Assembly (NCBI GenBank): GCA_027451865.1
Contig: DAIDHW010000005.1
Location: 64,001 to 128,000, forward strand
Length of the DNA: 64,000 nt
From: Leptolyngbyaceae cyanobacterium clean351
GTDB lineage: Bacteria; Cyanobacteriota; Cyanobacteriia; DAIDHW01
Direction of reading: 5' to 3'
Under the pieces are notes generated by a model. That model saw only the letters and a list, made by a program, of their open reading frames with translations. It made no database searches and was not told where the DNA came from. This document shows, piece by piece, positions 1-64,000 of this stretch (its first letter is position 1; every line of letters starts with the position of its first letter). The translations under genes were made by a program, and so were the position numbers.

Positions 1-1337
1 CGGAGGAGACCCTGGTCTAGGGCATAGTCCTCCAGGTGGGTGTGGGGCTGCAAGCCAATGAAAAAGATTGCTGGCTCTACCTTGTCAGCCCCAAAGATCT
101 CCTCGAGGGCACGATGGTAGGCCACGGTTTGGCGAATCGTCTCAAAGGTCTCATCAATAACGTTGAAGGAGTAGTTAACTGACACTAGATCCCGAAAGCC
201 CGCCCGGTGCAAATCACGGCAGTTTTCCAGAACTGTACGCAGGTTATAACCCATGCGCATCTTGCGCACCAGTGCCTGGGATCCACTAGTAATTCCGATC
301 TCAAAGTAGTTCATCCCCGTCTGGACCATCAGGGAGGCTAGGCGGGGAGTGAGGTTATCGGCCCGGATGTAGGCAGCCCAGTGGATATCCTTCAGGCCAG
401 CCGCCAGGACCGCCTCGAGTAACTCTTCGGCATCCTGGATGTAACGGCGGGCCGGCACAAACTGAGCATCAGTGAACCAAAAGTTGCGCACCCCCCGCCG
501 GTAGAGCTGCTGCATTTCAGCCACCACTTCGGCGGCCGGGTTGACCCGCACCTGTTTACCCTCAATTACGGTGTAGATGCAATAGCAACAGTTGTGGGGG
601 CAGCCCCGCTTGGTCTGTACACCGATGTAAAAGTCCTGGTCTTGGAGGTAGTAGTCAAATTCTGGCCAGATGGCGGCTATGTAGTCGTAGTTGCAGGCGG
701 TTTTGGGGATGGGGGCAGGCTTTTCGTGGATTAGGGCAGGACGAGGCCGGGTCTGACCCGCCACATAGCAGCGCTCCCCTTGCCAATCCTCTCCCTGTAG
801 CAGCTTTTCGAGGAGTAGTTCTCCCTCCCCCACAGAGACGATAGTGCCCCGGGGGAGGCTATCCCCTAGTTGCTCGTAGAAGACACTAACCGCCCCGCCA
901 CCCACTACCGTCACCAAGTCGGCTCGGTAACGCCGGGCCCGGCGAATACCCCGTTTAATTAAACCCAGGTTACGCCACAACTCCCCGTAGTAACCCGCGG
1001 CCACCCGTACTAATCCCAGGGCCCCCCGGAGCTTGCGCAGGGGATTGGGAGCGTAGAGAAATTCAAAGGTGTACTGGAGGGGGTTACCCCCCCGGCCGCC
1101 TACGGGGGCGTAGATCTGGATGTCCCGCCAGGAGAACACCAGTAGAGTAGGTTTGAATTCATCTAAACAATCCTCTAGGGCCTGGACGTAGTCTAGGGGA
1201 GGGACAGTTCCCAGGTCTAATATCCGCTGTTCCACCCCCGGCAGGGCTTTATGGACATGGTCAGCCAGGTAGACTACCCCCACCGGAAAAATAGGGTTAC
1301 AGGGAAGACGGACGTAGAGCAGGCGCTGACCTGTCAT
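1..1337 (-). CDS. radical SAM protein, PSII high-light acclimation type (3' end outside window)
   Basis: A leftward frame stays open from an ATG at 1337 to the window edge, so the C-terminus is missing. The N-terminus (RLPCNPIFPVGVVYLAD) resembles the cyanobacterial family annotated as photosystem II high light acclimation radical SAM protein. An N-terminal cobalamin-binding-like region of about 220 residues (VVGGGAVS, VSVGEGE) comes first. It is followed by the radical SAM cluster motif CPHNCCYC (CxxxCxxC) and later radical SAM core segments (WFTDAQFV, EIGITSGS). The family is expected to use a 4Fe-4S cluster and S-adenosylmethionine; the substrate is not established to my knowledge. The family name rests on remembered N-terminal similarity; the radical SAM assignment is firm. 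The gene is divergent from carB across about 197 bp in which I see no further gene. Confidence 0.75.
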   Translation of the reverse strand, partial: MTGQRLLYVRLPCNPIFPVGVVYLADHVHKALPGVEQRILDLGTVPPLDYVQALEDCLDEFKPTLLVFSWRDIQIYAPVGGRGGNPLQYTFEFLYAPNPLRKLRGALGLVRVAAGYYGELWRNLGLIKRGIRRARRYRADLVTVVGGGAVSVFYEQLGDSLPRGTIVSVGEGELLLEKLLQGEDWQGERCYVAGQTRPRPALIHEKPAPIPKTACNYDYIAAIWPEFDYYLQDQDFYIGVQTKRGCPHNCCYCIYTVIEGKQVRVNPAAEVVAEMQQLYRRGVRNFWFTDAQFVPARRYIQDAEELLEAVLAAGLKDIHWAAYIRADNLTPRLASLMVQTGMNYFEIGITSGSQALVRKMRMGYNLRTVLENCRDLHRAGFRDLVSVNYSFNVIDETFETIRQTVAYHRALEEIFGADKVEPAIFFIGLQPHTHLEDYALDQGLL

Positions 1338-1534
1338 CGGTTCACTTACCACAGTTTTCCCCCACCCTAGGAATTATTAAAAATTAGCTTTTACATAATT
1401 TCATATTACCACGGTCCCCGGTGTCATTGGCTAACCTGGAGCCGGCTCGGTTTGGTAGCTTGTGTGACCGTACCCCCACACAAACCAGCCTAGGGTAGGA
1501 TAGTCTCTATTTGTCCCCCTCAAAGGCACCACCT

Positions 1535-4500
1535 ATGCCCCGTCGCTGCGATCTGCAGAAGATTCTTCTGATCGGCTCCGGTCCAATTGTGATTGGTCAA
1601 GGATGCGAGTTCGATTACTCGGGCACCCAGGCCTGTAAAGCACTGCGGGAAGAGGGGTACAAGGTGGTCTTGATCAATTCCAATCCGGCTACGATCATGA
1701 CCGACCCAGACACGGCTGACCGTACCTACATCGAGCCCCTGACCCCGGCCATGGTGGAGCAAGTGATTGCCCAGGAGCGGCCAGATGCCCTGTTGCCCAC
1801 CATGGGGGGCCAGACCGCCTTGAACCTGGCAGTTACCCTCGCCAAAACCGGAGTTCTAGAGCGCTACGGGGTGGAGCTGATCGGAGCAAAACTACCTGCC
1901 ATCGAGATGGCGGAGGACCGCAAACTTTTTAAAGAAGCTATGGAGCGGATCGGGGTGGGGGTATGCCCATCAGGACTAGCTAGCACAATAGCCGAGGCCA
2001 AGGAGATCGGCCAGCAGATTGGTAGCTACCCCCTGATCATCCGTCCTGCCTTTACCCTCGGGGGGACCGGGGGGGGGATTGCCTACAACCAAGAAGAGTT
2101 TGAAGAGATGGCCCAGGGGGGCCTAGATGCCAGCCCTGTATCCCAGATCCTGATTGAGCAATCCCTCCTCGGCTGGAAGGAGTACGAGCTGGAGGTAATG
2201 CGGGACCTCGCGGACAACGTGGTAATCATCTGCGCGATTGAGAACCTAGACCCCATGGGGGTGCACACGGGGGACTCAATTACGGTGGCCCCGGCCCAAA
2301 CCCTCACGGATAAGGAATACCAGCGCCTGCGAGACGCTTCGATCAAGATCATCCGCGAGATCGGGGTGGAAACCGGGGGCTCAAACATTCAGTTTTCGGT
2401 TAACCCCCAAACCGGGGAAGTAATCGTGATCGAAATGAATCCCCGAGTTTCCCGCAGCTCAGCTTTAGCTTCCAAAGCCACCGGGTTTCCGATCGCCAAG
2501 ATCGCTGCCAAGTTAGCCGTGGGTTACACTCTAGACGAAATCCCCAACGACATCACCCGCAAGACCCCCGCCTCCTTCGAACCGACCCTCGACTACGTGG
2601 TTACCAAGATTCCCCGGTTCGCCTTTGAGAAGTTTCCCGGTACCACCCCCAACCTCACTACCCAGATGAAATCCGTCGGGGAGGCCATGGCCCTAGGGCG
2701 CACCTTCCAGGAATCCTTTCAGAAGGCCCTGCGATCCCTGGAAACTGGCCGGGCCGGCTGGGGGTGCGACCGGGTCGAAAAGCTCCCGAGCCTCGAGCAA
2801 GTCCGCGCCGGGCTGCGCACCCCCCAACCAGAGCGGGTCTTCACCCTGCGCCAGGCCCTGCTGTTGGGCATGAGTACGGCGGAAATCTACGAACTGACCG
2901 GGATTGACCCTTGGTTCCTTAACCAGCTCCAAGGCCTTGTGGAAATTGAGCGGTTCTTAAAGCGCACCCCCCGGGAGAAAATCACCGCCGCCCAGCTGAT
3001 GGCAGTTAAACAGGCCGGCTTTAGCGACCGTCAGATCGCCTTTGCCACCCGGACCCCAGAAGAGCAGGTGCGTGCTTGGCGGCAGGCCCTCGGAGTCTTC
3101 CCCGTCTACAAGACCGTCGATACGTGTGCGGCGGAGTTTGAAGCCTTTACCCCCTACTACTACTCCACCTACGAGCTTGGCTCCGACAACGTCTACCAGG
3201 GGGAGTCGGAGGTCCTCCCCTGCCAGCGGCCGAAGGTGATGATCCTCGGCAGTGGCCCGAACCGGATCGGCCAGGGAATTGAGTTTGACTACTGCTGCTG
3301 CCATGCCTCCTACGCCCTCGCAGCCCGGGGGTTTGAGACAATCATGGTCAACTCTAACCCCGAAACCGTCTCCACGGACTACGACACCAGTGACCGGCTC
3401 TACTTTGAACCCCTAACCCAGGAGGATGTCTTCAACATCCTGGAGACGGAACAACCGGTTGGGATAATTATTCAATTCGGGGGCCAAACCCCCTTGAAAC
3501 TAGCGGTAGCCCTGGCTAAATTCCTGGCTGCCAAGGGCCCCGATTATCCCACCCGCATCTGGGGCACCTCCCCGGATTCCATTGACCGGGCCGAGGACCG
3601 GGAGCGCTTTGAGGCAGTGCTGCGGCACCTGGAAATTCGCCAGCCCCCCAATGGCCTTGCCCGTACCACTGGCGAGGCCCTAGTGGTGGCCCAGAACCTC
3701 GGTTACCCGGTGGTAGTGCGCCCCAGTTACGTCTTAGGGGGGCGGGCCATGGAGATCGTCTACTCCGATACAGAACTAGAGCACTACATGACCTACGCCG
3801 TGCTCGTAGAACCGGACCACCCCATCCTGATTGACCGGTTCCTAGAAAACGCCATTGAGGTGGATGTAGACGCCCTAGCTGACTCCCAAGGGCAAGTGGT
3901 GATCGGTGGGGTGATGGAGCACATTGAGCAGGCAGGAATTCACTCCGGGGACTCTGCCTGTAGTCTACCTACGGCTTCCCTGAGTGCTCAAGTCTTAGAA
4001 ACTATCCGCACCTGGACGGTGAAACTCGCCCAGGCCCTAGAGGTAGTAGGCCTGATGAATATCCAGTTTGCCGTCCAGGAGGACCGGGTATTTATTATCG
4101 AAGCCAATCCCCGGGCTTCGCGCACCGTCCCTTTTGTCTCCAAGGCTATTGGTCTGCCCCTAGCCCAGATCGCCGCCCGGCTAATGGCCGGGGAGAGCTT
4201 AGCTAGTCTGGACTATACCCAGGAACGCCTCCCTGCCCACATCTGTATCAAAGAGGCGGTGCTGCCCTTTGAGAAGTTCCCCGGCAGTGACCCGATCCTC
4301 GGCCCAGAGATGCGCTCTACTGGGGAGGTGATGGGCATCGACACCGACTTTGGCCGGGCTTTTGCCAAGGCGGAGTTAGCAGCTGGTCAGCGCCTGCCCC
4401 TAGGGGGGTGCGTGTTCGTCTCCGTCAATGACCGGGATAAGGCCCAAGTGGTCCCGGTGGTGCAGAATTTTCTTGCCTTGGGTTTTGAGGTGGTGGCCAC

Positions 4501-4810
4501 CGATGGTACCCGCCGGGCCCTCCAGGCAGCCGGGATCTCCGTTGAACTAATGCTTAAGTTGCACGAGGGGCGCCCCCACATCCTCGACGCCATCAAAAAC
4601 GGCCAAATCCAAATTATTATTAATACCCCTTCTGGGGAAGAGGCCCGCGCCGACGGTCGACTAATCCGGCGCACCGCCTTGGCCTACAAGATTCCCATCG
4701 TCACTACCCTGGCGGGGGCCCGGGCCACTACCGCAGCTATTTCTTCGCTCCAGGCCGCTGCTGCCCAACACCAGCCCCTAGGGGTCAAGGCTATTCAAGA
4801 GTACAACTAG
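1535..4810 (+). CDS. carB: carbamoyl-phosphate synthase large subunit
   Basis: CarB makes carbamoyl phosphate from bicarbonate, ATP and ammonia delivered by CarA, for arginine and pyrimidine synthesis. The 1091-residue product has the full duplicated ATP-grasp layout: carboxyphosphate half ([17 protein letters not shown] near residue 15), an oligomerisation region, carbamoyl-phosphate half ([15 protein letters not shown] near residue 571), and a C-terminal MGS-like allosteric domain ([16 protein letters not shown] onward). I chose ATG 1535, giving [11 protein letters not shown], the usual family N-terminus. An in-frame TTG at 1511 would add eight residues (MSPSKAPP) that do not look conserved. 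Length is normal. The gene converges on the next leftward gene with only five bases between stops. carA is not in the window. Confidence 0.97.
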
Positions 4811-4815
4811 TTGAA

Positions 4816-5439
4816 TTAGTTATTGGGTCCAGGGTTAGGAGGAGCGCAAGTACTGCGGTAGTCGAGGTTGGTGTAGGTGTTGACGTAGGTGGGATAGACA
4901 ACGGGGGACAGGGTGGGAATGGGATTACCAGACCCGTCAGGGGATTCGGCCCCGGGCTGATGGGAACTGACAGGCTGGACCAGACAGGCGCTCCCCCGGG
5001 CCTCGTCTTCAACTTCGATGAAAAAGTTGGGGTACTGATCGGCAAACTGGGGGGGAACCGTCAGAGTGTAGGTACAGGTAGGACCCTGGTCCTGGACACT
5101 CCCCTGAAAGTCGCGGCTGTAGTGGGCCGGGCCCCCAGGAGTCATGCCCGTGAACTGGCCACCGTAGACCCTGACCGTGGCGCAGGTTTGGGCCGGGATA
5201 ATTGTACCAGTAACGGTGGTGTAAACCGCATTTTGGTCAACGGGGTAACGAGGACCGTAGTAGTGGGGCGGCCACTGGGGATTGAGGTAGGGATGGGGAT
5301 TGAGCCGCCAGATAAAGTCGAGGGGTTGATAGGTAGCAGCTGGGTTTTGCGGTGAAGGGGGACTGACGGAGGATAGGTTGGCGCCCAAGAGGGACATGGC
5401 ACAGACAACAGCTGTCGCCACAGAGGACCGGAATTTCAT
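4816..5439 (-). CDS. secreted proline-rich hypothetical protein
   Basis: A 207-residue protein of unknown function. The N-terminus has a basic start (MKFRSS) and a hydrophobic core (VATAVVCAMSLLGANLS) typical of a Sec signal peptide. The mature part is rich in Pro, Tyr, Asn and Thr, with four cysteines spaced so that disulphides outside the cytoplasm are possible. It has no membrane segment after the signal and I recognise no domain. It sits between carB (convergent) and queC (62 bp upstream, same strand), so it may have its own promoter or share the dnaA-queC transcript. The normal start codon, the signal peptide and the lack of a competing frame make it a believable gene, probably lineage-specific. 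Confidence 0.7.
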   Translation of the reverse strand: MKFRSSVATAVVCAMSLLGANLSSVSPPSPQNPAATYQPLDFIWRLNPHPYLNPQWPPHYYGPRYPVDQNAVYTTVTGTIIPAQTCATVRVYGGQFTGMTPGGPAHYSRDFQGSVQDQGPTCTYTLTVPPQFADQYPNFFIEVEDEARGSACLVQPVSSHQPGAESPDGSGNPIPTLSPVVYPTYVNTYTNLDYRSTCAPPNPGPNN

Positions 5440-5501
5440 AGTCGTTATGCCCCGGCATTGAGCCTATACAGATCAGTCCTAGCACAACTAACCGAATCGG
5501 A

Positions 5502-6194
5502 TCAATTGCCAGCCTGGTAAGGGAGAGGGTCGGCTAGCCCCAGACTGGCAAAGGCCCCGGAGCGCAGTTGGCAGGCATCACAGACCCCGCAGGCCACCAC
5601 CAAACCCTGATAACAGGACCAGGTATCTTGCCAAGGCACCCCCAGGCGGTTACCCAGCTGGATAATTTCTGCCTTGCTCATCTCAACTAACGGCGCCTCA
5701 AGGGTGATTGGTGCTCCGGTACGCCCCTGCCGGGTACCAAGGCGATAGACTTCCCCCATGGCTTGGATGTAGTCGGGACGGCAGTCAGGGTAGCCAGAGT
5801 AATCCAGCACATTTGCCCCTAGCCAAACCTGTTGGGCAGCGAGCACCTCGGCGTAGGCTAGGGCGTAACTTAGAAAAATAGTGTTACGGGCTGGCACGTA
5901 GGTGATGGGGATAGACTCACCAATCTGGTCTATAGGTTGACGCTGGGGTACCGCTAGGGACGGATCGGTCAAGGCCGAACCTCCCCAGGGAAAGTCCAAC
6001 TGCAGGATCTGGTGAGTCACCCCTAGAGCAGCTGTTAAGGTCTTGGCGGCAGCTAACTCCCGCTGGTGCCGCTGGCGGTAGTCGAAGGAAAGGGCATAGC
6101 ACTGGTAGCCTTGCTCCCGGGCCAGGTACAAAACTGTGGCGGAGTCGAGGCCACCGGAGAGGAGAATGACAGCACGTTTTGGACTCAAGCGCAC
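5502..6194 (-). CDS. queC: 7-cyano-7-deazaguanine synthase QueC
   Basis: QueC converts 7-carboxy-7-deazaguanine to preQ0 with ATP and ammonia, in the pathway to queuosine (and other deazapurine) modifications. The 230-residue protein begins with the PP-loop ATP pyrophosphatase motif SGGLDSAT (residues 13-20). It ends with the zinc-binding cysteines at about 194, 202, 205 and 208 (CGVCDAC). Conserved VPARNTIFLS and GANVLDYSGYPDCRP segments are present. Length is normal. It starts four bases after the dnaA stop, so the two are very probably co-transcribed and perhaps translationally coupled. No other queuosine genes are in the window. Confidence 0.96.
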   Translation of the reverse strand: MRLSPKRAVILLSGGLDSATVLYLAREQGYQCYALSFDYRQRHQRELAAAKTLTAALGVTHQILQLDFPWGGSALTDPSLAVPQRQPIDQIGESIPITYVPARNTIFLSYALAYAEVLAAQQVWLGANVLDYSGYPDCRPDYIQAMGEVYRLGTRQGRTGAPITLEAPLVEMSKAEIIQLGNRLGVPWQDTWSCYQGLVVACGVCDACQLRSGAFASLGLADPLPYQAGN

Positions 6195-6198
6195 CTCC

Positions 6199-7560
6199 CT
6201 AGGGGCAATCCATCAGACGATCGGCGATCTGGCGCAGGGTCTGGGCCATGGTGGAGTCTTTGGACTTAAGCTGGGCGATTTTCTCGCAACTGTACATGAC
6301 AGTGGTGTGGTCCTTACCACCAAACTCCTCCCCAATTTTTGGTAGACTCAGCCCAGTATACTGCCGCATCAAGTACATGCCCACCTGCCGGGCTAGACTA
6401 ATCTCCCGGCGCCGGGAATTGCCCTTTAGCTCCTCCACGGAGGCGCCAAATACCTCCGCCACTACCCGCAGGACTGACTCCGGGGAAGTCACTAGGGGCT
6501 CGCGGCGGGGGGTGAGGATAGGGGCGAGGTTTTCGACACTCATAGCCAGGCCGGAGATGGAAATGTAGGCTACGGCTCGAATCAAGGCCCCTTCCAACTC
6601 ACGAATGTTGGAGGTGTACCGGCTGGCAATGTACTCAATGACAGCCCGGGGGATCTGCATGTTCTCGTACTCGGCTTTTTTTTGCAGGATCGCCATCCGG
6701 GTCTCCAGGTCAGGCGGTTGAATGTCGGCAATTAAACCCATGGAAAAGCGGGAGGAAAGGCGTTCCTGCAGCCGGGGGATTTGCTCCGGGGGCCGGTCCG
6801 CCGCCAGGACTACCTGCTTACCAGCCTCGTGGAGGGTATTAAAGGTATGGAAAAACTCCTCCTGGGTATATTCCTTGCCCTCAATGAACTGAATATCGTC
6901 CACTAGCAGTAGGTCCGCGGCTCGGTAGTGCTCCCGAAAGGCCTGCATGCTGTCCTTGCGGATAGCGGTAATCAAGTCATTGGTAAATTGCTCGGTGGAG
7001 ACGTAGAAGACCCGAGTATCCGGTTGGATATCCAGGCGGTAGTGACCAATGGCTTGCATGAGGTGGGTTTTACCTAAGCCCACCCCGCCACACAAAAACA
7101 GGGGGTTAAACTCGCGCCCGGGGGATTCGGCTACCGCTAGGCAGGCGGCGTGGGCCATGCGGCTACTTGCCCCCACCACGAAGCGGGAGAAAACGTAGCG
7201 GGGGTTGAGGTCAGCCTGGCGCAAGCGCCCCGGACCAGGGACAGGGGTGGGGGGAGGCTGGACCGGCCAGACTGACTCCCCCTCCTCCGAAGCGCTAGTC
7301 TCACCGGTACTAGTGACAATGTGCAGGACGACGGGGCGGCCGAGGATCTGCTGAACCACCTCGGCAATGGTCTTGACGTAGTATTTTTGGATCCAGTTAC
7401 GGGCAAAGGGGTTGGGAGTGCGCAACACCAACACATCCCTCTCTAGGCTCTCAAGACTGGTGGTTTTAATCCAGGTCTCAAAGGTGGGACGACTGAGGCG
7501 AAGTTGCAACTGGTCCAAGGCTTGGTTCCAGAAGCTTTCCAAGGAAGGAGGGGTATACAT
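6199..7560 (-). CDS. dnaA: chromosomal replication initiator protein DnaA
   Basis: DnaA binds origin DNA boxes and opens the duplex in its ATP form. The 453-residue protein has all four domains: N-terminal helicase-loading domain I ([16 protein letters not shown]), a short linker (about residues 88-120), the AAA+ domain with Walker [10 protein letters not shown] (about 160-170) and Walker [13 protein letters not shown] (about 219), and the DNA-binding domain with the signature [15 protein letters not shown] (about 412-426). ATG 7560 gives [10 protein letters not shown]; a GTG two codons upstream (7566) is also possible. The gene lies between mgdA and queC on the same strand. No dnaN and no cluster of DnaA boxes is visible nearby, so it does not mark an origin here. 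A run of eight A residues lies inside the gene (about 6676-6683). Confidence 0.97.
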
Positions 7561-7583
7561 GGGCACTATAGCTGGTCGAGGGG

Positions 7584-8960
7584 TTAAGCAGCCCTAGCCA
7601 AATCCCCCCGGTGCAAGGTCTTCACCCACTTCAAGCGCTTCGGCCGCACCGACATCCTTAAGGTCACGCTAGCCACCACCACTAGCCAGTGCATCATGTA
7701 GAAGGTCCCCCAGAGGGTCTGGAGGGTGGTCCGCCCCGGGGACTGGTGGGGATAGAGACGGCGCAGACCTAAAAACATCCCCACCAGGGAAATGGTGACC
7801 GTGACGCTGGTGAGGGGGATGAGAACTGGCAACCGATTGCGCGTTAAGGAAAAGAGCAAGTCTGGTACTGCCGCCGTCGGCAAGCCGTACTTAATTAACC
7901 AAAAAACCAACAGGTCCACACTCTTGCGCCACTGCCAACGCTGGCGCACTAGGGGCTGCCAGTAGTCCAGATAACTCTGGGCTCCCCCTTCCGCCCAACG
8001 GTTGCGCTGATGCCACAGGGCCATGACACCGGTAACCCCCTCCTCCTGGACCCGGGGCTGGGACAAAAAGTCAATGTCCCACTGGTCGAGGTGGAGGCGC
8101 AGGGTCAGGTCTAGGTCGTCGGTGATCGTTTCCTCATTCCAGCCCCCACAGCGCTCTAGGGCCACTCGGCGTACAAACTGACCATTGCCGCGCAGTTCAC
8201 CAATGCCCCCGGCCAGGATCCGCTGCCGTTGGAAAAAGGCATCCAAAGCCATCTCCGCTGACTGGCCCTGGGTAAGCAGATTTTTGGGGGCGTTGGCGAT
8301 GGCCTTGCTCACCTGAACCGCCCCTACCTGGGGACAATCAAAGAGGGGGACCACCTGCCGCAGCAGATCCGGGGTCACTTGGGCATCCGCATCAAAGACC
8401 GCAATAATCTCGCCGCGGGTCAAGGGCAAGACCTGGTTAAGGGCTCCGGACTTCCCCCCGGTAGACCCCTGAGGCCGGCACAGTACCTGTAGTTGAGGAT
8501 ACTTAGCGCACATCTGCTGCAAAATCTCCGGAGTGCGGTCAGTACTGCAATCATCTACCACCCACAATTCATAGCCCTCTGGGGGATAATCCAGGTGACA
8601 GAAGCTTTCCACCAGCTCACCAATCACCGCCTCTTCGTCCTTGGCAGCCACCAACAGGGATACGGAAGGCAGACTCCCAGGGGGGACATGGACCAGACCC
8701 CGGTCCCGCCGCCAAAGGATGCGCAGACCGTGTACCCCCACACAGGCAGCCAACCCCATCACCAACCAGCTCCCCCAGACCGAAAAATGCAAAACTAGGG
8801 TGCCACCCCAGACGCACCCCAGGAAAACCGCTGCCTTAAAGCGGCGCCGGGCATAGTTATGGGGGGGAAACAAGGGGGGCGGGGTCAAATCCGTCAGGGA
8901 ACTCTCCAACTCCTCAAGCTCGCCGCAGGAATCGTTTTCGGGCCAGGAATTCACTGACAT
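7584..8960 (-). CDS. mgdA: beta-monoglucosyldiacylglycerol synthase (GT2, MgdA-like)
   Basis: In cyanobacteria this enzyme transfers glucose from UDP-glucose to diacylglycerol, the first step toward the thylakoid galactolipids. The 458-residue sequence resembles the family from its first residues (NSWPENDS). It has two early membrane segments (about 45-85), then a processive-type GT2 catalytic domain: VVDDCSTD near 132, DADAQ near 187, ITDDLDL near 280 and the QRNRW acceptor/processivity motif near 317. Two or three C-terminal membrane segments follow. Its start lies inside the upstream radical SAM gene (47-bp overlap), and dnaA begins 23 bases after its stop. Assignment as MgdA rather than another membrane GT2 rests on remembered similarity to Synechocystis Sll1377. 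Confidence 0.88.
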
Positions 8961-9891
8961 AGGTCACTTGATTTAAGAACCAGTACTGGTCGATCCCCTT
9001 AAAAAAGCTTGGGATTAGGTAGCACCAGACAGTACACCCTTCGCAGACAGACAGCTTGCCCTGGTCTCGCCGATACTCATCGACCACTGGGGACTGGCGG
9101 TAGATATCGTACAACCTACCAGCGATCGGCAGACCAGTCTGGGCGAAGTGGTAACAGGGAAGGAGGAGCTTGTCGTCCGGAGAGATGGCAATGACTGCAT
9201 CTACAGCTTTGCAGCGAGGATTAGCGACGTCATTACCGCCCGCTTCAATAAATTTGAGTGCTGCTTTATTGTAGCCCACGTTGGAGAACTTTTTAGCCGT
9301 GGCCCGGATGGCCCCGACGATCTCTGGGGTAGGGTTTTTGCGGGAGTTGTAGTTCTGGTGGGCAGTAAAAGCCGGGTTAAGCCAAACCCTCGCCCCGAGG
9401 CGATGTCCGAGCTCTGCCACTTCCCCGATACGCTCGTAATTCTGGGCTGTCACCGTGTGGTTAAGGACCGGATACTCTCCCAGGGAGATGGCAAGAGCCA
9501 CAGACTCTACTAGGGTGTCGAAAATTCTCACCCCCCGAGACTGGTCATGGGTCTCCGAGTCAGGACCATCCAAGGAAAAGTTCAGAAAGTCTACCAGACC
9601 TTGCATCGCCCTAGCCCGCTTCGGGTAAAGGATGGTATTGGTGGTCATGCTGGTGAAAAATCCTTGGCGCTTTGCTTCGGTGTAAATCTCGGCCACATCC
9701 GGGCGCAGGAGAGGTTCTCCGCCAGTGAAATCCACGTACTTTACCCCCAGACGGCGCAGGTCTACCAGGTTTCGGGTAATGGTGGCAAGATCCGCTTCCT
9801 GGGGTGGTTCCAAGGCCCAGATGTCGCAAAAGTGACAACGGGCATTGCAGCGGTAGGTCAAGTAGTAGTTGGCAACCAGGGGGATCGTCAT
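8914..9891 (-). CDS. radical SAM protein with C-terminal SPASM-like cysteines
   Basis: A 325-residue radical SAM enzyme of unknown substrate. Cys15, Cys19 and Cys22 (CNARCHFC) form the CxxxCxxC cluster motif, followed by DFTGGEPLLRPDV (the GGE motif that contacts SAM) and NFSLDGPDSETHD. The C-terminal third carries further cysteines (near NPRCKAVDAV, LLLPCYHF and CEGCTVWC) that could bind a second iron-sulphur cluster, as in SPASM or twitch domains. No signal peptide or membrane segment is visible. The last 47 bp overlap the start of mgdA, so the two are probably translated together. This suggests, without proving, a role tied to membrane lipid or sugar chemistry. HpnH-type and MoaA-type identities were considered; the N-terminus fits neither well. 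Confidence 0.85.
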   Translation of the reverse strand: MTIPLVANYYLTYRCNARCHFCDIWALEPPQEADLATITRNLVDLRRLGVKYVDFTGGEPLLRPDVAEIYTEAKRQGFFTSMTTNTILYPKRARAMQGLVDFLNFSLDGPDSETHDQSRGVRIFDTLVESVALAISLGEYPVLNHTVTAQNYERIGEVAELGHRLGARVWLNPAFTAHQNYNSRKNPTPEIVGAIRATAKKFSNVGYNKAALKFIEAGGNDVANPRCKAVDAVIAISPDDKLLLPCYHFAQTGLPIAGRLYDIYRQSPVVDEYRRDQGKLSVCEGCTVWCYLIPSFFKGIDQYWFLNQVTYVSEFLARKRFLRRA

Positions 9892-9967
9892 GGATTTATC
9901 CCAGGACAGGTGATTTCCCTCAGGATAACCGACGGCGACAGCTTTTGAATCAGCCAGGACCTAGTAA

Positions 9968-12772
9968 CTAACTGGGAGTAGGAGGACTCGGCTCCGGGGA
10001 GACCTCTCCTAGGGGCAGCACTAGCCGGGTCAAAATCCGCTGGTCCTCTAGGCGATGGAAGCTTAACTCCCCCTGCATGCGCTCAACTATTCCTTGGCAG
10101 ATGTGCAGGTGTAGCCCGGGGTATTGCTGGAGGGTAGAGGGGGCGAGGGGGTCCTGGCCAGTTTTGCCCTGTAGGTCCTCTAGGAGCCGCGGCTCCACGG
10201 TCCCGGGGTCGGTAATGGAAATTTCTAGCCACTGGTGTTCCAAAACCTGCGGCCACAAGTCCACTTGGCCGTGGGCAGCGGTGCGCCGACAGGCGACGGC
10301 TAAAACCTCCGTCAGTACCAGTTCGATTTTGGCTAGGTCCCCCTGCAGACACACTGCCCCGGTCTCCGCAGCCTGGGGCAGGTCATGGATCTCTAGCCAA
10401 ACTTGTTTTTGTTGAGCCAAGTTACCCACGCGGTCTAACACCCTTTTGAGCATCCGCAGGACTACCCCGGATTCACGGTGGTAATAGATTTGCCACTGCT
10501 CCTGCTGCAGCACCGGGGCAAATTTGACCAGGGTTTCCGTAAGTTGCCGCAGCAAATCCTGATGACGCCGTAGCTGGGCTTCAGCGTCTCCCACCTCAGG
10601 GTTTGACTGGGCCCGTTTAACCAGGTTGCCCGCCGCTAGGTATAACTCCTCTAGGCGGCGCAGCTTATACCAGTTCATTTGTTTGAGAGTTTTGACTTGG
10701 TCCGTGAGCCGACCGGTCAGCATGAGCCACCGGCGGGACCAGGCCAGCTGGCTGACTAGAGCATCCACTGCCTGACGTAGGTCCCGGGGCCACACCCGGG
10801 CCGCCCGGTCAACGATCAAAACTACCCCTGTAGGTTCGTGGTCAGGGGCAGTCCGCAGGACCGCAACTAGCAATCGCACTTGGTCTGGGACACACAGCCA
10901 CACCCGAGTCCCCGCTGCCACCTGGTCTCCCGTCACCTCTAAGAGCCCCTGATGTTTGAGGGCCCACTGAATCAGCGTGTCCGTGTGGAGGGTGATCTTA
11001 GTTTGGCCATCAACCTTGAGGTCACTTGCATCCCCTACCCAGGCCTTCACCTGACCCAGACCATGACCACTCTGCCAGGCTACCAGGGTCACTAGGGGGG
11101 CCTGGGTCAGGCGACTGAGGATATTGAGGGCAGTTTGTTCGAGTTCAGGAACCTCCACAATTTTTTGCAGGTCCTCTAATCCCTCCTCCAACTGGCGGTT
11201 GAGGTATTGCCGATAGTCATATAGATGCTCCGCTTGCCACTGGTAGATAATCAGGCCTAGGAGATGGGCCACCCGCTGGAGCACCTCAGCCTCATGGTTG
11301 CTCCAGGAATGGTTATCCTCCCGGGCCACGAGGACAAAGCCTTCAATGGGCAGGGAAGGCCTAGTAGAACACAGCAGGAAAGACCTCACCCCCAATGCCT
11401 GCAGATCAGCACCCCAACTGCCTAGCTCCAGGTCCTCTCCGTGGCTGACCACGGCCACTGGAGTACTACTCTCCTCCAGCAGGTGCCAATCTAATTCCCC
11501 TAGCTCGGCTAAGGGCCCCGCGATGGGTTCCCGACCGGAGACATAGGTTTGGTGGGCGATTTCAAAACTACGCTGGTTTAGCTGCCGGCGCAAGATTAAA
11601 CACCGCTGGACCCCCAGGTACTCCGTGAGCACCTCGGCCACCACTCGCAGGGTGGTCGCGTGGTCTTGGTCCTGGACAACCGACTCAACGATGGTGTTCA
11701 CCAGGTCCTGCTCGGCAGTGGCAGCGGTAATGGCTGATTCCATCTCCTCTAGGGGGACAGTCAGTCCCAGCATATCCGCGGCCCCCCGCAGGTATTTCTT
11801 CTCCTCCTCTAGCCACAGCCGCGGTTCATAACTCTCCGCCACCACCAGTCCCGCCAACTCCCCCTGGTGCAGCACCGCTGCTAGGAGGAGAGTGCACGCC
11901 CCAGTAATCTGGAGCAAGCGCTGGGCTGCCGCATACTGCAGGTCTCCCACCACCACCACTTGGTTATTCATCAGGGACGGGCGGAAGGTCCCCAGGTCCG
12001 CTAGACTAATTTCTACTCCTGCCTGTTGCCGCTCTCCCTTAGCCCGGGGGGGGCAGCTTGCCTTGCGACCTAGGGTCTGTCTTTCCGGGTCAAACCAGTA
12101 GCCGTGGCAGCGAGAGGCAAAGAGAAACCGATGGGTTTCCGTGACCACCAGGTCTAGACGGCGCTGGAGGGTGGTTTCTCCCTGAAGCTTAGCTAACAGA
12201 CTCAGGAGGGGCTGGTCACAGCGTTTAGCCTGACGAAGATTTTGATTCTCCTCCTGAAAAGCTAGAGTAGCTGCCAGGGTACTTAACACCAAGGTCAAGC
12301 AGGTTTGCTCCTGGGGCCGGCAGGCATCTCCCCACAGGTGGGAGGCAAACACCCCTGCCCCTAGACAACGATTCCCATGACAGATGGGGAGAATTAAGGC
12401 CCCCTGGAGTTGATGGCGGTGGGCCACTTTTTGCCACTCCCCAGCCCGAGTCTCGGCTTGCAGGTTGGGGATTTTCAAGGGCTGACGGTTGACTATCACT
12501 TGCTCCAATAGGTCCCCAGAGTTGAGGACAAACCGCCGCCGCAACAGGTCCGGGTCCGGGGTGTCCGCAAAGCCGGCAATCCCCACTAGTTCTCCTTCCG
12601 CCTGCTGATACAGGCCGAGCCACACCAGATCAAAGGCAGATTCCGCCCGCAGATAACCTAGAAGGTGCTCAAGCAGTGCCGAGACGGGTTGGGTCTCCTG
12701 TAGGGCCTGGAGGACTCGGGCCAGGGCTAGGACTTTTGTATGAGTAATCGTGAGTTCTTTGGCCTCAGCCAT
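9968..12772 (-). CDS. multi-GAF sensor protein with degenerate histidine-kinase ATPase
   Basis: A 934-residue soluble sensor-like protein. The first two thirds contain several GAF-like modules: the first at about 15-175 (FDLVWLGLYQ, GALILPICHGNRCLG), others around 190-350, 365-520 and 540-690. Next comes a helical dimerisation region (LRRLEELYLAAGNL, about 700-780) and a C-terminal HATPase-like domain. I do not see a phospho-accepting His in a normal H-box. The N-box is altered (KIELVLTEVLAVACRRT), the DxGxG motif reads ITDPGTV, and the GLGL motif reads LHLHICQGIVERMQG. It probably binds a signal or partner instead of autophosphorylating. No response regulator is adjacent. It lies upstream of the radical SAM-mgdA pair on the same strand, with a 76-bp gap. 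Confidence 0.8.
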   Translation of the reverse strand: MAEAKELTITHTKVLALARVLQALQETQPVSALLEHLLGYLRAESAFDLVWLGLYQQAEGELVGIAGFADTPDPDLLRRRFVLNSGDLLEQVIVNRQPLKIPNLQAETRAGEWQKVAHRHQLQGALILPICHGNRCLGAGVFASHLWGDACRPQEQTCLTLVLSTLAATLAFQEENQNLRQAKRCDQPLLSLLAKLQGETTLQRRLDLVVTETHRFLFASRCHGYWFDPERQTLGRKASCPPRAKGERQQAGVEISLADLGTFRPSLMNNQVVVVGDLQYAAAQRLLQITGACTLLLAAVLHQGELAGLVVAESYEPRLWLEEEKKYLRGAADMLGLTVPLEEMESAITAATAEQDLVNTIVESVVQDQDHATTLRVVAEVLTEYLGVQRCLILRRQLNQRSFEIAHQTYVSGREPIAGPLAELGELDWHLLEESSTPVAVVSHGEDLELGSWGADLQALGVRSFLLCSTRPSLPIEGFVLVAREDNHSWSNHEAEVLQRVAHLLGLIIYQWQAEHLYDYRQYLNRQLEEGLEDLQKIVEVPELEQTALNILSRLTQAPLVTLVAWQSGHGLGQVKAWVGDASDLKVDGQTKITLHTDTLIQWALKHQGLLEVTGDQVAAGTRVWLCVPDQVRLLVAVLRTAPDHEPTGVVLIVDRAARVWPRDLRQAVDALVSQLAWSRRWLMLTGRLTDQVKTLKQMNWYKLRRLEELYLAAGNLVKRAQSNPEVGDAEAQLRRHQDLLRQLTETLVKFAPVLQQEQWQIYYHRESGVVLRMLKRVLDRVGNLAQQKQVWLEIHDLPQAAETGAVCLQGDLAKIELVLTEVLAVACRRTAAHGQVDLWPQVLEHQWLEISITDPGTVEPRLLEDLQGKTGQDPLAPSTLQQYPGLHLHICQGIVERMQGELSFHRLEDQRILTRLVLPLGEVSPEPSPPTPS

Positions 12773-12909
12773 AGGTCTAGGGGGATTAGAGGGGACACCT
12801 CTCTCTACGCTACCCCTAGAAACGTACGGTAATTGATTAGTGCTAGGATATTTTCTGCTTTTCCTATCGTTAAATACGACCTTGTTCGTGTCCCTTCCTT
12901 AGGTCTGAC

Positions 12910-14553
12910 TTGTCTAAACGCTCCCTTACCAGCATCGCTGGGGTAGTAGCGGTGGCCACCCTGGTCAGTAAAGTTTTTGGCCTTGTGCGGCAACAGATGA
13001 TCGCTGCTGTGTTCGGGGTTGGCCCTGCCATTGGCGCCTACAATTTCGCCTACGTCATCCCGGGGTTTTTGCTGGTTTTGCTTGGGGGAATTAATGGCCC
13101 CTTTCACAGTGCCATCGTCAGTGCCCTGGCCAAACGGCGCAACGGGGACCTCGCTCCAATTATCGAGACCATTACCACCCTGGTGGGGGGGGTGCTCTTA
13201 CTGTTGACCCTGATTCTAGTGGTCTTCGCTGACCCCCTGATGCACCTAGTGGCCCCGGGGCTCTACGTGTCCACCGCTGCTCTGGAGCAGACCCACCCCC
13301 AGCAGGTCCACGAGATGTTAGTCACCCGCACCCTGGCGGTAGCCCAACTGCGAATCATGGCCCCCATGGCCCTGCTAGCGGGGTTGATCGGGATCGGCTT
13401 TGGCACCCTGAACGCGGCGGACCAGTACTTGTTACCCTCTCTAAGCCCCCTGTTCTCCAGCGTGGCTGTGGTGGCCTGCCTCGGGGGGCTGAGTTTCCAC
13501 CTAGGTCATCGAGTCCTTGAACCAGAGTACATCACCCTCGGGGGGTTAGTTCTGGCCTGGGCCACCCTGGGGGGGGCTGTAGTCCAGTGGTTAGCCCAGC
13601 TTCCGAGCCAGTGGCGCTCGGGCCTCGGGGGCTTGCGGTTGCGGTTTAATTTCCGCCAGCCCGAGGTACAGGAGGTGATCCAGGTGATGGGCCCGGCTAC
13701 CTTCTCCTCCGGGATGATGCAGATTAATGTTTGGACGGACCTATTTTTTGCCTCCTTTATCCCCCAGGCAGCAGCAGCAGTTTCAGCCATGGGCTACGCC
13801 AATCTCCTAGTCACCACCCCCCTGGGGATCCTCTCCAATGTGATCCTGGTGCCCTTGTTACCAGTATTCTCCCGCCTAGCCGAGCCCCACCAGTGGCCGG
13901 AGCTCAAGCAGCGGATTCGCCAAGGCCTGATGATGACGGGCTTGACCATGCTGCCCCTAGGGGCCCTAATCCTGGTGCTGTCCTTGCCCATCGTGCGGGT
14001 AATCTACGAACGCTACGCTTTTGACCGCGGGGCCGCGGAGCTGACGGCCTCGGTGCTGGCGGCCTACAGCTTTGGCATGTTCGCTTACCTGGCCCGGGAT
14101 GTCCTGGTGAGGGTGTTTTACGCCCTAGGGGACGGGGATACCCCCTTTCGCATCAGTGTGGTCAATATTTTCCTCAATGCCGTCCTAGACTTTGTCATGG
14201 TCAAGCCCTACGGGGCCCCGGGGTTGATCCTGGCCACGGTGGGCGTTAACGTTTGCTCCACAGTGATGCTCGTGACAATCCTGCACCGGCGCCTCGGGGG
14301 GTTGCCAATGGGGAAGTGGGCAGGACACATTGCGGCTTTAACCCTAGCTAGCCTAGTAACCGGGGTGGTGGCCTGGGGGGTGATCACTGGGCTGGAGAGA
14401 GCCTGGGGCACTCGGGGGCTCCTAGTGCAGATGGGGGAACTATTCCTAGCGGGGAGTGGGGGAATGCTAGTGTTCGCCTTGATCACTAGCCAGCTAGGGC
14501 TGCCGGAGGTGGAGCAGTTGCGCCGGCGGGTCATCAGGTATTGGAGGGGCTAG
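12910..14553 (+). CDS. murJ: lipid II flippase MurJ (MviN family)
   Basis: MurJ moves the peptidoglycan precursor lipid II across the cytoplasmic membrane. The 547-residue protein is almost entirely membrane segments (about 14). It begins with the family N-terminus containing [14 protein letters not shown], followed by [13 protein letters not shown] and [14 protein letters not shown]. The start is a TTG at 12910 ([12 protein letters not shown]). An in-frame stop at 12871 and no intervening ATG or GTG in frame support it. The gene is divergent from the GAF protein across 137 bp and is followed by a tRNA gene. Confidence 0.95.
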
Positions 14554-14603
14554 ACCTGGGCAGGGGACCGGATTTGATGCTAGTATGGGCAAGCGTAATT
14601 GGC

Positions 14604-14677
14604 CGGGATGTAGCGCAGCTTGGTAGCGCACTTCGTTCGGGACGAAGGGGCCGCAGGTTCGAATCCTGTCATCCCGA
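14604..14677 (+). tRNA. tRNA-Pro (anticodon CGG)
   Basis: A 74-base cloverleaf. The acceptor stem CGGGATG pairs with CATCCCG, with A as discriminator. The anticodon stem CTTCG/CGAAG encloses the loop TTCGGGA, placing CGG at positions 34-36, which reads CCG proline codons. The T arm contains GGTTCGAATCC. The 3' CCA is not encoded. It lies 50 bp after murJ. Confidence 0.96.
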
Positions 14678-14692
14678 TCCTAATGGTTAGGA
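14678..14692 (+). terminator. small hairpin directly after tRNA-Pro
   Basis: TCCTAA, a TGG loop and TTAGGA form a perfect six-base-pair stem starting at the first base after the tRNA. There is no following T run, so a role in termination or 3' processing is only a suggestion. The following 260 or so bases (to about 14956) contain nothing I recognise. Confidence 0.25.
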
Positions 14693-14956
14693 GACAGCAG
14701 CTTGGTATGGGGGGATTATATCAACCCTGCCCAGCCTCTTGGCTGTCTTGTTCACCCGCGAAAGACCCCTGCTCTCCAGGACGACCATAGGTCGACTACA
14801 TGTCCAGTGACCTGGGAGACTACTACCGGGGCAAGACCGGAAGATTGCCATCGAGTGCTAAAAGTCCACACGCGGACCACAAGTTTCTAGAAACATGGTC
14901 AGTATTCAGACAAGAAGCTCCTGATAGTGAGACCATAATGAGTTATTCGGTGCTGC

Positions 14957-15715
14957 TTACTGCCAAGATAAGCAATCGCGCCACTGGCATGCCGGAGAGT
15001 TTTTAGTCGCGCGATGCCAACGCATACACGCCGAGAATCCTGTAACTAGTAATGGTAGCGGCAAGAGTTTTAAGGACTGATACTGGGCAAAAGTAATGGC
15101 GATTCGGTGTGTCAAGGTAGCCACTAAATCTGTCTGCGCCAGGAGGGAGGGAGACACTAGGAAATGGGGAACAAAAAGAGCCACATGCCGTTTCAGATTT
15201 TCCTTGGCAAGCAGCGCATCCACTCGCCCGATACGGTCTTCCTTCACCGCAACAAGCAGATGAAGCACAGCAAAGTACTCTTCCAGGGAAAGGGGGCTAT
15301 CGATTAAGGGATGACCCCGGCGGCAGACGCAAACATAGCTTTCCTGAAGCAACCTTTGTTCCTTATGCTCTTTAACTTTCTCAGGGAAGACCCCACAGAC
15401 CAAGTCGATTTCGCCACTGTCTAGCAGCGCCAGCAACCTATGACGCTCCCCGGGGAACAAGGGTTAGAGAGTCTGGACTAACCGGGGCAACAGGGTGAAG
15501 CCGCCAAAATCTGACATGCCAATGGCAAAGACGCGGTCACTGGTAGCAGGATCAAAAATAGACCGCTCCCAAAGGGCCACCTGAATTTGGAGCAGAACAG
15601 GGGGACAACTGTTCCTAAAGCGCAACCGCAGTGGGGGTGGGGCGCAGACCACTGGCAGTGCGAATAAACAGATCATCTTTGATTAAGAGCCGTGCCAGAG
15701 CATTACTAGTTTGGC
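14957..15715 (-). pseudogene. LysR-family transcriptional regulator, decayed
   Basis: Pieces of one LysR regulator remain on the minus strand. A fragment of the helix-turn-helix end (NALARLL, then DLFIRTASGLRPTPTA) runs to a TAG at 15615-15617. The frame then changes, and the linker and first part of the substrate domain follow (TSDRVFAIGMSDFGGFTLLPRL). A TAA at 15464-15466 interrupts it. The rest of the effector domain continues in the same frame (LLDSGEIDLVCGVFPEK, LLVTGFSACMRWH). The first 35-40 residues of the DNA-binding domain are missing: homology stops about ten bases from the start of the divergent reductase relic. At least two stops, one frameshift and an N-terminal deletion make it non-functional. 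Confidence 0.88.
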
Positions 15716-15723
15716 AAAAAGTT

Positions 15724-16258
15724 ATGGACATTGCATTTATCGGGGTGGGGAATGTCGGTACGCCCCTGCCAGACCATTTACAAAAAACTAGGACACGGGG
15801 TGACTATTACTGCCCATAACCCAGACTCTCTATGAGCACGAGCCACCCTCAGCCGAAATGCCAATTGTGTGGTCAAGACACCCCTTGAAGCGGTGAATGC
15901 AGCCGAGGTCGTGTTTTTGGCCACGCCGCTTGCGGCCAATAAGGCAGCTCTAGCCCGGGTAAATCCGGCTTGAGTTAAAAAGTGAGCGTTCTGAGGCTAA
16001 GTTCGTTCAAGATCTTGTGCCCACCGCCAAATTTGGAAACCTTGAGGAAAACGCCTATCCAGGGTATGGGGAGCTCAAGCCGGCAATGTTGCTGAGCACA
16101 CAGTCTCGAGACTTTGTCAGGAATTCGGTTGGAAACCAATCGATGTAGGTGGTCTTGCCATGAGTCTGTATCTAGAGCACATGACACTCCTATGGATCCA
16201 GATGGCACAGGGGCAAAAACTGGGCGCTAGCTTTGTTTGGGCAAGGCTGAGGAAGTAG
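15724..16258 (+). pseudogene. NAD(P)/F420-dependent reductase-like protein, decayed
   Basis: Starts with a dinucleotide-binding motif (MDIAFIGVGNVGTPL, ATG at 15724). The frame is lost in a run of six A residues (15782-15787): dropping one A restores LGHGVTITAHNPDSL. A TGA follows, then ARATLSRNANCVVKTPLEAV and AAEVVFLATPLA, ending at another TGA. After a further shift come AYPGYGELKPAMLL and the C-terminal piece with GWKPIDVGGLA and LEHMTLLWIQMAQ, ending at TAG 16256-16258. The order of conserved blocks matches NADPH-dependent F420-reductase-like oxidoreductases (NAD-binding domain family). It faces away from the LysR relic, the classical regulator/target arrangement. Confidence 0.85.
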
Positions 16259-16513
16259 AGCCCTGCTTTACTTTTAGTAAAACGAGGGGCCAGGTGCCAA
16301 TTGCCACCCTGAGCTGTCCTAGGGAGGCAAGATTGGGGCCTGACCGGTAGAGATACTGAAAACGATAATCTAGCCACCCCTAGCACCAGGAGTTGGTTAA
16401 GCAGCCCCAAGGGGCCTTCCTCTCACCTGCGGGGACTGCACATCCACTAGTTCAGGCCCAGGGCCAGCAGACAAACCCCCTACCTAACACCTCCTCGATC
16501 CGCCCAGGACACT
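16259..16513. other. gene-poor stretch after the reductase relic
   Basis: About 255 bp with no convincing open frame, RNA fold or repeat. It continues the tract of decayed sequence that begins after tRNA-Pro and ends at the Tic22-like gene. Confidence 0.4.
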
Positions 16514-17257
16514 TTATTTGCTCGGCGCCGGACTAGGGGCCGGTCGAACAAAGGAGCGCACATTAGAGGCGGGAATCAGAGTCAGGTATTGCAGGGCGGG
16601 GTCCTTGCCCTGGACCAGCAGGCTTACCACCCGGGACAGAGTAGTCACTTGGGTGACGATGGTCGGGGCCGCCTGAGGATTCTTTTGTTTATACTGGGCC
16701 AAAATGTGGTCTAGGTCACTAACACTAAAGAAAAAGGGCACCGCCTTACGGTTCTGCAGACTGATGGTCAGGAGCCCCTTAGTTTTGGTATCTTGGGCAA
16801 AAAACAGGGGGATGTCATCGAATTTGGTGACGGGATGCCCCTGTTGCTTGAGCAGAGCCATGGCTGCTTCCACCTGCTGGTGGTCAGGAATAAATTCATA
16901 GACCGTGTGGGTCACGGCCTCTTTGTTATTGTGGGCCAAGTTGTAGGCCGCGGCCAGGGAGCCTACTTTGATCTGTGCTACCTTGCCGAGGGCAGGATTT
17001 TTACTTTTGATAATTTTGAGGAAGGTAGTGGCGTCGCTAGGGTCGAGGAAGAAAGTGATAACGTGGGTGGTACCCGCCACCCGCTCGATAGGTACCCCCT
17101 TATTATTAGCAACAATAAAGACGGGGATATTAACTAAGTACTTTTGAACTTGAGTATCCGGAAGGGCCAGGACAGCCCGGGAGTGGAGTACCTCCGGGAC
17201 AACTGCCATTCCCCCCGCCAGGCTCATCATCAACCCCAGATGCATCAGTCGGCGCAT
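16514..17257 (-). CDS. Tic22-like protein
   Basis: A 248-residue exported protein of the Tic22 family. In cyanobacteria these proteins act in the periplasm or thylakoid-associated space in outer-membrane biogenesis, and in chloroplasts in protein import. ATG 17257 (MRRLMHLGLMMSLAGGMAVV) gives a clear signal peptide. The open frame extends upstream to 17407, but that part would overlap the CDF transporter and precede the signal peptide, so I reject it. Family-like blocks include IPVFIVAN, THVITFFLDPSDA, VYEFIPDHQQVEAAMALL and IPLFFAQD. The C-terminus is Pro/Ser-rich. It follows the CDF transporter on the same strand. Confidence 0.85.
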   Translation of the reverse strand: MRRLMHLGLMMSLAGGMAVVPEVLHSRAVLALPDTQVQKYLVNIPVFIVANNKGVPIERVAGTTHVITFFLDPSDATTFLKIIKSKNPALGKVAQIKVGSLAAAYNLAHNNKEAVTHTVYEFIPDHQQVEAAMALLKQQGHPVTKFDDIPLFFAQDTKTKGLLTISLQNRKAVPFFFSVSDLDHILAQYKQKNPQAAPTIVTQVTTLSRVVSLLVQGKDPALQYLTLIPASNVRSFVRPAPSPAPSK

Positions 17258-17363
17258 GATTTTGTGTTCCTTAAATAGTAGGTGTGAATCGAAGACTCCT
17301 AGCCAAGGAAGAGAGTTCCTCCCCCAGGGCTCAGCAGGCAAGACCTTAGCTATCCTAGCCCAG

Positions 17364-18290
17364 CTAGATAACGTGGTCTGGCTCCAGGGTACAGGGATAG
17401 TTAACATCTCCTATTTCCAGCTGCAGGGTGGTGTGGGAGATACCAAAGTACTGCTGCAGTTCCGAGCTCACCTGACATAGGAAGGCATCCCCCGGATGAC
17501 CCTCAGGCATTACCAGATGGACAGTCAGGGCCGTTTTGCTGGTGCTAGTAGCCCAGATGTGCAGGTCATGGACCCGGGCTACCCCAGGGCACTCACCCAG
17601 GTAATGAGCTACCAACTCCGGCCGAATCCCCTCGGGGACCCCCGCTAGGGCTAAGTTGAAGGACTCCTGCAGCAAATTCCAAGTCCCCAAGACCACCAGG
17701 GCAGCTACTCCCAAGCTGACCATCGGGTCAACCCACCGCCAGCCAGTAAGATAGATCACTAGCCCGGCTACCACTACCCCCAGGGATACCAGGGCATCCG
17801 CAGTCAAGTGGGCGAAGGCGGCGCGGATGTTCAGGTCCCCCTGCCGCCCAGTCTGAAACAGTAGAGCGCTGAGGGTGTTAACTATAATTCCTACTGAGGC
17901 TACTACCATCACCACCCGAGCGGCCACAGGGGCGGGGTGGGCCAGGTGTTGCACTGCCCCGAGGGCGACTGCCCCCATAGACAGCAGTAATACTACCGCA
18001 TTCGCCATCGCCCCCATAATTGAGAATCCCCCCAAGCCGTAGGTGTAGCGTTTGGTGGGGGGGAGGTTGGATAATATATTTGTACCCCAAGCAAGGAGCA
18101 AACCTAGCCCATCACCTAGGTTGTGCCCCGCATCCGCCAGCAGGGCCAGGGAATGGGCCTGGTAGCCGTAGACCACCTCAACCAGGACTAACCCCAGGTT
18201 TAAGCCAGTCCCGAGGGCAAAGGCTCGGCCGCGGTGGTGATGACCATGATGGTCGTGACCAAAATGGTGATGGTCGTGATGCCCAGCCAT
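17364..18290 (-). CDS. cation diffusion facilitator (zinc/cobalt efflux type)
   Basis: A CDF transporter that probably exports Zn2+ or a similar divalent metal in exchange for protons. From ATG 18290 the 308-residue protein starts with a very His-rich metal-binding tail (residues 4-19). It then has six membrane segments with the site motif LLADAGHNLGDGLG (D53, H56, D60 region) and the matching HLTADALVSLG in the fifth segment. The C-terminal cytoplasmic dimer domain contains VHDLHIWATSTSKTALTVHL. The frame is open 44 codons further upstream into the neighbouring glycosyltransferase, but the His-rich start fits the family better. Spacing to the upstream gene's stop is five bases, suggesting an operon. 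Confidence 0.93.
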   Translation of the reverse strand: MAGHHDHHHFGHDHHGHHHRGRAFALGTGLNLGLVLVEVVYGYQAHSLALLADAGHNLGDGLGLLLAWGTNILSNLPPTKRYTYGLGGFSIMGAMANAVVLLLSMGAVALGAVQHLAHPAPVAARVVMVVASVGIIVNTLSALLFQTGRQGDLNIRAAFAHLTADALVSLGVVVAGLVIYLTGWRWVDPMVSLGVAALVVLGTWNLLQESFNLALAGVPEGIRPELVAHYLGECPGVARVHDLHIWATSTSKTALTVHLVMPEGHPGDAFLCQVSSELQQYFGISHTTLQLEIGDVNYPCTLEPDHVI

Positions 18291-18295
18291 AGTTC

Positions 18296-19447
18296 CTACT
18301 CCTCCACCACCATGCCACCGCGACCGATCCACAGCCAACGCCCCCGCCACCATACCCGGTGACCAAAACAGCCCTGGAGCCAAACCACAAAACTCAAAGC
18401 CTCCCGCAAGGGCAGCAGCCAAAACCAGCTAGTCAAGCCGCGGCTGTCTAGATATATCGTCGCCATCAGAGCTTGGAGCAGGCGTATTCCCCAAGACCCC
18501 AAGGCCACTAGGACCGCCCAGGGGGCAAAGCCAGTCACCAGCACTAGGAGCAGGCTGTACAGGGGACCATGACAAAAGAGCATGCCATAAAATTGGCTGC
18601 CGCGGTTGTTGCGAATGGTCCGCGCCCACCGCAGCTCCCGCCGGTAAACCTGAGCTAGGGTCTCCCGAGGCTCATCATTATCCAGAATGTAGCTTGAGAG
18701 CTCAACCTGGTAGCCAGACTTGACTGCTAGGTTACCAATATCGTAATCAGACCCAATCCGGTTAACGATCCTACCGAGGCCACCTAGGTCCTGGAGCACC
18801 GGCTTACGGGTAACGATGGTGGCCCCCAGGGCAAAGGACATCCCCCCATCCAAGGCCCTAGCCACCAGAACACTGGGGAAAAAGTCCACACAGCGCCCCA
18901 GGGAGGCCATGGCTGAGCCAATAGATAGGGGATACTTGCCCACGTAGCCACAGGTGACTACCCCGACCTGGGGATTAGCTAGGGGGGCAGTAACTGTAGC
19001 CAAGTAGTCCGATCCCACTCGCATGTCACTGTCGCAAAAGACCACCGTCTCGTGGGCAGCTGCCTTGACCAGGTGGATCAGGTTGCTGACCTGGTGGTTG
19101 ATACCGTAGACCTCCTGACACAGCACCAACCGCGCCCGGGGCTGCCGACTTAGGAGGACCCGTAGCAGCGGGACCGCCGAGTCCTCCGGGTCCATCACCC
19201 CAAACACCACCTCGTAGTCCGGATAGTTCTGGTTGCAAAAAGAGCTCCAGTTAGCCATCGCCTTTTCTTCAGCACCGCAGACGGGAATGAGGATGGAAAC
19301 TGGCTCTGAGTAACTAGTGCTAGCAGACTGCTGATGGGAGCGGAAAAAAGAGACCGTCACCGCCGCACAGGTAAGGTGGAAGACCGCGGCAGTCAGGATT
19401 AAAAAACACAGTAAAGCCGGGATAATTAGGAGGAAATTAGTCAGCAA
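18296..19447 (-). CDS. GT21 ceramide-glucosyltransferase-like glycosyltransferase, HpnI-like
   Basis: A membrane glycosyltransferase of the ceramide glucosyltransferase family. In hopanoid producers, HpnI of this family adds N-acetylglucosamine to bacteriohopanetetrol. After an N-terminal membrane segment come VSILIPVCGAEEKAMANW, FCNQNYPDYEVVFGVMDPEDS, VFCDSDMRVGSDYL (metal-binding DxD-like), VGVVTCGYVG and the acceptor motif YRRELRWARTIR ((Q/R)xxRW). Two to three C-terminal membrane segments follow. The open frame extends to 19687, inside the divergent radical SAM gene. I place the start at TTG 19447 (383 residues) because the upstream 80 residues look non-coding; this start is uncertain. 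The hopanoid link is inferred from family resemblance and from the divergent HpnP candidate. Confidence 0.72.
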   Translation of the reverse strand: MLTNFLLIIPALLCFLILTAAVFHLTCAAVTVSFFRSHQQSASTSYSEPVSILIPVCGAEEKAMANWSSFCNQNYPDYEVVFGVMDPEDSAVPLLRVLLSRQPRARLVLCQEVYGINHQVSNLIHLVKAAAHETVVFCDSDMRVGSDYLATVTAPLANPQVGVVTCGYVGKYPLSIGSAMASLGRCVDFFPSVLVARALDGGMSFALGATIVTRKPVLQDLGGLGRIVNRIGSDYDIGNLAVKSGYQVELSSYILDNDEPRETLAQVYRRELRWARTIRNNRGSQFYGMLFCHGPLYSLLLVLVTGFAPWAVLVALGSWGIRLLQALMATIYLDSRGLTSWFWLLPLREALSFVVWLQGCFGHRVWWRGRWLWIGRGGMVVEE

Positions 19448-19507
19448 AACTTGCCATTTGAGCAGTACAAGGCATACCCTGTAAGCATAACATGCCCCGC
19501 TTAACCG

Positions 19508-21157
19508 ATGACAAACCAAGACTTTGAACAGCCGACACCCGAAATGGCCGGGGCTCATGTTCCCTACGTACCCCGGAACCGGCGCCGCGTCCTTTGTGTT
19601 TTCCCGGAGTACAGCAAGTCTTTTGGCACCTTCCACCATGCCTACCCCCTGATGGGTAGGAAGGTCAAAGCATTTATGCCCCCCCAAGGCATCCTGTTAG
19701 TGGCAGCCTATCTACCTGCCCAGTGGGAAGTCCGCTTTGTGGATGAAAATATTTGCCGTGCTACGCCCCAAGAATACCAATGGGCCGACGTGGTGGTTAT
19801 CAGTGGTATGCACATCCAGCGTCCCCACATCAACCGCATCAACGACATCGCCCATGCCCACGGCAAAATCACCTGGCTGGGGGGTCCCTCCGTCTCCGGT
19901 TGTCCTGAGTATTACCCCACCGTAGACCTACTGCACCTGGGGGAGATCGGGGATGCCACCGACCAGATTATTGAGTACCTAGACACTCACGACCACCGCC
20001 CCGCCACCCAACTGCGCTTCACTACTAAACACCGGCTGCCCCTGAGCGCCTTCCCGGTGCCGGCCTACCATCTGGTAGACATGGACCAGTACCTGATGGC
20101 CAGTATCCAGTTTTCTAGCGGCTGCCCCTACCGGTGTGAATTCTGCGACATCCCCGAACTGTACGGCCGCAACCCCCGTCTGAAGACTCCTGACCAGGTA
20201 GTGGCAGAGCTAGACGCGATCCGCCAGGCCGGAAACGTGGGGGCCGTTTATTTCGTGGATGACAACTTCGTTGGCAACCGGCGGGCTGTTACTGACCTGC
20301 TACCACACCTAGTCGAGTGGCAAAAACGTCATGGCTACCCTCTGGAGTTTGCCTGTGAAGCTACCTTAAACCTAGCTCAAAGTCCCAAGCTCCTTGAAAT
20401 GATGCGGGAGGCCTACTTCACGACCGTCTTCTGCGGCATTGAAACCCCCAACCCCGAAGCCCTCCATGCCATGTCCAAGGATCAGAACCTCAGTTTGCCG
20501 ATCCTGGAGGGAGTAAGGACCCTTAATCGCTACGGCATGGAAGTGGTTTCCGGCATTATCCTCGGCCTGGATACGGATACCCCAGAGACTGCCGACCACA
20601 TCCTAGAGTTCATTGAGCAGTCCCAGATCCCCATGCTCACCATCAACGTCCTCCAGGCCCTGCCCCGCACCCCCCTCTGGCGGCGCTTGGAGCTGGAGGG
20701 TCGCCTGGTCCAGGATGATGAAGGCCGAGAATCCAACGTTGACTTCTTGCTCCCCTACGACCAGGTGATCAGCATGTGGCGCCGGTGTATCACCACCGCC
20801 TACACCCCAGAAAACCTCTACCGCCGCTTTGCCTACAATGTCGACCACACCTACAAAAACCGCCTGGAGATCGACGCCTCCGGGCGCCTCACTTGGGCAA
20901 ACGTCGCCAAGGGGCTAACCATACTGGCCAATATTCTGGTAAGGGTAGGGGTATTCAGCAACTACCGCCGCACCTTTTGGCGGATGGCGGTCCCAGCCCT
21001 GAAGGCTGGAAGTATCGAACAGGTGATCCACATAGGTATGGTAGCCCACCACCTAATTAAGTTCACCGAGGAGTGTGCCCGGGGACAAGAGTCCGCCTCC
21101 TTCTACTCCCAGAAATTGGTGGCGGAGCCGGCGCCAGTACCGTCTTTATCCCGATGA
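19508..21157 (+). CDS. hpnP: hopanoid C-2 methylase candidate (B12-binding radical SAM, HpnP)
   Basis: HpnP methylates hopanoids at C-2, giving 2-methylhopanoids, whose fossil products are used as biomarkers. The 549-residue protein has an N-terminal cobalamin-binding domain (PPQGILLVAAYLP, VRFVDENI, VISGMHIQRPHI, GGPSVSGCPEYYP). The radical SAM motif CPYRCEFC lies at about residues 206-213 inside SSGCPYRCEFCDIPELYGRN, followed by VYFVDDNFVGN, FCGIETP and GLDTDTPET. The C-terminal DUF4070-type region contains LLPYDQVISMW and VDHTYKNRLE. These blocks match my memory of Rhodopseudomonas HpnP closely and in order. A related DUF4070 enzyme with another substrate remains possible. It is divergent from the GT21 gene and 41 bp upstream of the polysaccharide export gene. 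Confidence 0.78.
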   Translation: MTNQDFEQPTPEMAGAHVPYVPRNRRRVLCVFPEYSKSFGTFHHAYPLMGRKVKAFMPPQGILLVAAYLPAQWEVRFVDENICRATPQEYQWADVVVISGMHIQRPHINRINDIAHAHGKITWLGGPSVSGCPEYYPTVDLLHLGEIGDATDQIIEYLDTHDHRPATQLRFTTKHRLPLSAFPVPAYHLVDMDQYLMASIQFSSGCPYRCEFCDIPELYGRNPRLKTPDQVVAELDAIRQAGNVGAVYFVDDNFVGNRRAVTDLLPHLVEWQKRHGYPLEFACEATLNLAQSPKLLEMMREAYFTTVFCGIETPNPEALHAMSKDQNLSLPILEGVRTLNRYGMEVVSGIILGLDTDTPETADHILEFIEQSQIPMLTINVLQALPRTPLWRRLELEGRLVQDDEGRESNVDFLLPYDQVISMWRRCITTAYTPENLYRRFAYNVDHTYKNRLEIDASGRLTWANVAKGLTILANILVRVGVFSNYRRTFWRMAVPALKAGSIEQVIHIGMVAHHLIKFTEECARGQESASFYSQKLVAEPAPVPSLSR

Positions 21158-21198
21158 ACCTCGCCCTTGACGATGCAGGGGCAGGTCGGTTAGCCTGA

Positions 21199-22344
21199 AT
21201 GCCTAATTGTCAGCAGGCTCTTGCGCGTATGCTGAGTGGTCTGTCACGCGTCCTACTGGGAGTGGGTATCCTGGGGGCGAGTATTGTCTGTGTGCTGGGC
21301 GGTACTATTCAACCCCTATGGGCGGCCCCCCTTTCCCCCGGAGATACCATCAGAGTTGTCGTTAACCCTGATGGTAGTGACTTTAGTGGCCTGTACCTAG
21401 TTGGCCCGGACGGCAACCTAGACCTCCCCTACCTGCCTCCCTTACCGGCAGCCGGAGAGGAGGCAAGCCAGGTTCAGGCAGACCTAGCCCAACTGCTAGT
21501 AAACCAACAGTTATTCCGGGCCGGCCAACTCCAGGTAGCGGTCACTGTGGTCCGCTGGGCACCGATCCGGGTAGCAGTAGCTGGGGCAGTATTTTATCCT
21601 GGCCAAGTCCTAATTAACGAGCCCTCTAGTACCCAGGGTCAGTACCAGACCCTCCCGCCACCTAGTCAGGTGAGTGGCGCCTACGCCAGTGACCGCTACC
21701 TAACAGCGGCCATTCTGGCGGCGGGGGGAGTTACCCCCTACGCCGACGTGCATCACATCGAGCTAATTCGGGCTGGCCACATTAAGACCTTTGACCTGTC
21801 TGGGGCCTTCACTGGCCAGCCCGTGCCTCAGGTCCCCCTAGAGGCAAGGGATCAAATCTTCGTTCCTACCCTCAATACCTTTCAAGATGACCTGGTGCGC
21901 CCCTCGGACATCACCCTGTCAGGAGTGAGGGTATTTCTGTCTAACTTAACGGTCCCAGCCACTAGTAACTCCGGCTCCGCCATCAATGCCCAGTCCACCG
22001 GCTTTAGCTACGGGTCCCGGTTTTCCCAGGCGGTGGTATCGGCCAACTGTACAGGAGGCACTCCGGGAACTAACGCTGGCCGGCGGGCCGTCTTAGTGCA
22101 CACAGACCGCCTGACGGGCAAAATAACCTATACGGACCGCTCTATCCAAAGCTTGATCCACGACCACAAAGACGACGACACCGGCAATCCCTTCCTGATG
22201 GAGGGGGATGGGGTGGCCTGCTACGATTCCCGGGTATCCACCATCCGGGATGTCTTCCGGGCCCTAGGAGACATCCTCAATCCCTTCGATATTCTGCGCA
22301 ATATCATAACTCCCAACAGCTCTAATTCTGCCCCCCTCTTTTAG
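21199..22344 (+). CDS. polysaccharide export protein (Wza/SLBB family)
   Basis: An exported 381-residue protein of the polysaccharide biosynthesis/export family, expected to form or feed the outer-membrane channel for exopolysaccharide. A signal peptide covers about residues 10-43. The Poly_export domain follows (LSPGDTIRVVVNPDGSDFSG, YLVGPDGNLDLPYLPP), then an SLBB-like domain (IRVAVAGAVFYPGQV, LTAAILAAGGVTPYADV, VPLEARDQIFVPTL). I see no lipobox cysteine at the cleavage region. The C-terminal 150 residues are Ser/Asn-rich and unfamiliar. It starts the cluster with the Wzz-like gene six bases downstream. Confidence 0.87.
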   Translation: MPNCQQALARMLSGLSRVLLGVGILGASIVCVLGGTIQPLWAAPLSPGDTIRVVVNPDGSDFSGLYLVGPDGNLDLPYLPPLPAAGEEASQVQADLAQLLVNQQLFRAGQLQVAVTVVRWAPIRVAVAGAVFYPGQVLINEPSSTQGQYQTLPPPSQVSGAYASDRYLTAAILAAGGVTPYADVHHIELIRAGHIKTFDLSGAFTGQPVPQVPLEARDQIFVPTLNTFQDDLVRPSDITLSGVRVFLSNLTVPATSNSGSAINAQSTGFSYGSRFSQAVVSANCTGGTPGTNAGRRAVLVHTDRLTGKITYTDRSIQSLIHDHKDDDTGNPFLMEGDGVACYDSRVSTIRDVFRALGDILNPFDILRNIITPNSSNSAPLF

Positions 22345-22350
22345 ATAGAC

Positions 22351-23751
22351 ATGGCGATGATCACCGACTCCTCCTCCTTATCCTTACCCCGAGGCAAGTC
22401 CAAAGCTCACACTTTTCCAGGCCGCTATATCCTGGTGCTTGCCCTAGTAAACTTAGGGATTTGGGGGGCGAGCCTCGTGTACCTACGCCTAACTAAACCC
22501 ACTTATATCAGTCAGTGGGCCCTGATTCTACCCGGCTCAGATGCGGGGATTAACCTAAGCCTGCCAACTATCGGCCAGGCTACCTCCTCCGGCAGCTCTC
22601 CCTTCGGATCTATTGGCAATGACCCCCGGGCCAACTATGAGTACATCGCCCTTAGCGACCCAGTCCTGAAAACTGCCGCTAGGACCATGGGGATGACCGC
22701 GAAGGAATTCGGTAAGCCCCGGGCCAATCTGGTAGATAACACCACCATCTTGCAGTTTCAGATGAGTGGGCGCAGTCCCCAGGAAGCCCAGCGAAAAGCC
22801 TATGCCCTCTACCATGTGCTGATGGACAAGCTAGGGGAGCTGCGCACGGAGGATGTGGCCCAGCAGGATGAGTCTACTCGTTCTACATTGAGTATGGTAC
22901 GGGGGAAACTAGAGGCAGCCCAACAGCAGTTGTCCAACTTTGAAGCCAGCTCCGGCCTCAGTGATGTCGGAGAGCTGCAAAACCTATCGGTCAATATTGA
23001 ACAGATCCGGCGGCAACAGGTGGAAGTCAAAGCTCAACAGCAGCAAAATGCCCGCCAGCTGACCCAACTGTCAGCCACCCTCGGGATATCCCCCCAGGAA
23101 GCGGCAGATGCCTTCACCCTCCAGGCCGATCAAATCTTTCAGCAAAACCTCAAGGACTACAGTGATGCCAACGCCAGACTTACAGTCCTACTCTCGCGCC
23201 TAGGTCCTCGTCATCCCCAAGTGTTAACGGAGCAGGCCAAGGAACAAGCCGCCCTAGCCGCGGTTCAGCGGCGATCGCAACTCCTGCTCGGTAAGCCCAT
23301 TTCTACCCGGGAACTAGACTTGCTTGAGCTAACCAACGGCAACAGCACTTCGGCCCGGGAGGGTTTATTTGCCAACCTGATTGCCACTCAGGCTAACACT
23401 GAAGGCTTGACGGTCCAGGCCCAAAGTCTGGGCAACCAGCTAGAGAGCCTTGAAGACCGCCTATCCCGCCTAGCAGTGGAGGAGTCAAAACTCGAGAGCC
23501 TCAGCCGGGCTGTCCAGATTGACCAGGCCGTGTTTGCCTCCACCCTAGCTAAGTTAGACCTGGGAAAAACTAGCGTTTTTGTCTCCTACCCGCTGGTGCA
23601 ACTGATCAGCAAGCCCACCCTCCCCGATAAGCCCAGCTGGCCCAAGCCCCTGTGGGTGCTGGGGGGTACCTTGATCGGTTCGGTCTTGGTTACGGCTGGA
23701 GTGGTCCTCCTGCGGACCCGGCAGCTGCGGCAACAACAACCCCAAACCTAA
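22351..23751 (+). CDS. Wzz/GumC-like polysaccharide chain-length protein
   Basis: A 466-residue polysaccharide co-polymerase-like protein, expected to control chain length or couple polymerisation to export. It has one membrane segment near residues 25-47 (YILVLALVNLGIWGASLVYL) and another near 430-452. Between them lies a long periplasmic helical region with coiled-coil character (residues about 170-240 and 345-400, rich in Gln, Glu and Ala). The Pro-rich stretch before the second membrane segment (KPTLPDKPSWPKPLW) is typical of the family. No C-terminal tyrosine kinase domain is fused. The stop overlaps the next gene's ATG (TAATG). The window's only HIP1 palindrome I saw (23271-23278) is inside this gene. 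Confidence 0.88.
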   Translation: MAMITDSSSLSLPRGKSKAHTFPGRYILVLALVNLGIWGASLVYLRLTKPTYISQWALILPGSDAGINLSLPTIGQATSSGSSPFGSIGNDPRANYEYIALSDPVLKTAARTMGMTAKEFGKPRANLVDNTTILQFQMSGRSPQEAQRKAYALYHVLMDKLGELRTEDVAQQDESTRSTLSMVRGKLEAAQQQLSNFEASSGLSDVGELQNLSVNIEQIRRQQVEVKAQQQQNARQLTQLSATLGISPQEAADAFTLQADQIFQQNLKDYSDANARLTVLLSRLGPRHPQVLTEQAKEQAALAAVQRRSQLLLGKPISTRELDLLELTNGNSTSAREGLFANLIATQANTEGLTVQAQSLGNQLESLEDRLSRLAVEESKLESLSRAVQIDQAVFASTLAKLDLGKTSVFVSYPLVQLISKPTLPDKPSWPKPLWVLGGTLIGSVLVTAGVVLLRTRQLRQQQPQT

Positions 23752-25046
23752 TGCAACCCAAAAACCCAGAGGAGACCTTGGTGTGGGGAGCCCTGGTGGG
23801 AACCTACCTTTTCTGGCTCCTCGGGGCTCTCTACATCGTTGGCTCAGCCATTGGCTGGCTGTTACTAGGGGTGTGGTGTAGTCGGTGGTGGCGGGAATCC
23901 TCAACTACCCCGGCCGCAGAACGGCTGCGCTGGCCTTGGGTAGTATGGCCCTGGATCCTGGGAATGATCACCATGGAGGTAGCCCTGATTATTGCCCACA
24001 TTCACTTCGATCTAGGCTTGGGGTCCCTGATCAAGTCCTCTGTTGGCTGGGCCAAGGGGTGGGCCCTCCTGGCGGTATTCGCCATGGTGGGCGGATTGAA
24101 AGTCCGTCCCACCTTGATCTACCGGGCAGCCTGCATCATTTGTCTGGGCAGCTTGATATTCTATCCCCTCTGTGTGGTCGGTCATACCATTCACCTGCCT
24201 CGCATCCTCTACGTTTCCCCCCTCCAAGCGGTAGGAGGCCCGGGCCCGGAATTTTTTGATGTTTCCCTGTACGAGATTGACCCGGATAGTGGTAGTCTGC
24301 GCTATCGTTTGTTTGCCCCTTGGGGACCAGCCCTGGGGTTAATGGGAGACATATACTTCTTCTTTGCCTGGCAAGAAACTAACCGCTTTTGGCGGTGGGT
24401 GGGGGTCATTGGCAGCTTACTGATGTGCTGGGTATCCGCATCGCGGCTGGCAATTCTAGCCGTACCGACCGTGGCGGTCATCACCTGGCTGCTCCTGAAC
24501 TGGCAGCGGCCATTCGTGCTTATTAGCCTGGGTGTCAGCATCTTCCTCGGCAGTGTGTCTGCTGCCTCGGTCACCCAGGAAGTTCAGCTACTCGAGCAGG
24601 ACTTCACCAAGGTGCGGCCCTCCTCTTCCCTCGTGCGTCAGTACCTCGGAGAGATTGCCCTCTACCGCTGGTGGCACGAAGCCCCGGTGTGGGGCCACGG
24701 GGTGGTAGGTAATGGCCCCCACTTGGTTGAATTTATGCCCATTGGTTCCCACCAAACCTGGTTCGGTTTGCTTTTTATCAAGGGATTCGTTGGTGCCGTC
24801 TCCCTAGCTGTGCCTATGTTCTGCAGTTTCTTGGTGATGCTCACCGGAGCAGGAAAAACACAAACCGGGCCGGTAGCCCTAACCATGCTGGTGATCTTGT
24901 TTCTTTATACCTTTGCAGAAAACCTAGAAACCCTGGCCTACCTTTATTGGCCCGCCCTATTGATTCTCAGCATTGCTTTCCATGAGCAGTTACCCCGGAC
25001 ACCTCCCGACCCAGGGTATCAGGAGGACCGAGGGGGATTATCATAG
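23751..25046 (+). CDS. O-antigen ligase/polymerase-like membrane protein
   Basis: A 431-residue polytopic protein with about 10-12 membrane segments, resembling O-antigen ligase or Wzy-type polymerases. Conserved-looking features are the large periplasmic loop carrying RPSSSLVRQYLGEIAL and HEAPVWGHGVVGNGPH, plus PIGSHQTWFGLLF, comparable to the GHNxxL/HxHN segment of ligases. I chose ATG 23751 (MQPKNPEETLV), which overlaps the preceding TAA; an upstream in-frame start at 23652 would lie inside the Wzz-like gene. Its place between the chain-length gene and two GT2 genes supports a role in polysaccharide assembly. About 124 bp without a gene follow. Confidence 0.75.
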   Translation: MQPKNPEETLVWGALVGTYLFWLLGALYIVGSAIGWLLLGVWCSRWWRESSTTPAAERLRWPWVVWPWILGMITMEVALIIAHIHFDLGLGSLIKSSVGWAKGWALLAVFAMVGGLKVRPTLIYRAACIICLGSLIFYPLCVVGHTIHLPRILYVSPLQAVGGPGPEFFDVSLYEIDPDSGSLRYRLFAPWGPALGLMGDIYFFFAWQETNRFWRWVGVIGSLLMCWVSASRLAILAVPTVAVITWLLLNWQRPFVLISLGVSIFLGSVSAASVTQEVQLLEQDFTKVRPSSSLVRQYLGEIALYRWWHEAPVWGHGVVGNGPHLVEFMPIGSHQTWFGLLFIKGFVGAVSLAVPMFCSFLVMLTGAGKTQTGPVALTMLVILFLYTFAENLETLAYLYWPALLILSIAFHEQLPRTPPDPGYQEDRGGLS

Positions 25047-25170
25047 CTCTTATTCTCACCTATACGTGCTTGGGGAGAGATTAATAGTGTCCCTATTTTC
25101 CGGGTCTACCTCCGATGGTCTCCTCTCGGAGTATTATCTCTAGTGCTGCCCGGCAACTCACCGGAGTCCC

Positions 25171-26163
25171 ATGGAATCTTCTGTACCCCAACCCCAGGTT
25201 TCAGTGATTATTCCGGCCTACAATGCAGCCTCCTTTATTCTGAAGACTATTCACTCTGTACAGACCCAAACCTGGCGGGACTGGGAGCTGATCGTGGTTG
25301 ATGATGGCTCTACCGATGACACCCGGACCCTAGTTGGGGGTTTGCACGATGACAGAATCCGCCTTTTCACCTACCCGAACGGTGGCGTGTCCACAGCTCG
25401 TAACCGGGGGTTTGCCCACTCCCAGGGAAAATACATTGCCCTGTTAGATGCCGACGACCTCTGGAGTGCACAGAAGTTAGCCGACCAGGTCCAAGCAATG
25501 GAAAACCAACCCCAGGCAGGTCTTGCCTATAGCCAAGTCTGCCTGATGAACGCCCAGGGCAATCAATTTGCCCTGGTCCGCTGCCGTGAACTAGCCGGGA
25601 ATGTTTACGCCGAGATGCTCACCAGTCACTTTCTCCACACTGCCTCTAACATATTCCTGCGGCGTGAGGTGTGGGAAACCCTAGGGGGCTTTGATCCGGA
25701 ACTTTATCAGGGTGGGGATTGGGAATTTTGTGTGCGGGTGGCAGCCCAGTGGGACTTTATTTACATCCCTAAACCCCAGGTTTATTATCGCCAGCACCCC
25801 CGGTCCATTTCCTTTCAAGTTAAGACCGTAGAGCTATATAACCTGAAGGTCATTGATAAAGTCTTCCAGTCCTGCCCCGCCCATCTTCAGTTTCGCCAGG
25901 CCCACGCCAAGGCCAGCTGCTATCAAAACCTAGCGCGTCTATACTTGGCTCGGGCCACCAGGCGCTCGGAAGTTAATCAGGCCTGGAGTTTTCTCGTCAC
26001 AGCAGTCAAATTTCGCCCCGGGGTTCTAATTAACCGGGGGGTGATAATTGCTATATTTGAACTGTTATTCCTTACCATCTTCTCCGTCGCCCTGGGCAGG
26101 TCTTTGCTGAAATTGTGTTTCGCCAGATCTGTAGTGCGTAATGTTTCAGGCCTGGGAACGTAG
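25171..26163 (+). CDS. GT2 family glycosyltransferase (tandem copy 1)
   Basis: A 330-residue GT-A fold glycosyltransferase, probably adding a sugar to the lipid-linked polysaccharide unit. VSVIIPAYNAASFI starts the nucleotide-sugar domain. VVDDGSTDDT, NGGVSTARNRG and ALLDADDLW (DxD) follow. The segment where many relatives have ED reads GGDWEFCVRVA here, so the Glu of the usual pair is Gly. A hydrophobic segment lies near the C-terminus (about 285-308), suggesting membrane association. It is three bases upstream of a close paralogue. Confidence 0.9.
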   Translation: MESSVPQPQVSVIIPAYNAASFILKTIHSVQTQTWRDWELIVVDDGSTDDTRTLVGGLHDDRIRLFTYPNGGVSTARNRGFAHSQGKYIALLDADDLWSAQKLADQVQAMENQPQAGLAYSQVCLMNAQGNQFALVRCRELAGNVYAEMLTSHFLHTASNIFLRREVWETLGGFDPELYQGGDWEFCVRVAAQWDFIYIPKPQVYYRQHPRSISFQVKTVELYNLKVIDKVFQSCPAHLQFRQAHAKASCYQNLARLYLARATRRSEVNQAWSFLVTAVKFRPGVLINRGVIIAIFELLFLTIFSVALGRSLLKLCFARSVVRNVSGLGT

Positions 26164-26166
26164 GCT

Positions 26167-27162
26167 ATGTCGTCTGCTGATGCACCTTTGGTGTCTGTGA
26201 TTATGCCGGTCTACAATGGGGCCGCATACATCTTGGAAACAATTCAATCCGTCCAAAAGCAGAACCTCCAGGACTGGGAGTTAGTGATCGTTGATGACGG
26301 TTCTACCGACAACACCCCAGCCCTCCTTGCCAGGCTGAGTGACCCGCGGATCCGGGTTTTTGTTTATCCTAACGGCGGCGTTTCCACAGCCCGTAATCGT
26401 GGTTTTAGCCACTCCCGAGGGCAATTCATCGCCCTGCTAGATGCTGATGACCTGTGGACTCCCGACAAGCTATCTGACCAGGTGTGGGCTCTTCAACAAT
26501 CACCTGCTAATCAGTTGGCCTACAGTCGCACCTACCTCATGAATGAAAGTGGCAAGCAAGTTGCCCTGGTCCGTTCCCCGCGTCTGCCCCAGGGGGATGT
26601 ATACCGCCTGTTGCTCACCCGCAATTTTATTATCAGCATCGGCTCTAACATCCTTGTCCGCCGCCAAGCCTGGGAGGAAGCAGGTGGTTTTGACCCCAAC
26701 CTAACCCAGGGGGAGGACTGGGAATTTTGCTGCCGAATTGCGGCCCGGGGAGACCTGGTGGCGGTGGCTAAGCCCCAGGTCTACTACCGGCAGCACGGCC
26801 ACTCTGCCTCCTATCAGCTGCAGCTCCTAGAGCGAGCAACCCTAGCCACCATCGATAAGATGTTCCAAGGGGCCCCCTCCCAGTTCCAAACCCTTAAGGG
26901 TAAAGCTCAGGCCAACGCTTACCAGACCATCACCCGTTTACACTTGGCCCAGGCCCGTACTAAGGCCCAGGTAAGGCAGAGCTGGCGGTACCTGGGAACT
27001 TCTCTGATCCGGGATCCTAGAATGTTACTGAGTCTGAGCACTTGGGTGTTATTTTGCACCATAATCGTGTTCACAGTCCTGCCCCTAGACTCAGCCCGTT
27101 TCCTGCTCGGAAGAGTCCAGAAAACCTTTTCTGCCCGTAGCCTCTCCCGCGAGAGCCCCTAG
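26167..27162 (+). CDS. GT2 family glycosyltransferase (tandem copy 2)
   Basis: A 331-residue paralogue of the preceding gene. The same blocks occur in order: VSVIMPVYNGAAYILETIQS, VDDGSTDNTPALLA, NGGVSTARNRGFSHSRG, ALLDADDLW and GGFDPNLTQGEDWEF, here with the usual GED. VYYRQHGHSASYQLQ matches VYYRQHPRSISFQVK of the first copy. A hydrophobic C-terminal segment (about 290-312) is kept. Similarity is strongest in the N-terminal half. The arrangement indicates a tandem duplication followed by divergence, possibly giving two successive sugar transfers. The ABC ATPase gene starts three bases after its stop. Confidence 0.9.
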   Translation: MSSADAPLVSVIMPVYNGAAYILETIQSVQKQNLQDWELVIVDDGSTDNTPALLARLSDPRIRVFVYPNGGVSTARNRGFSHSRGQFIALLDADDLWTPDKLSDQVWALQQSPANQLAYSRTYLMNESGKQVALVRSPRLPQGDVYRLLLTRNFIISIGSNILVRRQAWEEAGGFDPNLTQGEDWEFCCRIAARGDLVAVAKPQVYYRQHGHSASYQLQLLERATLATIDKMFQGAPSQFQTLKGKAQANAYQTITRLHLAQARTKAQVRQSWRYLGTSLIRDPRMLLSLSTWVLFCTIIVFTVLPLDSARFLLGRVQKTFSARSLSRESP

Positions 27163-27165
27163 CCC

Positions 27166-27792
27166 ATGCTCTACCTGCAAAATCTTACCTACCACCCCCC
27201 GGTCAGTCCCCGAGAAATTCTCAAGGATTTGTCAATGCACCTAGAGCCCCAATCCCTCAGTTTGGTGACGGGAGCTAGCGGCTCGGGCAAAAGTACCCTG
27301 CTAGAAATTCTGGCCGGTTTAGTGGAGAGGACCGACGGCAACATCTTTTGGCAGGAACAGGAGCTGACCCCCCTCCACCTGCAGCAGCTAGCCGGCCTAG
27401 TGTTTCAGTTCCCTGAGCGTCACTTCTGCGGCAGCACCATGCTTGAGGAGTTGAGACTAGGACATCCGGAACTCGACCCCGCTCAGATCCGGGAGGCCCT
27501 AGGGGCAGTGGGCTTGGCCCAGGTGGACTGGCAGACTTCTCCCCACGTGCTCAGCGGGGGCCAACAGCGCCGCCTTGCCTTAGCAGTTCAACTGGTGCGC
27601 CAACCCTACATTCTCCTGCTAGATGAGCCCATGGCAGGCCTAGACTGGTCCATGCGCCGCCAACTAGTGCAGCTACTAGGACAGCTGAAAAGTCGCTGGA
27701 CCCTGCTGGTGGTTTCCCACGATGCGGAGGAGCTAGCCGAGGTGGCAGACCAACATTGGCACCTAAAGGACCGGCAGGTTGGCCGTGTTTGA
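27166..27792 (+). CDS. ABC transporter ATP-binding protein
   Basis: A compact 208-residue ATPase with Walker A (TGASGSGKSTLLE), Q-loop (LVFQFPERHFCGST), signature LSGGQQRRLALA, Walker B (ILLLDEPMAGLD) and H-loop (VVSHDAEEL). The Q-loop segment FPERHF resembles energy-coupling-factor (CbiO-like) ATPases. No permease gene is adjacent, so the partner must be elsewhere. It follows the GT2 pair by three bases and overlaps the rsmG start by 14 bp, so it bridges the polysaccharide cluster and rsmG. The substrate is unknown. Confidence 0.88.
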   Translation: MLYLQNLTYHPPVSPREILKDLSMHLEPQSLSLVTGASGSGKSTLLEILAGLVERTDGNIFWQEQELTPLHLQQLAGLVFQFPERHFCGSTMLEELRLGHPELDPAQIREALGAVGLAQVDWQTSPHVLSGGQQRRLALAVQLVRQPYILLLDEPMAGLDWSMRRQLVQLLGQLKSRWTLLVVSHDAEELAEVADQHWHLKDRQVGRV

Positions 27793-28591
27793 GGATTGGT
27801 CCCTAGAGGGTTTGCCCTGGCAGCCAGACCCCGTCGCCCGAGAGCGGTTTAACTGCCTTTACCGGGAGGTTGTTACAGCTAACCGGTCGCTCAACTTGAC
27901 CCGCATTACTGAGCCGGGGGAGTTTTGGGAGAAACACATCTGGGATTCCCTATGGGGAGTGCTCCCCTGGCTAACACAGCCCCCAGGGTCCCTGCGGGGT
28001 CTAGATCTGGGGACAGGAGCAGGTTTCCCCGGGTTGCCCGTGGCCATTGCCCTACCGGCGTGGGAACTGGTCTTAGTAGATAGTACAGCCAAGAAGGTCA
28101 CCTTTGTTGAGGGGCTAATCGCCAAATTAGGCCTACACCAAGTGCGGGCCCACTGGGACCGGGCCGAGACCCTAGGCCACCACTCCGACCATCGGGAAGG
28201 TTACGACCTAGTCCTGGTGCGAGCGGTGGGGTCGGCAGCGGTTTGTGCCGAGTACGCCCTGCCCCTACTGCGTCCCCAAGGCCAAGCAGTCCTGTACCGG
28301 GGAGAGTGGACCAGGGCACAGACTGCAGACCTAGTACCCCTTGTCGAAGGCCTCGGGGGGACCCTAATCAAGGTAGCGGAGGGGTCTACCCCCTGGAGCC
28401 ATAGTCGCCGCCATTGCCTATACCTGCAGAAAACCACCCCGACTCCCCAGCAGTTTCCCCGCCGGGCCGGGTCCCAACCACCATACAAAAAGAAACTAGA
28501 CATACAAAAAGAAACTAGAGGGCCGCAGAGAAGGTTTGGTGGGCTTGGACCTGGTCGATCATCTCAAGGATGTCCTGGGGATCAGGGGTAG
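27779..28591 (+). CDS. rsmG: 16S rRNA (guanine527-N7)-methyltransferase RsmG
   Basis: RsmG methylates G527 of 16S rRNA with SAM. The motifs are clear: NLTRITEPGEFWEKHIWDSL, the SAM-binding LDLGTGAGFPGLPVAI, VDSTAKKVTFV and YDLVLVRAVG, ending in FPRRAGSQPP, which normally lies near the C-terminus. Translation starts at TTG 27779, overlapping the ABC gene. The protein is 270 residues, about 30 longer than expected. The extra tail after YKKK runs through a perfect 19-bp tandem duplication (28482-28519) and then antisense to the convergent gene's 3' end. The tail is low-complexity and unlikely to be functional. Confidence 0.93.
   Translation: MAVFEDWSLEGLPWQPDPVARERFNCLYREVVTANRSLNLTRITEPGEFWEKHIWDSLWGVLPWLTQPPGSLRGLDLGTGAGFPGLPVAIALPAWELVLVDSTAKKVTFVEGLIAKLGLHQVRAHWDRAETLGHHSDHREGYDLVLVRAVGSAAVCAEYALPLLRPQGQAVLYRGEWTRAQTADLVPLVEGLGGTLIKVAEGSTPWSHSRRHCLYLQKTTPTPQQFPRRAGSQPPYKKKLDIQKETRGPQRRFGGLGPGRSSQGCPGDQG
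28482..28519. repeat. perfect 19-bp tandem duplication at the rsmG 3' end
   Basis: CATACAAAAAGAAACTAGA occurs twice head to tail (28482-28500 and 28501-28519). The second copy contains the stop codon (CTA on the plus strand, 28515-28517) of the leftward CBS protein gene. Since 19 is not a multiple of three, the duplication changed the downstream reading frame of rsmG. Confidence 0.97.
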
Positions 28592-29720
28592 GCAGTTGGT
28601 TGGGGACAGAGGAAATGCGCTCCTCTTCCTGGACAAGGTCTTCTAGCTGATTAAGGGCAGCCTGGGCTAGGGCAATCTTTTCCATCAGACTGCGGGCAAT
28701 ACAAGTCCCATCCTGAGAAGACTCCATCAGGTCTTGAATTTCACTGCGGAAGCGACTGGTAAACTGATTGACCTGGTTGCCGGCTTCAACGGTTTGGTTT
28801 ACCAGCTTACCAATTTCAGCGGTGATAAGGCTAAACCCGGTAAACTGGCTGCCGGCTTTGTTGGCCACCACCGCCGCCTGAACGGCTAGGTATTGAATCT
28901 GGCGGCTGACCTTTTCGATGGACCGGGAGGCGGCTTGGACCGTGGTGATTTCGGCGTCGAGGGCATTCCCCACCCGGACCACCTTATCGGTGTTGGCGGA
29001 AATAGCATCTACCCCAGCAGAGACAGCCTCAAAAGCCTTTTTACTCTCCAGGGATAGGAGCTGACCAATCTGAATAAACTTCTGGTTAAGCTGGGAAACT
29101 TCGGCGGTCTTTTGGATCAAGGCTAGCTTTTGCGCTTCTAGGGCCTGATTGCGCTCTTGGATTTCGGCCTGTTTCGTCTCTAGCAGGCTGTTGTATTCCT
29201 TGACTTTGGCCTGCTCTTGGCGGAGACTGGTAAGATACTTTTGTACCTCCAATCTTTGGTTTTGCACTGACCGATTAACCAGCATCAGAATTTGGGATTG
29301 AGCCAGGAGCAGAGTGTGCAGGTCTAACAGGCGCAGGGTGCGGTCAGGGGCAGCCACTACAATTGGTTCGTAGTAGCTTTCCATAGACCGGTTTAGGGCT
29401 ACTTGAGCCGCATCCCGGATCGGACAGTCGTGGGCCATCAGGGTTGGCTGGACCTGCAAAAACTCCAACAAATGACGAATCGGCCGCTTCAAAAAAAGGT
29501 CAATCCCAAAGGGCTGACTCATCTGCTCAAGAAACTTCTGACGAGAAATCATCCCCACCATTCCCTCCTCATCACCAACTATAATTACCCCCGGGAGTTC
29601 TGGTTGTTGTTCGAAGGCTTTAGAGATCAGTAGACTTACGGATTCAGGTTTAACTTGACAGGCATGGGATGGTAGATCTCCCAGGGTAGAATCAGGGGTG
29701 AGAGTGGTCAAGTCAGGCAT
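28515..29720 (-). CDS. CBS-domain protein with chemoreceptor-like signalling hairpin
   Basis: A 401-residue soluble protein. Residues about 10-145 look like a CBS pair (LPGVIIVGDEEGMVGMISRQ; YYEPIVVAAPDRTLRLLD), a possible adenine-nucleotide sensor. A coiled coil (about 155-225, rich in Gln, Glu and Lys) follows. Residues about 230-350 resemble the cytoplasmic hairpin of methyl-accepting chemotaxis proteins: IQYLAVQAAVVANKAGSQ, then GFSLITAEIGKLVNQT, matching the family's LLALNAAIEAARAGE and GFAVVADEVRKLAE. The conserved acidic residues in that tip are replaced (E to V, E to S). No membrane segment or HAMP domain is present. It converges on rsmG with an overlapping 3' end. Confidence 0.75.
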   Translation of the reverse strand: MPDLTTLTPDSTLGDLPSHACQVKPESVSLLISKAFEQQPELPGVIIVGDEEGMVGMISRQKFLEQMSQPFGIDLFLKRPIRHLLEFLQVQPTLMAHDCPIRDAAQVALNRSMESYYEPIVVAAPDRTLRLLDLHTLLLAQSQILMLVNRSVQNQRLEVQKYLTSLRQEQAKVKEYNSLLETKQAEIQERNQALEAQKLALIQKTAEVSQLNQKFIQIGQLLSLESKKAFEAVSAGVDAISANTDKVVRVGNALDAEITTVQAASRSIEKVSRQIQYLAVQAAVVANKAGSQFTGFSLITAEIGKLVNQTVEAGNQVNQFTSRFRSEIQDLMESSQDGTCIARSLMEKIALAQAALNQLEDLVQEEERISSVPNQLPTPDPQDILEMIDQVQAHQTFSAAL

Positions 29721-29780
29721 ATTTTCCCTCCCGGGTCAGGTCAACACAAGATTCCACAGTGACTATAAGGTACGCAGTTT

Positions 29781-31742
29781 ATGAGTGGTTTAAGAGTTGA
29801 TGACCCCTCGGAGTTAGGGTTTTGCCAGCGGTGGCAAATTTACCCGCCGCAGCCAACTCTGGTACACACCATTACCAAGGACCTGGGGGTCTCACCCCTC
29901 TTAGCCCAAGTGCTGATTAACCGGGGCCTGACTACGCCCACGGCAGCCCGGGAGTTTATTAACCCCGACCTGCAGAGCTTGCCTGACCCTCAAGGAGAAT
30001 TCCCTGACCTGGGGTTAAGCCTAGAGCTACTCGCCCAAGCCCTAGCAACCCAGAGCCCCATCGCTATCTGCGGTGACTACGATGTAGACGGCATGACTAG
30101 CACCGCCCTCCTGCTGCGGACCCTCGGTAGCCTAGGAGGCCGGGTCCACCACGCGATCCCTGACCGGATGCACGAGGGCTACGGGCTGAACCTGCGGATC
30201 GTGGAGGACTTTGCCCGCCGGGGAGTAAAGCTAGTGCTAACGGTGGACAACGGCATCTCGGCCCTGGGGGCGGTTGCCCGCGCCCGGGAGCTCGGGCTAG
30301 CTGTAATTATTACTGACCACCACGACCTACCGGCCCAACTCCCCCCCGCCAACGCTATCCTCAATCCCAAGCAATTACCCCTGAGCTCTCCCTACCGGAG
30401 TTTGGCGGGGGTGGGGATCGCTTATATCCTGGCTGTTAGCCTGGTGCAGCACCTGCACCGGGACCGGGAATTGGTGCCAGTCCTCCTCGAGCTATTTGCC
30501 CTGGGCACCATTGCCGATCTCGCCCCCCTGAATGGAGTTAACCGCCGTTGGGTGAAGCGAGGCCTGCGGCGGCTGGCCACCTCCCAGATCCCCGGGGTAC
30601 AAGCCTTGCTCCAGGTGGCAGCGGTGGGTAAGGCCACTGCCCAAACCCTCAAACCTGAGGATGTTGGCTTTCAGCTGGGGCCCAGAATCAATGCCATCGG
30701 TCGCATCGGCAATCCCCAAGTGGTAATTGAACTATTGACTACGGAGGAGCAGCAGCGGGCCCTAGCCCTGGCCCAGGAATGCGAAGCCAAAAACCTAGAG
30801 CGTCAGGAACTGTGCGCCCGGATTGAGCAGGAGGCCCTAGCCTTGATTAAGACTCCCTACCAAGAGCCGGTCCTCCTCCTAGTCCAACCCACCTGGCATC
30901 ATGGGGTGGTGGGCATTGTCGCCTCCCGACTGGTGGAACGCCTGGGAGTACCGGTGTTTTTAGGCACCTTCGACGAGCAAGGTATCCGGGGCTCAGCCCG
31001 AGGGATACCGGAATTCCACGTCTTCCAAGCCCTAGAGGCAGCTCACGATGTTCTAGAAAGGTACGGCGGTCACCAGGCGGCGGGGGGGTTTTCCCTCAAG
31101 ACCGAGAATTTAGCCCCCTTTCGCCAACGCCTCGAAGCCTTTGCCATGTCCACCTTAGGGCCTGAGCCCCTCAAACCCCTAGTGGCTATTGATGCTTGGG
31201 CCAGGCTCCAAGACCTCACCTGGGAGTTACAGACCGAGATCGACTCCCTCCACCCCTGTGGCCTCGCTAATCCTGATCCGGTATTCTGGACCCCTAGAGT
31301 GCAGGTGCTGAGGTATCGATGCACTGGTAAACAAAGGCAACAGCTGCGCCTGATCCTGCGGGAGGAGGGAGACCTGAGGACCTGGCAAGGGGTAGTCTGG
31401 CGGTGGGACCCGGACCGACCAGTACCCCCCTGGGTAGATTTGGCCTATCATCTGCGGCCCCGGGAGTGGCGGGGTGAAACTAATCTGGAGTTAGAGATCC
31501 TCAGTCTACGACCCTCCCAATGGCGCACCTTCCAATACCAGCACCACCCCTACACCTGCGGCCCGGAAGCTGGGGAGTCCTCCTGGCAAATCCAAAGCCC
31601 CCAAGGGCGGCGACTGCTAGTTACCCCCCAGGGCGCCCAGGTGTTGGAGTTGGACGGCACGGGCATGGAGATTGATCAAGAACAAGAACCCTACCGGGGA
31701 TTGCTGGCGGCCAGCCGCAGCCCCTCTCCGGACTACAATTAA
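29781..31742 (+). CDS. recJ: single-stranded-DNA-specific exonuclease RecJ
   Basis: RecJ is the 5'-3' single-strand exonuclease of recombination and mismatch repair. The DHH phosphoesterase motifs are all present: ICGDYDVDGMTSTALLL (near 98), VLTVDNGISALG and VIITDHHDLP (near 177), followed by the DHHA1 part (GVVGIVASRLVERL, RGSARGIPEFHVFQ, YGGHQAAGGFSL) and an OB-fold near the end. The length of 653 residues is ordinary, with a short C-terminal extension as in other cyanobacterial RecJ. It is divergent from the CBS gene across 60 bp. Confidence 0.96.
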   Translation: MSGLRVDDPSELGFCQRWQIYPPQPTLVHTITKDLGVSPLLAQVLINRGLTTPTAAREFINPDLQSLPDPQGEFPDLGLSLELLAQALATQSPIAICGDYDVDGMTSTALLLRTLGSLGGRVHHAIPDRMHEGYGLNLRIVEDFARRGVKLVLTVDNGISALGAVARARELGLAVIITDHHDLPAQLPPANAILNPKQLPLSSPYRSLAGVGIAYILAVSLVQHLHRDRELVPVLLELFALGTIADLAPLNGVNRRWVKRGLRRLATSQIPGVQALLQVAAVGKATAQTLKPEDVGFQLGPRINAIGRIGNPQVVIELLTTEEQQRALALAQECEAKNLERQELCARIEQEALALIKTPYQEPVLLLVQPTWHHGVVGIVASRLVERLGVPVFLGTFDEQGIRGSARGIPEFHVFQALEAAHDVLERYGGHQAAGGFSLKTENLAPFRQRLEAFAMSTLGPEPLKPLVAIDAWARLQDLTWELQTEIDSLHPCGLANPDPVFWTPRVQVLRYRCTGKQRQQLRLILREEGDLRTWQGVVWRWDPDRPVPPWVDLAYHLRPREWRGETNLELEILSLRPSQWRTFQYQHHPYTCGPEAGESSWQIQSPQGRRLLVTPQGAQVLELDGTGMEIDQEQEPYRGLLAASRSPSPDYN

Positions 31743-31819
31743 TGTGGTCTTAGCAGACCTGGAAGCCTGCTGCCCGGGACGGCAGCGACCCCTTATGATT
31801 TTCCTTTCCCCCTCAAGTC

Positions 31820-32710
31820 ATGGATACAGTTCCCTCCCCCAAGCTTTGGTATGCAGCCCTCAAACCCCCTATGTACAGCGTGGCAATCATGCCCATCTGG
31901 CTAGGCAGCACCATTGCCATGCGGCAGACTGGTCAACTCCACGGCTGGATTTTCGGCCTGTTTATGCTCTCAGCCGTACTGATCCTGGCCTGGGAGAACT
32001 TCAGCAACGACGTGTTTGATGCGGCTACCGGGGTTGACGTTAACAAATTCAATTCCCTGGTGAATATCACCGGTAGACCGGGCCTAATCTTTTGGCTCGC
32101 CCAGGGGTGTCTAATCCTAGGCCTGCTGGGGATTGGGGCTATCTGTTACCTGCAGCAGGACCCGACCGTTGGGTTGATCGTCTTAACCTGCTGTCTCATC
32201 GGCTACGTCTACCAGGGCCCCCCCTTTCGCCTCAGCTACCTGGGCCTAGGGGAGCCCCTGTGCTTCTTAGCCTTCGGGCCCTTGGCCTGCAGTGCCGCCT
32301 ACTACAGTCAGACCCAGAGCTGGTCCTTGATCAACCTGGCCGCCTCGGTACCCCTGGGGTTAGCTACCACTTTGATTCTGTTTTGCTCCCATTTCAACCA
32401 AGTACACGACGACACGGCCGTCGGTAAACTTTCCCCGGTAGTCCGGTTGGGAACTGAGCGCTCAGCTAGACTTTTACCCTGGTGGTGCGGCAGCATCTAC
32501 GGTCTGAACACCCTGTTTGTAGGAGCGGGCCTGTTTCCCTTGGGCACCCTGGTGACCCTAGGGGTGATCCCCGCGGCCATCAACCTGTGTCGGTTTATCA
32601 GCTCTCAGCACGACCAACCCGAAAAACTCACCTTCTGCCGGCTCATGGCCGTGCGCGTCCACTTCTGGAGCAGCCTCCTACTGGGGGTAGGTTTTGCCCT
32701 CAGTCCCTAA
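31820..32710 (+). CDS. menA: 2-carboxy-1,4-naphthoquinone phytyltransferase MenA
   Basis: MenA attaches the phytyl chain to the naphthoquinone ring in phylloquinone (photosystem I secondary acceptor) synthesis. The 296-residue UbiA-family membrane protein begins with LWYAALKPPMYSVAIMPI. It carries the prenyl-diphosphate-binding Asp motif in ENFSNDVFDAATGVD and the second Asp-rich motif in FNQVHDDTAVGK, with eight to nine membrane segments. The start at ATG 31820 fits the family. It is 77 bp after recJ and followed closely by a glyoxalase-like gene. Confidence 0.94.
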   Translation: MDTVPSPKLWYAALKPPMYSVAIMPIWLGSTIAMRQTGQLHGWIFGLFMLSAVLILAWENFSNDVFDAATGVDVNKFNSLVNITGRPGLIFWLAQGCLILGLLGIGAICYLQQDPTVGLIVLTCCLIGYVYQGPPFRLSYLGLGEPLCFLAFGPLACSAAYYSQTQSWSLINLAASVPLGLATTLILFCSHFNQVHDDTAVGKLSPVVRLGTERSARLLPWWCGSIYGLNTLFVGAGLFPLGTLVTLGVIPAAINLCRFISSQHDQPEKLTFCRLMAVRVHFWSSLLLGVGFALSP

Positions 32711-32733
32711 ACTTGCCGCCGGCCCCCCAACCC

Positions 32734-33282
32734 ATGACTACCATCTCCTCCAATTTCCTGGCCGCCATTCCCTGGGAGGGACTCTTCTCCACCCAGGGGA
32801 TTATGGTGATGCTCTTGGTCGGCTACGCCGGGGCCATGTGGGCTTTTTTAGCCAGCACCCCCAAGGTCTACACGGTCATGGTCTCCCGCCTCGAAACCGC
32901 CCAGGATTTCTATGAAGGGTGTCTGAATCTCACCCCTGCCCAAGTGCCGGCCCACTACTACTACTCCTATGAACACACCCTAGGGTCGTCTCTCGAACCC
33001 ATGGCCCTAGGCCAAGCTCGGGGTTTGGGGGCCGGGGAGGGTCTCTGGTACCAACTACAGAAGAACACTCAACTACACGTGGTGGCCGGGGCCGGGCCAG
33101 GGGAGAAGGGGGCAGAGCGCCACCTCTGCCTGGACCGGGAGTGCTTGCAAAAACTGCTGCTGCGGGTAGAGATCCACCAGGTCAAGCACCGGATTCGCCA
33201 ACAACAGCCTCTAGTGTTTCTGGCCAAGGACCTCCAAGGGCGGACCCTGGAATTTGTGGAGGTTTCTAACTCTCCGGCCTAA
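32734..33282 (+). CDS. glyoxalase-fold-like conserved hypothetical protein
   Basis: A 182-residue protein starting at ATG 32734 ([16 protein letters not shown]), 23 bp after menA. A hydrophobic segment lies near residues 18-38 ([20 protein letters not shown]). The rest resembles a single glyoxalase/dioxygenase-type half ([20 protein letters not shown], and a C-terminal [18 protein letters not shown] strand pair). Metal ligands are not obvious, so enzymatic function is unproven. The open frame extends further upstream into menA, but that part is antisense-like noise in another frame. Its last 17 bp overlap the 3' end of lysS. Confidence 0.7.
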
Positions 33283-34756
33283 GGAGAGGAAAAGCAATCA
33301 CGTCCCGGATACTGGCAGAATCTGTCAGGAGCATCACCAGCCGGTCAATACCCATCCCCATTCCGCCCGTGGGGGGCATGCCGTACTCTAGGGCGGTAAT
33401 GAAGTCCTCGTCTACCCCTGCCGCTTCCTCATCCCCCGCCGCCCGGCGGGCTGCCTGGGCCTCGAGGCGCCGTCTTTGCTCGAGGGGGTCAGTAAGCTCC
33501 GAGAAGCTGTTGGCGGTTTCACGACCGACTACAAACAACTCAAAACGCTCCACCAGCCCGGGCTTAGATCGGTGAGTTTTCGCTAAGGGAGATATCTCCA
33601 CCGGGTAATCAAGCACAAAGGTCGGTTGGACCAAAGTAGCTTCTACCCGTTGCTCAAATACCGCATTCATCACTTGACCCGGGGACAGACATCCCTCTAA
33701 TCCCTCAATGCCCAAGGCCTCGGCGGCAGCTCGGGCCTCAGGCAGGGTGGTGAACTTCTCGAAGTCAAGGCCAGTCTCAGCCTGGACTACCGCCGCCATG
33801 GTCACACGCCGCCAAGGGGGACTCAAGTCGACAGAGACACCCTGATAGGAAATCTGCAGAGTGCCGAGCACTTCCTGGGCAACGGTGGTTACCAGGTCCT
33901 CCGTAAGAGCCATCATGTCCTGGTAGTCCGCGTAGGCTTGGTAAACCTCTACGGAGGTAAATTCTGGGTTATGCCGGGTGGAGACTCCCTCGTTGCGGAA
34001 GATCCGCCCCAACTCAAATACCTTCTCGAAACCCCCCACCACGAGCCGCTTCAGGTGTAACTCAGTGGCAATCCGCAGGTACAGGGGTAACTCTAGGGTG
34101 TTGTGGAAGGTGACAAAGGGCCGGGCATCGGCTCCTCCTGCCTCGGTCTGCAAAACTGGGGTTTCAATTTCCAAAAATCCCCGCCGGTCTAGGTAGCGCC
34201 GCAGGGCAGCGGTGATCAGAGCCCGGGTCCGGAAGGTCTGGCGCACCTGGGGATTAACCATCAGGTCAACGTAGCGCTGACGATACCGCTTAGCCACATC
34301 TGTTAGGCCGTGCCACTTATCTGGGAGGGGTTGGAGAGCTTTGCTTAGGAGGGTATAGGAGGTCACCTTGATCGATAGTTCACCTCTTTCGGTCCGTTTA
34401 AGGGTCCCTTGGGCTCCCAAAATGTCCCCGAGGTCTACTAGGTGCTTCAGCTGCTCAAAGGCAGTCTGGAGGGCTTGGCGCTCTAGATACAGTTGAATTG
34501 TACCACTCTCATCCTCCAGGTTCAAGAAGGCCAACTTACCCAAAACCCGCTTAGCCTTAACCCGTCCCGCAACCGCCACTCCCAAATCCACTTCAGCCCC
34601 CGGCTCCAGGTGGGCAAATTTCGCCTGCAGGTCCGCGTGGGAGTGGGTGGATTCCCAGCGATAGGGGTAGGGGTCAATACCCTGCTCTCGGCAGGCTGCC
34701 ACCTTGCCAATGCGAGTAGCCCGAATTTCCGCAAGGGTATTTTGAGGTTCGGTCAT
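33266..34756 (-). CDS. lysS: lysyl-tRNA synthetase (class II)
   Basis: LysS charges tRNA-Lys. From ATG 34756 ([15 protein letters not shown]) the product is 496 residues, the usual size. An upstream in-frame extension of 40 residues to 34876 is not family-like. An OB-fold anticodon-binding domain occupies about residues 55-150. The class II catalytic core has motif 1 ([20 protein letters not shown]), motif 2 ([20 protein letters not shown]) and motif 3 ([13 protein letters not shown]). The 3' end overlaps the glyoxalase-like gene by 17 bp. Confidence 0.96.
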
Positions 34757-35031
34757 GGGAAAATAAGAACGGTAAAGGCTACGGGGAAGGTCCGCCAATA
34801 CCCCTGAGCTGGAGAACTTACTCTGGTTTCTCTGGGGATCGGATCGTGCTAGATTTGGTTTGGGTCTGTTGCGCACCCGGGGGGCCTGGGAACGTATTGC
34901 CCCAGCAAAGGCTTTACTTGGGTTAAGACTCTCCAGGATAACCGTCTAGGCTCCCCGGCCCAGAAGCGGAGTATGCTCGGAGAGGGTTAGGCATCTAGAC
35001 CTTGTCAGTATACCAAAATGGAGTCTGAAGG
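34757..35031. other. intergenic region upstream of lysS and psbY
   Basis: 275 bp between divergent lysS and psbY. It should hold both promoters. I see no convincing -10/-35 pair, riboswitch or strong hairpin by eye. AAGG at 35028-35031 directly before the psbY ATG is too close for a normal ribosome-binding site. Confidence 0.4.
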
Positions 35032-35157
35032 ATGGACCTTGATCTGCGTGTAGTAATTGTACTGCTCCCTATCGGTTTGGCAGCCGGCTGGGCAGGCTAT
35101 AACATTGCCAAAGCTGCCCTTGCTCAGGTGCAAGCTTTCCTGAATAAGTCCTCCTGA
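35032..35157 (+). CDS. psbY: photosystem II protein PsbY
   Basis: A 41-residue single-span protein: a short acidic start ([15 protein letters not shown]), one membrane helix continuing through [15 protein letters not shown], and a stromal-side tail ending in AFLNKSS. PsbY is a peripheral low-molecular-mass subunit of photosystem II next to cytochrome b559. Size, topology and the [10 protein letters not shown] segment fit the family. The last 34 bp overlap the 3' end of the convergent tlyA-like gene. Confidence 0.9.
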
Positions 35158-35951
35158 GCCGACCGTGCCGTTGCCAGCAGCTGGGTAGGGCCAGGGTAGA
35201 CGGATCCAAAACCCTGGCCTAGCCATAGCAAGTACTCTACATTCCCGGCCGGACCGAGGAGAGGAGACCACGTCAGCCCGGCGTAGCCCCAGCTCTGGGC
35301 TGCTGCAGCACTCATCACTCCCGCTAGGGCCCGGGCCTGCAGTTCTGGCTCCCTAACCACACCTTTTTTGCCCACTTGGTCCTTGCCAACCTCAAACTGA
35401 GGCTTGACTAGCAAAACTAGCTCCCGGGGTGGCCTGAGTAGGGACCATAACTTGGACAAAATCTTCTGCAGGGAAATGAATGACACATCCACTACCCCCA
35501 GGTCCGGCCAAGGGTCCTCCGGTCCGTAGAGCTCCTCGGGTTGCAGGTAGCGTAGGTTAGTGCGCTCCCTCAGAACTAAGCGCTGGTCTTGGCGCAGTTT
35601 CCAGTCCACCTGTCCATAACCCACATCAATCCCGTAAACCCGGTGCGCCCCGGCCTGCAGCAGACAGTCAGTGAAGCCGCCGGTGGAAATTCCCCCATCA
35701 AGAACTACCCTCCCCGCCACCTGTACCTCGAAGGCTTGCAAGGCCTTGGCTAGCTTCAAGCCGCCCCGGGAAACGTAACTGGGCTGCTGCTTCAGAAGCA
35801 CTGTTACGCCTGGGTCCACGAGAGTACCCGATTTATCCACCACCTGCTGATTGACCAGGACTGCCCGGGCCAGGATTAAAGCCTGAGCCTGCTGTCGGGA
35901 AGCGCACAGGCCCCGCTCTACCAACAATAGGTCGAGGCGCTGCTTAGCCAC
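35124..35951 (-). CDS. TlyA-family rRNA methyltransferase (S4 domain + FtsJ-like)
   Basis: A 275-residue protein with an N-terminal S4 RNA-binding domain ([20 protein letters not shown]) and a C-terminal FtsJ-like methyltransferase ([55 protein letters not shown]). TlyA methylates ribose 2'-O positions of rRNA; many non-actinobacterial homologues are annotated as hemolysin-like TlyA. The SAM motif reads LDGGIS where many members have LDVGAS. It starts with GTG 35951, eight bases before the antiporter stop, so the two are probably translationally coupled. Confidence 0.9.
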
Positions 35952-37830
35952 GGTCAGGCCCTTGCTCCACCTCGGGGATCAACTCGGGTAGTAGGAAGCG
36001 ATGCTGGGAGCCCGCCAAGAGCTTGAGTAACTGCGGCTTGGGGTCGTAGAACAGAAACAGTATCCGGTCCCCTACCTGCCATTGTTCTCCCACCTGGACT
36101 ACTTGCAACCCTTCACCCCGTTCCCGGACTAGAGGCAGCAACTTGCCACAGGCACTGAGGCGCTGCAGGGCTTCTGCCCGCCCAGGTAAGCTCTCCTCAT
36201 CCGCGAGAGTAGTTTCCCCTAGTTTTACCTCTCCCCCCTCCAAGTACTGATTCCAGGTTCTAATGCCTAGGTCCGGGACAAAAGCCTGGGGAATCTTACC
36301 CTTGTCATTGGCAGGGGTAACCTGGGGGTCCCGGGGAAAGACCGCTAGCACCCGTGGGGGAGAAAACTCCTCCACCGCCCGCTGGGCCAGTACCTGGTTG
36401 ACCTCCCCATTACTGGTCATGGCTAAGAAGGTCCCCACCCGGGGTAAGCCTGCCTGCTCTAGCACCTCGGTTTCCAAAGCACTGCTGAGGAAGCACTTGA
36501 GGTCCTGGTTCCAGGCAATCTGACAAGCCTGGGCATCCGTATCAATCAGGACTACTAGTTCACCGTGTTCCTGAAAGAGGCGAGCCACAAGGCAGCTCAG
36601 GGGATGACAACCCACGATCACCGCTCCCCTAGCCTGCCGGGAGGTGATCCCCAACCACTGGGCCACAAATCGAGCACTAAGGCCTTGCAGAAAAACCGTC
36701 ATGATGATGGTCAAAAATACCAGAGCCTTAATGGCGTCACCCCCATTAATTCCCTGGCTAGTGAGAATCAAGGCGAACAGGGAAGCTACCGAGGCAGCCA
36801 CTATCCCTCGGGGGGCCACCCAGGCTAAAAACAGCTTCTGCCGCCAGTTGAAGCCACTTCCCCAGGTACACACCAGAATACTGAGGGGCCGGACTAAGAA
36901 CATCAAACTGAGGACCGTCAAAGACCCTCCCCAGCCCAGGGCTACCAGGCTATCGAGGGATAGATCTGCCGCCAAGAGGATAAACAAAACCGACACGGCC
37001 AAAACCGTCAGCTGGCCCTTAAAGCGCCTCAGGAGTCGCGCCTCAGGCACGTCGGCCCCCCGCAGCACTAACCCCGCTACCACTGTGGCCATCAAACCTG
37101 ACTCACTGCGGATCATTTGGCCCAAACCAAACAATCCCCAGACCCCAGCCAACACCACCAGGTTCTTGAGGTCCTCTGATAGGAACCGGCCCCGCTGCAG
37201 GATCAGGACCATAAGGCCACCGCCCACAACACCCAAGGCTGCGCCGATGCCCAGACGCGTGGCCAAACTGCCCACCACCGTCAGCCAGTCGGTGGTACCG
37301 CTGATAATCAGGTTCAAGACCACCACTGCCAAGATCGCCCCCAGGGGGTCTACTAACACCCCTTCCCCCTCCAGGAGAGTAGCCGTAGAGCGGTCAACCT
37401 GCACTTGCTTCAGGAGAGGACTGATTACAGTTGGGCCGGTCACCACTACTAAGGAAGCGTACAGGAAAGCTAGGGGCCAGGGAAATTCACTCAGCCAGTG
37501 GGCCGCTACCCCACCCAGGAGCAGGGTGATCCATGTCCCTAGCAGGACTAGGTTACGCAAACTCCCGGAAACTTGCCCCATTTCCCGCAATTCCAGGTTA
37601 AAACCCCCCTCAAATAGAATCACCGCCACCGATAGGGCAACGATCACATCCAAGCCGGACCCGAGGAGATTGGGGTGGAGAATATCCAGCCCGTCTGGTC
37701 CAAGAAGAATGCCAAACATTAGTAGAAAGACAATCCCGGGTACCTGTAAGTACTCGGCTAGCACCTGGGCAGTAATCCCCGCCCCGACGGTGATCACCAT
37801 GAGCAATGTCAGCTCTAGGGAAGCTTCCAT
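35944..37830 (-). CDS. CPA1 cation/proton antiporter with RCK (TrkA-N) domain
   Basis: A 628-residue membrane antiporter, probably Na+/H+ or K+/H+ exchange. About 12-13 membrane segments (residues 5-400) carry the CPA1-type ion-site region LEGEGVLVDPLGAILAVVV (VDP with a conserved Asp) and WVAPRGIVAASVASLFAL. The C-terminal part (about 405-530) is a Rossmann RCK domain (GAVIVGCHPLSCLVARLFQE, LVVLIDTDAQ, NGEVNQVLAQRAVEEF), followed by a TrkA-C-like tail (VQVGEQWQVGDRILFLF). It overlaps the downstream tlyA-like gene by eight bases. About 144 bp without a gene separate it from the pentapeptide-repeat gene. Confidence 0.9.
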   Translation of the reverse strand: MEASLELTLLMVITVGAGITAQVLAEYLQVPGIVFLLMFGILLGPDGLDILHPNLLGSGLDVIVALSVAVILFEGGFNLELREMGQVSGSLRNLVLLGTWITLLLGGVAAHWLSEFPWPLAFLYASLVVVTGPTVISPLLKQVQVDRSTATLLEGEGVLVDPLGAILAVVVLNLIISGTTDWLTVVGSLATRLGIGAALGVVGGGLMVLILQRGRFLSEDLKNLVVLAGVWGLFGLGQMIRSESGLMATVVAGLVLRGADVPEARLLRRFKGQLTVLAVSVLFILLAADLSLDSLVALGWGGSLTVLSLMFLVRPLSILVCTWGSGFNWRQKLFLAWVAPRGIVAASVASLFALILTSQGINGGDAIKALVFLTIIMTVFLQGLSARFVAQWLGITSRQARGAVIVGCHPLSCLVARLFQEHGELVVLIDTDAQACQIAWNQDLKCFLSSALETEVLEQAGLPRVGTFLAMTSNGEVNQVLAQRAVEEFSPPRVLAVFPRDPQVTPANDKGKIPQAFVPDLGIRTWNQYLEGGEVKLGETTLADEESLPGRAEALQRLSACGKLLPLVRERGEGLQVVQVGEQWQVGDRILFLFYDPKPQLLKLLAGSQHRFLLPELIPEVEQGPDRG

Positions 37831-37974
37831 CGTCTGACTACCATCCTTGTACAGGTCAACCTAACCATAAACACATCTACGGCCCCTTCCCCGGCGGTCC
37901 AGGCAAACCCTGTAGAACAATCCTAAGCCAGTCCGGTCCTTACCCGTTAAGGCCCTGGCTAACCAGGGGGTAGA

Positions 37975-38685
37975 TCAACTAGGCATGGCAAACACCAAAT
38001 TTTCCGACTCTAATGCGAAACCTTGGGGGAAGCGAGTAGCCAGGTCATAGATAGCCCCCTGGAAATTAGCCCCACTCACATCAGCAGCCCGGAGAATAGC
38101 CCCGCACAGATTGGCCCTGTAAAGATTGGCCTGGGCTAGGTTTGCCCCTGTCAAGACCCCTTGCCGCAGATCAGCGTAGGCTAGATCGGCAGATTTTAGT
38201 TCGGCATAGCTTAGGTCAGCCCGCTGGAGATAGGTAGCCCGCAGGTCGGCTTGGCGCAGCTGGGTCCCCTTCAGTAATCCATCGGCCAAGTTAGAGCCAA
38301 TCAAAATCGCCATGATACAGTTAGCCTCTACCAAGTCCACTCCTTGGGCCTTCACCACCCGCAGGTCAGCGGCACGCAAGTCCGCCCGCCGGAGCCTTAC
38401 CCCTCCTAGCTGGGCACCGAGGAGTACGCTTTCCCCGAGGACTGCCTCCCGCAGGTCTGCCTCCTGCAGGATTACCTCCGGCAGGTAGGCCGCCTCCAAA
38501 AGTGCTCCCCGCAGTTGGGCCCCAGAGAAGTCTCTTGCCCCTCCCTGGTAAAGTTGCAGGAGTTTCTCCGCCGTTAGGTCAAGCGGGGAGGGATGGGGCT
38601 CGGAGGGGAAAGGGTCTGGCAAGGGCTTCCAGGGGAACACAGCTTCTCCTTGGTGGGACACAGCTTGTTTGCCAATGGCATACAA
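37975..38685 (-). CDS. pentapeptide-repeat protein
   Basis: A 236-residue protein. After a Pro-rich N-terminus of about 35 residues and a short helix (LTAEKLLQLYQGG), residues about 50-215 are pentapeptide repeats of the A(D/N)LxX type (for example ADLRA, ADLSY, ADLAY, ANLAQ, ANLYR), predicted to form a right-handed quadrilateral beta helix. These proteins are abundant in cyanobacteria; their roles are mostly unknown. No signal peptide. The start is TTG 38685; a GTG inside the first 20 codons is an alternative. Divergent from ureA. Confidence 0.88.
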   Translation of the reverse strand: MYAIGKQAVSHQGEAVFPWKPLPDPFPSEPHPSPLDLTAEKLLQLYQGGARDFSGAQLRGALLEAAYLPEVILQEADLREAVLGESVLLGAQLGGVRLRRADLRAADLRVVKAQGVDLVEANCIMAILIGSNLADGLLKGTQLRQADLRATYLQRADLSYAELKSADLAYADLRQGVLTGANLAQANLYRANLCGAILRAADVSGANFQGAIYDLATRFPQGFALESENLVFAMPS

Positions 38686-38731
38686 TCACTATAAGTTTTG
38701 ATCGTTATTCCTCACCTAATTCTAGTGCCCC

Positions 38732-39034
38732 ATGCAACTATCCCCCCAGGAGAAAGATAAGCTTCTGGTCTTCACCGCCGGTCTGGTGGCGGAGCGGCGC
38801 TTAGCTCGAGGCCTTAAGCTGAACTATCCCGAGGCCGTAGCTTATCTGTCAGCAGCTATTCTTGAGGGGGCCCGGGAGGGCAGGACTGTTGCTGACCTGA
38901 TGGCCTACGGTACTACCCTGCTGCGGCGGGACCAGGTGATGCCTGGCATCCCCGAAATGATTCTGGAGGTCCAGGTAGAGGCCACCTTTCCCGATGGTAC
39001 TAAACTGGTTACCGTCCATAATCCCATCCTCTGA
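38732..39034 (+). CDS. ureA: urease subunit gamma
   Basis: Structural subunit of the nickel enzyme urease. The 100-residue product starts [20 protein letters not shown] and contains [27 protein letters not shown] and the ending [14 protein letters not shown], all family-typical. ureB follows 14 bp later. The upstream 46 bp to the divergent pentapeptide gene contain no visible GTA-N8-TAC NtcA site. ureC is absent next door. Confidence 0.96.
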
Positions 39035-39048
39035 ACAGGAGCTAGGCG

Positions 39049-39375
39049 ATGATTCCCGGTGAGATGTTTGTGGTGGCAGGTAGCCTAGAGTTAAACCAGG
39101 GGCGGCCAAAGGTGGAGCTGACAGTGGAAAGTCGCGGTGACCGACCGATCCAGGTCGGGTCCCACTTCCACTTCTACGAGGTAAACCCGGCCCTGGAGTT
39201 TGACCGCGACCAAGCCTGGGGGATGCGCCTAGATATCCCCGCCGGGACGGCGGTGCGCTTTGAGCCGGGAGACACCCGCCGGGTCACCCTGGTAGCCCTG
39301 GGGGGAACCCGGGAGGTATACGGTTTTAATGGTCAAGTGAACGGGAGCTTAGACCAGCCTAGGTCTAGGCATTAG
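39049..39375 (+). CDS. ureB: urease subunit beta
   Basis: A 108-residue urease beta subunit: [50 protein letters not shown] and [12 protein letters not shown] are diagnostic. It is co-directional with ureA. The downstream neighbour is prfB on the opposite strand, overlapping by 11 bp, so no ureC or accessory gene can follow in this operon. Confidence 0.96.
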
Positions 39376-40478
39376 GGACAGCGGGCTGGCGCAGGTAAGC
39401 CTGGATAAACGGCTCCAGACCCCCATCCATCACCCCAGTAATATCCGTCGTCTCCCAGTTGGTACGTAGGTCTTTGACTAGTTGGTAGGGATGGAAGACG
39501 TAGTTGCGGATCTGGTTTCCCCAGGCCGCTTCGAGAATGTCACCGCGAATGTCGGCAATTTCTTGGGCTCTTTGCTCCTGAGCAATAACTAGGAGTTTGG
39601 CCTTGAGCCGGGCGAGGGCTTTTTCCTTGTTTTTGAGTTGGGAGCGCTCCTCAGTGCAGCGGACCATAATCCCGGTGGGAATATGCCGCACCTGCACCGC
39701 CGTTTCCACCTTGTTGACGTTTTGGCCACCTTTGCCCCCGGACCGGCTGGTGATCACCTCTAAGTCCTGGTCAGGAATCACCACCGACACCGTGTCATCG
39801 ATCATCGGCATCACGTCCACCCCCGCAAAGCTAGTTTGCCGTTTGCCGTTGGCGTTAAAGGGGGAAATGCGCACTAACCGATGGGTACCCTTTTCTGAAC
39901 GTAGGTAACCGTAGGCGTAATCCCCGAGGATTTCTAGGGTGGCGGATTTAATCCCAGCCTCATCTCCCGGAGAAAGCTCCGCCAGTTGGACTTGATAGCC
40001 CTGGTCAGCCCCCCAGCGACTGTACATCCGCAGGAGCATCTCAGCCCAATCCTGGGCGTCGGTGCCCCCCGCTCCAGCGTTAATGGTTAACACCGCCGAC
40101 TCGCGGTCGTAGGGTTGACACAGCAGCTGCTGCAGCTCCCACTGGTCTAGGGTCTGACCGATTTGGGCTAGGTTAACCACCGCCTCTGCCCGGAGAGCCT
40201 CATCGTCAGATAACTCCAGCAGTTCGACTATGGCCCGAGTATCAGCCAGGCGCTGCTGCCAGCTTGCTAACTGTTCTCGGGCAGACTTGAGGCGATTTAG
40301 CTCCTGGAGAGTCTTTTGAGCTTGGGGGGCATCCTCCCAAAACTGACTTTGGGAGGCCTGATGCTCCAAGTCGGCAATATCAGCATCTAGGGCAGGCAGG
40401 TCAAAGGTAGTCCTGGGTTTTCCCCAGGCGCGCCGTGAGCAATTCCAGACCTCGTTTGAGATCGACTAGCATTTCCAT
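39365..40478 (-). CDS. prfB: peptide chain release factor 2 (programmed +1 frameshift)
   Basis: RF2 reads UAA and UGA stops. Translation begins at ATG 40478 ([20 protein letters not shown]) and after 25 codons reaches CTT TGA C. A +1 shift there continues as [15 protein letters not shown]. The full product is about 370 residues. The main part has the codon-recognition motif SPF ([14 protein letters not shown]) and the peptidyl-transferase motif GGQ ([15 protein letters not shown]). An alternative ATG lies at 40472. The 3' end overlaps ureB by 11 bp. Confidence 0.96.
40400..40406 (-). promoter_or_regulatory. RF2 autoregulatory +1 frameshift site
   Basis: On the minus strand CTTTGAC gives Leu, then an in-frame TGA (40403-40401), and restoring the long frame requires slipping one base to read GAC. 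CAGGAC three bases upstream of CTT may act as the stimulatory Shine-Dalgarno-like element, weaker than the AGGGGG of E. coli. When RF2 is scarce, termination at TGA is slow and the shift occurs. Confidence 0.93.
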
Positions 40479-40496
40479 CGGTAATACACCAGACAA

Positions 40497-41657
40497 CTAG
40501 GAACGGAGGGAACTGAAGACTTGGCTGGCGGCTGCTACCCCAGCTCCGGGGTTAAAATCAGCCACTCCTAGCTCCTGCAAGGTCGCCTCGAGGGCCGCCA
40601 CCGCCGCCAGAATATCCCGGTCACCCACAAACCCCAGGTGGCCAATACGGAAAATCTTACCACTCAGGTGGTCTTGGCCCCCGGCCAGGACGATGTCAAA
40701 CCTCTTCTTCACTAGGGAGCGCACCTGTTCTGCTCCCACCGTCGTGGGGGCCACCGCTGTAATCGCCGGGCTGGCAGCCGCGTCAGGGGCAAACAAGGGT
40801 AAGTTGAGGGCCTTGACTGCCGCCCGAGTCGCCCTCATCAGGCGCTCATGCCGACTGAAGACCCCCTCAAGACCCTCCGCCTGCAACAGCTGCAAGGAGG
40901 CTTGGAGAGCGAAAAAGAGATTAACAGGAGGGGTGAAAGGGGTAGTGTTCTTAGCGTAATCCTGGCGGTACAGGCCCAGGTCAAGGTAGAACCGGGGCAG
41001 TGTGGCACGTTTGTAGGCGTCCCAGGCCCGCTCGCTGACACTGACAAACCCCAGCCCGGGGGGCATCATGTAACCTTTTTGGGAACCCGAGGCCACCACG
41101 TCTAGGCCCCATTGTGCCACTGGTACGCTGACCGCCCCGAGGCTAGTAACCGCATCAACAATGATCAAGGCCTCTCCGTGAGCTTTGACGTGACGGTTGA
41201 TGGCCTCGAGGTCATTGATCACCCCGGTGGAGGTTTCACTGTGGGTGATCACCACAGCCTTGATGCGCTTCTCCCGGTCTGCAGCCAACTTTTCTGCTAC
41301 CTGTTCTGGGTCTAGAGGCTGACCCCACTCGGCAATGACCGGATCCACCTCTAGGCCATAGGCCTGGCACACCTCCACCCAGCGCTCACCAAACTTGCCA
41401 TTGTTGCCCACCAACACCCGGTCACCAGGACTGAGGAAATTGATGATGCTTGCCTCCATGGCCCCCGTGCCACTGACCGTCAAACTGAGCACATCCCCTT
41501 GGGTTTGGTGTAGCCACTTCAACCCCTGGTTTACTTCCGCCATCACCTGGCTAAACTCCCCACTGCGGTGACCAATCGGGTGTTTAGCCATGGCCAAAAG
41601 CACAGATTCAGGCACTGGCGTGGGACCGGGAATCATCAACATCAGTTTGTCTTTCAT
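40497..41657 (-). CDS. class V alanine/serine-glyoxylate-type aminotransferase
   Basis: A 386-residue PLP-dependent aminotransferase of the AGXT/serine-glyoxylate family (older cyanobacterial annotations call it soluble hydrogenase 42 kDa subunit). Family blocks: MIPGPTPVPESVLLAM, HRSGEFSQVM, TVSGTGAMEASI, VITHSETSTGVIND, IIVDAVTSLGA and the PLP-lysine motif SGSQKGYMMPPG (Lys near residue 194). It probably acts in photorespiratory glyoxylate metabolism. It starts 96 bp from ssb, divergently, and prfB begins 19 bp after its stop on the same strand. Confidence 0.92.
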   Translation of the reverse strand: MKDKLMLMIPGPTPVPESVLLAMAKHPIGHRSGEFSQVMAEVNQGLKWLHQTQGDVLSLTVSGTGAMEASIINFLSPGDRVLVGNNGKFGERWVEVCQAYGLEVDPVIAEWGQPLDPEQVAEKLAADREKRIKAVVITHSETSTGVINDLEAINRHVKAHGEALIIVDAVTSLGAVSVPVAQWGLDVVASGSQKGYMMPPGLGFVSVSERAWDAYKRATLPRFYLDLGLYRQDYAKNTTPFTPPVNLFFALQASLQLLQAEGLEGVFSRHERLMRATRAAVKALNLPLFAPDAAASPAITAVAPTTVGAEQVRSLVKKRFDIVLAGGQDHLSGKIFRIGHLGFVGDRDILAAVAALEATLQELGVADFNPGAGVAAASQVFSSLRS

Positions 41658-41688
41658 AGCGGTAGCAGCAGGACCTAGGAGGGGAGGG

Positions 41689-41716
41689 TTGACAAAAAGT
41701 GCACCAGAGGTATAGT
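41689..41716 (+). promoter_or_regulatory. sigma70-type promoter for ssb
   Basis: TTGACA (41689-41694) and TATAGT (41711-41716) are separated by 16 bp, close to consensus, about 36 bp before the ssb start codon. A second -10-like TATAAT lies at 41742-41747, only six bases before the ATG, without a good -35. Confidence 0.6.
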
Positions 41717-41752
41717 TGTTCTTAGCTAGTCTCCGAGCAACTATAATCTATC

Positions 41753-42109
41753 ATGAACCTAAACAGCGTCGTCCTGGTTGGCCGCGCCGGCACCGACCCA
41801 GAGCCCAAGTTTTTCGAGTCCGGCAAGAATGTCTGCACCTTCACCCTGGCCGTAGACCGCCGCTCCCGTACCAGTGACCAGCCAGACTGGTTCAATCTGG
41901 AAATGTGGGGAAAAACCGCCGAGGTGGCCGCTAACTACGTACGCAAGGGCAAACTGATCGGGGTTCGAGGTTCCTTAAAGTTTGATACCTGGCAAGACCG
42001 TAATTCTGGGGCGACCAGGAGCCGGCCAGTGATCCTGGTCAATGACCTGGAACTGCTCGGTTCCAAGGCCGAGTCGGGCGGACCCATGCCAGAAACCCCA
42101 GCCTCCTAA
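41753..42109 (+). CDS. ssb: single-stranded DNA-binding protein
   Basis: A 118-residue OB-fold protein: NLNSVVLVGRAGTDPEPKFF, VCTFTLAVDR, DWFNLEMWGKTAEVAANYV, GKLIGVRGSLKFDTW and VILVNDLELLG. It binds single-stranded DNA in replication and repair. The C-terminus (SGGPMPETPAS) lacks the acidic DDDIPF-type tail that recruits partner proteins in most bacteria. It could be one of several SSB-like proteins in this genome. A strong promoter sequence lies upstream. Confidence 0.93.
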   Translation: MNLNSVVLVGRAGTDPEPKFFESGKNVCTFTLAVDRRSRTSDQPDWFNLEMWGKTAEVAANYVRKGKLIGVRGSLKFDTWQDRNSGATRSRPVILVNDLELLGSKAESGGPMPETPAS

Positions 42110-42121
42110 ACCTCTTGCCCC

Positions 42122-42778
42122 ATGCTTCCTCAGCCCCTAGACGTCCCCACCGCTATCCGGCAGCGCCGAGCGATCAAGAGCTTCCAGGCTACTCCCCTAG
42201 CCCCAGAGACCATTACTCAGCTTGTAGAGTTGACCGTTGCCGCCCCGAGTAGCTATAACCTCCAGGACTGGCAGATAATTCTAGTCCAAGACCCCCAGCA
42301 GAAAGCAGCCCTGGCCGCCGCTGCCCACGGTCAAGCCCAGGTTTCCCAGGCTCCAGTGACCTTTGTGTTTGCTGCCGACAGTCAAGTCTGGGCTACCCAC
42401 TTACCACTAGTCCTCCAGCAGGCTCAAGCCCTGGGAGCCTGGCCTGAGGCTACCATTGCCTACTTCCACAACCAGGTGCCCCAGTTTCAGGCGAGCCTAG
42501 GCCCTAAGGCCCGAGAGTACGCGGTCAAGGACGCCATGATTGCTGCCACTCACCTAGCCCTAGCTGCCGAAAGCCTGGGCTTGGCTACCTGTTTAATGAA
42601 CGGTTGGGATGAACAGCAGGTCAAGCAGGTGATCGGGGCCGCCAACAACCCCACCCTAGCTATTGCCGTCCTGGTAGCTGTAGGGTATCCAGCTCTGGCC
42701 CGCCAGTATCCCGGTCGACTCCCCTTGGCCCAGAATGTTTTTCTTAACCACCTGGGCCAACCCTACCCGGTCGACTAG
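42122..42778 (+). CDS. nitroreductase-family FMN oxidoreductase
   Basis: A 218-residue NfnB/NfsA-type flavoprotein. The FMN phosphate-binding start (VPTAIRQRRAIKSFQ), the APSSYNLQDWQIILVQD segment and the late AAESLGLATCLMNGWDE and VAVGYPA blocks fit the family. It would use NAD(P)H to reduce nitro, quinone or similar compounds; the physiological substrate is unknown. Twelve bases separate it from ssb, so the two are probably co-transcribed. Its 3' end faces gmd. Confidence 0.9.
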   Translation: MLPQPLDVPTAIRQRRAIKSFQATPLAPETITQLVELTVAAPSSYNLQDWQIILVQDPQQKAALAAAAHGQAQVSQAPVTFVFAADSQVWATHLPLVLQQAQALGAWPEATIAYFHNQVPQFQASLGPKAREYAVKDAMIAATHLALAAESLGLATCLMNGWDEQQVKQVIGAANNPTLAIAVLVAVGYPALARQYPGRLPLAQNVFLNHLGQPYPVD

Positions 42779-42783
42779 ACTAG

Positions 42784-43854
42784 TCAGGGGGCGGAACCGT
42801 TACTGGTACCCTCCCGCACTAGGGCATTATCATCTACCCCTTTACCAGGGCACTCTAGCCCCAGAACCTGCAGGTCGGCATCGACCATCAGATGGACTAG
42901 CTGTTCGAAGGTGATGGTAGGCTGCCAGCCCAGCTTTTCCCGAGCCTTGGTAGGGTCTCCCAGCAACAGATCCACTTCTGTAGGCCGCAGGTAGCGCTGG
43001 TCGAATTTTACCCAGTCTTGCCATTTAAGGTTGACGTAACCAAAGGCAATCTCCAGAAATTCCGCCACCGAGTGGGTCTCACCCGTAGCAATGATGTAGT
43101 CGTCGGGTTGGTCTTGCTGCAGCATCATCCACATGGCTCGCACGTAGTCCCGGGCGTACCCCCAGTCCCTTTTTGCCTCCAGGTTGCCCAGGTAGAGGCC
43201 ATTTTGCTTACCGGCGACGATGCGGGCGATGGCTCGGGTGATCTTGCGGGTGACAAAGGTTTCCCCCCGCCGGGGGCTTTCGTGGTTGAACAAAATCCCA
43301 TTGCAGGCAAATAGGCCGTAGGACTCTCGGTAGTTAATGGTTTGCCAGTGGGCATAAACCTTGGCACAGGCGTAGGGGCTCCGGGGATAGAAGGGTGTAG
43401 TCTCGGCTTGGGGGACCTGTTGCACCTTGCCAAACATTTCCGAGGAGCCAGCCTGGTAAAATCGTACGCCTCTGCCCGTGCGTTGCTGGTAATCCCGCAG
43501 AGCCTCCAAAAGCCGGAGAGTACCCATAGCTACCGTATCTACCGTGTACTCTGGGGCATCAAAACTCACCCGCACGTGGGACTGGGCTCCGAGGTTGTAA
43601 ATCTCCGAGGGCTGGACCTGCTCGATCAGCTTGCGCAGAGTAGTACCATCGGTCAAATCCCCGTAGTGCAGGTGCAGGCGCACTCCCTCCTGGTGGGGGT
43701 CTTCGTAGAGATGGTCGATGCGGTCAGTGTTGAAGGTAGAGGTACGGCGGATTAATCCGTGCACCTGGTAACCTCGGTCTAGAAGCAGCTCACTAAGGTA
43801 AGAACCATCTTGACCGGTGATACCGGTGATCAGGGCAATGGGAGGGGTTGTCAT
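42784..43854 (-). CDS. gmd: GDP-mannose 4,6-dehydratase
   Basis: Gmd converts GDP-mannose to GDP-4-keto-6-deoxymannose, the precursor of GDP-fucose and GDP-rhamnose. The 356-residue SDR enzyme starts with [20 protein letters not shown] and includes [36 protein letters not shown], the YxxxK catalytic pair in [16 protein letters not shown], and [17 protein letters not shown]. Length is slightly above average because of a short C-terminal tail. It belongs with the sugar transferase and GT4 genes upstream on the same strand. Confidence 0.96.
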
Positions 43855-43916
43855 CTTGGTCCTGGAAAAAGCGGGGAAGCATTGTAACTATGGTGGCCTG
43901 GGGATTTCTCTTAGGC

Positions 43917-44657
43917 TCAGTAGGCCCCATTACGGCGAGGCAGCAGCACCACAGCCAAGGTCCGGCAGATAAGGAGGAAATCCAACCAGAAGGTGCGGTG
44001 GATGGCATAGTAAAGGTCCATCTTAATCCGCAAGTCATAGGGAATATCGTTGCGACCAGAAACTTGCCAAATACAGGTAATCCCCGGCTTCTTGGTAAGA
44101 ATTTTATCGATGTGGTGACCGTAGCGGGGCAACTCTTCCGCCACTAGGGGCCGAGGCCCAACTACACTCATGTCTCCACGCAGGACGTTCCAAAATTGAG
44201 GGAATTCGTCTAGGCTAGTGACCCGCAAAAATTTACCAATCCAGGTAATGCGGGGGTCCTGTCTAAGTTTGAAGTTGTTGGTAAACTCCTCCTGCAGATG
44301 GGGGGCCTGGGCCAACATTTGCGGTAAGATTGCCTCCGCGTTGACTACCATGGTTCGAAACTTGAAGCATTTGAAGGGGCGGCGATGGCGACCGATCCGC
44401 TCCTGGACATAAAAAACTGGTCCCGGGGAGGCCGTGTAAACTAGCAGGGCCAATAGGAGGTACAGGGGGGAGAAAGCCACCAGTACAGTGATCGAAAACA
44501 GGATGTCAAACACTCGCTTGGCTTGGGGGCCATCAATCCATGACTGGGTTTTAGACTTGCTCCGGGGACGTTTTGAGCGTCTTACTACCCGGGAAATCTT
44601 ACCCCTGACCAGGGTTCTTACCGATTCCCGGGAGACTAATTGGCTATCAGCAGTCAT
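43917..44657 (-). CDS. polyprenyl-phosphate sugar-phosphate transferase (WcaJ/PglC type)
   Basis: A 246-residue initiating glycosyltransferase that transfers a sugar phosphate to undecaprenyl phosphate, starting exopolysaccharide units. An Arg/Lys-rich N-terminus (residues 10-45) precedes one membrane helix (about 50-75, VFDILFSITVLVAFSPLYLL). The catalytic domain has YVQERIGRHRRPFKCFKFRTM, RVTSLDEFPQFWNVLRGDMS and VVGPRPLVAEELPRY. It is the short form without the extra membrane domain of WbaP-type enzymes. Confidence 0.93.
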   Translation of the reverse strand: MTADSQLVSRESVRTLVRGKISRVVRRSKRPRSKSKTQSWIDGPQAKRVFDILFSITVLVAFSPLYLLLALLVYTASPGPVFYVQERIGRHRRPFKCFKFRTMVVNAEAILPQMLAQAPHLQEEFTNNFKLRQDPRITWIGKFLRVTSLDEFPQFWNVLRGDMSVVGPRPLVAEELPRYGHHIDKILTKKPGITCIWQVSGRNDIPYDLRIKMDLYYAIHRTFWLDFLLICRTLAVVLLPRRNGAY

Positions 44658-44740
44658 GTTCCTCCTTCACTCCACACCCCAGAAACACACTTAATCTTTT
44701 TAGGCAACCCTGCTGGGCCAAATCTTAACTTAAGGATTTC

Positions 44741-45982
44741 TCACTGCCAACAGGATACATAATTTTTGCTTAAAAAATCTACAGAGAATTTTTGCCAACA
44801 ATCGGCTAGATGACTGAGGTATTCCTCCTGGAAGCGCTGGGGGCGGAACCGTTGGGCGTGGTCACGAATGACTCCAGGGTCAAACTCACAGCCGCGGGCG
44901 TACTCCACCGCCTCGGCCAGGGCGAGGGGGTGCTGGGGAGAGAAAAATAAACCTGTGCCCTGCTGGGGATGGTGCCGGAAATCGAGGATTGTCTCTAGGG
45001 CTCCTCCCTGCCCGTAGGCAATCACTGGCGTACCGCAGGCCTGGGCCTCCACCGGGGCAATGCCGAAGTCCTCACAGGCCGCGTAGATGAATGCCCTGGC
45101 TCCCGCCATATACTCTTGCACAACACTCTGGGGCTGGGGGCCAAGTATCCGTACCTGAGGGCCAGCTAAGCGTTTCAGGCGAACTAGTTCCGGACCACCA
45201 CCAATTACCACTAGGGGATAACCAAGGCGGTTAAAGGCCTCAACAATCAGGTCAACTTTTTTGTAGCTGACCAGACGGGAGACAGTCAGGTAGTAGTCTT
45301 GTTTATCGGGTTGGAAGGGGAAGCGGTCTACCTGGACGGGCGGGTAGATGACCCTAGCCGGCCGGCGATAACAGCGCCAGATCCGCCGGGCCGTGTGCTG
45401 GGAGTTGGCAATGAAGAAATCTACCCGGTTAGCGGTGATAACATCCCACTGGCGGAGTTTGTGCAGCAGGTGACGGGTGAGCAGACCTGGCAAACCCCGA
45501 CCCAGGGGACTGGCCGCCAGGTACTCAAAGGTGAGGTCCCAGGCATAACGCATGGGCGTGTGACAGTAACACACATGCATTTGCTGGGAGGTAGTGAGTA
45601 CTCCCTTGGCTACCGTGTGGGAGGAGGAAAGGATAACGTCGTAGTCCCCCAAATCCAGTTGCTCAATCGCTAAGGGCAACAGGGGGAGATACTTCTGGAC
45701 CCCCCGCCAGCTCCCGGGCAGGTGCTGCACAAACGTGGTACCGACCTGTCTACCCCATAGGTAGCTGTGGGGATTGCTCGACTCGAAATCGATCAGGGCG
45801 TACACCCGAGCGTCAATGTGCCGGAGAATTTCTTGCACCACTAACTCTGAACCGCCCGTAGCCAGGGGGGTTAGCCACTCGTGTACCAGAGCATACCGCA
45901 GATCCGTTGGAGGCCTCCAACCCTGAGGAGACCGCCCAGGATCGCTGCTGCTGCCATTAAGTGGCTCTGGTGGCAAGGTCAA
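44741..45982 (-). CDS. GT4 family glycosyltransferase
   Basis: A 413-residue GT-B fold glycosyltransferase. Its N-terminal domain has [17 protein letters not shown]. The C-terminal nucleotide-sugar domain has [39 protein letters not shown] and the GT4 motif [20 protein letters not shown] (ExxxxxxxE). Similar enzymes act as mannosyltransferases in cyanobacterial polysaccharide clusters. The start TTG 45982 overlaps the ilvH stop in a four-base TTGA, which supports it. Confidence 0.9.
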
Positions 45983-46497
45983 ACCTTGGCCTCAAGGGAT
46001 TTTAAGTACTCGGTATTCACTCCGGACTCGCGGGTGAGGGCAATTTTGCCAGTACGGGCAATTTCCTGAATCCCAAATTTGGTGAGGACCTGGACGATGG
46101 CCACTAGTTTGCCCGGGTCCCCTACCACCTCCAGGGTCAGAGACTGTTCAGCCACGTCCACTACCCGGGCCCGGAAGATCTGGGCAAGTTCCAAGATCTC
46201 GGAGCGCTTGTCACTGGGGGCACTCACCTTCAGCAGCATTAATTCCCGCTCAACACAGGGAATGACGGTGATATCCTGCACCTTGAGGACATTGATTAGC
46301 TTATAAAGTTGCTTGGTGAGCTGTTCGATCACGTGGGCATCACCAGGGACTACCATGGTGATTCGGGAAATCCCAGCTTCCTCGGCTGGCCCCACCGCCA
46401 GACTCTCAATGTTAAAGCCCCGACGAGCGAACAAGCCAGCAATCCTGGTGAGGACCCCTGCTTCATCTTCAACTAGAACTGATAGAGTGTGCTTCAT
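45979..46497 (-). CDS. ilvH: acetolactate synthase small (regulatory) subunit
   Basis: IlvH binds valine and stimulates the catalytic subunit IlvB in branched-chain amino-acid synthesis. The 172-residue protein has an ACT domain at about residues 2-78 ([25 protein letters not shown], written here in two parts: [14 protein letters not shown] and [20 protein letters not shown]) and a C-terminal ALS_ss domain ([18 protein letters not shown]). Length is normal. It is 11 bp after the alpha/beta hydrolase gene boundary and overlaps the GT4 start by four bases, coupling amino-acid and polysaccharide genes in one transcript. Confidence 0.95.
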
Positions 46498-46508
46498 GAC
46501 CTGGGGAC

Positions 46509-47426
46509 TTAGGGTAGACAGGGGGGGAATTGACCAGCTATCCAGTTGAGAATCGCTGGGTTGACTTGCTCCGGAGCTTCATCTTGGGGGCAGTGCCCAA
46601 CCCGGTCTAGGGACACCAGGGTTACGCGCGGGTTGAGGGCCGTAAATCTAGGAGCTAGCTGGTAGGGAATCATGCGGTCTTCACGCCCCCAAATCAGCAG
46701 CATCGGCAAGTCGAGGGTAGGCAACAGTCCGGCAACCCGGGGGCCAAAATCTGGCCGGGTCATAGCCTTAGTGATCCGGTAGAAGGCCTCAGCTGCCCCT
46801 TGATCGTAGGCGGGCCGGCTAAGGATAGTGACTAACTCTGGAGTGACTGCCTGGGGATTGGCGTAGGCAAGCTTAGCCCAAGGCCCCACCACCCCCGGCC
46901 GGCGGACTAGGTAGAACAGAGCCTTAAGCACCGGCGGAGAGGCCACCAGGTTTTCGGCCAGGCTGGCTAGGGACTGCAACCAGGGGGCAACCATGGCTGT
47001 ACGAGCCCCTGGGTCCGGGAGACTGAGCATCACTAGTCCTCGGGCCATCTCTGGGTAGGTACCCGCGGCCGCTAGGGCTAGGAGGGCGCCAATGGAGTTG
47101 CCTATTAGTATGGCTGGACGGCTGATCAGAGCCCGCCAGAAAGCATACAGCTGTTCCACCCAAAGAGCAATGCTGTAGTCAGCGCCGGCCTTTTGGGAGG
47201 CCCCAAAACCCAACAGATCCAGGGCATAGACTGGGTGGCGCTGGGCTAGGACGGGGAGATTATGGCGCCAGTGGCCGATGGAAGCACCAAAGCCGTGGAT
47301 CAACACGAGGGGGACGGAGGAGTAATGGGCTTGGGGAGGACGGAGATAACTGTAACGGGTCTGCCAGCCCCGCCAGGCCCAATCTCTTTGCTGACCCCAG
47401 GACTTGGGTGGGGGGAGGGTTGTCAT
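46509..47426 (-). CDS. alpha/beta-fold hydrolase
   Basis: A 305-residue alpha/beta hydrolase with the oxyanion segment [13 protein letters not shown], the nucleophile elbow GNSIGA (Ser in NSIGALLAL), an acid Asp in [12 protein letters not shown] and the catalytic His in RVGHCPQDE, so the triad looks complete. Relatives in cyanobacteria and plastids include pheophytinase-like and unknown-substrate enzymes; I cannot choose. It lies upstream of ilvH on the same strand and is divergent from the DnaJ-TPR gene. Confidence 0.9.
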
Positions 47427-47564
47427 AGTTACCGCCTACGATATCTGAATTGGAATATTCCAGTCAACCCCAAACTACCAGGGCCTTGCCGCGGCCTTGT
47501 CAGGAGCGGCCCCAACACAATAGACTGTATGAGCAGGGCTCTCATCTTGGCAGTTGCGTGCAGC

Positions 47565-48503
47565 ATGGCCTTTCCAATTTCCCAGGGCTTATTTGCTCTC
47601 GACATAATTGATTTTTATGCCATTCTTGGCGTGCCCGTGACGGCAGACGTCAAGGAACTGCGCAAACGTTACTTGGTTATCTCCCGCAGTCTACACCCGG
47701 ACAGCCGCCATGGCAGCAGTCCCGGGGAGATGCAGCTGGCCACAGACTGGCTAGCGCAAATGGTCAATCCGGCTTACAAAAGGCTAACGGATGAGAAGGA
47801 ACGTGCAGAGTACAATCTAATCCTAAAGTTGAAGGCCAAACAGTGTCTTGATAAGTCAGGGTTAATCCGCCTGGCCCCTGACCAGCATTTGCCCCCAGGC
47901 CCTCCCGGAGAGGCGGCTTACCTGGCCAAACTAAGCGAACTTGCCCAGGGTCAGTACGAAACCCTAGGAGAAGTAGTTAAGTTCACTGGCCAGATCAGTG
48001 AGGTAAACTTGGCCTTCCTGCTTTGGCAGCAAGAGGGGATTCCGTCGGCCACGGTAGCTCCCCGGGTAGAACCCCGACCTGTTGTCCGAGCTGCCGCCTC
48101 CGAAGTTGCCAAGGCTACCACGAACGACATCAACCCCCGTCTCAACAGCGTCTCCTACGCCGAGGAGTACTGCCGGCGGGCCGAGGAGTTGATCGGCAAG
48201 AATCAATTTGCCGCTGCCCTGCAGGAAGTGCGCGATGGTCTCAAAATCGACCCTGGTAGCGTGCGCTGCCTTATCCTAGAAGGAAAAATACATCTGCTGC
48301 AGAATCAACTCACCCTGGCGCGGATCTATTTTGACCGCGCCCTCAAAGTCGACCCCCAGAACCCTGAGGCCGCCGATGGCAGACAGCAGGTAGAGCGCAG
48401 ACTTAAAGCAGCCGGGGCGGCTAAGACTCCCACCCCACCGCCTAAAGATAATAAGCCTAATGGTGGCCTGTTTGGCGGCCTGTTCGGGGGAAAAAGGAAG
48501 TAA
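47565..48503 (+). CDS. J-domain protein with TPR repeats
   Basis: An N-terminal J domain (DFYAILGVPVTADVKELRKRYL, listed as DFYAILGVPVTAD and LRKRYLVISRSLHPDS) in which the usual HPD reads HPD within LHPDSRHG, so it can in principle stimulate Hsp70. The later part has two to three tetratricopeptide repeats (AEELIGKNQFAAALQEV, GKIHLLQNQLTLARIYF, DRALKVDPQNPEAA). It ends in a Gly-rich repeat (GGLFGGLFGG). I place the start at ATG 47565 (MAFPISQGLFALD, 312 residues), as cyanobacterial relatives begin close to the J domain. ATG 47529 upstream (MSRALIL) is possible. hisZ starts six bases after the stop. Confidence 0.82.
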   Translation: MAFPISQGLFALDIIDFYAILGVPVTADVKELRKRYLVISRSLHPDSRHGSSPGEMQLATDWLAQMVNPAYKRLTDEKERAEYNLILKLKAKQCLDKSGLIRLAPDQHLPPGPPGEAAYLAKLSELAQGQYETLGEVVKFTGQISEVNLAFLLWQQEGIPSATVAPRVEPRPVVRAAASEVAKATTNDINPRLNSVSYAEEYCRRAEELIGKNQFAAALQEVRDGLKIDPGSVRCLILEGKIHLLQNQLTLARIYFDRALKVDPQNPEAADGRQQVERRLKAAGAAKTPTPPPKDNKPNGGLFGGLFGGKRK

Positions 48504-48508
48504 CTTCT

Positions 48509-49741
48509 ATGGTTTACCAATCCCCCACTGGGGCTCGGGACCTCCTACCCTTAGAAGTAGCCCAGAAGCGATGGATCGAGGAGCATCTACAGCGGGTATT
48601 TCACAGCTGGGGTTACCACCGGATCATTACCTCCACCCTTGAGCGGCTGGACACGCTCATGGCCAAGGGAGCCATCGACTCCCGGACTGTGTTCCACATT
48701 CAGGGAGTAGGAGAAGAGCTTCTGGGCCTGCGGCCTGAGCTGACCGCCTCCATCGCACGGACCGTCGTCACCCGGATGGACGGGGTCTCTTTCCCCCAGC
48801 GTTTGTACTATACTGCCAACGTATTTCGCCGCTCCAGCGCTAGTACGCACAACAGTCAGCAGGAGTTTTATCAGGCTGGTGTGGAGTTACTCGGAGCAGG
48901 GGAGCTGGCGGCCGATGCGGAGGTGCTGCTGCTGCTAGCCGAGAGTCTGGAGAGCCTAGGGGTCTGCCCGGGGGAGACCGGTTGGCAGCTTTTACTTGGG
49001 GAAGCTAGTCTCACCGAATCGCTCCTCCGGGAATTTCCCCCTGAGTGGCAACCCCAGGTGCGCTGGGGGATAGCTCATCTGGACCGGGTGCTGCTGGCTA
49101 CCTTGCCCCTAAACCTGCAGACTCAGGCCATGTTTTTACTGGACCTGCGGGGAGAACCCAGGCACATCCTGACTAAACTAAGTCATACTCCCCTCACCCC
49201 AGCTCAAGCCGTAACTCTGGAACGGCTAGAGTCCCTGGTTGACTTGCTAGAGGGAGCCTGGGGACCCAAGTTTCCCCTCGTGGTAGACTTAAGCCTCACT
49301 CAAGATTTTGCCTACTACACTGGCATTATCTTTGAAGTAATCGGTCACACTCCCCACGGGCCACGAGTGATTGGCCAAGGGGGACGCTACGATCAGCTCC
49401 TGGGAGTCTACCATCCCCGGGGAGAAACTCAACCAGGCATTGGCTTTTCCTTGCACTTGGAAGAACTACATCAGATGCTATCAGCAGCCTCCCAGTTACC
49501 TCAGTGTAGTCCGGGGCCAGAGGCTCTAGTGGCAGCCCTAACTCCCCCAGCTCAGCCGGCGGCCTTTGCGGTGGCTCGAGAGCACCGCCGTACCCATCCC
49601 CAGGCCCGGGTCGTAATGGATCTAGGCCATGAACAGCCTGTTGACCGTGAGCGAGTCTTAGCCTACGCTCGAGAGCAGCAAATTCCCGCGGTCCTCTGGG
49701 TAGATATCCAGGGACAAGTATCCCCTGAATTTTTAGACTAG
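48509..49741 (+). CDS. hisZ: ATP phosphoribosyltransferase regulatory subunit HisZ
   Basis: HisZ is a catalytically inactive HisRS-like partner of short-form HisG in histidine biosynthesis. The 410-residue protein starts with YQSPTGARDLLPLEVAQKRW and has class II synthetase-like motifs (LGLRPELTASIARTV, YTANVFRRSSASTHNSQQEF, GQGGRYDQLLG). It lacks a HisRS anticodon-binding domain of normal type, which distinguishes it from HisS. hisG is not in the window. It follows the J-domain gene by six bases. Confidence 0.93.
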   Translation: MVYQSPTGARDLLPLEVAQKRWIEEHLQRVFHSWGYHRIITSTLERLDTLMAKGAIDSRTVFHIQGVGEELLGLRPELTASIARTVVTRMDGVSFPQRLYYTANVFRRSSASTHNSQQEFYQAGVELLGAGELAADAEVLLLLAESLESLGVCPGETGWQLLLGEASLTESLLREFPPEWQPQVRWGIAHLDRVLLATLPLNLQTQAMFLLDLRGEPRHILTKLSHTPLTPAQAVTLERLESLVDLLEGAWGPKFPLVVDLSLTQDFAYYTGIIFEVIGHTPHGPRVIGQGGRYDQLLGVYHPRGETQPGIGFSLHLEELHQMLSAASQLPQCSPGPEALVAALTPPAQPAAFAVAREHRRTHPQARVVMDLGHEQPVDRERVLAYAREQQIPAVLWVDIQGQVSPEFLD

Positions 49742-49813
49742 TCAGTCTCCTAACTCCTGGGGAGAACCTGTCAGCCTGCTGCTTTGGACTATCCGCAATT
49801 CTGACGGTGCCCT

Positions 49814-52003
49814 GTGTCCTCTTTTCTTTGGCTAGACCAGCTCAGCTTCCCAGACCAAACTGGGGACAAGGCCTTCCGGCTTGGCCAACTAGCCCAGAAA
49901 GGCTACACAGTCGTGCCAGGATTCGTCTTGCCCTCCTCGGTTTATCAAGAGTTTTGGGAGAGTCAGAAATGGTCTGACCCCTTGCTCACTGATTTGTTTC
50001 ATTCCTCCTTCCATCTCCAGGTAGAGGATAGTTGCCAGTTGCAGGCGGTGGCCCGGCGGCTGCGGCGGGGGGTGCTAGATGCAGACCTACCTGAGACCTG
50101 GGTAGAAGAATGGTTTAGGGGAGTCGTGCCCTGGCAGGCGCCAGCCCTCCTGTTGCGGCCCTCCCTCCATATCCCGGGCCCGGGGGATAAACAGCTGCAG
50201 GGGCTGCTGCGAGACCAGGTCTGTCTACCCCAGCTGGGGGCCTTGAGTCAAGGGGTAAAACTGGTATGGGCAGAGATATTCCGGGCGGCTAGTCTGGTTT
50301 GCTGGCAGCGACGCAGTCTGCAGCTGACTCAACTCCAGTTAGGGGTGATTATCCAACCCCTACTGCCGGTGGTCAGTTCAGGAGTTTTAACTCTGGAGAG
50401 TGCCACTAATGCTCAAGTGCAGGCGATTCAAGGTCTGAGCCTAGCCCTCTCGCAGGGTGAGGTAATTCCTGATTTGTACCATCTGCACCGAGGGCAGGTG
50501 ATTTCCCAGCACTTGGGTCGCCAAACCCTAGCCTATGGCCTGGAACCGCGGGACTTTAGCCAAAACCCCCTTACCCCCTTGCCGGCCCGCCCCCTGTCGG
50601 GGCAGCAGGACTTTGTCCTTACCCCCCAGCAGCTTGGCGAACTAGGGCGCCTGGTAGCTAGGGTAAGCCAGGACTTTGCCCCTCCCTACTCCCTAGAATG
50701 GCTCCTCAGGCATAACCAACCGGCATTACTCCTGACCGAATTTTCCCCCTGCTCACCAACTACCCGGCAGTGGACAGGGATTGGTGCGGCCCCGGGGCGC
50801 CGGCTAGCTCCAGCGGTGGTGGTGTCAACCCCTGTCCCTGGTGAACTACCACCGGGCAGTATTCTGGTCGCCCGAGATATCCCCCCCCCTTGGCTACCCT
50901 GGCTCACCCAGGTAGGGGGAATAGTCACTGAGGGGGGAGGGATCGCCAGCCACGGCGGCATTCTCGCCCGGGATTTGGGAGTGCCGGCGGTGGTGGGCGT
51001 GGTAGGTATCACTGATCAAGTGCGGACCGGGGAGCTGCTCCTAGTAGATGGGGACCGGGGAGAAGTTAGCCGGGGTGTCGAACCTCCGCCCCCGACCAGC
51101 CCCAATCCCCTACCGTCCCTGACTCCCGGTCCCCGGGTTACCCAACTCCTCGTCACTATCAACCAGGTTCAGGCCCTAGGGTCAATCCGGCAAGAAGCAG
51201 TAGATGGGGTTGGGCTAGTGCGTTCAGAACTAATGCTGCTAGGTGCCCTGGAGGGTCAGCATCCCCAGGAGTGGGTCCGCCAAGGACGCCAGAACGAACT
51301 GCGCTCCCTAATCACCAACCGGCTAGAACCGATCGCTAGGGCCTTTGATCCTCGGCCTGTGTTCTATCGCACCTTGGATCTGCGCAGCCATGAATTTCAG
51401 CACCTAGAGGGAGCGCCGGCCCCGGAACTCAACCCGGCCCTAGGAAACCGGGGCACCCTAGCCTACTGCCAGGACCCACAACTGTTTGACATCGAAGTGG
51501 CAGCCTTGATGGCTATCCATAACCAGGGACACCACAACCTGCACTTACTGTTACCTTTGGTGCGAACAGTAGAAGAGTTTCGCTTCTGTCAACAAAGGGT
51601 TGCCTCCCTACCCCTATGGTTAATGGCTGAAGTACCCTCAGTTTTGTTTTTACTACCTGAATACGTAGCAGCGGGAGCCCAAGGAATCGCCATTGGCACC
51701 AACGATCTGCACCAGTTTCTGTTTGCCCTAGACCGAGATGGTCCCCAGCCAGACCAGCAGAACCTCAATCCCGCCTTCACCGCCGCTCTTAACAGCCTGG
51801 TGTGTCAGTCTCGTCAGCTGGGTATCCGGGCGATCATTTGTGGGGATGCTGTCAGACGTCATCCGGAGTTAATTGATCTGCTGGTGAGTTGGGGGATTTG
51901 GGGGATATCGGTGGACCTGCCAGCCTTGGAGGTCACCCGCCGGGCCCTGAGCCGAGCTGAGCAACGGTTGCTTTTACCGGGGGCGTGGGGCCAGAATAGT
52001 TGA
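49814..52003 (+). CDS. phosphoenolpyruvate synthase-like protein
   Basis: A 729-residue protein with the PEP synthase/PPDK architecture. The N-terminal ATP-grasp-like part (about 1-330) starts with GDKAFRLGQLAQKGYTVVPGFVL. The swivelling phosphohistidine domain holds the catalytic His in TEGGGIASHGGILARDLGVP. The C-terminal PEP/pyruvate TIM barrel has GVGLVRSELM, FYRTLDLRSHE, IAIGTNDLHQF and the late Cys in IICGDAVRRHPE. The ATP-binding half is poorly conserved: where the family has AVRSSATAEDL this protein has LLLRPSLHIPGPGD. It starts with GTG 49814. Function as a true PEP synthase is uncertain. Confidence 0.8.
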   Translation: MSSFLWLDQLSFPDQTGDKAFRLGQLAQKGYTVVPGFVLPSSVYQEFWESQKWSDPLLTDLFHSSFHLQVEDSCQLQAVARRLRRGVLDADLPETWVEEWFRGVVPWQAPALLLRPSLHIPGPGDKQLQGLLRDQVCLPQLGALSQGVKLVWAEIFRAASLVCWQRRSLQLTQLQLGVIIQPLLPVVSSGVLTLESATNAQVQAIQGLSLALSQGEVIPDLYHLHRGQVISQHLGRQTLAYGLEPRDFSQNPLTPLPARPLSGQQDFVLTPQQLGELGRLVARVSQDFAPPYSLEWLLRHNQPALLLTEFSPCSPTTRQWTGIGAAPGRRLAPAVVVSTPVPGELPPGSILVARDIPPPWLPWLTQVGGIVTEGGGIASHGGILARDLGVPAVVGVVGITDQVRTGELLLVDGDRGEVSRGVEPPPPTSPNPLPSLTPGPRVTQLLVTINQVQALGSIRQEAVDGVGLVRSELMLLGALEGQHPQEWVRQGRQNELRSLITNRLEPIARAFDPRPVFYRTLDLRSHEFQHLEGAPAPELNPALGNRGTLAYCQDPQLFDIEVAALMAIHNQGHHNLHLLLPLVRTVEEFRFCQQRVASLPLWLMAEVPSVLFLLPEYVAAGAQGIAIGTNDLHQFLFALDRDGPQPDQQNLNPAFTAALNSLVCQSRQLGIRAIICGDAVRRHPELIDLLVSWGIWGISVDLPALEVTRRALSRAEQRLLLPGAWGQNS

Positions 52004-52023
52004 AGTGATCGCTAAAGTCCCCC

Positions 52024-54940
52024 ATGACTTACTCCTTCAGTGAGCAGCACAAGCCGCGGGTACCAGGCCAGATCGTCCGGCTCCGGACTCGCTACCACCT
52101 GGTAAAGAATATTTAAACTACTCCTGAGGGACCTCAATTGCACCTGGCTTGCCTAGAGGATGACGCCCTCGGGGAGCCCCTAGACGTCTTTTGGCAGCGG
52201 GAGTTAGACCGACAGATAGTCAGGCAGCGAGAGCCCTGGAAGCTGGAGACGAACCAGGGTCTTGACCGGCCGGAGTTACTTGCTGCCCACCTGCACACCC
52301 TGCGCTGGAACTGCGTCACCTCCACCCGGCCAGACCTGCTTCAAGCTCCCTACCGCGCCGGAATTGAGATCAGAAACTACCAGCTAGAACCCCTGCGGCG
52401 AGCCTTAAGCATGCCTCGGGTAGCCCTGTCCATCGCCGATGACGTGGGCCTTGGGAAGACTATTGAAGCGGGTTTGATTCTCCAGGAGTTAAAGTTGCGC
52501 CAGAAAATTCGCCGAGGGCTAATCTGTTGTCCCGCTAGTGTGGTGCTCCAGTCGCGAGAGGAGATGGAAAACCGCTTTGGGGTCTCATTGACGATTTTTG
52601 CCCGGGAGTTTGCGCACCAGGAGAAGGTCAATCAGGGCCACAACACTAATCCCTGAACTACCCAGTCTTGGTTTATCACTTCTCATACCCTCCTGGGCAA
52701 GGAAGAATACAAAGTCCCCCTGCTCAATCACCTGCAAGAGTTTGCGGCCGAGACGATTTTAATCCTAGACGAGGCCCACCAAGGGACCCCGGCGGGCAAC
52801 GGTAGTTACGCGATAGATTCGGAGCTCACCAAGACCCTCCGTCAGGTAGTGCCCCGCTTTGAACACAAGGTCTTCCTCTCCGCTACCCCCCACAACGGCT
52901 ACTCCAATAGCTTTACGGCCCTCTTAGAACTCCTAGACCCCCAACGCTTTTGTCGGGGGGTTACCATCCAGTCCACGCAACAACTGCGCTCGGTCCTGGT
53001 GCGTCGCCTTAAGCGGGACCTCCTCAGTCTAGGGGATAGTTTTCCGGAACGGCGGGTAGTCTCCATCCCCCTGGAAGTCCCCGACGACGCCCCAGAGCTG
53101 AGGCCATCGGACCTCCTAGGGCAATATCGCCGCCTGCGGGAGAACCCTAGGGGAGGCTTCTGCCCGGGAGCAGGCGGCACGACCTGGTAATCACCTGCCT
53201 CTAAAAACGCCTCCTCCCCTCCATCGAGGCTTTTTACCGGACCCTCCAGGTACACCGGCACACCCACCAGACTGTCGAGTCCAGTGCCTGGGCAGTCCGA
53301 GCTATTGATTATGTGCCGGACCTTGATCAGGGGGAGGTAGACCTGTCCGAGGCGGAGGCCATGGAGCAAGCCGACACCCAAATTCAAGCTGCCTCCCGCC
53401 AGCTGCCAACCCTCAGACCCCTAGAACTGCAACTTCTAGGGCAGATGGAGGAGGTAGCCGGGTTAGCCCGTCACCTCAGTGACCCCCGGGTAGAGTACCT
53501 CAAGGGCTGGATTCGTCAGCACCAGCGTCCTCAGGTGGGGACAGCGGGGGCACCCCGGGGGCGCACGCGAGTGATCATCTTCACTGAGTACTCGGATACT
53601 AAAGAATACCTGCAGTACCACCTAGAGCGCTTCATTGAGGGCTCAGACCAATCGCCGTAGCGGATCGCCAAATTTGATGGTGCCCTCGACCCGCAGCAGC
53701 GCAAGACCCTCAAGGACACCTTCAACGCCGACCCTGAACATCATCCCCTACGGGTCTTGATTGCCACCGATGCCGCCCGGGAGGGAATCAATCTCCAAAA
53801 CCACTGTGCCGATCTGTTCCACTTCGATCTACCCTGGAACCCCAGCCGCCTTGAGCAGCGCAACGGTCGGATTGACCGCAAGCTTCAACAGGCCAAGGTG
53901 GTCCGCTGCCACTACTTTGTCATTCCCAAGCGCCCAGAAGACCGGGTCTTAGACACCCTAGTGCGCAAAAGTGACGCTATCTACCGAGACCTGGGAAGCT
54001 TGCCCCTGGTGGTGGTCGACCAGATGAGACAATGCCTTGCCCAGGGCATTAACACCCCCGAGCAGCTAGTGGAAGCCATGGAGCTGATTGATGCCCCGGG
54101 CTCCCGGGGCCAAGAGGCGGCCACCATCTCAGGCCTGGCTGCAGTTTGACGAGCAGCACTTTCGCAGCACCCTCTCAGCTGGGTTGGGGTTGCTCGGGGT
54201 GTCTCCCCTGAAAGCGGATCCCCAGGTGCCGGGGCAGTGGATTATCCCAGATTTGGCAGAAACCCTAGGCCAGGACCCAGACTGAAACTACACCCTCAAG
54301 TCCCTGCGGGAACCTGACCTGTCCCCTACTGCTGCACCTAAATTTCGTCCCTTAGTCTTTGCCGACCCCAATTCCCTAGATAACCAGGTGGTCCATCTTT
54401 ATCTAGAACATTTATTGGTACAATGGCTGCTGGCTCAGTTTACGGTGCAAGGCTTTGTCAAGCACGAGCTTAGCCGTGTCTGCGTCTGCGTTACCGAAAA
54501 GGCAGTGGACTACGTGGTCTTCTGGGGCCGGGTGTCCCTCTATGGCCGGCAGGCTACCCGGCTGCACGACGAGTTATTTGCGGTGGCGGCCCCCTGGAAA
54601 CCTTATCCCCTCAGGGGTCAGCGGCCGCTCCGGCCCCTAGGACCCAAGGACCGCAACCTAGTGGGGGATTTGGAAAGGTCCTTGGCCGCGGGGGTGCCCC
54701 TGCCGGAAGGCAAGCAGGGTTTATTTCGCGACTCCCTGTCCCGGGATGCCCAGGACCCTTTGCCCTACCTAGAACAGGAGGCCAATCAGCTGATCGCCAA
54801 GACCACCAAGCAACTGACCATTCGCGGGGAGCGGGAGGCCAAGGTAAGGGGGCATCATCACTGCACAAATCGAGAATATTGAGGCATTGAGGCGCGGGTG
54901 CAGGAGTACGAAGCGGCAAGACTCAAGTCCAGTGGCATCC
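52024..54940 (+). pseudogene. DrmD-like SNF2 helicase of DISARM, heavily degraded
   Basis: Segments of one large helicase lie in order on the plus strand. N-terminus from ATG 52024 (PGQIVRLRTRYHLVKNI), TAA at 52114, then LHLACLEDDALGEPLDVFW, LHTLRWNCVTSTRPDL, Walker A DDVGLGKTIEAGLIL, TGA at 52654, the DEAH-type LILDEAHQGTP, and FLSATPHNGYSNSF. Frameshifts at about 53130-53180 and a TAA at 53202 precede the second helicase half with VIIFTEYSDTKEYL. After TAG 53658 come LIATDAAREGINLQNHC and EQRNGRIDRKLQQ. A frameshift near 54130, TGA at 54283, the C-terminal domain (GRVSLYGRQATRLHDEL) and a last shift near 54850 follow. The order and text match DrmD. No other DISARM gene is present. Confidence 0.88.
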
Positions 54941-55009
54941 AGCTACCCCTGAACTTCAGCGCCGCCGGTAGTTTATCTGCGCTTCAGGTCCGGTACCTAG
55001 CTCGCGACC

Positions 55010-55966
55010 CTAGGCGCGCCAGTAACCGTTCTCTATCAGAAAGGCCCGGAGGGCAGCGGGGAAGGAACCATACTTGATTTCCCTGGTAGTGCATTTTCCC
55101 TGGTCATCGTACTTGTCCCCCTCACAGGTCTCCAACCCCCAGTCTGAACTGCGGTCGTAATCCTTGAGCATCACCTGCCAGGCAGCCTTCTGTTCCCGGG
55201 CCCCCAGGAGAGAAGCAGTGCCAACGTACCCAGCTAAAAGTCCGTTGATTTCCGGGGTGTTATCCTTATCCGCCGCTGCCGCCTGAACCGCCTGGTCGTA
55301 CTGGATCAGAGACTCATAGACTAGGGGGTGAAAGCGGGGTTGCCGGGTGACATCCTGGACTTGGTAGCCGTAGAGTTGGTAAACCAAGGGAGGGGCTGCA
55401 CTGCCGGCGTAGGAACTAAAGGCGTACAAAAACCGGTTATCCTCATCGACAAACTTGTAGACTCCCTCATGGTCAGGGTCGCTCACTTCGTGGGGAACCC
55501 CATTGAACAAGCCCACATCCACCCTGTGCCAGGTACTACCATCAGAACTGCTAGTGGCAATGTGGACCTCATTACAGCAGTGGGCACCACCAGTGAAACT
55601 AGAAAATACTACCTCTGGATAGGGGTTGCTCCGGTCCAACTCACCAATTTGCACCAAGATATTCTTGGAGATAACCTGGGAAGCCTGCAGCTGCAGAACC
55701 AACTTACCATCAACTAACACCTGCAGCTGGGGTACCTGCAGGGGCAAGGGCCCCGATTGACCAATAGTTAGGACCTTGAGGGCAGCACTGACGTGACCCT
55801 GGCTAATTGACCCAGTAGTTCGCCCAGAGTTGGGACCAAGTCTGAGAGTAGCCAGGGGCGACGGCATCCTAGCCCAAGCCACGCTAGCCATGGTCAAAAC
55901 CAGCAGAGCCACCAGAAACCTAATCCCGAATTGGCGGCCGAGACTGCGGAGGGAGGGGGCGTCCAT
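55010..55966 (-). CDS. secreted hypothetical protein, tandem copy A
   Basis: A 318-residue exported protein of unknown function. The signal peptide covers about residues 14-33 (FLVALLVLTMASVAWA). The mature part has a beta-rich N-terminal region, then a strongly conserved block with VVFSSFTGGAHCCNEVH (adjacent cysteines) and DPDHEGVYKFVDEDNRFLY. It ends with a Cys pair (LETCEGDKYDDQGKC). The end YGSFPAALRAFLIENGYW is shared with copy B. No catalytic motif is recognised. It lies between the DrmD relic and its paralogue. Confidence 0.85.
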   Translation of the reverse strand: MDAPSLRSLGRQFGIRFLVALLVLTMASVAWARMPSPLATLRLGPNSGRTTGSISQGHVSAALKVLTIGQSGPLPLQVPQLQVLVDGKLVLQLQASQVISKNILVQIGELDRSNPYPEVVFSSFTGGAHCCNEVHIATSSSDGSTWHRVDVGLFNGVPHEVSDPDHEGVYKFVDEDNRFLYAFSSYAGSAAPPLVYQLYGYQVQDVTRQPRFHPLVYESLIQYDQAVQAAAADKDNTPEINGLLAGYVGTASLLGAREQKAAWQVMLKDYDRSSDWGLETCEGDKYDDQGKCTTREIKYGSFPAALRAFLIENGYWRA

Positions 55967-56142
55967 AGGTCAAGGGGAGAAGGCTATGGAGTGATCCTAA
56001 GCTAATCTCCCCCGGATCGCCTTACGGTTTCTAGCCAAACCGGTCTGATCGGGGGTACATGGTCACCACTCAAACCATCACGGGTAGACTCAGGATGAGA
56101 GCTGTCCAGGAGATCCTAAATTCCAGTCTGCAGTTCCCACTT

Positions 56143-57111
56143 CTAGGCACGCCAGTAGCCCTTCTCAATCAGAAAGACCCGGAGAGCAGCGGGGAAGGAA
56201 CCATACTTGATTTCCTTGGTAGTGCATTTTCCCTGGTCATCGTACTTGTCCCCCTGACAGGCCTCTAGCCCCCAGTCTGAACTGCGGTCATCATCCTTGA
56301 GCATCACCTGCCAGGCAGCCTTCTGTTCCCGAATCCCCAGGAGGGAGGCAGTGCCAACGTACCCAGCTAAAAGCCCGTTGATTTCCGGGGCATCATCACC
56401 TTTGACTTTATTCCTTTCGGCAACTACTTCCCGGATCGCCTGGCCGTACTGGGCCAAGGACTTGTAGACTAGGGGATGAAAGCGGGGTTGCCGGGTGACA
56501 TCCTGGACTTGGCGGCCGTAGAGTTGGTAGACCAAGGGAGGAGCCGCACTGCCGGCGTAGGAGCTAAAGGCGTACAAAAACCGGTTATCCACATCAACAA
56601 ACTTGTAGACTCCCTCATGGTCAGGGTCGCTCACCTCGTGGGGAACCCCATCAAACAGGCCCACATCTACCTGGTGCCAGGTGCTGCCATCAGGACTGCT
56701 AGTAGCAAAGTGAACCTCGTTACAGCAGTGGGCACCACCGGTGAAACTAGAAAACACTACCTCTGGGTAGGGGTTGCTCCGGTCCAACTCACCAATTTGC
56801 ACCAACACATCCTTGACATTAGTACTCCCAGCCTGCAGGTGCAAAACCGGCTTACCGTGAACTAACACCTGCAACTGGGGCAGAAGCAATTGTATTTCCT
56901 GGTCAGTAACCGGTGTGACACTCAGATGGGCCGTCACCGGTCCTCGACTAACTAGACCGGTGGTTTGTTTATCGTCAACGCTCAGACTGAGGGTAGCTAG
57001 GGGAGATGCGGCCACAGCCCAAGCCAGTCTGGCAACTACCAAAGCCAGCAGCAGTGCCGCCAGGAACCTGGTGATAAACCGCCGGCCTAGGACAAGAGGA
57101 TGTGCATCCAT
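56143..57111 (-). CDS. secreted hypothetical protein, tandem copy B
   Basis: A 322-residue paralogue of copy A, 176 bp upstream of it on the same strand. It has a signal peptide at about 14-34 (FLAALLLALVVARLAWA). From about residue 105 on, nearly every residue matches copy A (VVFSSFTGGAHCCNEVH, DPDHEGVYKFVD, VQDVTRQPRFHPLVY), with a four-residue insertion around NKVKGDDAPEINGLL. The first 100 residues are much more different. Cysteines of the C-terminal pair are kept (LEACQGDKYDDQGKC). Function unknown. Confidence 0.85.
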   Translation of the reverse strand: MDAHPLVLGRRFITRFLAALLLALVVARLAWAVAASPLATLSLSVDDKQTTGLVSRGPVTAHLSVTPVTDQEIQLLLPQLQVLVHGKPVLHLQAGSTNVKDVLVQIGELDRSNPYPEVVFSSFTGGAHCCNEVHFATSSPDGSTWHQVDVGLFDGVPHEVSDPDHEGVYKFVDVDNRFLYAFSSYAGSAAPPLVYQLYGRQVQDVTRQPRFHPLVYKSLAQYGQAIREVVAERNKVKGDDAPEINGLLAGYVGTASLLGIREQKAAWQVMLKDDDRSSDWGLEACQGDKYDDQGKCTTKEIKYGSFPAALRVFLIEKGYWRA

Positions 57112-57171
57112 GCTAAGGGGAGATAACCTATAGCCCTATCCTAAGCCAACTCCCGAGCAGAAGTCTCCCCA

Positions 57172-58305
57172 TCAGTAATACAACCGCGGCAGGCGCTGCC
57201 TGAAGCCACAGACTACCTCCCAAACTATGGTGCCGAGGAGATCTGCCCATTCTTGGGCCTCAATGCGTTCCTCCCCATCCTGGCCGAGGAGGGTTACCAC
57301 CTCCCCAGGTTCTAGGTCCGGGACTGTAGTGCAATCAATCATTAGTTGGTCCATCGTGATTGCCCCCACCTGGGGCAACCGCTGCCCCCTGACTAGTACT
57401 GTAAGACGCCCGGATAGGAGCCGAGGCACACCATCTGCATAGCCAATCCCCACCACAGCTATGGTGGTTGGCCGCTCGGTGACGTAGCGGTGACCGTAAC
57501 TAATCCCAGTCCCCGGTGGAAGATGTTTAACTTGAGCTACCCGGGCTTTGACCTGCAGCGCCGGCCTTAGGTGGGCAGTGGACCGCAGGTGGTCCGCCGG
57601 GTAGCAGCCGTACAGGGCTAGGCCTACCCTAACCAGGTGGTAGTGCAGACCAGGGTCTAGGAGGGTGGCAGCTGAGTTGGCCAGGTGCAGACAGGGGGGG
57701 GCAATACCCGCCTGCCTTAGTTTGGCCACCGCCTGGTCAAAGCGCGCCTGTTGCAGGCGGAGGACTGTTTGGTCTAGATCGTCGGCCGTGGCCAGGTGAG
57801 AGTAAACACTGGCAATCCTCAGGCCGGATAACTGCTGCACTTGCTGGGCCAAGGCTACGGCCTCTTGCCAGGGAGTCCCCAGGCGAGACATACCCGTATC
57901 CAACTTGAGGTGCACTGGCAAGGGCTGCTCCGGGGCTAATGCTCGCACCTCCCGGGCGAGACTGAGAGCCTGGGGGATGTTGACTAAGGTGGGCTGGAGA
58001 GACCAGTGCAGCAGGTCGCGCACCTCCGCGGGGGTTTGGGTAACCCCGAGGACGAGGATAGGAGCGTGAATCCCTGCTTGGCGTAGCTCAATAGCTTCCG
58101 GAATAGTGGCCACAGCCAGCCAATTTACCCCCTGGGCCAGACAGGTCTTGGCTACGGCAACTGCCCCATGACCGTAGGCGTCAGCCTTAATCACCGCCAT
58201 TAAAACCGTGGGCGGGGCCAACAGTCCGCGCAGTTGCTGCACATTACCAGCTAGGGCCCCTAGATCAACCTCTACCCAGGCCCGGTCACAACCAGTTACG
58301 TCCAT
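57172..58305 (-). CDS. alr: alanine racemase
   Basis: Alr makes D-alanine for peptidoglycan. From ATG 58305 (MDVTGCDRAWVEVDLGALAG) the product is 377 residues. The PLP lysine is in AVIKADAYGHGA (K40) and the catalytic Tyr region in GISYGHRYVTERPT. PVHLKLDTGMSRLG, GLALYGCYP and GEVVTLLGQDG are conserved. An in-frame extension to 58356 is rejected as it precedes the normal start and runs toward the divergent rlmD. Divergent from rlmD across about 60 bp. Confidence 0.95.
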   Translation of the reverse strand: MDVTGCDRAWVEVDLGALAGNVQQLRGLLAPPTVLMAVIKADAYGHGAVAVAKTCLAQGVNWLAVATIPEAIELRQAGIHAPILVLGVTQTPAEVRDLLHWSLQPTLVNIPQALSLAREVRALAPEQPLPVHLKLDTGMSRLGTPWQEAVALAQQVQQLSGLRIASVYSHLATADDLDQTVLRLQQARFDQAVAKLRQAGIAPPCLHLANSAATLLDPGLHYHLVRVGLALYGCYPADHLRSTAHLRPALQVKARVAQVKHLPPGTGISYGHRYVTERPTTIAVVGIGYADGVPRLLSGRLTVLVRGQRLPQVGAITMDQLMIDCTTVPDLEPGEVVTLLGQDGEERIEAQEWADLLGTIVWEVVCGFRQRLPRLYY

Positions 58306-58365
58306 ACATCCCCTCAGGCAGGCTAAGATCACAAGGTGTTGCGAATTTCTTCCCACAACTCCCTT

Positions 58366-59736
58366 ATGGTGACTTCTCAGGTGAAACCGTGGTGTCCGGG
58401 GGACATAGTGGAGCTGCAGATCACCGACCTGACTAGCGAGGGCGAAGGGGTGGGTCGGGTAGACCAGTGGGCAGTATTTGTCCCTGACACCATCCCGGGA
58501 GACCGGGTTCTAGCCCGTCTAGGGCAGCACCGGGGCAGCTTCGGGCGAGCCCGTCTGCACCAGGTTCTTGAGCCTTCCCCGGGTCGCCACCGGCCTAGAT
58601 GTATTGTGGCTGACAAGTGCGGCGGTTGCCAATGGCAGACCATGGCCTACCCTTACCAGCTTCAGGCTAAGGAAAAGCTGGTCCGAGATACCCTAGAGCG
58701 CGTTGGCGGTTTTCCTCAGGTAACCCTAGACCCGATCCTCCGGGCCCCGGCGGACCTGGGCTACCGTAACAAGGTAGCTTACCCCCTAGCGGTCAGTGCC
58801 AGTGGTCAGGTACAGGCGGGCTATTACCAAAAGGGCTCCCACCAGCTGGTGAACCTCAACCAATGCCCGGTTCAGGACCCGCGCCTAAATCCCCTGCTAG
58901 CGGAGGTGAAGCAAGATATTCAACAGCGGGGCTGGCCGATTTATCAAGAACAAAACCACCAGGGGGAGATGCGTCACCTGGTCCTGCGTCTTGGCCACTA
59001 TACGGGGGAGATCCTTTTAACCCTGGTGGTGCGCACAGGGGAGCTACCGGGTCTAGAAAGTCAAGCCCAGGCCTGGCTGGAGCGCTACCCGGCACTAGTA
59101 GGGGTGATGGTTAACTACAATCCCCAGCCCACCAATACCATCTTAGGTAAAAAGACCCGGTGCGTAGCTGGTGAACCCTGGATTCGGGAAAGGTTTGCCG
59201 GCTTAGAACTCTTTCTAGATGCTCCCAGCTTTTTTCAAGTCTATACGGAACAGGCGGAGGCCCTGCTGGGGATAATTGCCACGCACCTAAATCTCCAGGG
59301 AGACGAGGTCTTGGTGGATGCCTACTGCGGCGTCGGTACCCTCACGCTCCTCCTGGCCCGCCTGGTTAAGCAGGCGGTGGGGCTAGAAATTCTTCCCTCA
59401 GCCGTGGCTATGGCCCGCCGTAATGCCCAACATAACCGCATCGATAACGTCACCTTTACCGCCGGCCCAGTGGAGGATACCCTAGAGCAACTAGCCTTAA
59501 CCCCGAGTGTGGTCCTCTTAGACCCCCCCCGCAAAGGCTGTGATCAGCGGGTTCTCAGTACCCTGCTGCGCATCAGACCCCAGCGGCTAGTCTACGTCAG
59601 CTGCAATCCAGCCACCCTAGCCCGGGACCTACAACGCCTCAGTCCTAGATACCACCTGGTGCGGGTCCAGCCCGCCGACTTTTTTCCCCAAACCGCCCAC
59701 GTGGAGTGCGCGGCCTTTTTGGAGCTACAGACTTAA
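58366..59736 (+). CDS. rlmD: 23S rRNA (uracil1939-C5)-methyltransferase RlmD
   Basis: A 456-residue SAM-dependent RNA methyltransferase. An N-terminal TRAM domain (VELQITDLTSEGEGVGRVDQ, ends near 60) is followed by iron-sulphur cysteines (C..C..C in RCIVADKCGGCQW, plus CPVQDP). The SAM domain has LVDAYCGVGTLTLLLAR, DPPRKGCDQ, the nucleophile in YVSCNPATLARDL and the general base in HVECAAFLE. ATG 58366 is preferred over an upstream in-frame ATG at 58336. Homologues also include RlmC and TrmFO-unrelated RumA paralogues, so the exact target base is by family inference. Confidence 0.92.
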   Translation: MVTSQVKPWCPGDIVELQITDLTSEGEGVGRVDQWAVFVPDTIPGDRVLARLGQHRGSFGRARLHQVLEPSPGRHRPRCIVADKCGGCQWQTMAYPYQLQAKEKLVRDTLERVGGFPQVTLDPILRAPADLGYRNKVAYPLAVSASGQVQAGYYQKGSHQLVNLNQCPVQDPRLNPLLAEVKQDIQQRGWPIYQEQNHQGEMRHLVLRLGHYTGEILLTLVVRTGELPGLESQAQAWLERYPALVGVMVNYNPQPTNTILGKKTRCVAGEPWIRERFAGLELFLDAPSFFQVYTEQAEALLGIIATHLNLQGDEVLVDAYCGVGTLTLLLARLVKQAVGLEILPSAVAMARRNAQHNRIDNVTFTAGPVEDTLEQLALTPSVVLLDPPRKGCDQRVLSTLLRIRPQRLVYVSCNPATLARDLQRLSPRYHLVRVQPADFFPQTAHVECAAFLELQT

Positions 59737-59805
59737 GTTGCCCACCCCTTGCCCTGGCAATCCCCACCGGCCTAGACTGAGGGCGGTGGTCGTGCTGGCC
59801 CTGGG

Positions 59806-61290
59806 ATGGGAAAAGATTCTCGTTTAGTTAACCGCTTGCTCCTTGGGGGAGGGCAATTGTTGACCTGGTCTATCCTCCTGGCCCCCATCGGCGGACTCGG
59901 GGGGTTAGCCTGGGTGTACGGCTGGGGCTTGGGAGGGCTATTTCTAGCCTCCCCATGGCTGCTCGACCAGCTCCTGGCTAAGAACTACGGGGTACAGGCC
60001 TCGGAGACCCCCCTCGCCCTCCCCACTCCCTACCGTCCCAGGCTGCGCATTCTCCCGGCCCCCCTTCCCCTAGTCTTCAGCTATGGTTGGGAACCGAGGA
60101 ACCTCAGGTTATGCCTCAGCACTGCCGCCCTGGAGCAGCTGCCCCCGGCGGAACTATCCCCCTTGGTGAGACGCGAACTAGGGGATCTCTGGTGGCGGGG
60201 AATGGGTTTGTTATCCCTAGTGATGGTGCTCACCCAAGCCCCCTACGGTCTCTACTTGCAGCTGGGAAACCGGGGAAACCAGCTGCCCCCCTCTGGTGTC
60301 CGGCAAGTTATCAAGGTACTCGCCACCTTGAGTTACGGGGCCTATCGCCTCGGGCGGCGGCTGGGCCTGACCCTAGCCCGGCTAAGTGCCGCCCGCGCGG
60401 ACCAGTTAGTCCCCCCCTCCCAAACTGCTGCCCTTACTCAGGCCTATTCCCGGCTGTGCAGCGCTATCCCCTGGCAATTGCTCAGCCTAGGTCAAACACC
60501 GGGGTATCTAGAGGGGTTGGACCTGCTATTGCCCTTAGCCCCCGGCGAGTGCCTAACCTGTCCCAGGCTATCTACTCTAACTTGGACAGCAAACAATCCC
60601 TACCGGACCTGGCTAAGTCTAAACCAGGCTCAGCCAAGTTTGGGAATGCGCCTCAACTGCCCAAGAACAATAGCTCAGCCAGTCTACCGCCGATTAGCCC
60701 GGCACACAGCTCCCTACCTGGGTACCTTGGCGGGCCTAGGCCTCGGTTGGCTACTTACCCGCTTCGGGGGCAACAACCTGCAGTTCCTCTGGCTCTACAA
60801 CAACTGGCAGATCATTCTGGCTTTGGGCTTGGGGGGATTTAGTATCGGTACCCTAACCCGCTTTAATGCCTGTTTTCCCGAGCTCAATAAACCAGCCGTA
60901 CATCAAAACCTACCCACCCTTCTCGAGTCAAGCAGCCTATTACCCACCCCCGGCCAACCAGTCTGGTTTCAGGGCCGCCTCCTTGGCCGCCGGGGGTCAG
61001 CCAATGGCATCGGCCAGGACCTATTCCTAGCTACAGACTCAGGAGTAGTTCGTCTGCATATAACCTCTGGAATAGGTGTGCTCGGACTTCTGGGGACGGA
61101 CCGCTGGTCAACCCTGATTGGCCAGCCAGTGGAGGTCACCGGCTGGTTTCGGCGGGGAATGACTCCCTGGATCGACGCTGAGGTTGTCAAGGGCACTCAC
61201 TACACCCATACCAGTTGCTACCAGCTATGGACCTTACTCCAAAGCTGTCTTGCCCTCCTGGGGACGCTTTATTTGATCATCCGGGCCTAG
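59806..61290 (+). CDS. M48-peptidase-like membrane protein lacking HExxH
   Basis: A 494-residue membrane protein resembling cyanobacterial M48 (HtpX-like) zinc peptidase relatives. Two membrane segments lie near residues 15-55, then a soluble part where M48 members have the HExxH helix; here it reads LVRRELGDLWWRG, keeping the ELG of HELGH but not the His ligands. More hydrophobic segments follow (about 315-350). A C-terminal beta-rich region resembles an OB/NfeD-like or nucleic-acid-like fold (GQPVWFQGRLLGRRGSANG, PVEVTGWFRRGMTPWIDAEV). Family assignment is tentative. It begins 69 bp after rlmD. Confidence 0.6.
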   Translation: MGKDSRLVNRLLLGGGQLLTWSILLAPIGGLGGLAWVYGWGLGGLFLASPWLLDQLLAKNYGVQASETPLALPTPYRPRLRILPAPLPLVFSYGWEPRNLRLCLSTAALEQLPPAELSPLVRRELGDLWWRGMGLLSLVMVLTQAPYGLYLQLGNRGNQLPPSGVRQVIKVLATLSYGAYRLGRRLGLTLARLSAARADQLVPPSQTAALTQAYSRLCSAIPWQLLSLGQTPGYLEGLDLLLPLAPGECLTCPRLSTLTWTANNPYRTWLSLNQAQPSLGMRLNCPRTIAQPVYRRLARHTAPYLGTLAGLGLGWLLTRFGGNNLQFLWLYNNWQIILALGLGGFSIGTLTRFNACFPELNKPAVHQNLPTLLESSSLLPTPGQPVWFQGRLLGRRGSANGIGQDLFLATDSGVVRLHITSGIGVLGLLGTDRWSTLIGQPVEVTGWFRRGMTPWIDAEVVKGTHYTHTSCYQLWTLLQSCLALLGTLYLIIRA

Positions 61291-61407
61291 GCATGTAGTT
61301 TTGTGATAGGCTGAGACTTGTCTGTCAGGGTGTGCTTGACCGACGCCCCACAAGAAGCGGTGGCAAAGATACAAATTAACATCACCCAACAACGATGGGT
61401 CCTTTCC

Positions 61408-61414
61408 AGGAGGT
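61408..61414 (+). promoter_or_regulatory. strong Shine-Dalgarno site of the RRM gene
   Basis: AGGAGGT ends nine bases before ATG 61424. It decides the start: an in-frame TTG at 61418 would sit only three bases from it. Strong Shine-Dalgarno sequences are not general in this window. Confidence 0.8.
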
Positions 61415-61423
61415 GTTTTGAGC

Positions 61424-61900
61424 ATGTCCATACGTCTCTATGTGGGCAATTTACCCGAGGAATTAGGTCAGCAGGAACTAGAATCGGTTTTTGCCTCCGA
61501 TGGCGGTGATTCCGTCCTCACCAAAGTAATTACCGACCGTAAGACTGGCAGGTGCCGGGGCTTTGGCTTTGTGACGGTGCAGACCACAGAGCAGGCAGAC
61601 CTACTGATCGAGAAGTTTAATGGCTACGTGTTGGGGGAAAACTCTCTACGGATTGAAAAGGCCTTACCCCGTACCAAAGGCGGCAAGGTTACCCAGGAGG
61701 AAGGCGGCGAGGAAGCCCTCAGTCCAGATTCTCCCCCCCCAGAACCCACTGCCGCGCCGCGTCGTCGGCAGGACAAGAAACCCAAGCCGGCCCTCAGCCG
61801 CCCCGCCAAAGACCCTGAGTCGATTCAGCCTGACCCCCGCTGGGCTGGGGAACTAGAGCGGCTCAAGCAGATCCTAGCCAATCAGGCTGCCAACCCCTAG
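61424..61900 (+). CDS. RNA-binding protein (RRM domain, Rbp type)
   Basis: A 158-residue protein with one RRM at residues 1-85: RNP2 RLYVGNLP (near 4) and RNP1 RCRGFGFV (near 46-53). Cyanobacterial Rbp proteins bind U-rich RNA, and some are cold-induced or help localise photosynthesis mRNAs. The second half is a long Pro/Lys/Arg-rich linker (about 90-135) and a short helix (GELERLKQILANQ). Many relatives end in a Gly-rich tail instead. The long 5' leader (133 bp after the previous gene) could be regulatory, though I see no clear structure. Confidence 0.93.
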   Translation: MSIRLYVGNLPEELGQQELESVFASDGGDSVLTKVITDRKTGRCRGFGFVTVQTTEQADLLIEKFNGYVLGENSLRIEKALPRTKGGKVTQEEGGEEALSPDSPPPEPTAAPRRRQDKKPKPALSRPAKDPESIQPDPRWAGELERLKQILANQAANP

Positions 61901-61939
61901 ATAGGCTGGAGGTCAAGTCTCGCCCTGAGGGAGCTCCCC

Positions 61940-62830
61940 ATGGACCTACAGCAAATATTCAAGACCCCGTGCCCGGTGATCGGAGTAGTGCACTTATTGC
62001 CCTTACCTGGTTCTCCCGGTTGGGGGGGTAGTCTGGTCCCAGTGATCCATCGGGCGGAGCAGGAGGCGGCCGCCTTGGCCTGTGGAGGGGTAGATGCCAT
62101 TCTCGTAGAAAACTTTTTTGATGCGCCATTTGCTAAGGGTAAAGTCGATCCAGCGGTGGTGAGTGCTATGAGTTTGGTGGTGCATCAGATCAGGAGTCTG
62201 GTGACTTTGCCTCTAGGCTTAAACGTCCTGCGCAACGATGGTTGTAGTGCCCTGGCAATTGCTACGTGTGTGGGGGCTGAGTTTATTCGGGTGAATGTGC
62301 TCACCGGCGTTATGGCTACAGACCAGGGATTAATTGAGGGACAAGCCTACGAGCTACTGCGCTACCGCCGGCTGCTAGCTAGCCCGGTGAAGATCTTCGC
62401 CGATGTGCTAGTCAAGCACAGCCAGCCCCTAAGTACCTCTAACTTGACGGTGGCTGTAGGAGATGCCCTGGAACGGGGGTTAGCGGACGCTGTAATTCTA
62501 TCCGGGGCTGCCACTGGCCAGCCCCCGAGCGTAGAAGAGCTCCAGGCTGCTAAGGCCGCCGCCGGAGGGCAGCCAGTGCTAATCGGCAGCGGGGCCAACT
62601 GGGAGAACGTCAACCACCTGATGCAGGCGGCTGACGGGGTGATCGTCTCTAGCTCCCTCAAACGTCACGGTCAGCGCCACCAGCCTATTGATCCGGTCCG
62701 CGTTAGTCAATTTGTAGAGACCCTCCGCACTGGCCTAGATTCCCCCCTCCTCAGCCCGCATCAGCTCTCGATAGGCTCCGTAAACCCCCCGAACGCTGTA
62801 GCAATTCAAAAAGACGCGCGCGAATTCTAA
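61940..62830 (+). CDS. btpA: photosystem I biogenesis protein BtpA
   Basis: A 296-residue protein of the BtpA family; in Synechocystis BtpA is needed to stabilise photosystem I reaction-centre proteins. TIM-barrel-like blocks: PVIGVVHLLPLPGSPGW, GGVDAILVENFFDAPFAK, LPLGLNVLRNDGCSALA, FIRVNVLTGVMATDQGLI, FADVLVKHSQP and VSSSLKRHG. The last 30 or so residues (after SPLLSPHQL) are antisense to the convergent GT2 gene, overlapping 96 bp, and are probably a non-native tail. ATG 61940 follows the RRM gene by 39 bp. Confidence 0.93.
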   Translation: MDLQQIFKTPCPVIGVVHLLPLPGSPGWGGSLVPVIHRAEQEAAALACGGVDAILVENFFDAPFAKGKVDPAVVSAMSLVVHQIRSLVTLPLGLNVLRNDGCSALAIATCVGAEFIRVNVLTGVMATDQGLIEGQAYELLRYRRLLASPVKIFADVLVKHSQPLSTSNLTVAVGDALERGLADAVILSGAATGQPPSVEELQAAKAAAGGQPVLIGSGANWENVNHLMQAADGVIVSSSLKRHGQRHQPIDPVRVSQFVETLRTGLDSPLLSPHQLSIGSVNPPNAVAIQKDAREF

Positions 62831-63670
62831 GGCCAGCTGAGGGCGGCCCCGGTCAATCAGCCACCCCAGGAAGGGAGCCATGGTGCGCTCGTTCACTAAG
62901 CCTCCTAGGGATAGCAACCCCCACAGGAGCCGGTGCATCCAGGTCATTTGCACTATCATGCGCACTTCCCAAGTGGGGTGCTTGCGGTAAAACACAGCTC
63001 CCATCCGGCCCCGCTGCAACTCCCGGTCAATCAGAGCGGGTAACTGTTCCAGGTCAAAGGGCGGGTGCCAATGGTAGCCCACTGCCTGGGGGCAGGGGAC
63101 TAGCTTCAGGCCTAAACTCTTCAGGCGTACCCCCAGCTCTAGGTCTTCCCAACCGTACAAGTGGAACTGAGGGTCAAACAAACCCGCCTGTTCTAACCAA
63201 GTACGGCCGATAGCCACGTTACCGGTGGCGAAGTAGGCCCGGGAGTAGTCGGTCACCTTGAAGGGCTCGGCGGTGGGCTCAGCAAAGTTAGAGGTATTCA
63301 CCACCCGGCCGTAGGTGAATACCCGGGAGTGGCCAAGCCTAACCTCTGCCGCCCGGAGGGCTTGGACGTGGGCACCGAGGAAGGCCGGGGTAACTACCAG
63401 GTCACTATCGATAAATACAATCGTGTCGCCCTTGGCGTCAGCGACCCCCAAGTTCCGGGCAAGGGCTGGCCCCTGGTGGTTATGCGCCAACCAGCGCAGG
63501 TGAGGGAATAGGTCCCGGTGTTCCGCCAACCACTCTAGGGTGCCATCGGTAGAGCCATCATCCACCAGCACCACTTCGTACTCTCCCTGCCACTGCTGCT
63601 GCTCTAAGGCCAAGAGGCACTTGCGGAGGATCGCTAGGCGGTTGTAGGTGGGGATAACAACCGAGATCAT
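62735..63670 (-). CDS. GT2 family glycosyltransferase
   Basis: A 311-residue GT-A glycosyltransferase: MISVVIPTYNRLAILRK, VVLVDDGSTDGTLEWL, GPALARNLGVADAKGD, IVFIDSDLVV (DxD), then WEDLELGVRLKSLGL (ED catalytic-base region). The C-terminal part has an amphipathic/hydrophobic segment (LLWGLLSLGG). ATG 63670 is preferred; ATG 63688 (MGFEVG) overlaps the upstream protease stop and is also possible. It converges on btpA with a 96-bp overlap. Confidence 0.88.
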   Translation of the reverse strand: MISVVIPTYNRLAILRKCLLALEQQQWQGEYEVVLVDDGSTDGTLEWLAEHRDLFPHLRWLAHNHQGPALARNLGVADAKGDTIVFIDSDLVVTPAFLGAHVQALRAAEVRLGHSRVFTYGRVVNTSNFAEPTAEPFKVTDYSRAYFATGNVAIGRTWLEQAGLFDPQFHLYGWEDLELGVRLKSLGLKLVPCPQAVGYHWHPPFDLEQLPALIDRELQRGRMGAVFYRKHPTWEVRMIVQMTWMHRLLWGLLSLGGLVNERTMAPFLGWLIDRGRPQLALEFARVFLNCYSVRGVYGAYRELMRAEEGGI

Positions 63671-63677
63671 CCCCACC

Positions 63678-64000
63678 TCAAACCCCATCCTGCAGTTCCG
63701 TAGTGCGTACTGACAACTCCTGGACCTGGTTGCCCCGGTGCAGCACCAGCTTGAGGACCTGGCCAACTTGGCTATTCTCCACCAACTCCTGCAGCTGATC
63801 AGCGCTAGTAACTGCCTGGTCTCCAAGACGGACGATCACATCCCCTCTCCTCACCCCGGCCACGGCCGCGGGAGTACCCGGTAAGACCCTGAGGACTAAC
63901 ACCCCGGGTACCTCGGGCACTAGGAAGGCGGAGTTAGGGTCACGGTTATTATCGCGCGCCCCCTCCAGGGTAAGGGTAGTCATCTGGATCCCGAGGTAGG
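63678..64000 (-). CDS. HtrA/HhoA-like serine protease, C-terminal PDZ part (5' end outside window)
   Basis: The frame is open from the right window edge to the stop at 63678. The visible 107 residues are the end of a DegP/HtrA protease: YLGIQMTTLTLEGARDNN leads into a PDZ domain (GVLVLRVLPGTPAAVAGVRRGD, seen as GVLVLRVLPGTPA and AGVRRGDVIVRLGDQ), ending QVLKLVLHRGNQVQELSV. The protease domain lies outside the window. Cyanobacterial HhoA/HhoB/HtrA act in periplasmic or thylakoid-lumen protein quality control. An internal ATG (63983) is not the start. Confidence 0.92.
   Translation of the reverse strand, partial: YLGIQMTTLTLEGARDNNRDPNSAFLVPEVPGVLVLRVLPGTPAAVAGVRRGDVIVRLGDQAVTSADQLQELVENSQVGQVLKLVLHRGNQVQELSVRTTELQDGV

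Follow-up and report, generated by a model that had tools for sequence, protein, structure and literature searches.

The locus described here raises the question of whether two genes that stand back to back in a cyanobacterial genome, one for a B12-dependent radical SAM protein and one for a GT21 glycosyltransferase, both act on hopanoids, the sterol-like membrane lipids of bacteria whose fossils are taken as traces of early life. An earlier note on this DNA had seen in them an HpnP candidate and a GT21 enzyme like HpnI, possibly sharing a promoter region. Both open reading frames are present as described in the window, i.e. the whole 64,000-nucleotide stretch that was analysed (Table 1). We consider it likely, with good confidence, that the radical SAM gene is a genuine hpnP and that its divergent neighbour encodes a second, paralogous GT21 enzyme glycosylating hopanoids, which is not the HpnI of this genome.

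Table 1. Positions of the gene pair (numbered in the window) and of hopanoid genes on contig C1
Feature	Position	Strand	Basis
hpnP, very probable hopanoid C-2 methyltransferase (B12-dependent radical SAM), 549 aa	19508..21157	+	Pfam domains, HpnP-clade tree, shc co-occurrence, hpn neighbours of orthologs
Cobalamin (B12)-binding domain of HpnP, aa 49-150	19652..19957	+	PF02310, 36.1 bits vs cut-off 32.1
Radical SAM domain of HpnP, aa 200-369	20105..20614	+	PF04055, 71.9 bits
CxxxCxxC iron-sulfur motif, C206/C210/C213	20123..20146	+	invariant across 15 aligned orthologs
DUF4070 C-terminal domain of HpnP, aa 388-528	20669..21091	+	PF13282, 124.4 bits
Clade B GT21 glycosyltransferase, HpnI-related, putative hopanoid glycosyltransferase	18296..19447	-	probable TTG start 19447; ORF open to 19687
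Catalytic residues D169, D219 (CDSD), D314 (GSDY), RELRW (aa 350-354)	18626..19183	-	alignment
Intergenic gap, probable glycosyltransferase start to hpnP ATG, 60 bp; candidate shared promoter region	19448..19507	.	start-codon positions
shc	C1:634186-636069		887 bits vs cut-off 431
hpnH	C1:698278-699240		552 bits vs cut-off 225
hpnJ	C1:66112-67521		797 bits vs cut-off 578
hpnI (canonical)	C1:68468-69568		347 bits vs cut-off 310
hpnK	C1:509474-510280		264 bits vs cut-off 233

The radical SAM protein and the hopanoid pathway

The radical SAM reading frame opens with an ATG, and its product carries the B12-binding, radical SAM and DUF4070 domains in this order, each above its Pfam cut-off, with the iron-sulfur motif at the beginning of the segment CPYRCEFCDIPELYGRN (aa 206-222). 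Domains alone do not decide its identity, since the same three are found in HpnP and in several HpnP-like clades, and many cyanobacteria have one HpnP and one HpnP-like protein (Hoshino et al. 2023, PMC10697835). The NCBIfam profile search of the window protein gave no HpnP match, and the assignment is therefore based on the tree, on co-occurrence and on genomic context.

The alternative to be weighed is that the protein is an uncharacterised HpnP-like DUF4070 paralog without a hopanoid role. Such paralogs share the domain set, are common in the class and occur also in shc-negative genomes. Among 58 other genomes of the class, however, the window protein is 67-75% identical to orthologs in 19 and only 34-42% identical to a separate paralog group, with no full-length sequence in between. 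The earlier note had proposed a DUF4070 tree as a check, and in our tree of 95 proteins the window sequence falls within the HpnP clade, which is split from the paralogs at an SH-aLRT support of 99. This clade takes in Rokubacteria, Rhodospirillales, Methylobacterium (Alphaproteobacteria), Eremiobacterota and Acidobacteria, in agreement with the phyla published for HpnP, which supports the placement. Biochemically tested HpnP (Rhodopseudomonas palustris TIE-1) is outside the set of 95, so that the genus Methylobacterium is the closest anchor; one unrelated radical SAM protein in the tree (L045, an HpnJ-type neighbour) lies outside the clade on a very long branch. A scan of genome contigs gave 80 HpnP-clade loci, R. 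palustris not among them, and a plasmid search returned a Methylobacterium bullatum HpnP homolog with 58.8% identity, as well as annotated HpnI references.

Co-occurrence and context also speak against a paralog. An shc match was found in 50 of the 51 genomes with an HpnP ortholog, vs 97/194 class genomes overall, and the sole exception (G069) is 68% complete; these co-occurrence figures carry no correction for common descent. In 25 of the 80 named loci, a sample dominated by Nostocales, hpnI, hpnJ, hpnK, hpnH or a clade B glycosyltransferase gene (see below) lies within 6 kb of the HpnP gene, and the loci flanked in this way span Nostoc, Scytonema, Brasilonema, Calothrix, Tolypothrichaceae and others. 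Taken together, the paralog reading is largely refuted and retains a very small probability, and the open reading frame very probably encodes HpnP, adding one more ordinary representative to a known family and bearing out the candidate of the earlier note. By analogy with characterised HpnP, and given an identity derived from homology and context, the product would use cobalamin and S-adenosylmethionine to place a methyl group at C-2 of the hopanoid A-ring.

The rest of the pathway is found elsewhere in the genome, which is 2.48 Mb in size and 98.8% complete. As had been remarked before, the window itself has no recognised cyclase gene and no further recognised hpn gene; shc, hpnH, hpnI, hpnJ and hpnK are all on contig C1, the window being on C5. 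The absence of shc had been named beforehand as a finding that would overturn the proposal; both shc and hpnH are present above their cut-offs. For hpnG, the third gene to be looked for, a match exists in the genome, but it is weak (58 bits vs cut-off 187). HpnI, HpnK and HpnJ jointly lead to the bacteriohopanetetrol (BHT) cyclitol ether (PMC12583986), and we therefore predict BHT, BHT glucosamine and the cyclitol ether as products of the organism, with C-2 methylation. This cyanobacterium, whose closest relatives among the genomes compared are related at class level only, is thus probably able to make 2-methylhopanoids. 2-Methylhopanes in old rocks have been read as cyanobacterial markers, so that any lineage of cyanobacteria in which HpnP is well supported and the pathway complete bears on this reading.

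The divergent glycosyltransferase and clade B

The longest form of the glycosyltransferase reading frame overlaps the start of hpnP by 180 nt. Homology to HpnI begins at aa 88 of this frame, and the closest preceding start codon is the TTG adopted in Table 1. The protein matches the Pfam family Glyco_transf_21 well (118.3 bits vs cut-off 21.7), and its best NCBIfam model is HpnI, at 302.8 bits against the TIGR03472 equivalog cut-off of 310, which is not reached. The residues D169, D219, D314, R353 and W354 are conserved both in the clade of the window protein (clade B) and in cyanobacterial HpnI (clade A), and the residues of the window protein align with the D, CDSG, EDY and RMIRW of the ceramide glucosyltransferase 26qf.

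With the HpnI model as best match, with shared GT21 catalytic residues and with HpnK and HpnJ in the genome, the window protein might be HpnI itself, the enzyme of the cyclitol ether pathway by which bacteriohopanetetrol receives N-acetylglucosamine. We regard this as unlikely. In a tree of 41 proteins it belongs to the 17-member clade B (support 100/100), which is separate from clade A (98/95) and from proteobacterial HpnI; a ceramide glucosyltransferase (L170) included in a first tree was removed as a long branch. A canonical HpnI is encoded elsewhere in the genome, 0.9 kb from hpnJ; it falls in clade A and is 37% identical to the window protein. Mean identity is 51% within clade B and 61% within clade A, vs about 33% between them, and the HpnI cut-off divides the two (clade A at least 347 bits, clade B at most 308). 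Clade A HpnI occurs alongside HpnJ in 15/15 genomes, whereas HpnJ is missing from 42 of the 48 clade B genomes; the six with HpnJ compare with 7.4 expected among shc-bearing genomes, i.e. there is no link. HpnK was found in only 2/59 relatives. The description as a GT21 enzyme like HpnI thus holds as a resemblance, but the protein should not be named HpnI, since it belongs to a separate clade and the canonical HpnI is elsewhere in the genome. HpnJ and a clade A HpnI occur together with clade B in six genomes only (G007, G083, G094, G134, G141 and G000), and these would be useful for telling the functions of the two clades apart.

Clade B is nevertheless tied to hopanoids. It was found in 48 of the 194 class genomes, from 10 families, all 48 of which have an shc match (in G158 a fragment only), and in none of the 97 shc-negative genomes; the hypergeometric values for co-occurrence, about 1e-18, ignore shared ancestry and are indicative only. 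In four lineages (G162, G050, G158 and Argonema antarcticum) the clade B gene and hpnH are immediate neighbours with the same orientation, and in Calothrix sp. PCC 7716, Argonema and G134 the clade B gene is close to hpnP. A single conserved neighbourhood of clade B was ruled out, as the neighbours vary (hpnH in 3/20 genomes, hpnP in 1/20). HpnH catalyses the first step of side-chain addition, and since clade B adjoins its gene in those four lineages, a bacteriohopanepolyol is a natural choice of acceptor. Judging by the family, the catalytic residues and the hopanoid link, the enzyme would most likely use the GT21 mechanism known from ceramide glucosyltransferase and HpnI, taking a sugar from a nucleotide-sugar donor and attaching it to the polyol side chain of such a hopanoid.

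The window protein could also serve the adjacent exopolysaccharide genes or another lipid, as in the synthesis of a glycosyl-ceramide or glycosyl-diacylglycerol, its place beside hpnP being due to chance. Export and chain-length genes and two GT2 genes do follow at 21199-27162, and its nearest solved relative is a ceramide glucosyltransferase. The exopolysaccharide genes, however, run in the other direction and do not recur as neighbours of clade B, and the confinement of clade B to shc-bearing genomes in the set searched and its adjacency to hpnH in four lineages also speak against this; we consider this explanation more improbable still than identity with HpnI. A second bacteriohopanepolyol glycosyltransferase, distinct from HpnI and forming an uncharacterised branch, is the likely reading of clade B. 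Literature searches on cyanobacterial hopanoid glycosides yielded glucosamine and cyclitol-ether types and no enzyme matching clade B. Clade B may therefore be regarded as a candidate for the enzyme behind sugar-bearing hopanoids in cyanobacteria without the HpnI-HpnK-HpnJ pathway, and as an HpnJ-independent, hopanoid-linked GT21 clade it makes the glycosyltransferase a stronger lead than the HpnP.

Arrangement of the pair and its surroundings

The two genes are probably divergent, with start codons about 60 bp apart, a layout that would allow the shared promoter suggested in the earlier note, as a possibility only. One promoter-like match was found, at 19399-19426 on the + strand just inside the glycosyltransferase reading frame, which is not evidence of function. 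Adjacent hpnP and clade B genes occur in one of the 36 genomes with both, namely that of the window, the two being about 3 kb apart in G134. Among named loci, clade B is directly downstream of hpnP in Calothrix sp. PCC 7716 and 3 kb away in Argonema, and the divergent arrangement was seen in none of the other loci examined. It is tempting to speculate that clade B is a second cyanobacterial hopanoid glycosyltransferase making a glycoside outside the glucosamine and cyclitol-ether series, co-regulated here with C-2 methylation from a divergent promoter, but this fuller proposal is tentative and on balance doubtful. Downstream of hpnP, at a distance of 41 bp and in the same orientation, an exopolysaccharide export gene begins, and expression or co-transcription of hpnP with the exopolysaccharide cluster is therefore another possibility.

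This cluster, of exopolysaccharide type (21199-27162, + strand), comprises a Poly_export (Wza-like) gene, a GNVR/Wzz-like gene, a polytopic Wzy-like protein and two GT2 genes. A GT2-type glycosyltransferase gene and a radical SAM gene overlap by 47 bp at 7584-9891 (- strand) and are possibly a lipid-modification pair. At 14957-15460 (- strand) a LysR substrate-binding domain is encoded by a reading frame that leaves no room for a DNA-binding domain, so that a truncated regulator is probable. An SNF2/Helicase_C-like gene at 52138-54882 (+ strand) is split over separate short reading frames and looks broken or frameshifted, and two closely similar proteins are encoded in tandem at 55010-55966 and 56143-57111 (- strand), the first without a Pfam match.

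Comparison with known systems

The window HpnP resembles HpnP of the Rhodopseudomonas palustris TIE-1 type and cyanobacterial HpnP in its domain set, its CxxxCxxC motif, its clade placement and its co-occurrence with shc, and differs from cyanobacterial HpnP only in its neighbour, a divergent clade B gene here and hpnI, hpnJ or hpnK in many cyanobacteria. In many named cyanobacteria hpnP is clustered with hpnI, hpnJ and sometimes hpnK (L089, L095, L107, L121, L125, L126, L129, L135 and others), unlike in Alphaproteobacteria, where it usually stands apart from the remaining hopanoid genes (PMC12583986). From the cyanobacterial HpnP-like DUF4070 paralogs, which are alike in all three domains (PMC10697835), it is set apart by low identity and a separate clade.

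The glycosyltransferase, for its part, is of the same family as HpnI (the BHT N-acetylglucosaminyltransferase, TIGR03472, GT21) and shares its catalytic residues and a hopanoid context in the genome, but clade B has no link to HpnJ or HpnK, and the RxxRW motif is followed by NRG here and by an R-P motif in HpnI. The nearest solved relative is the GT21 ceramide glucosyltransferase (PDB 26qf), which it matches by profile over the full length (E 2.4e-50) and with which its catalytic residues align; unlike that enzyme, the window protein is bacterial and, in the set searched, confined to shc-bearing genomes, and a ceramide acceptor is not indicated.
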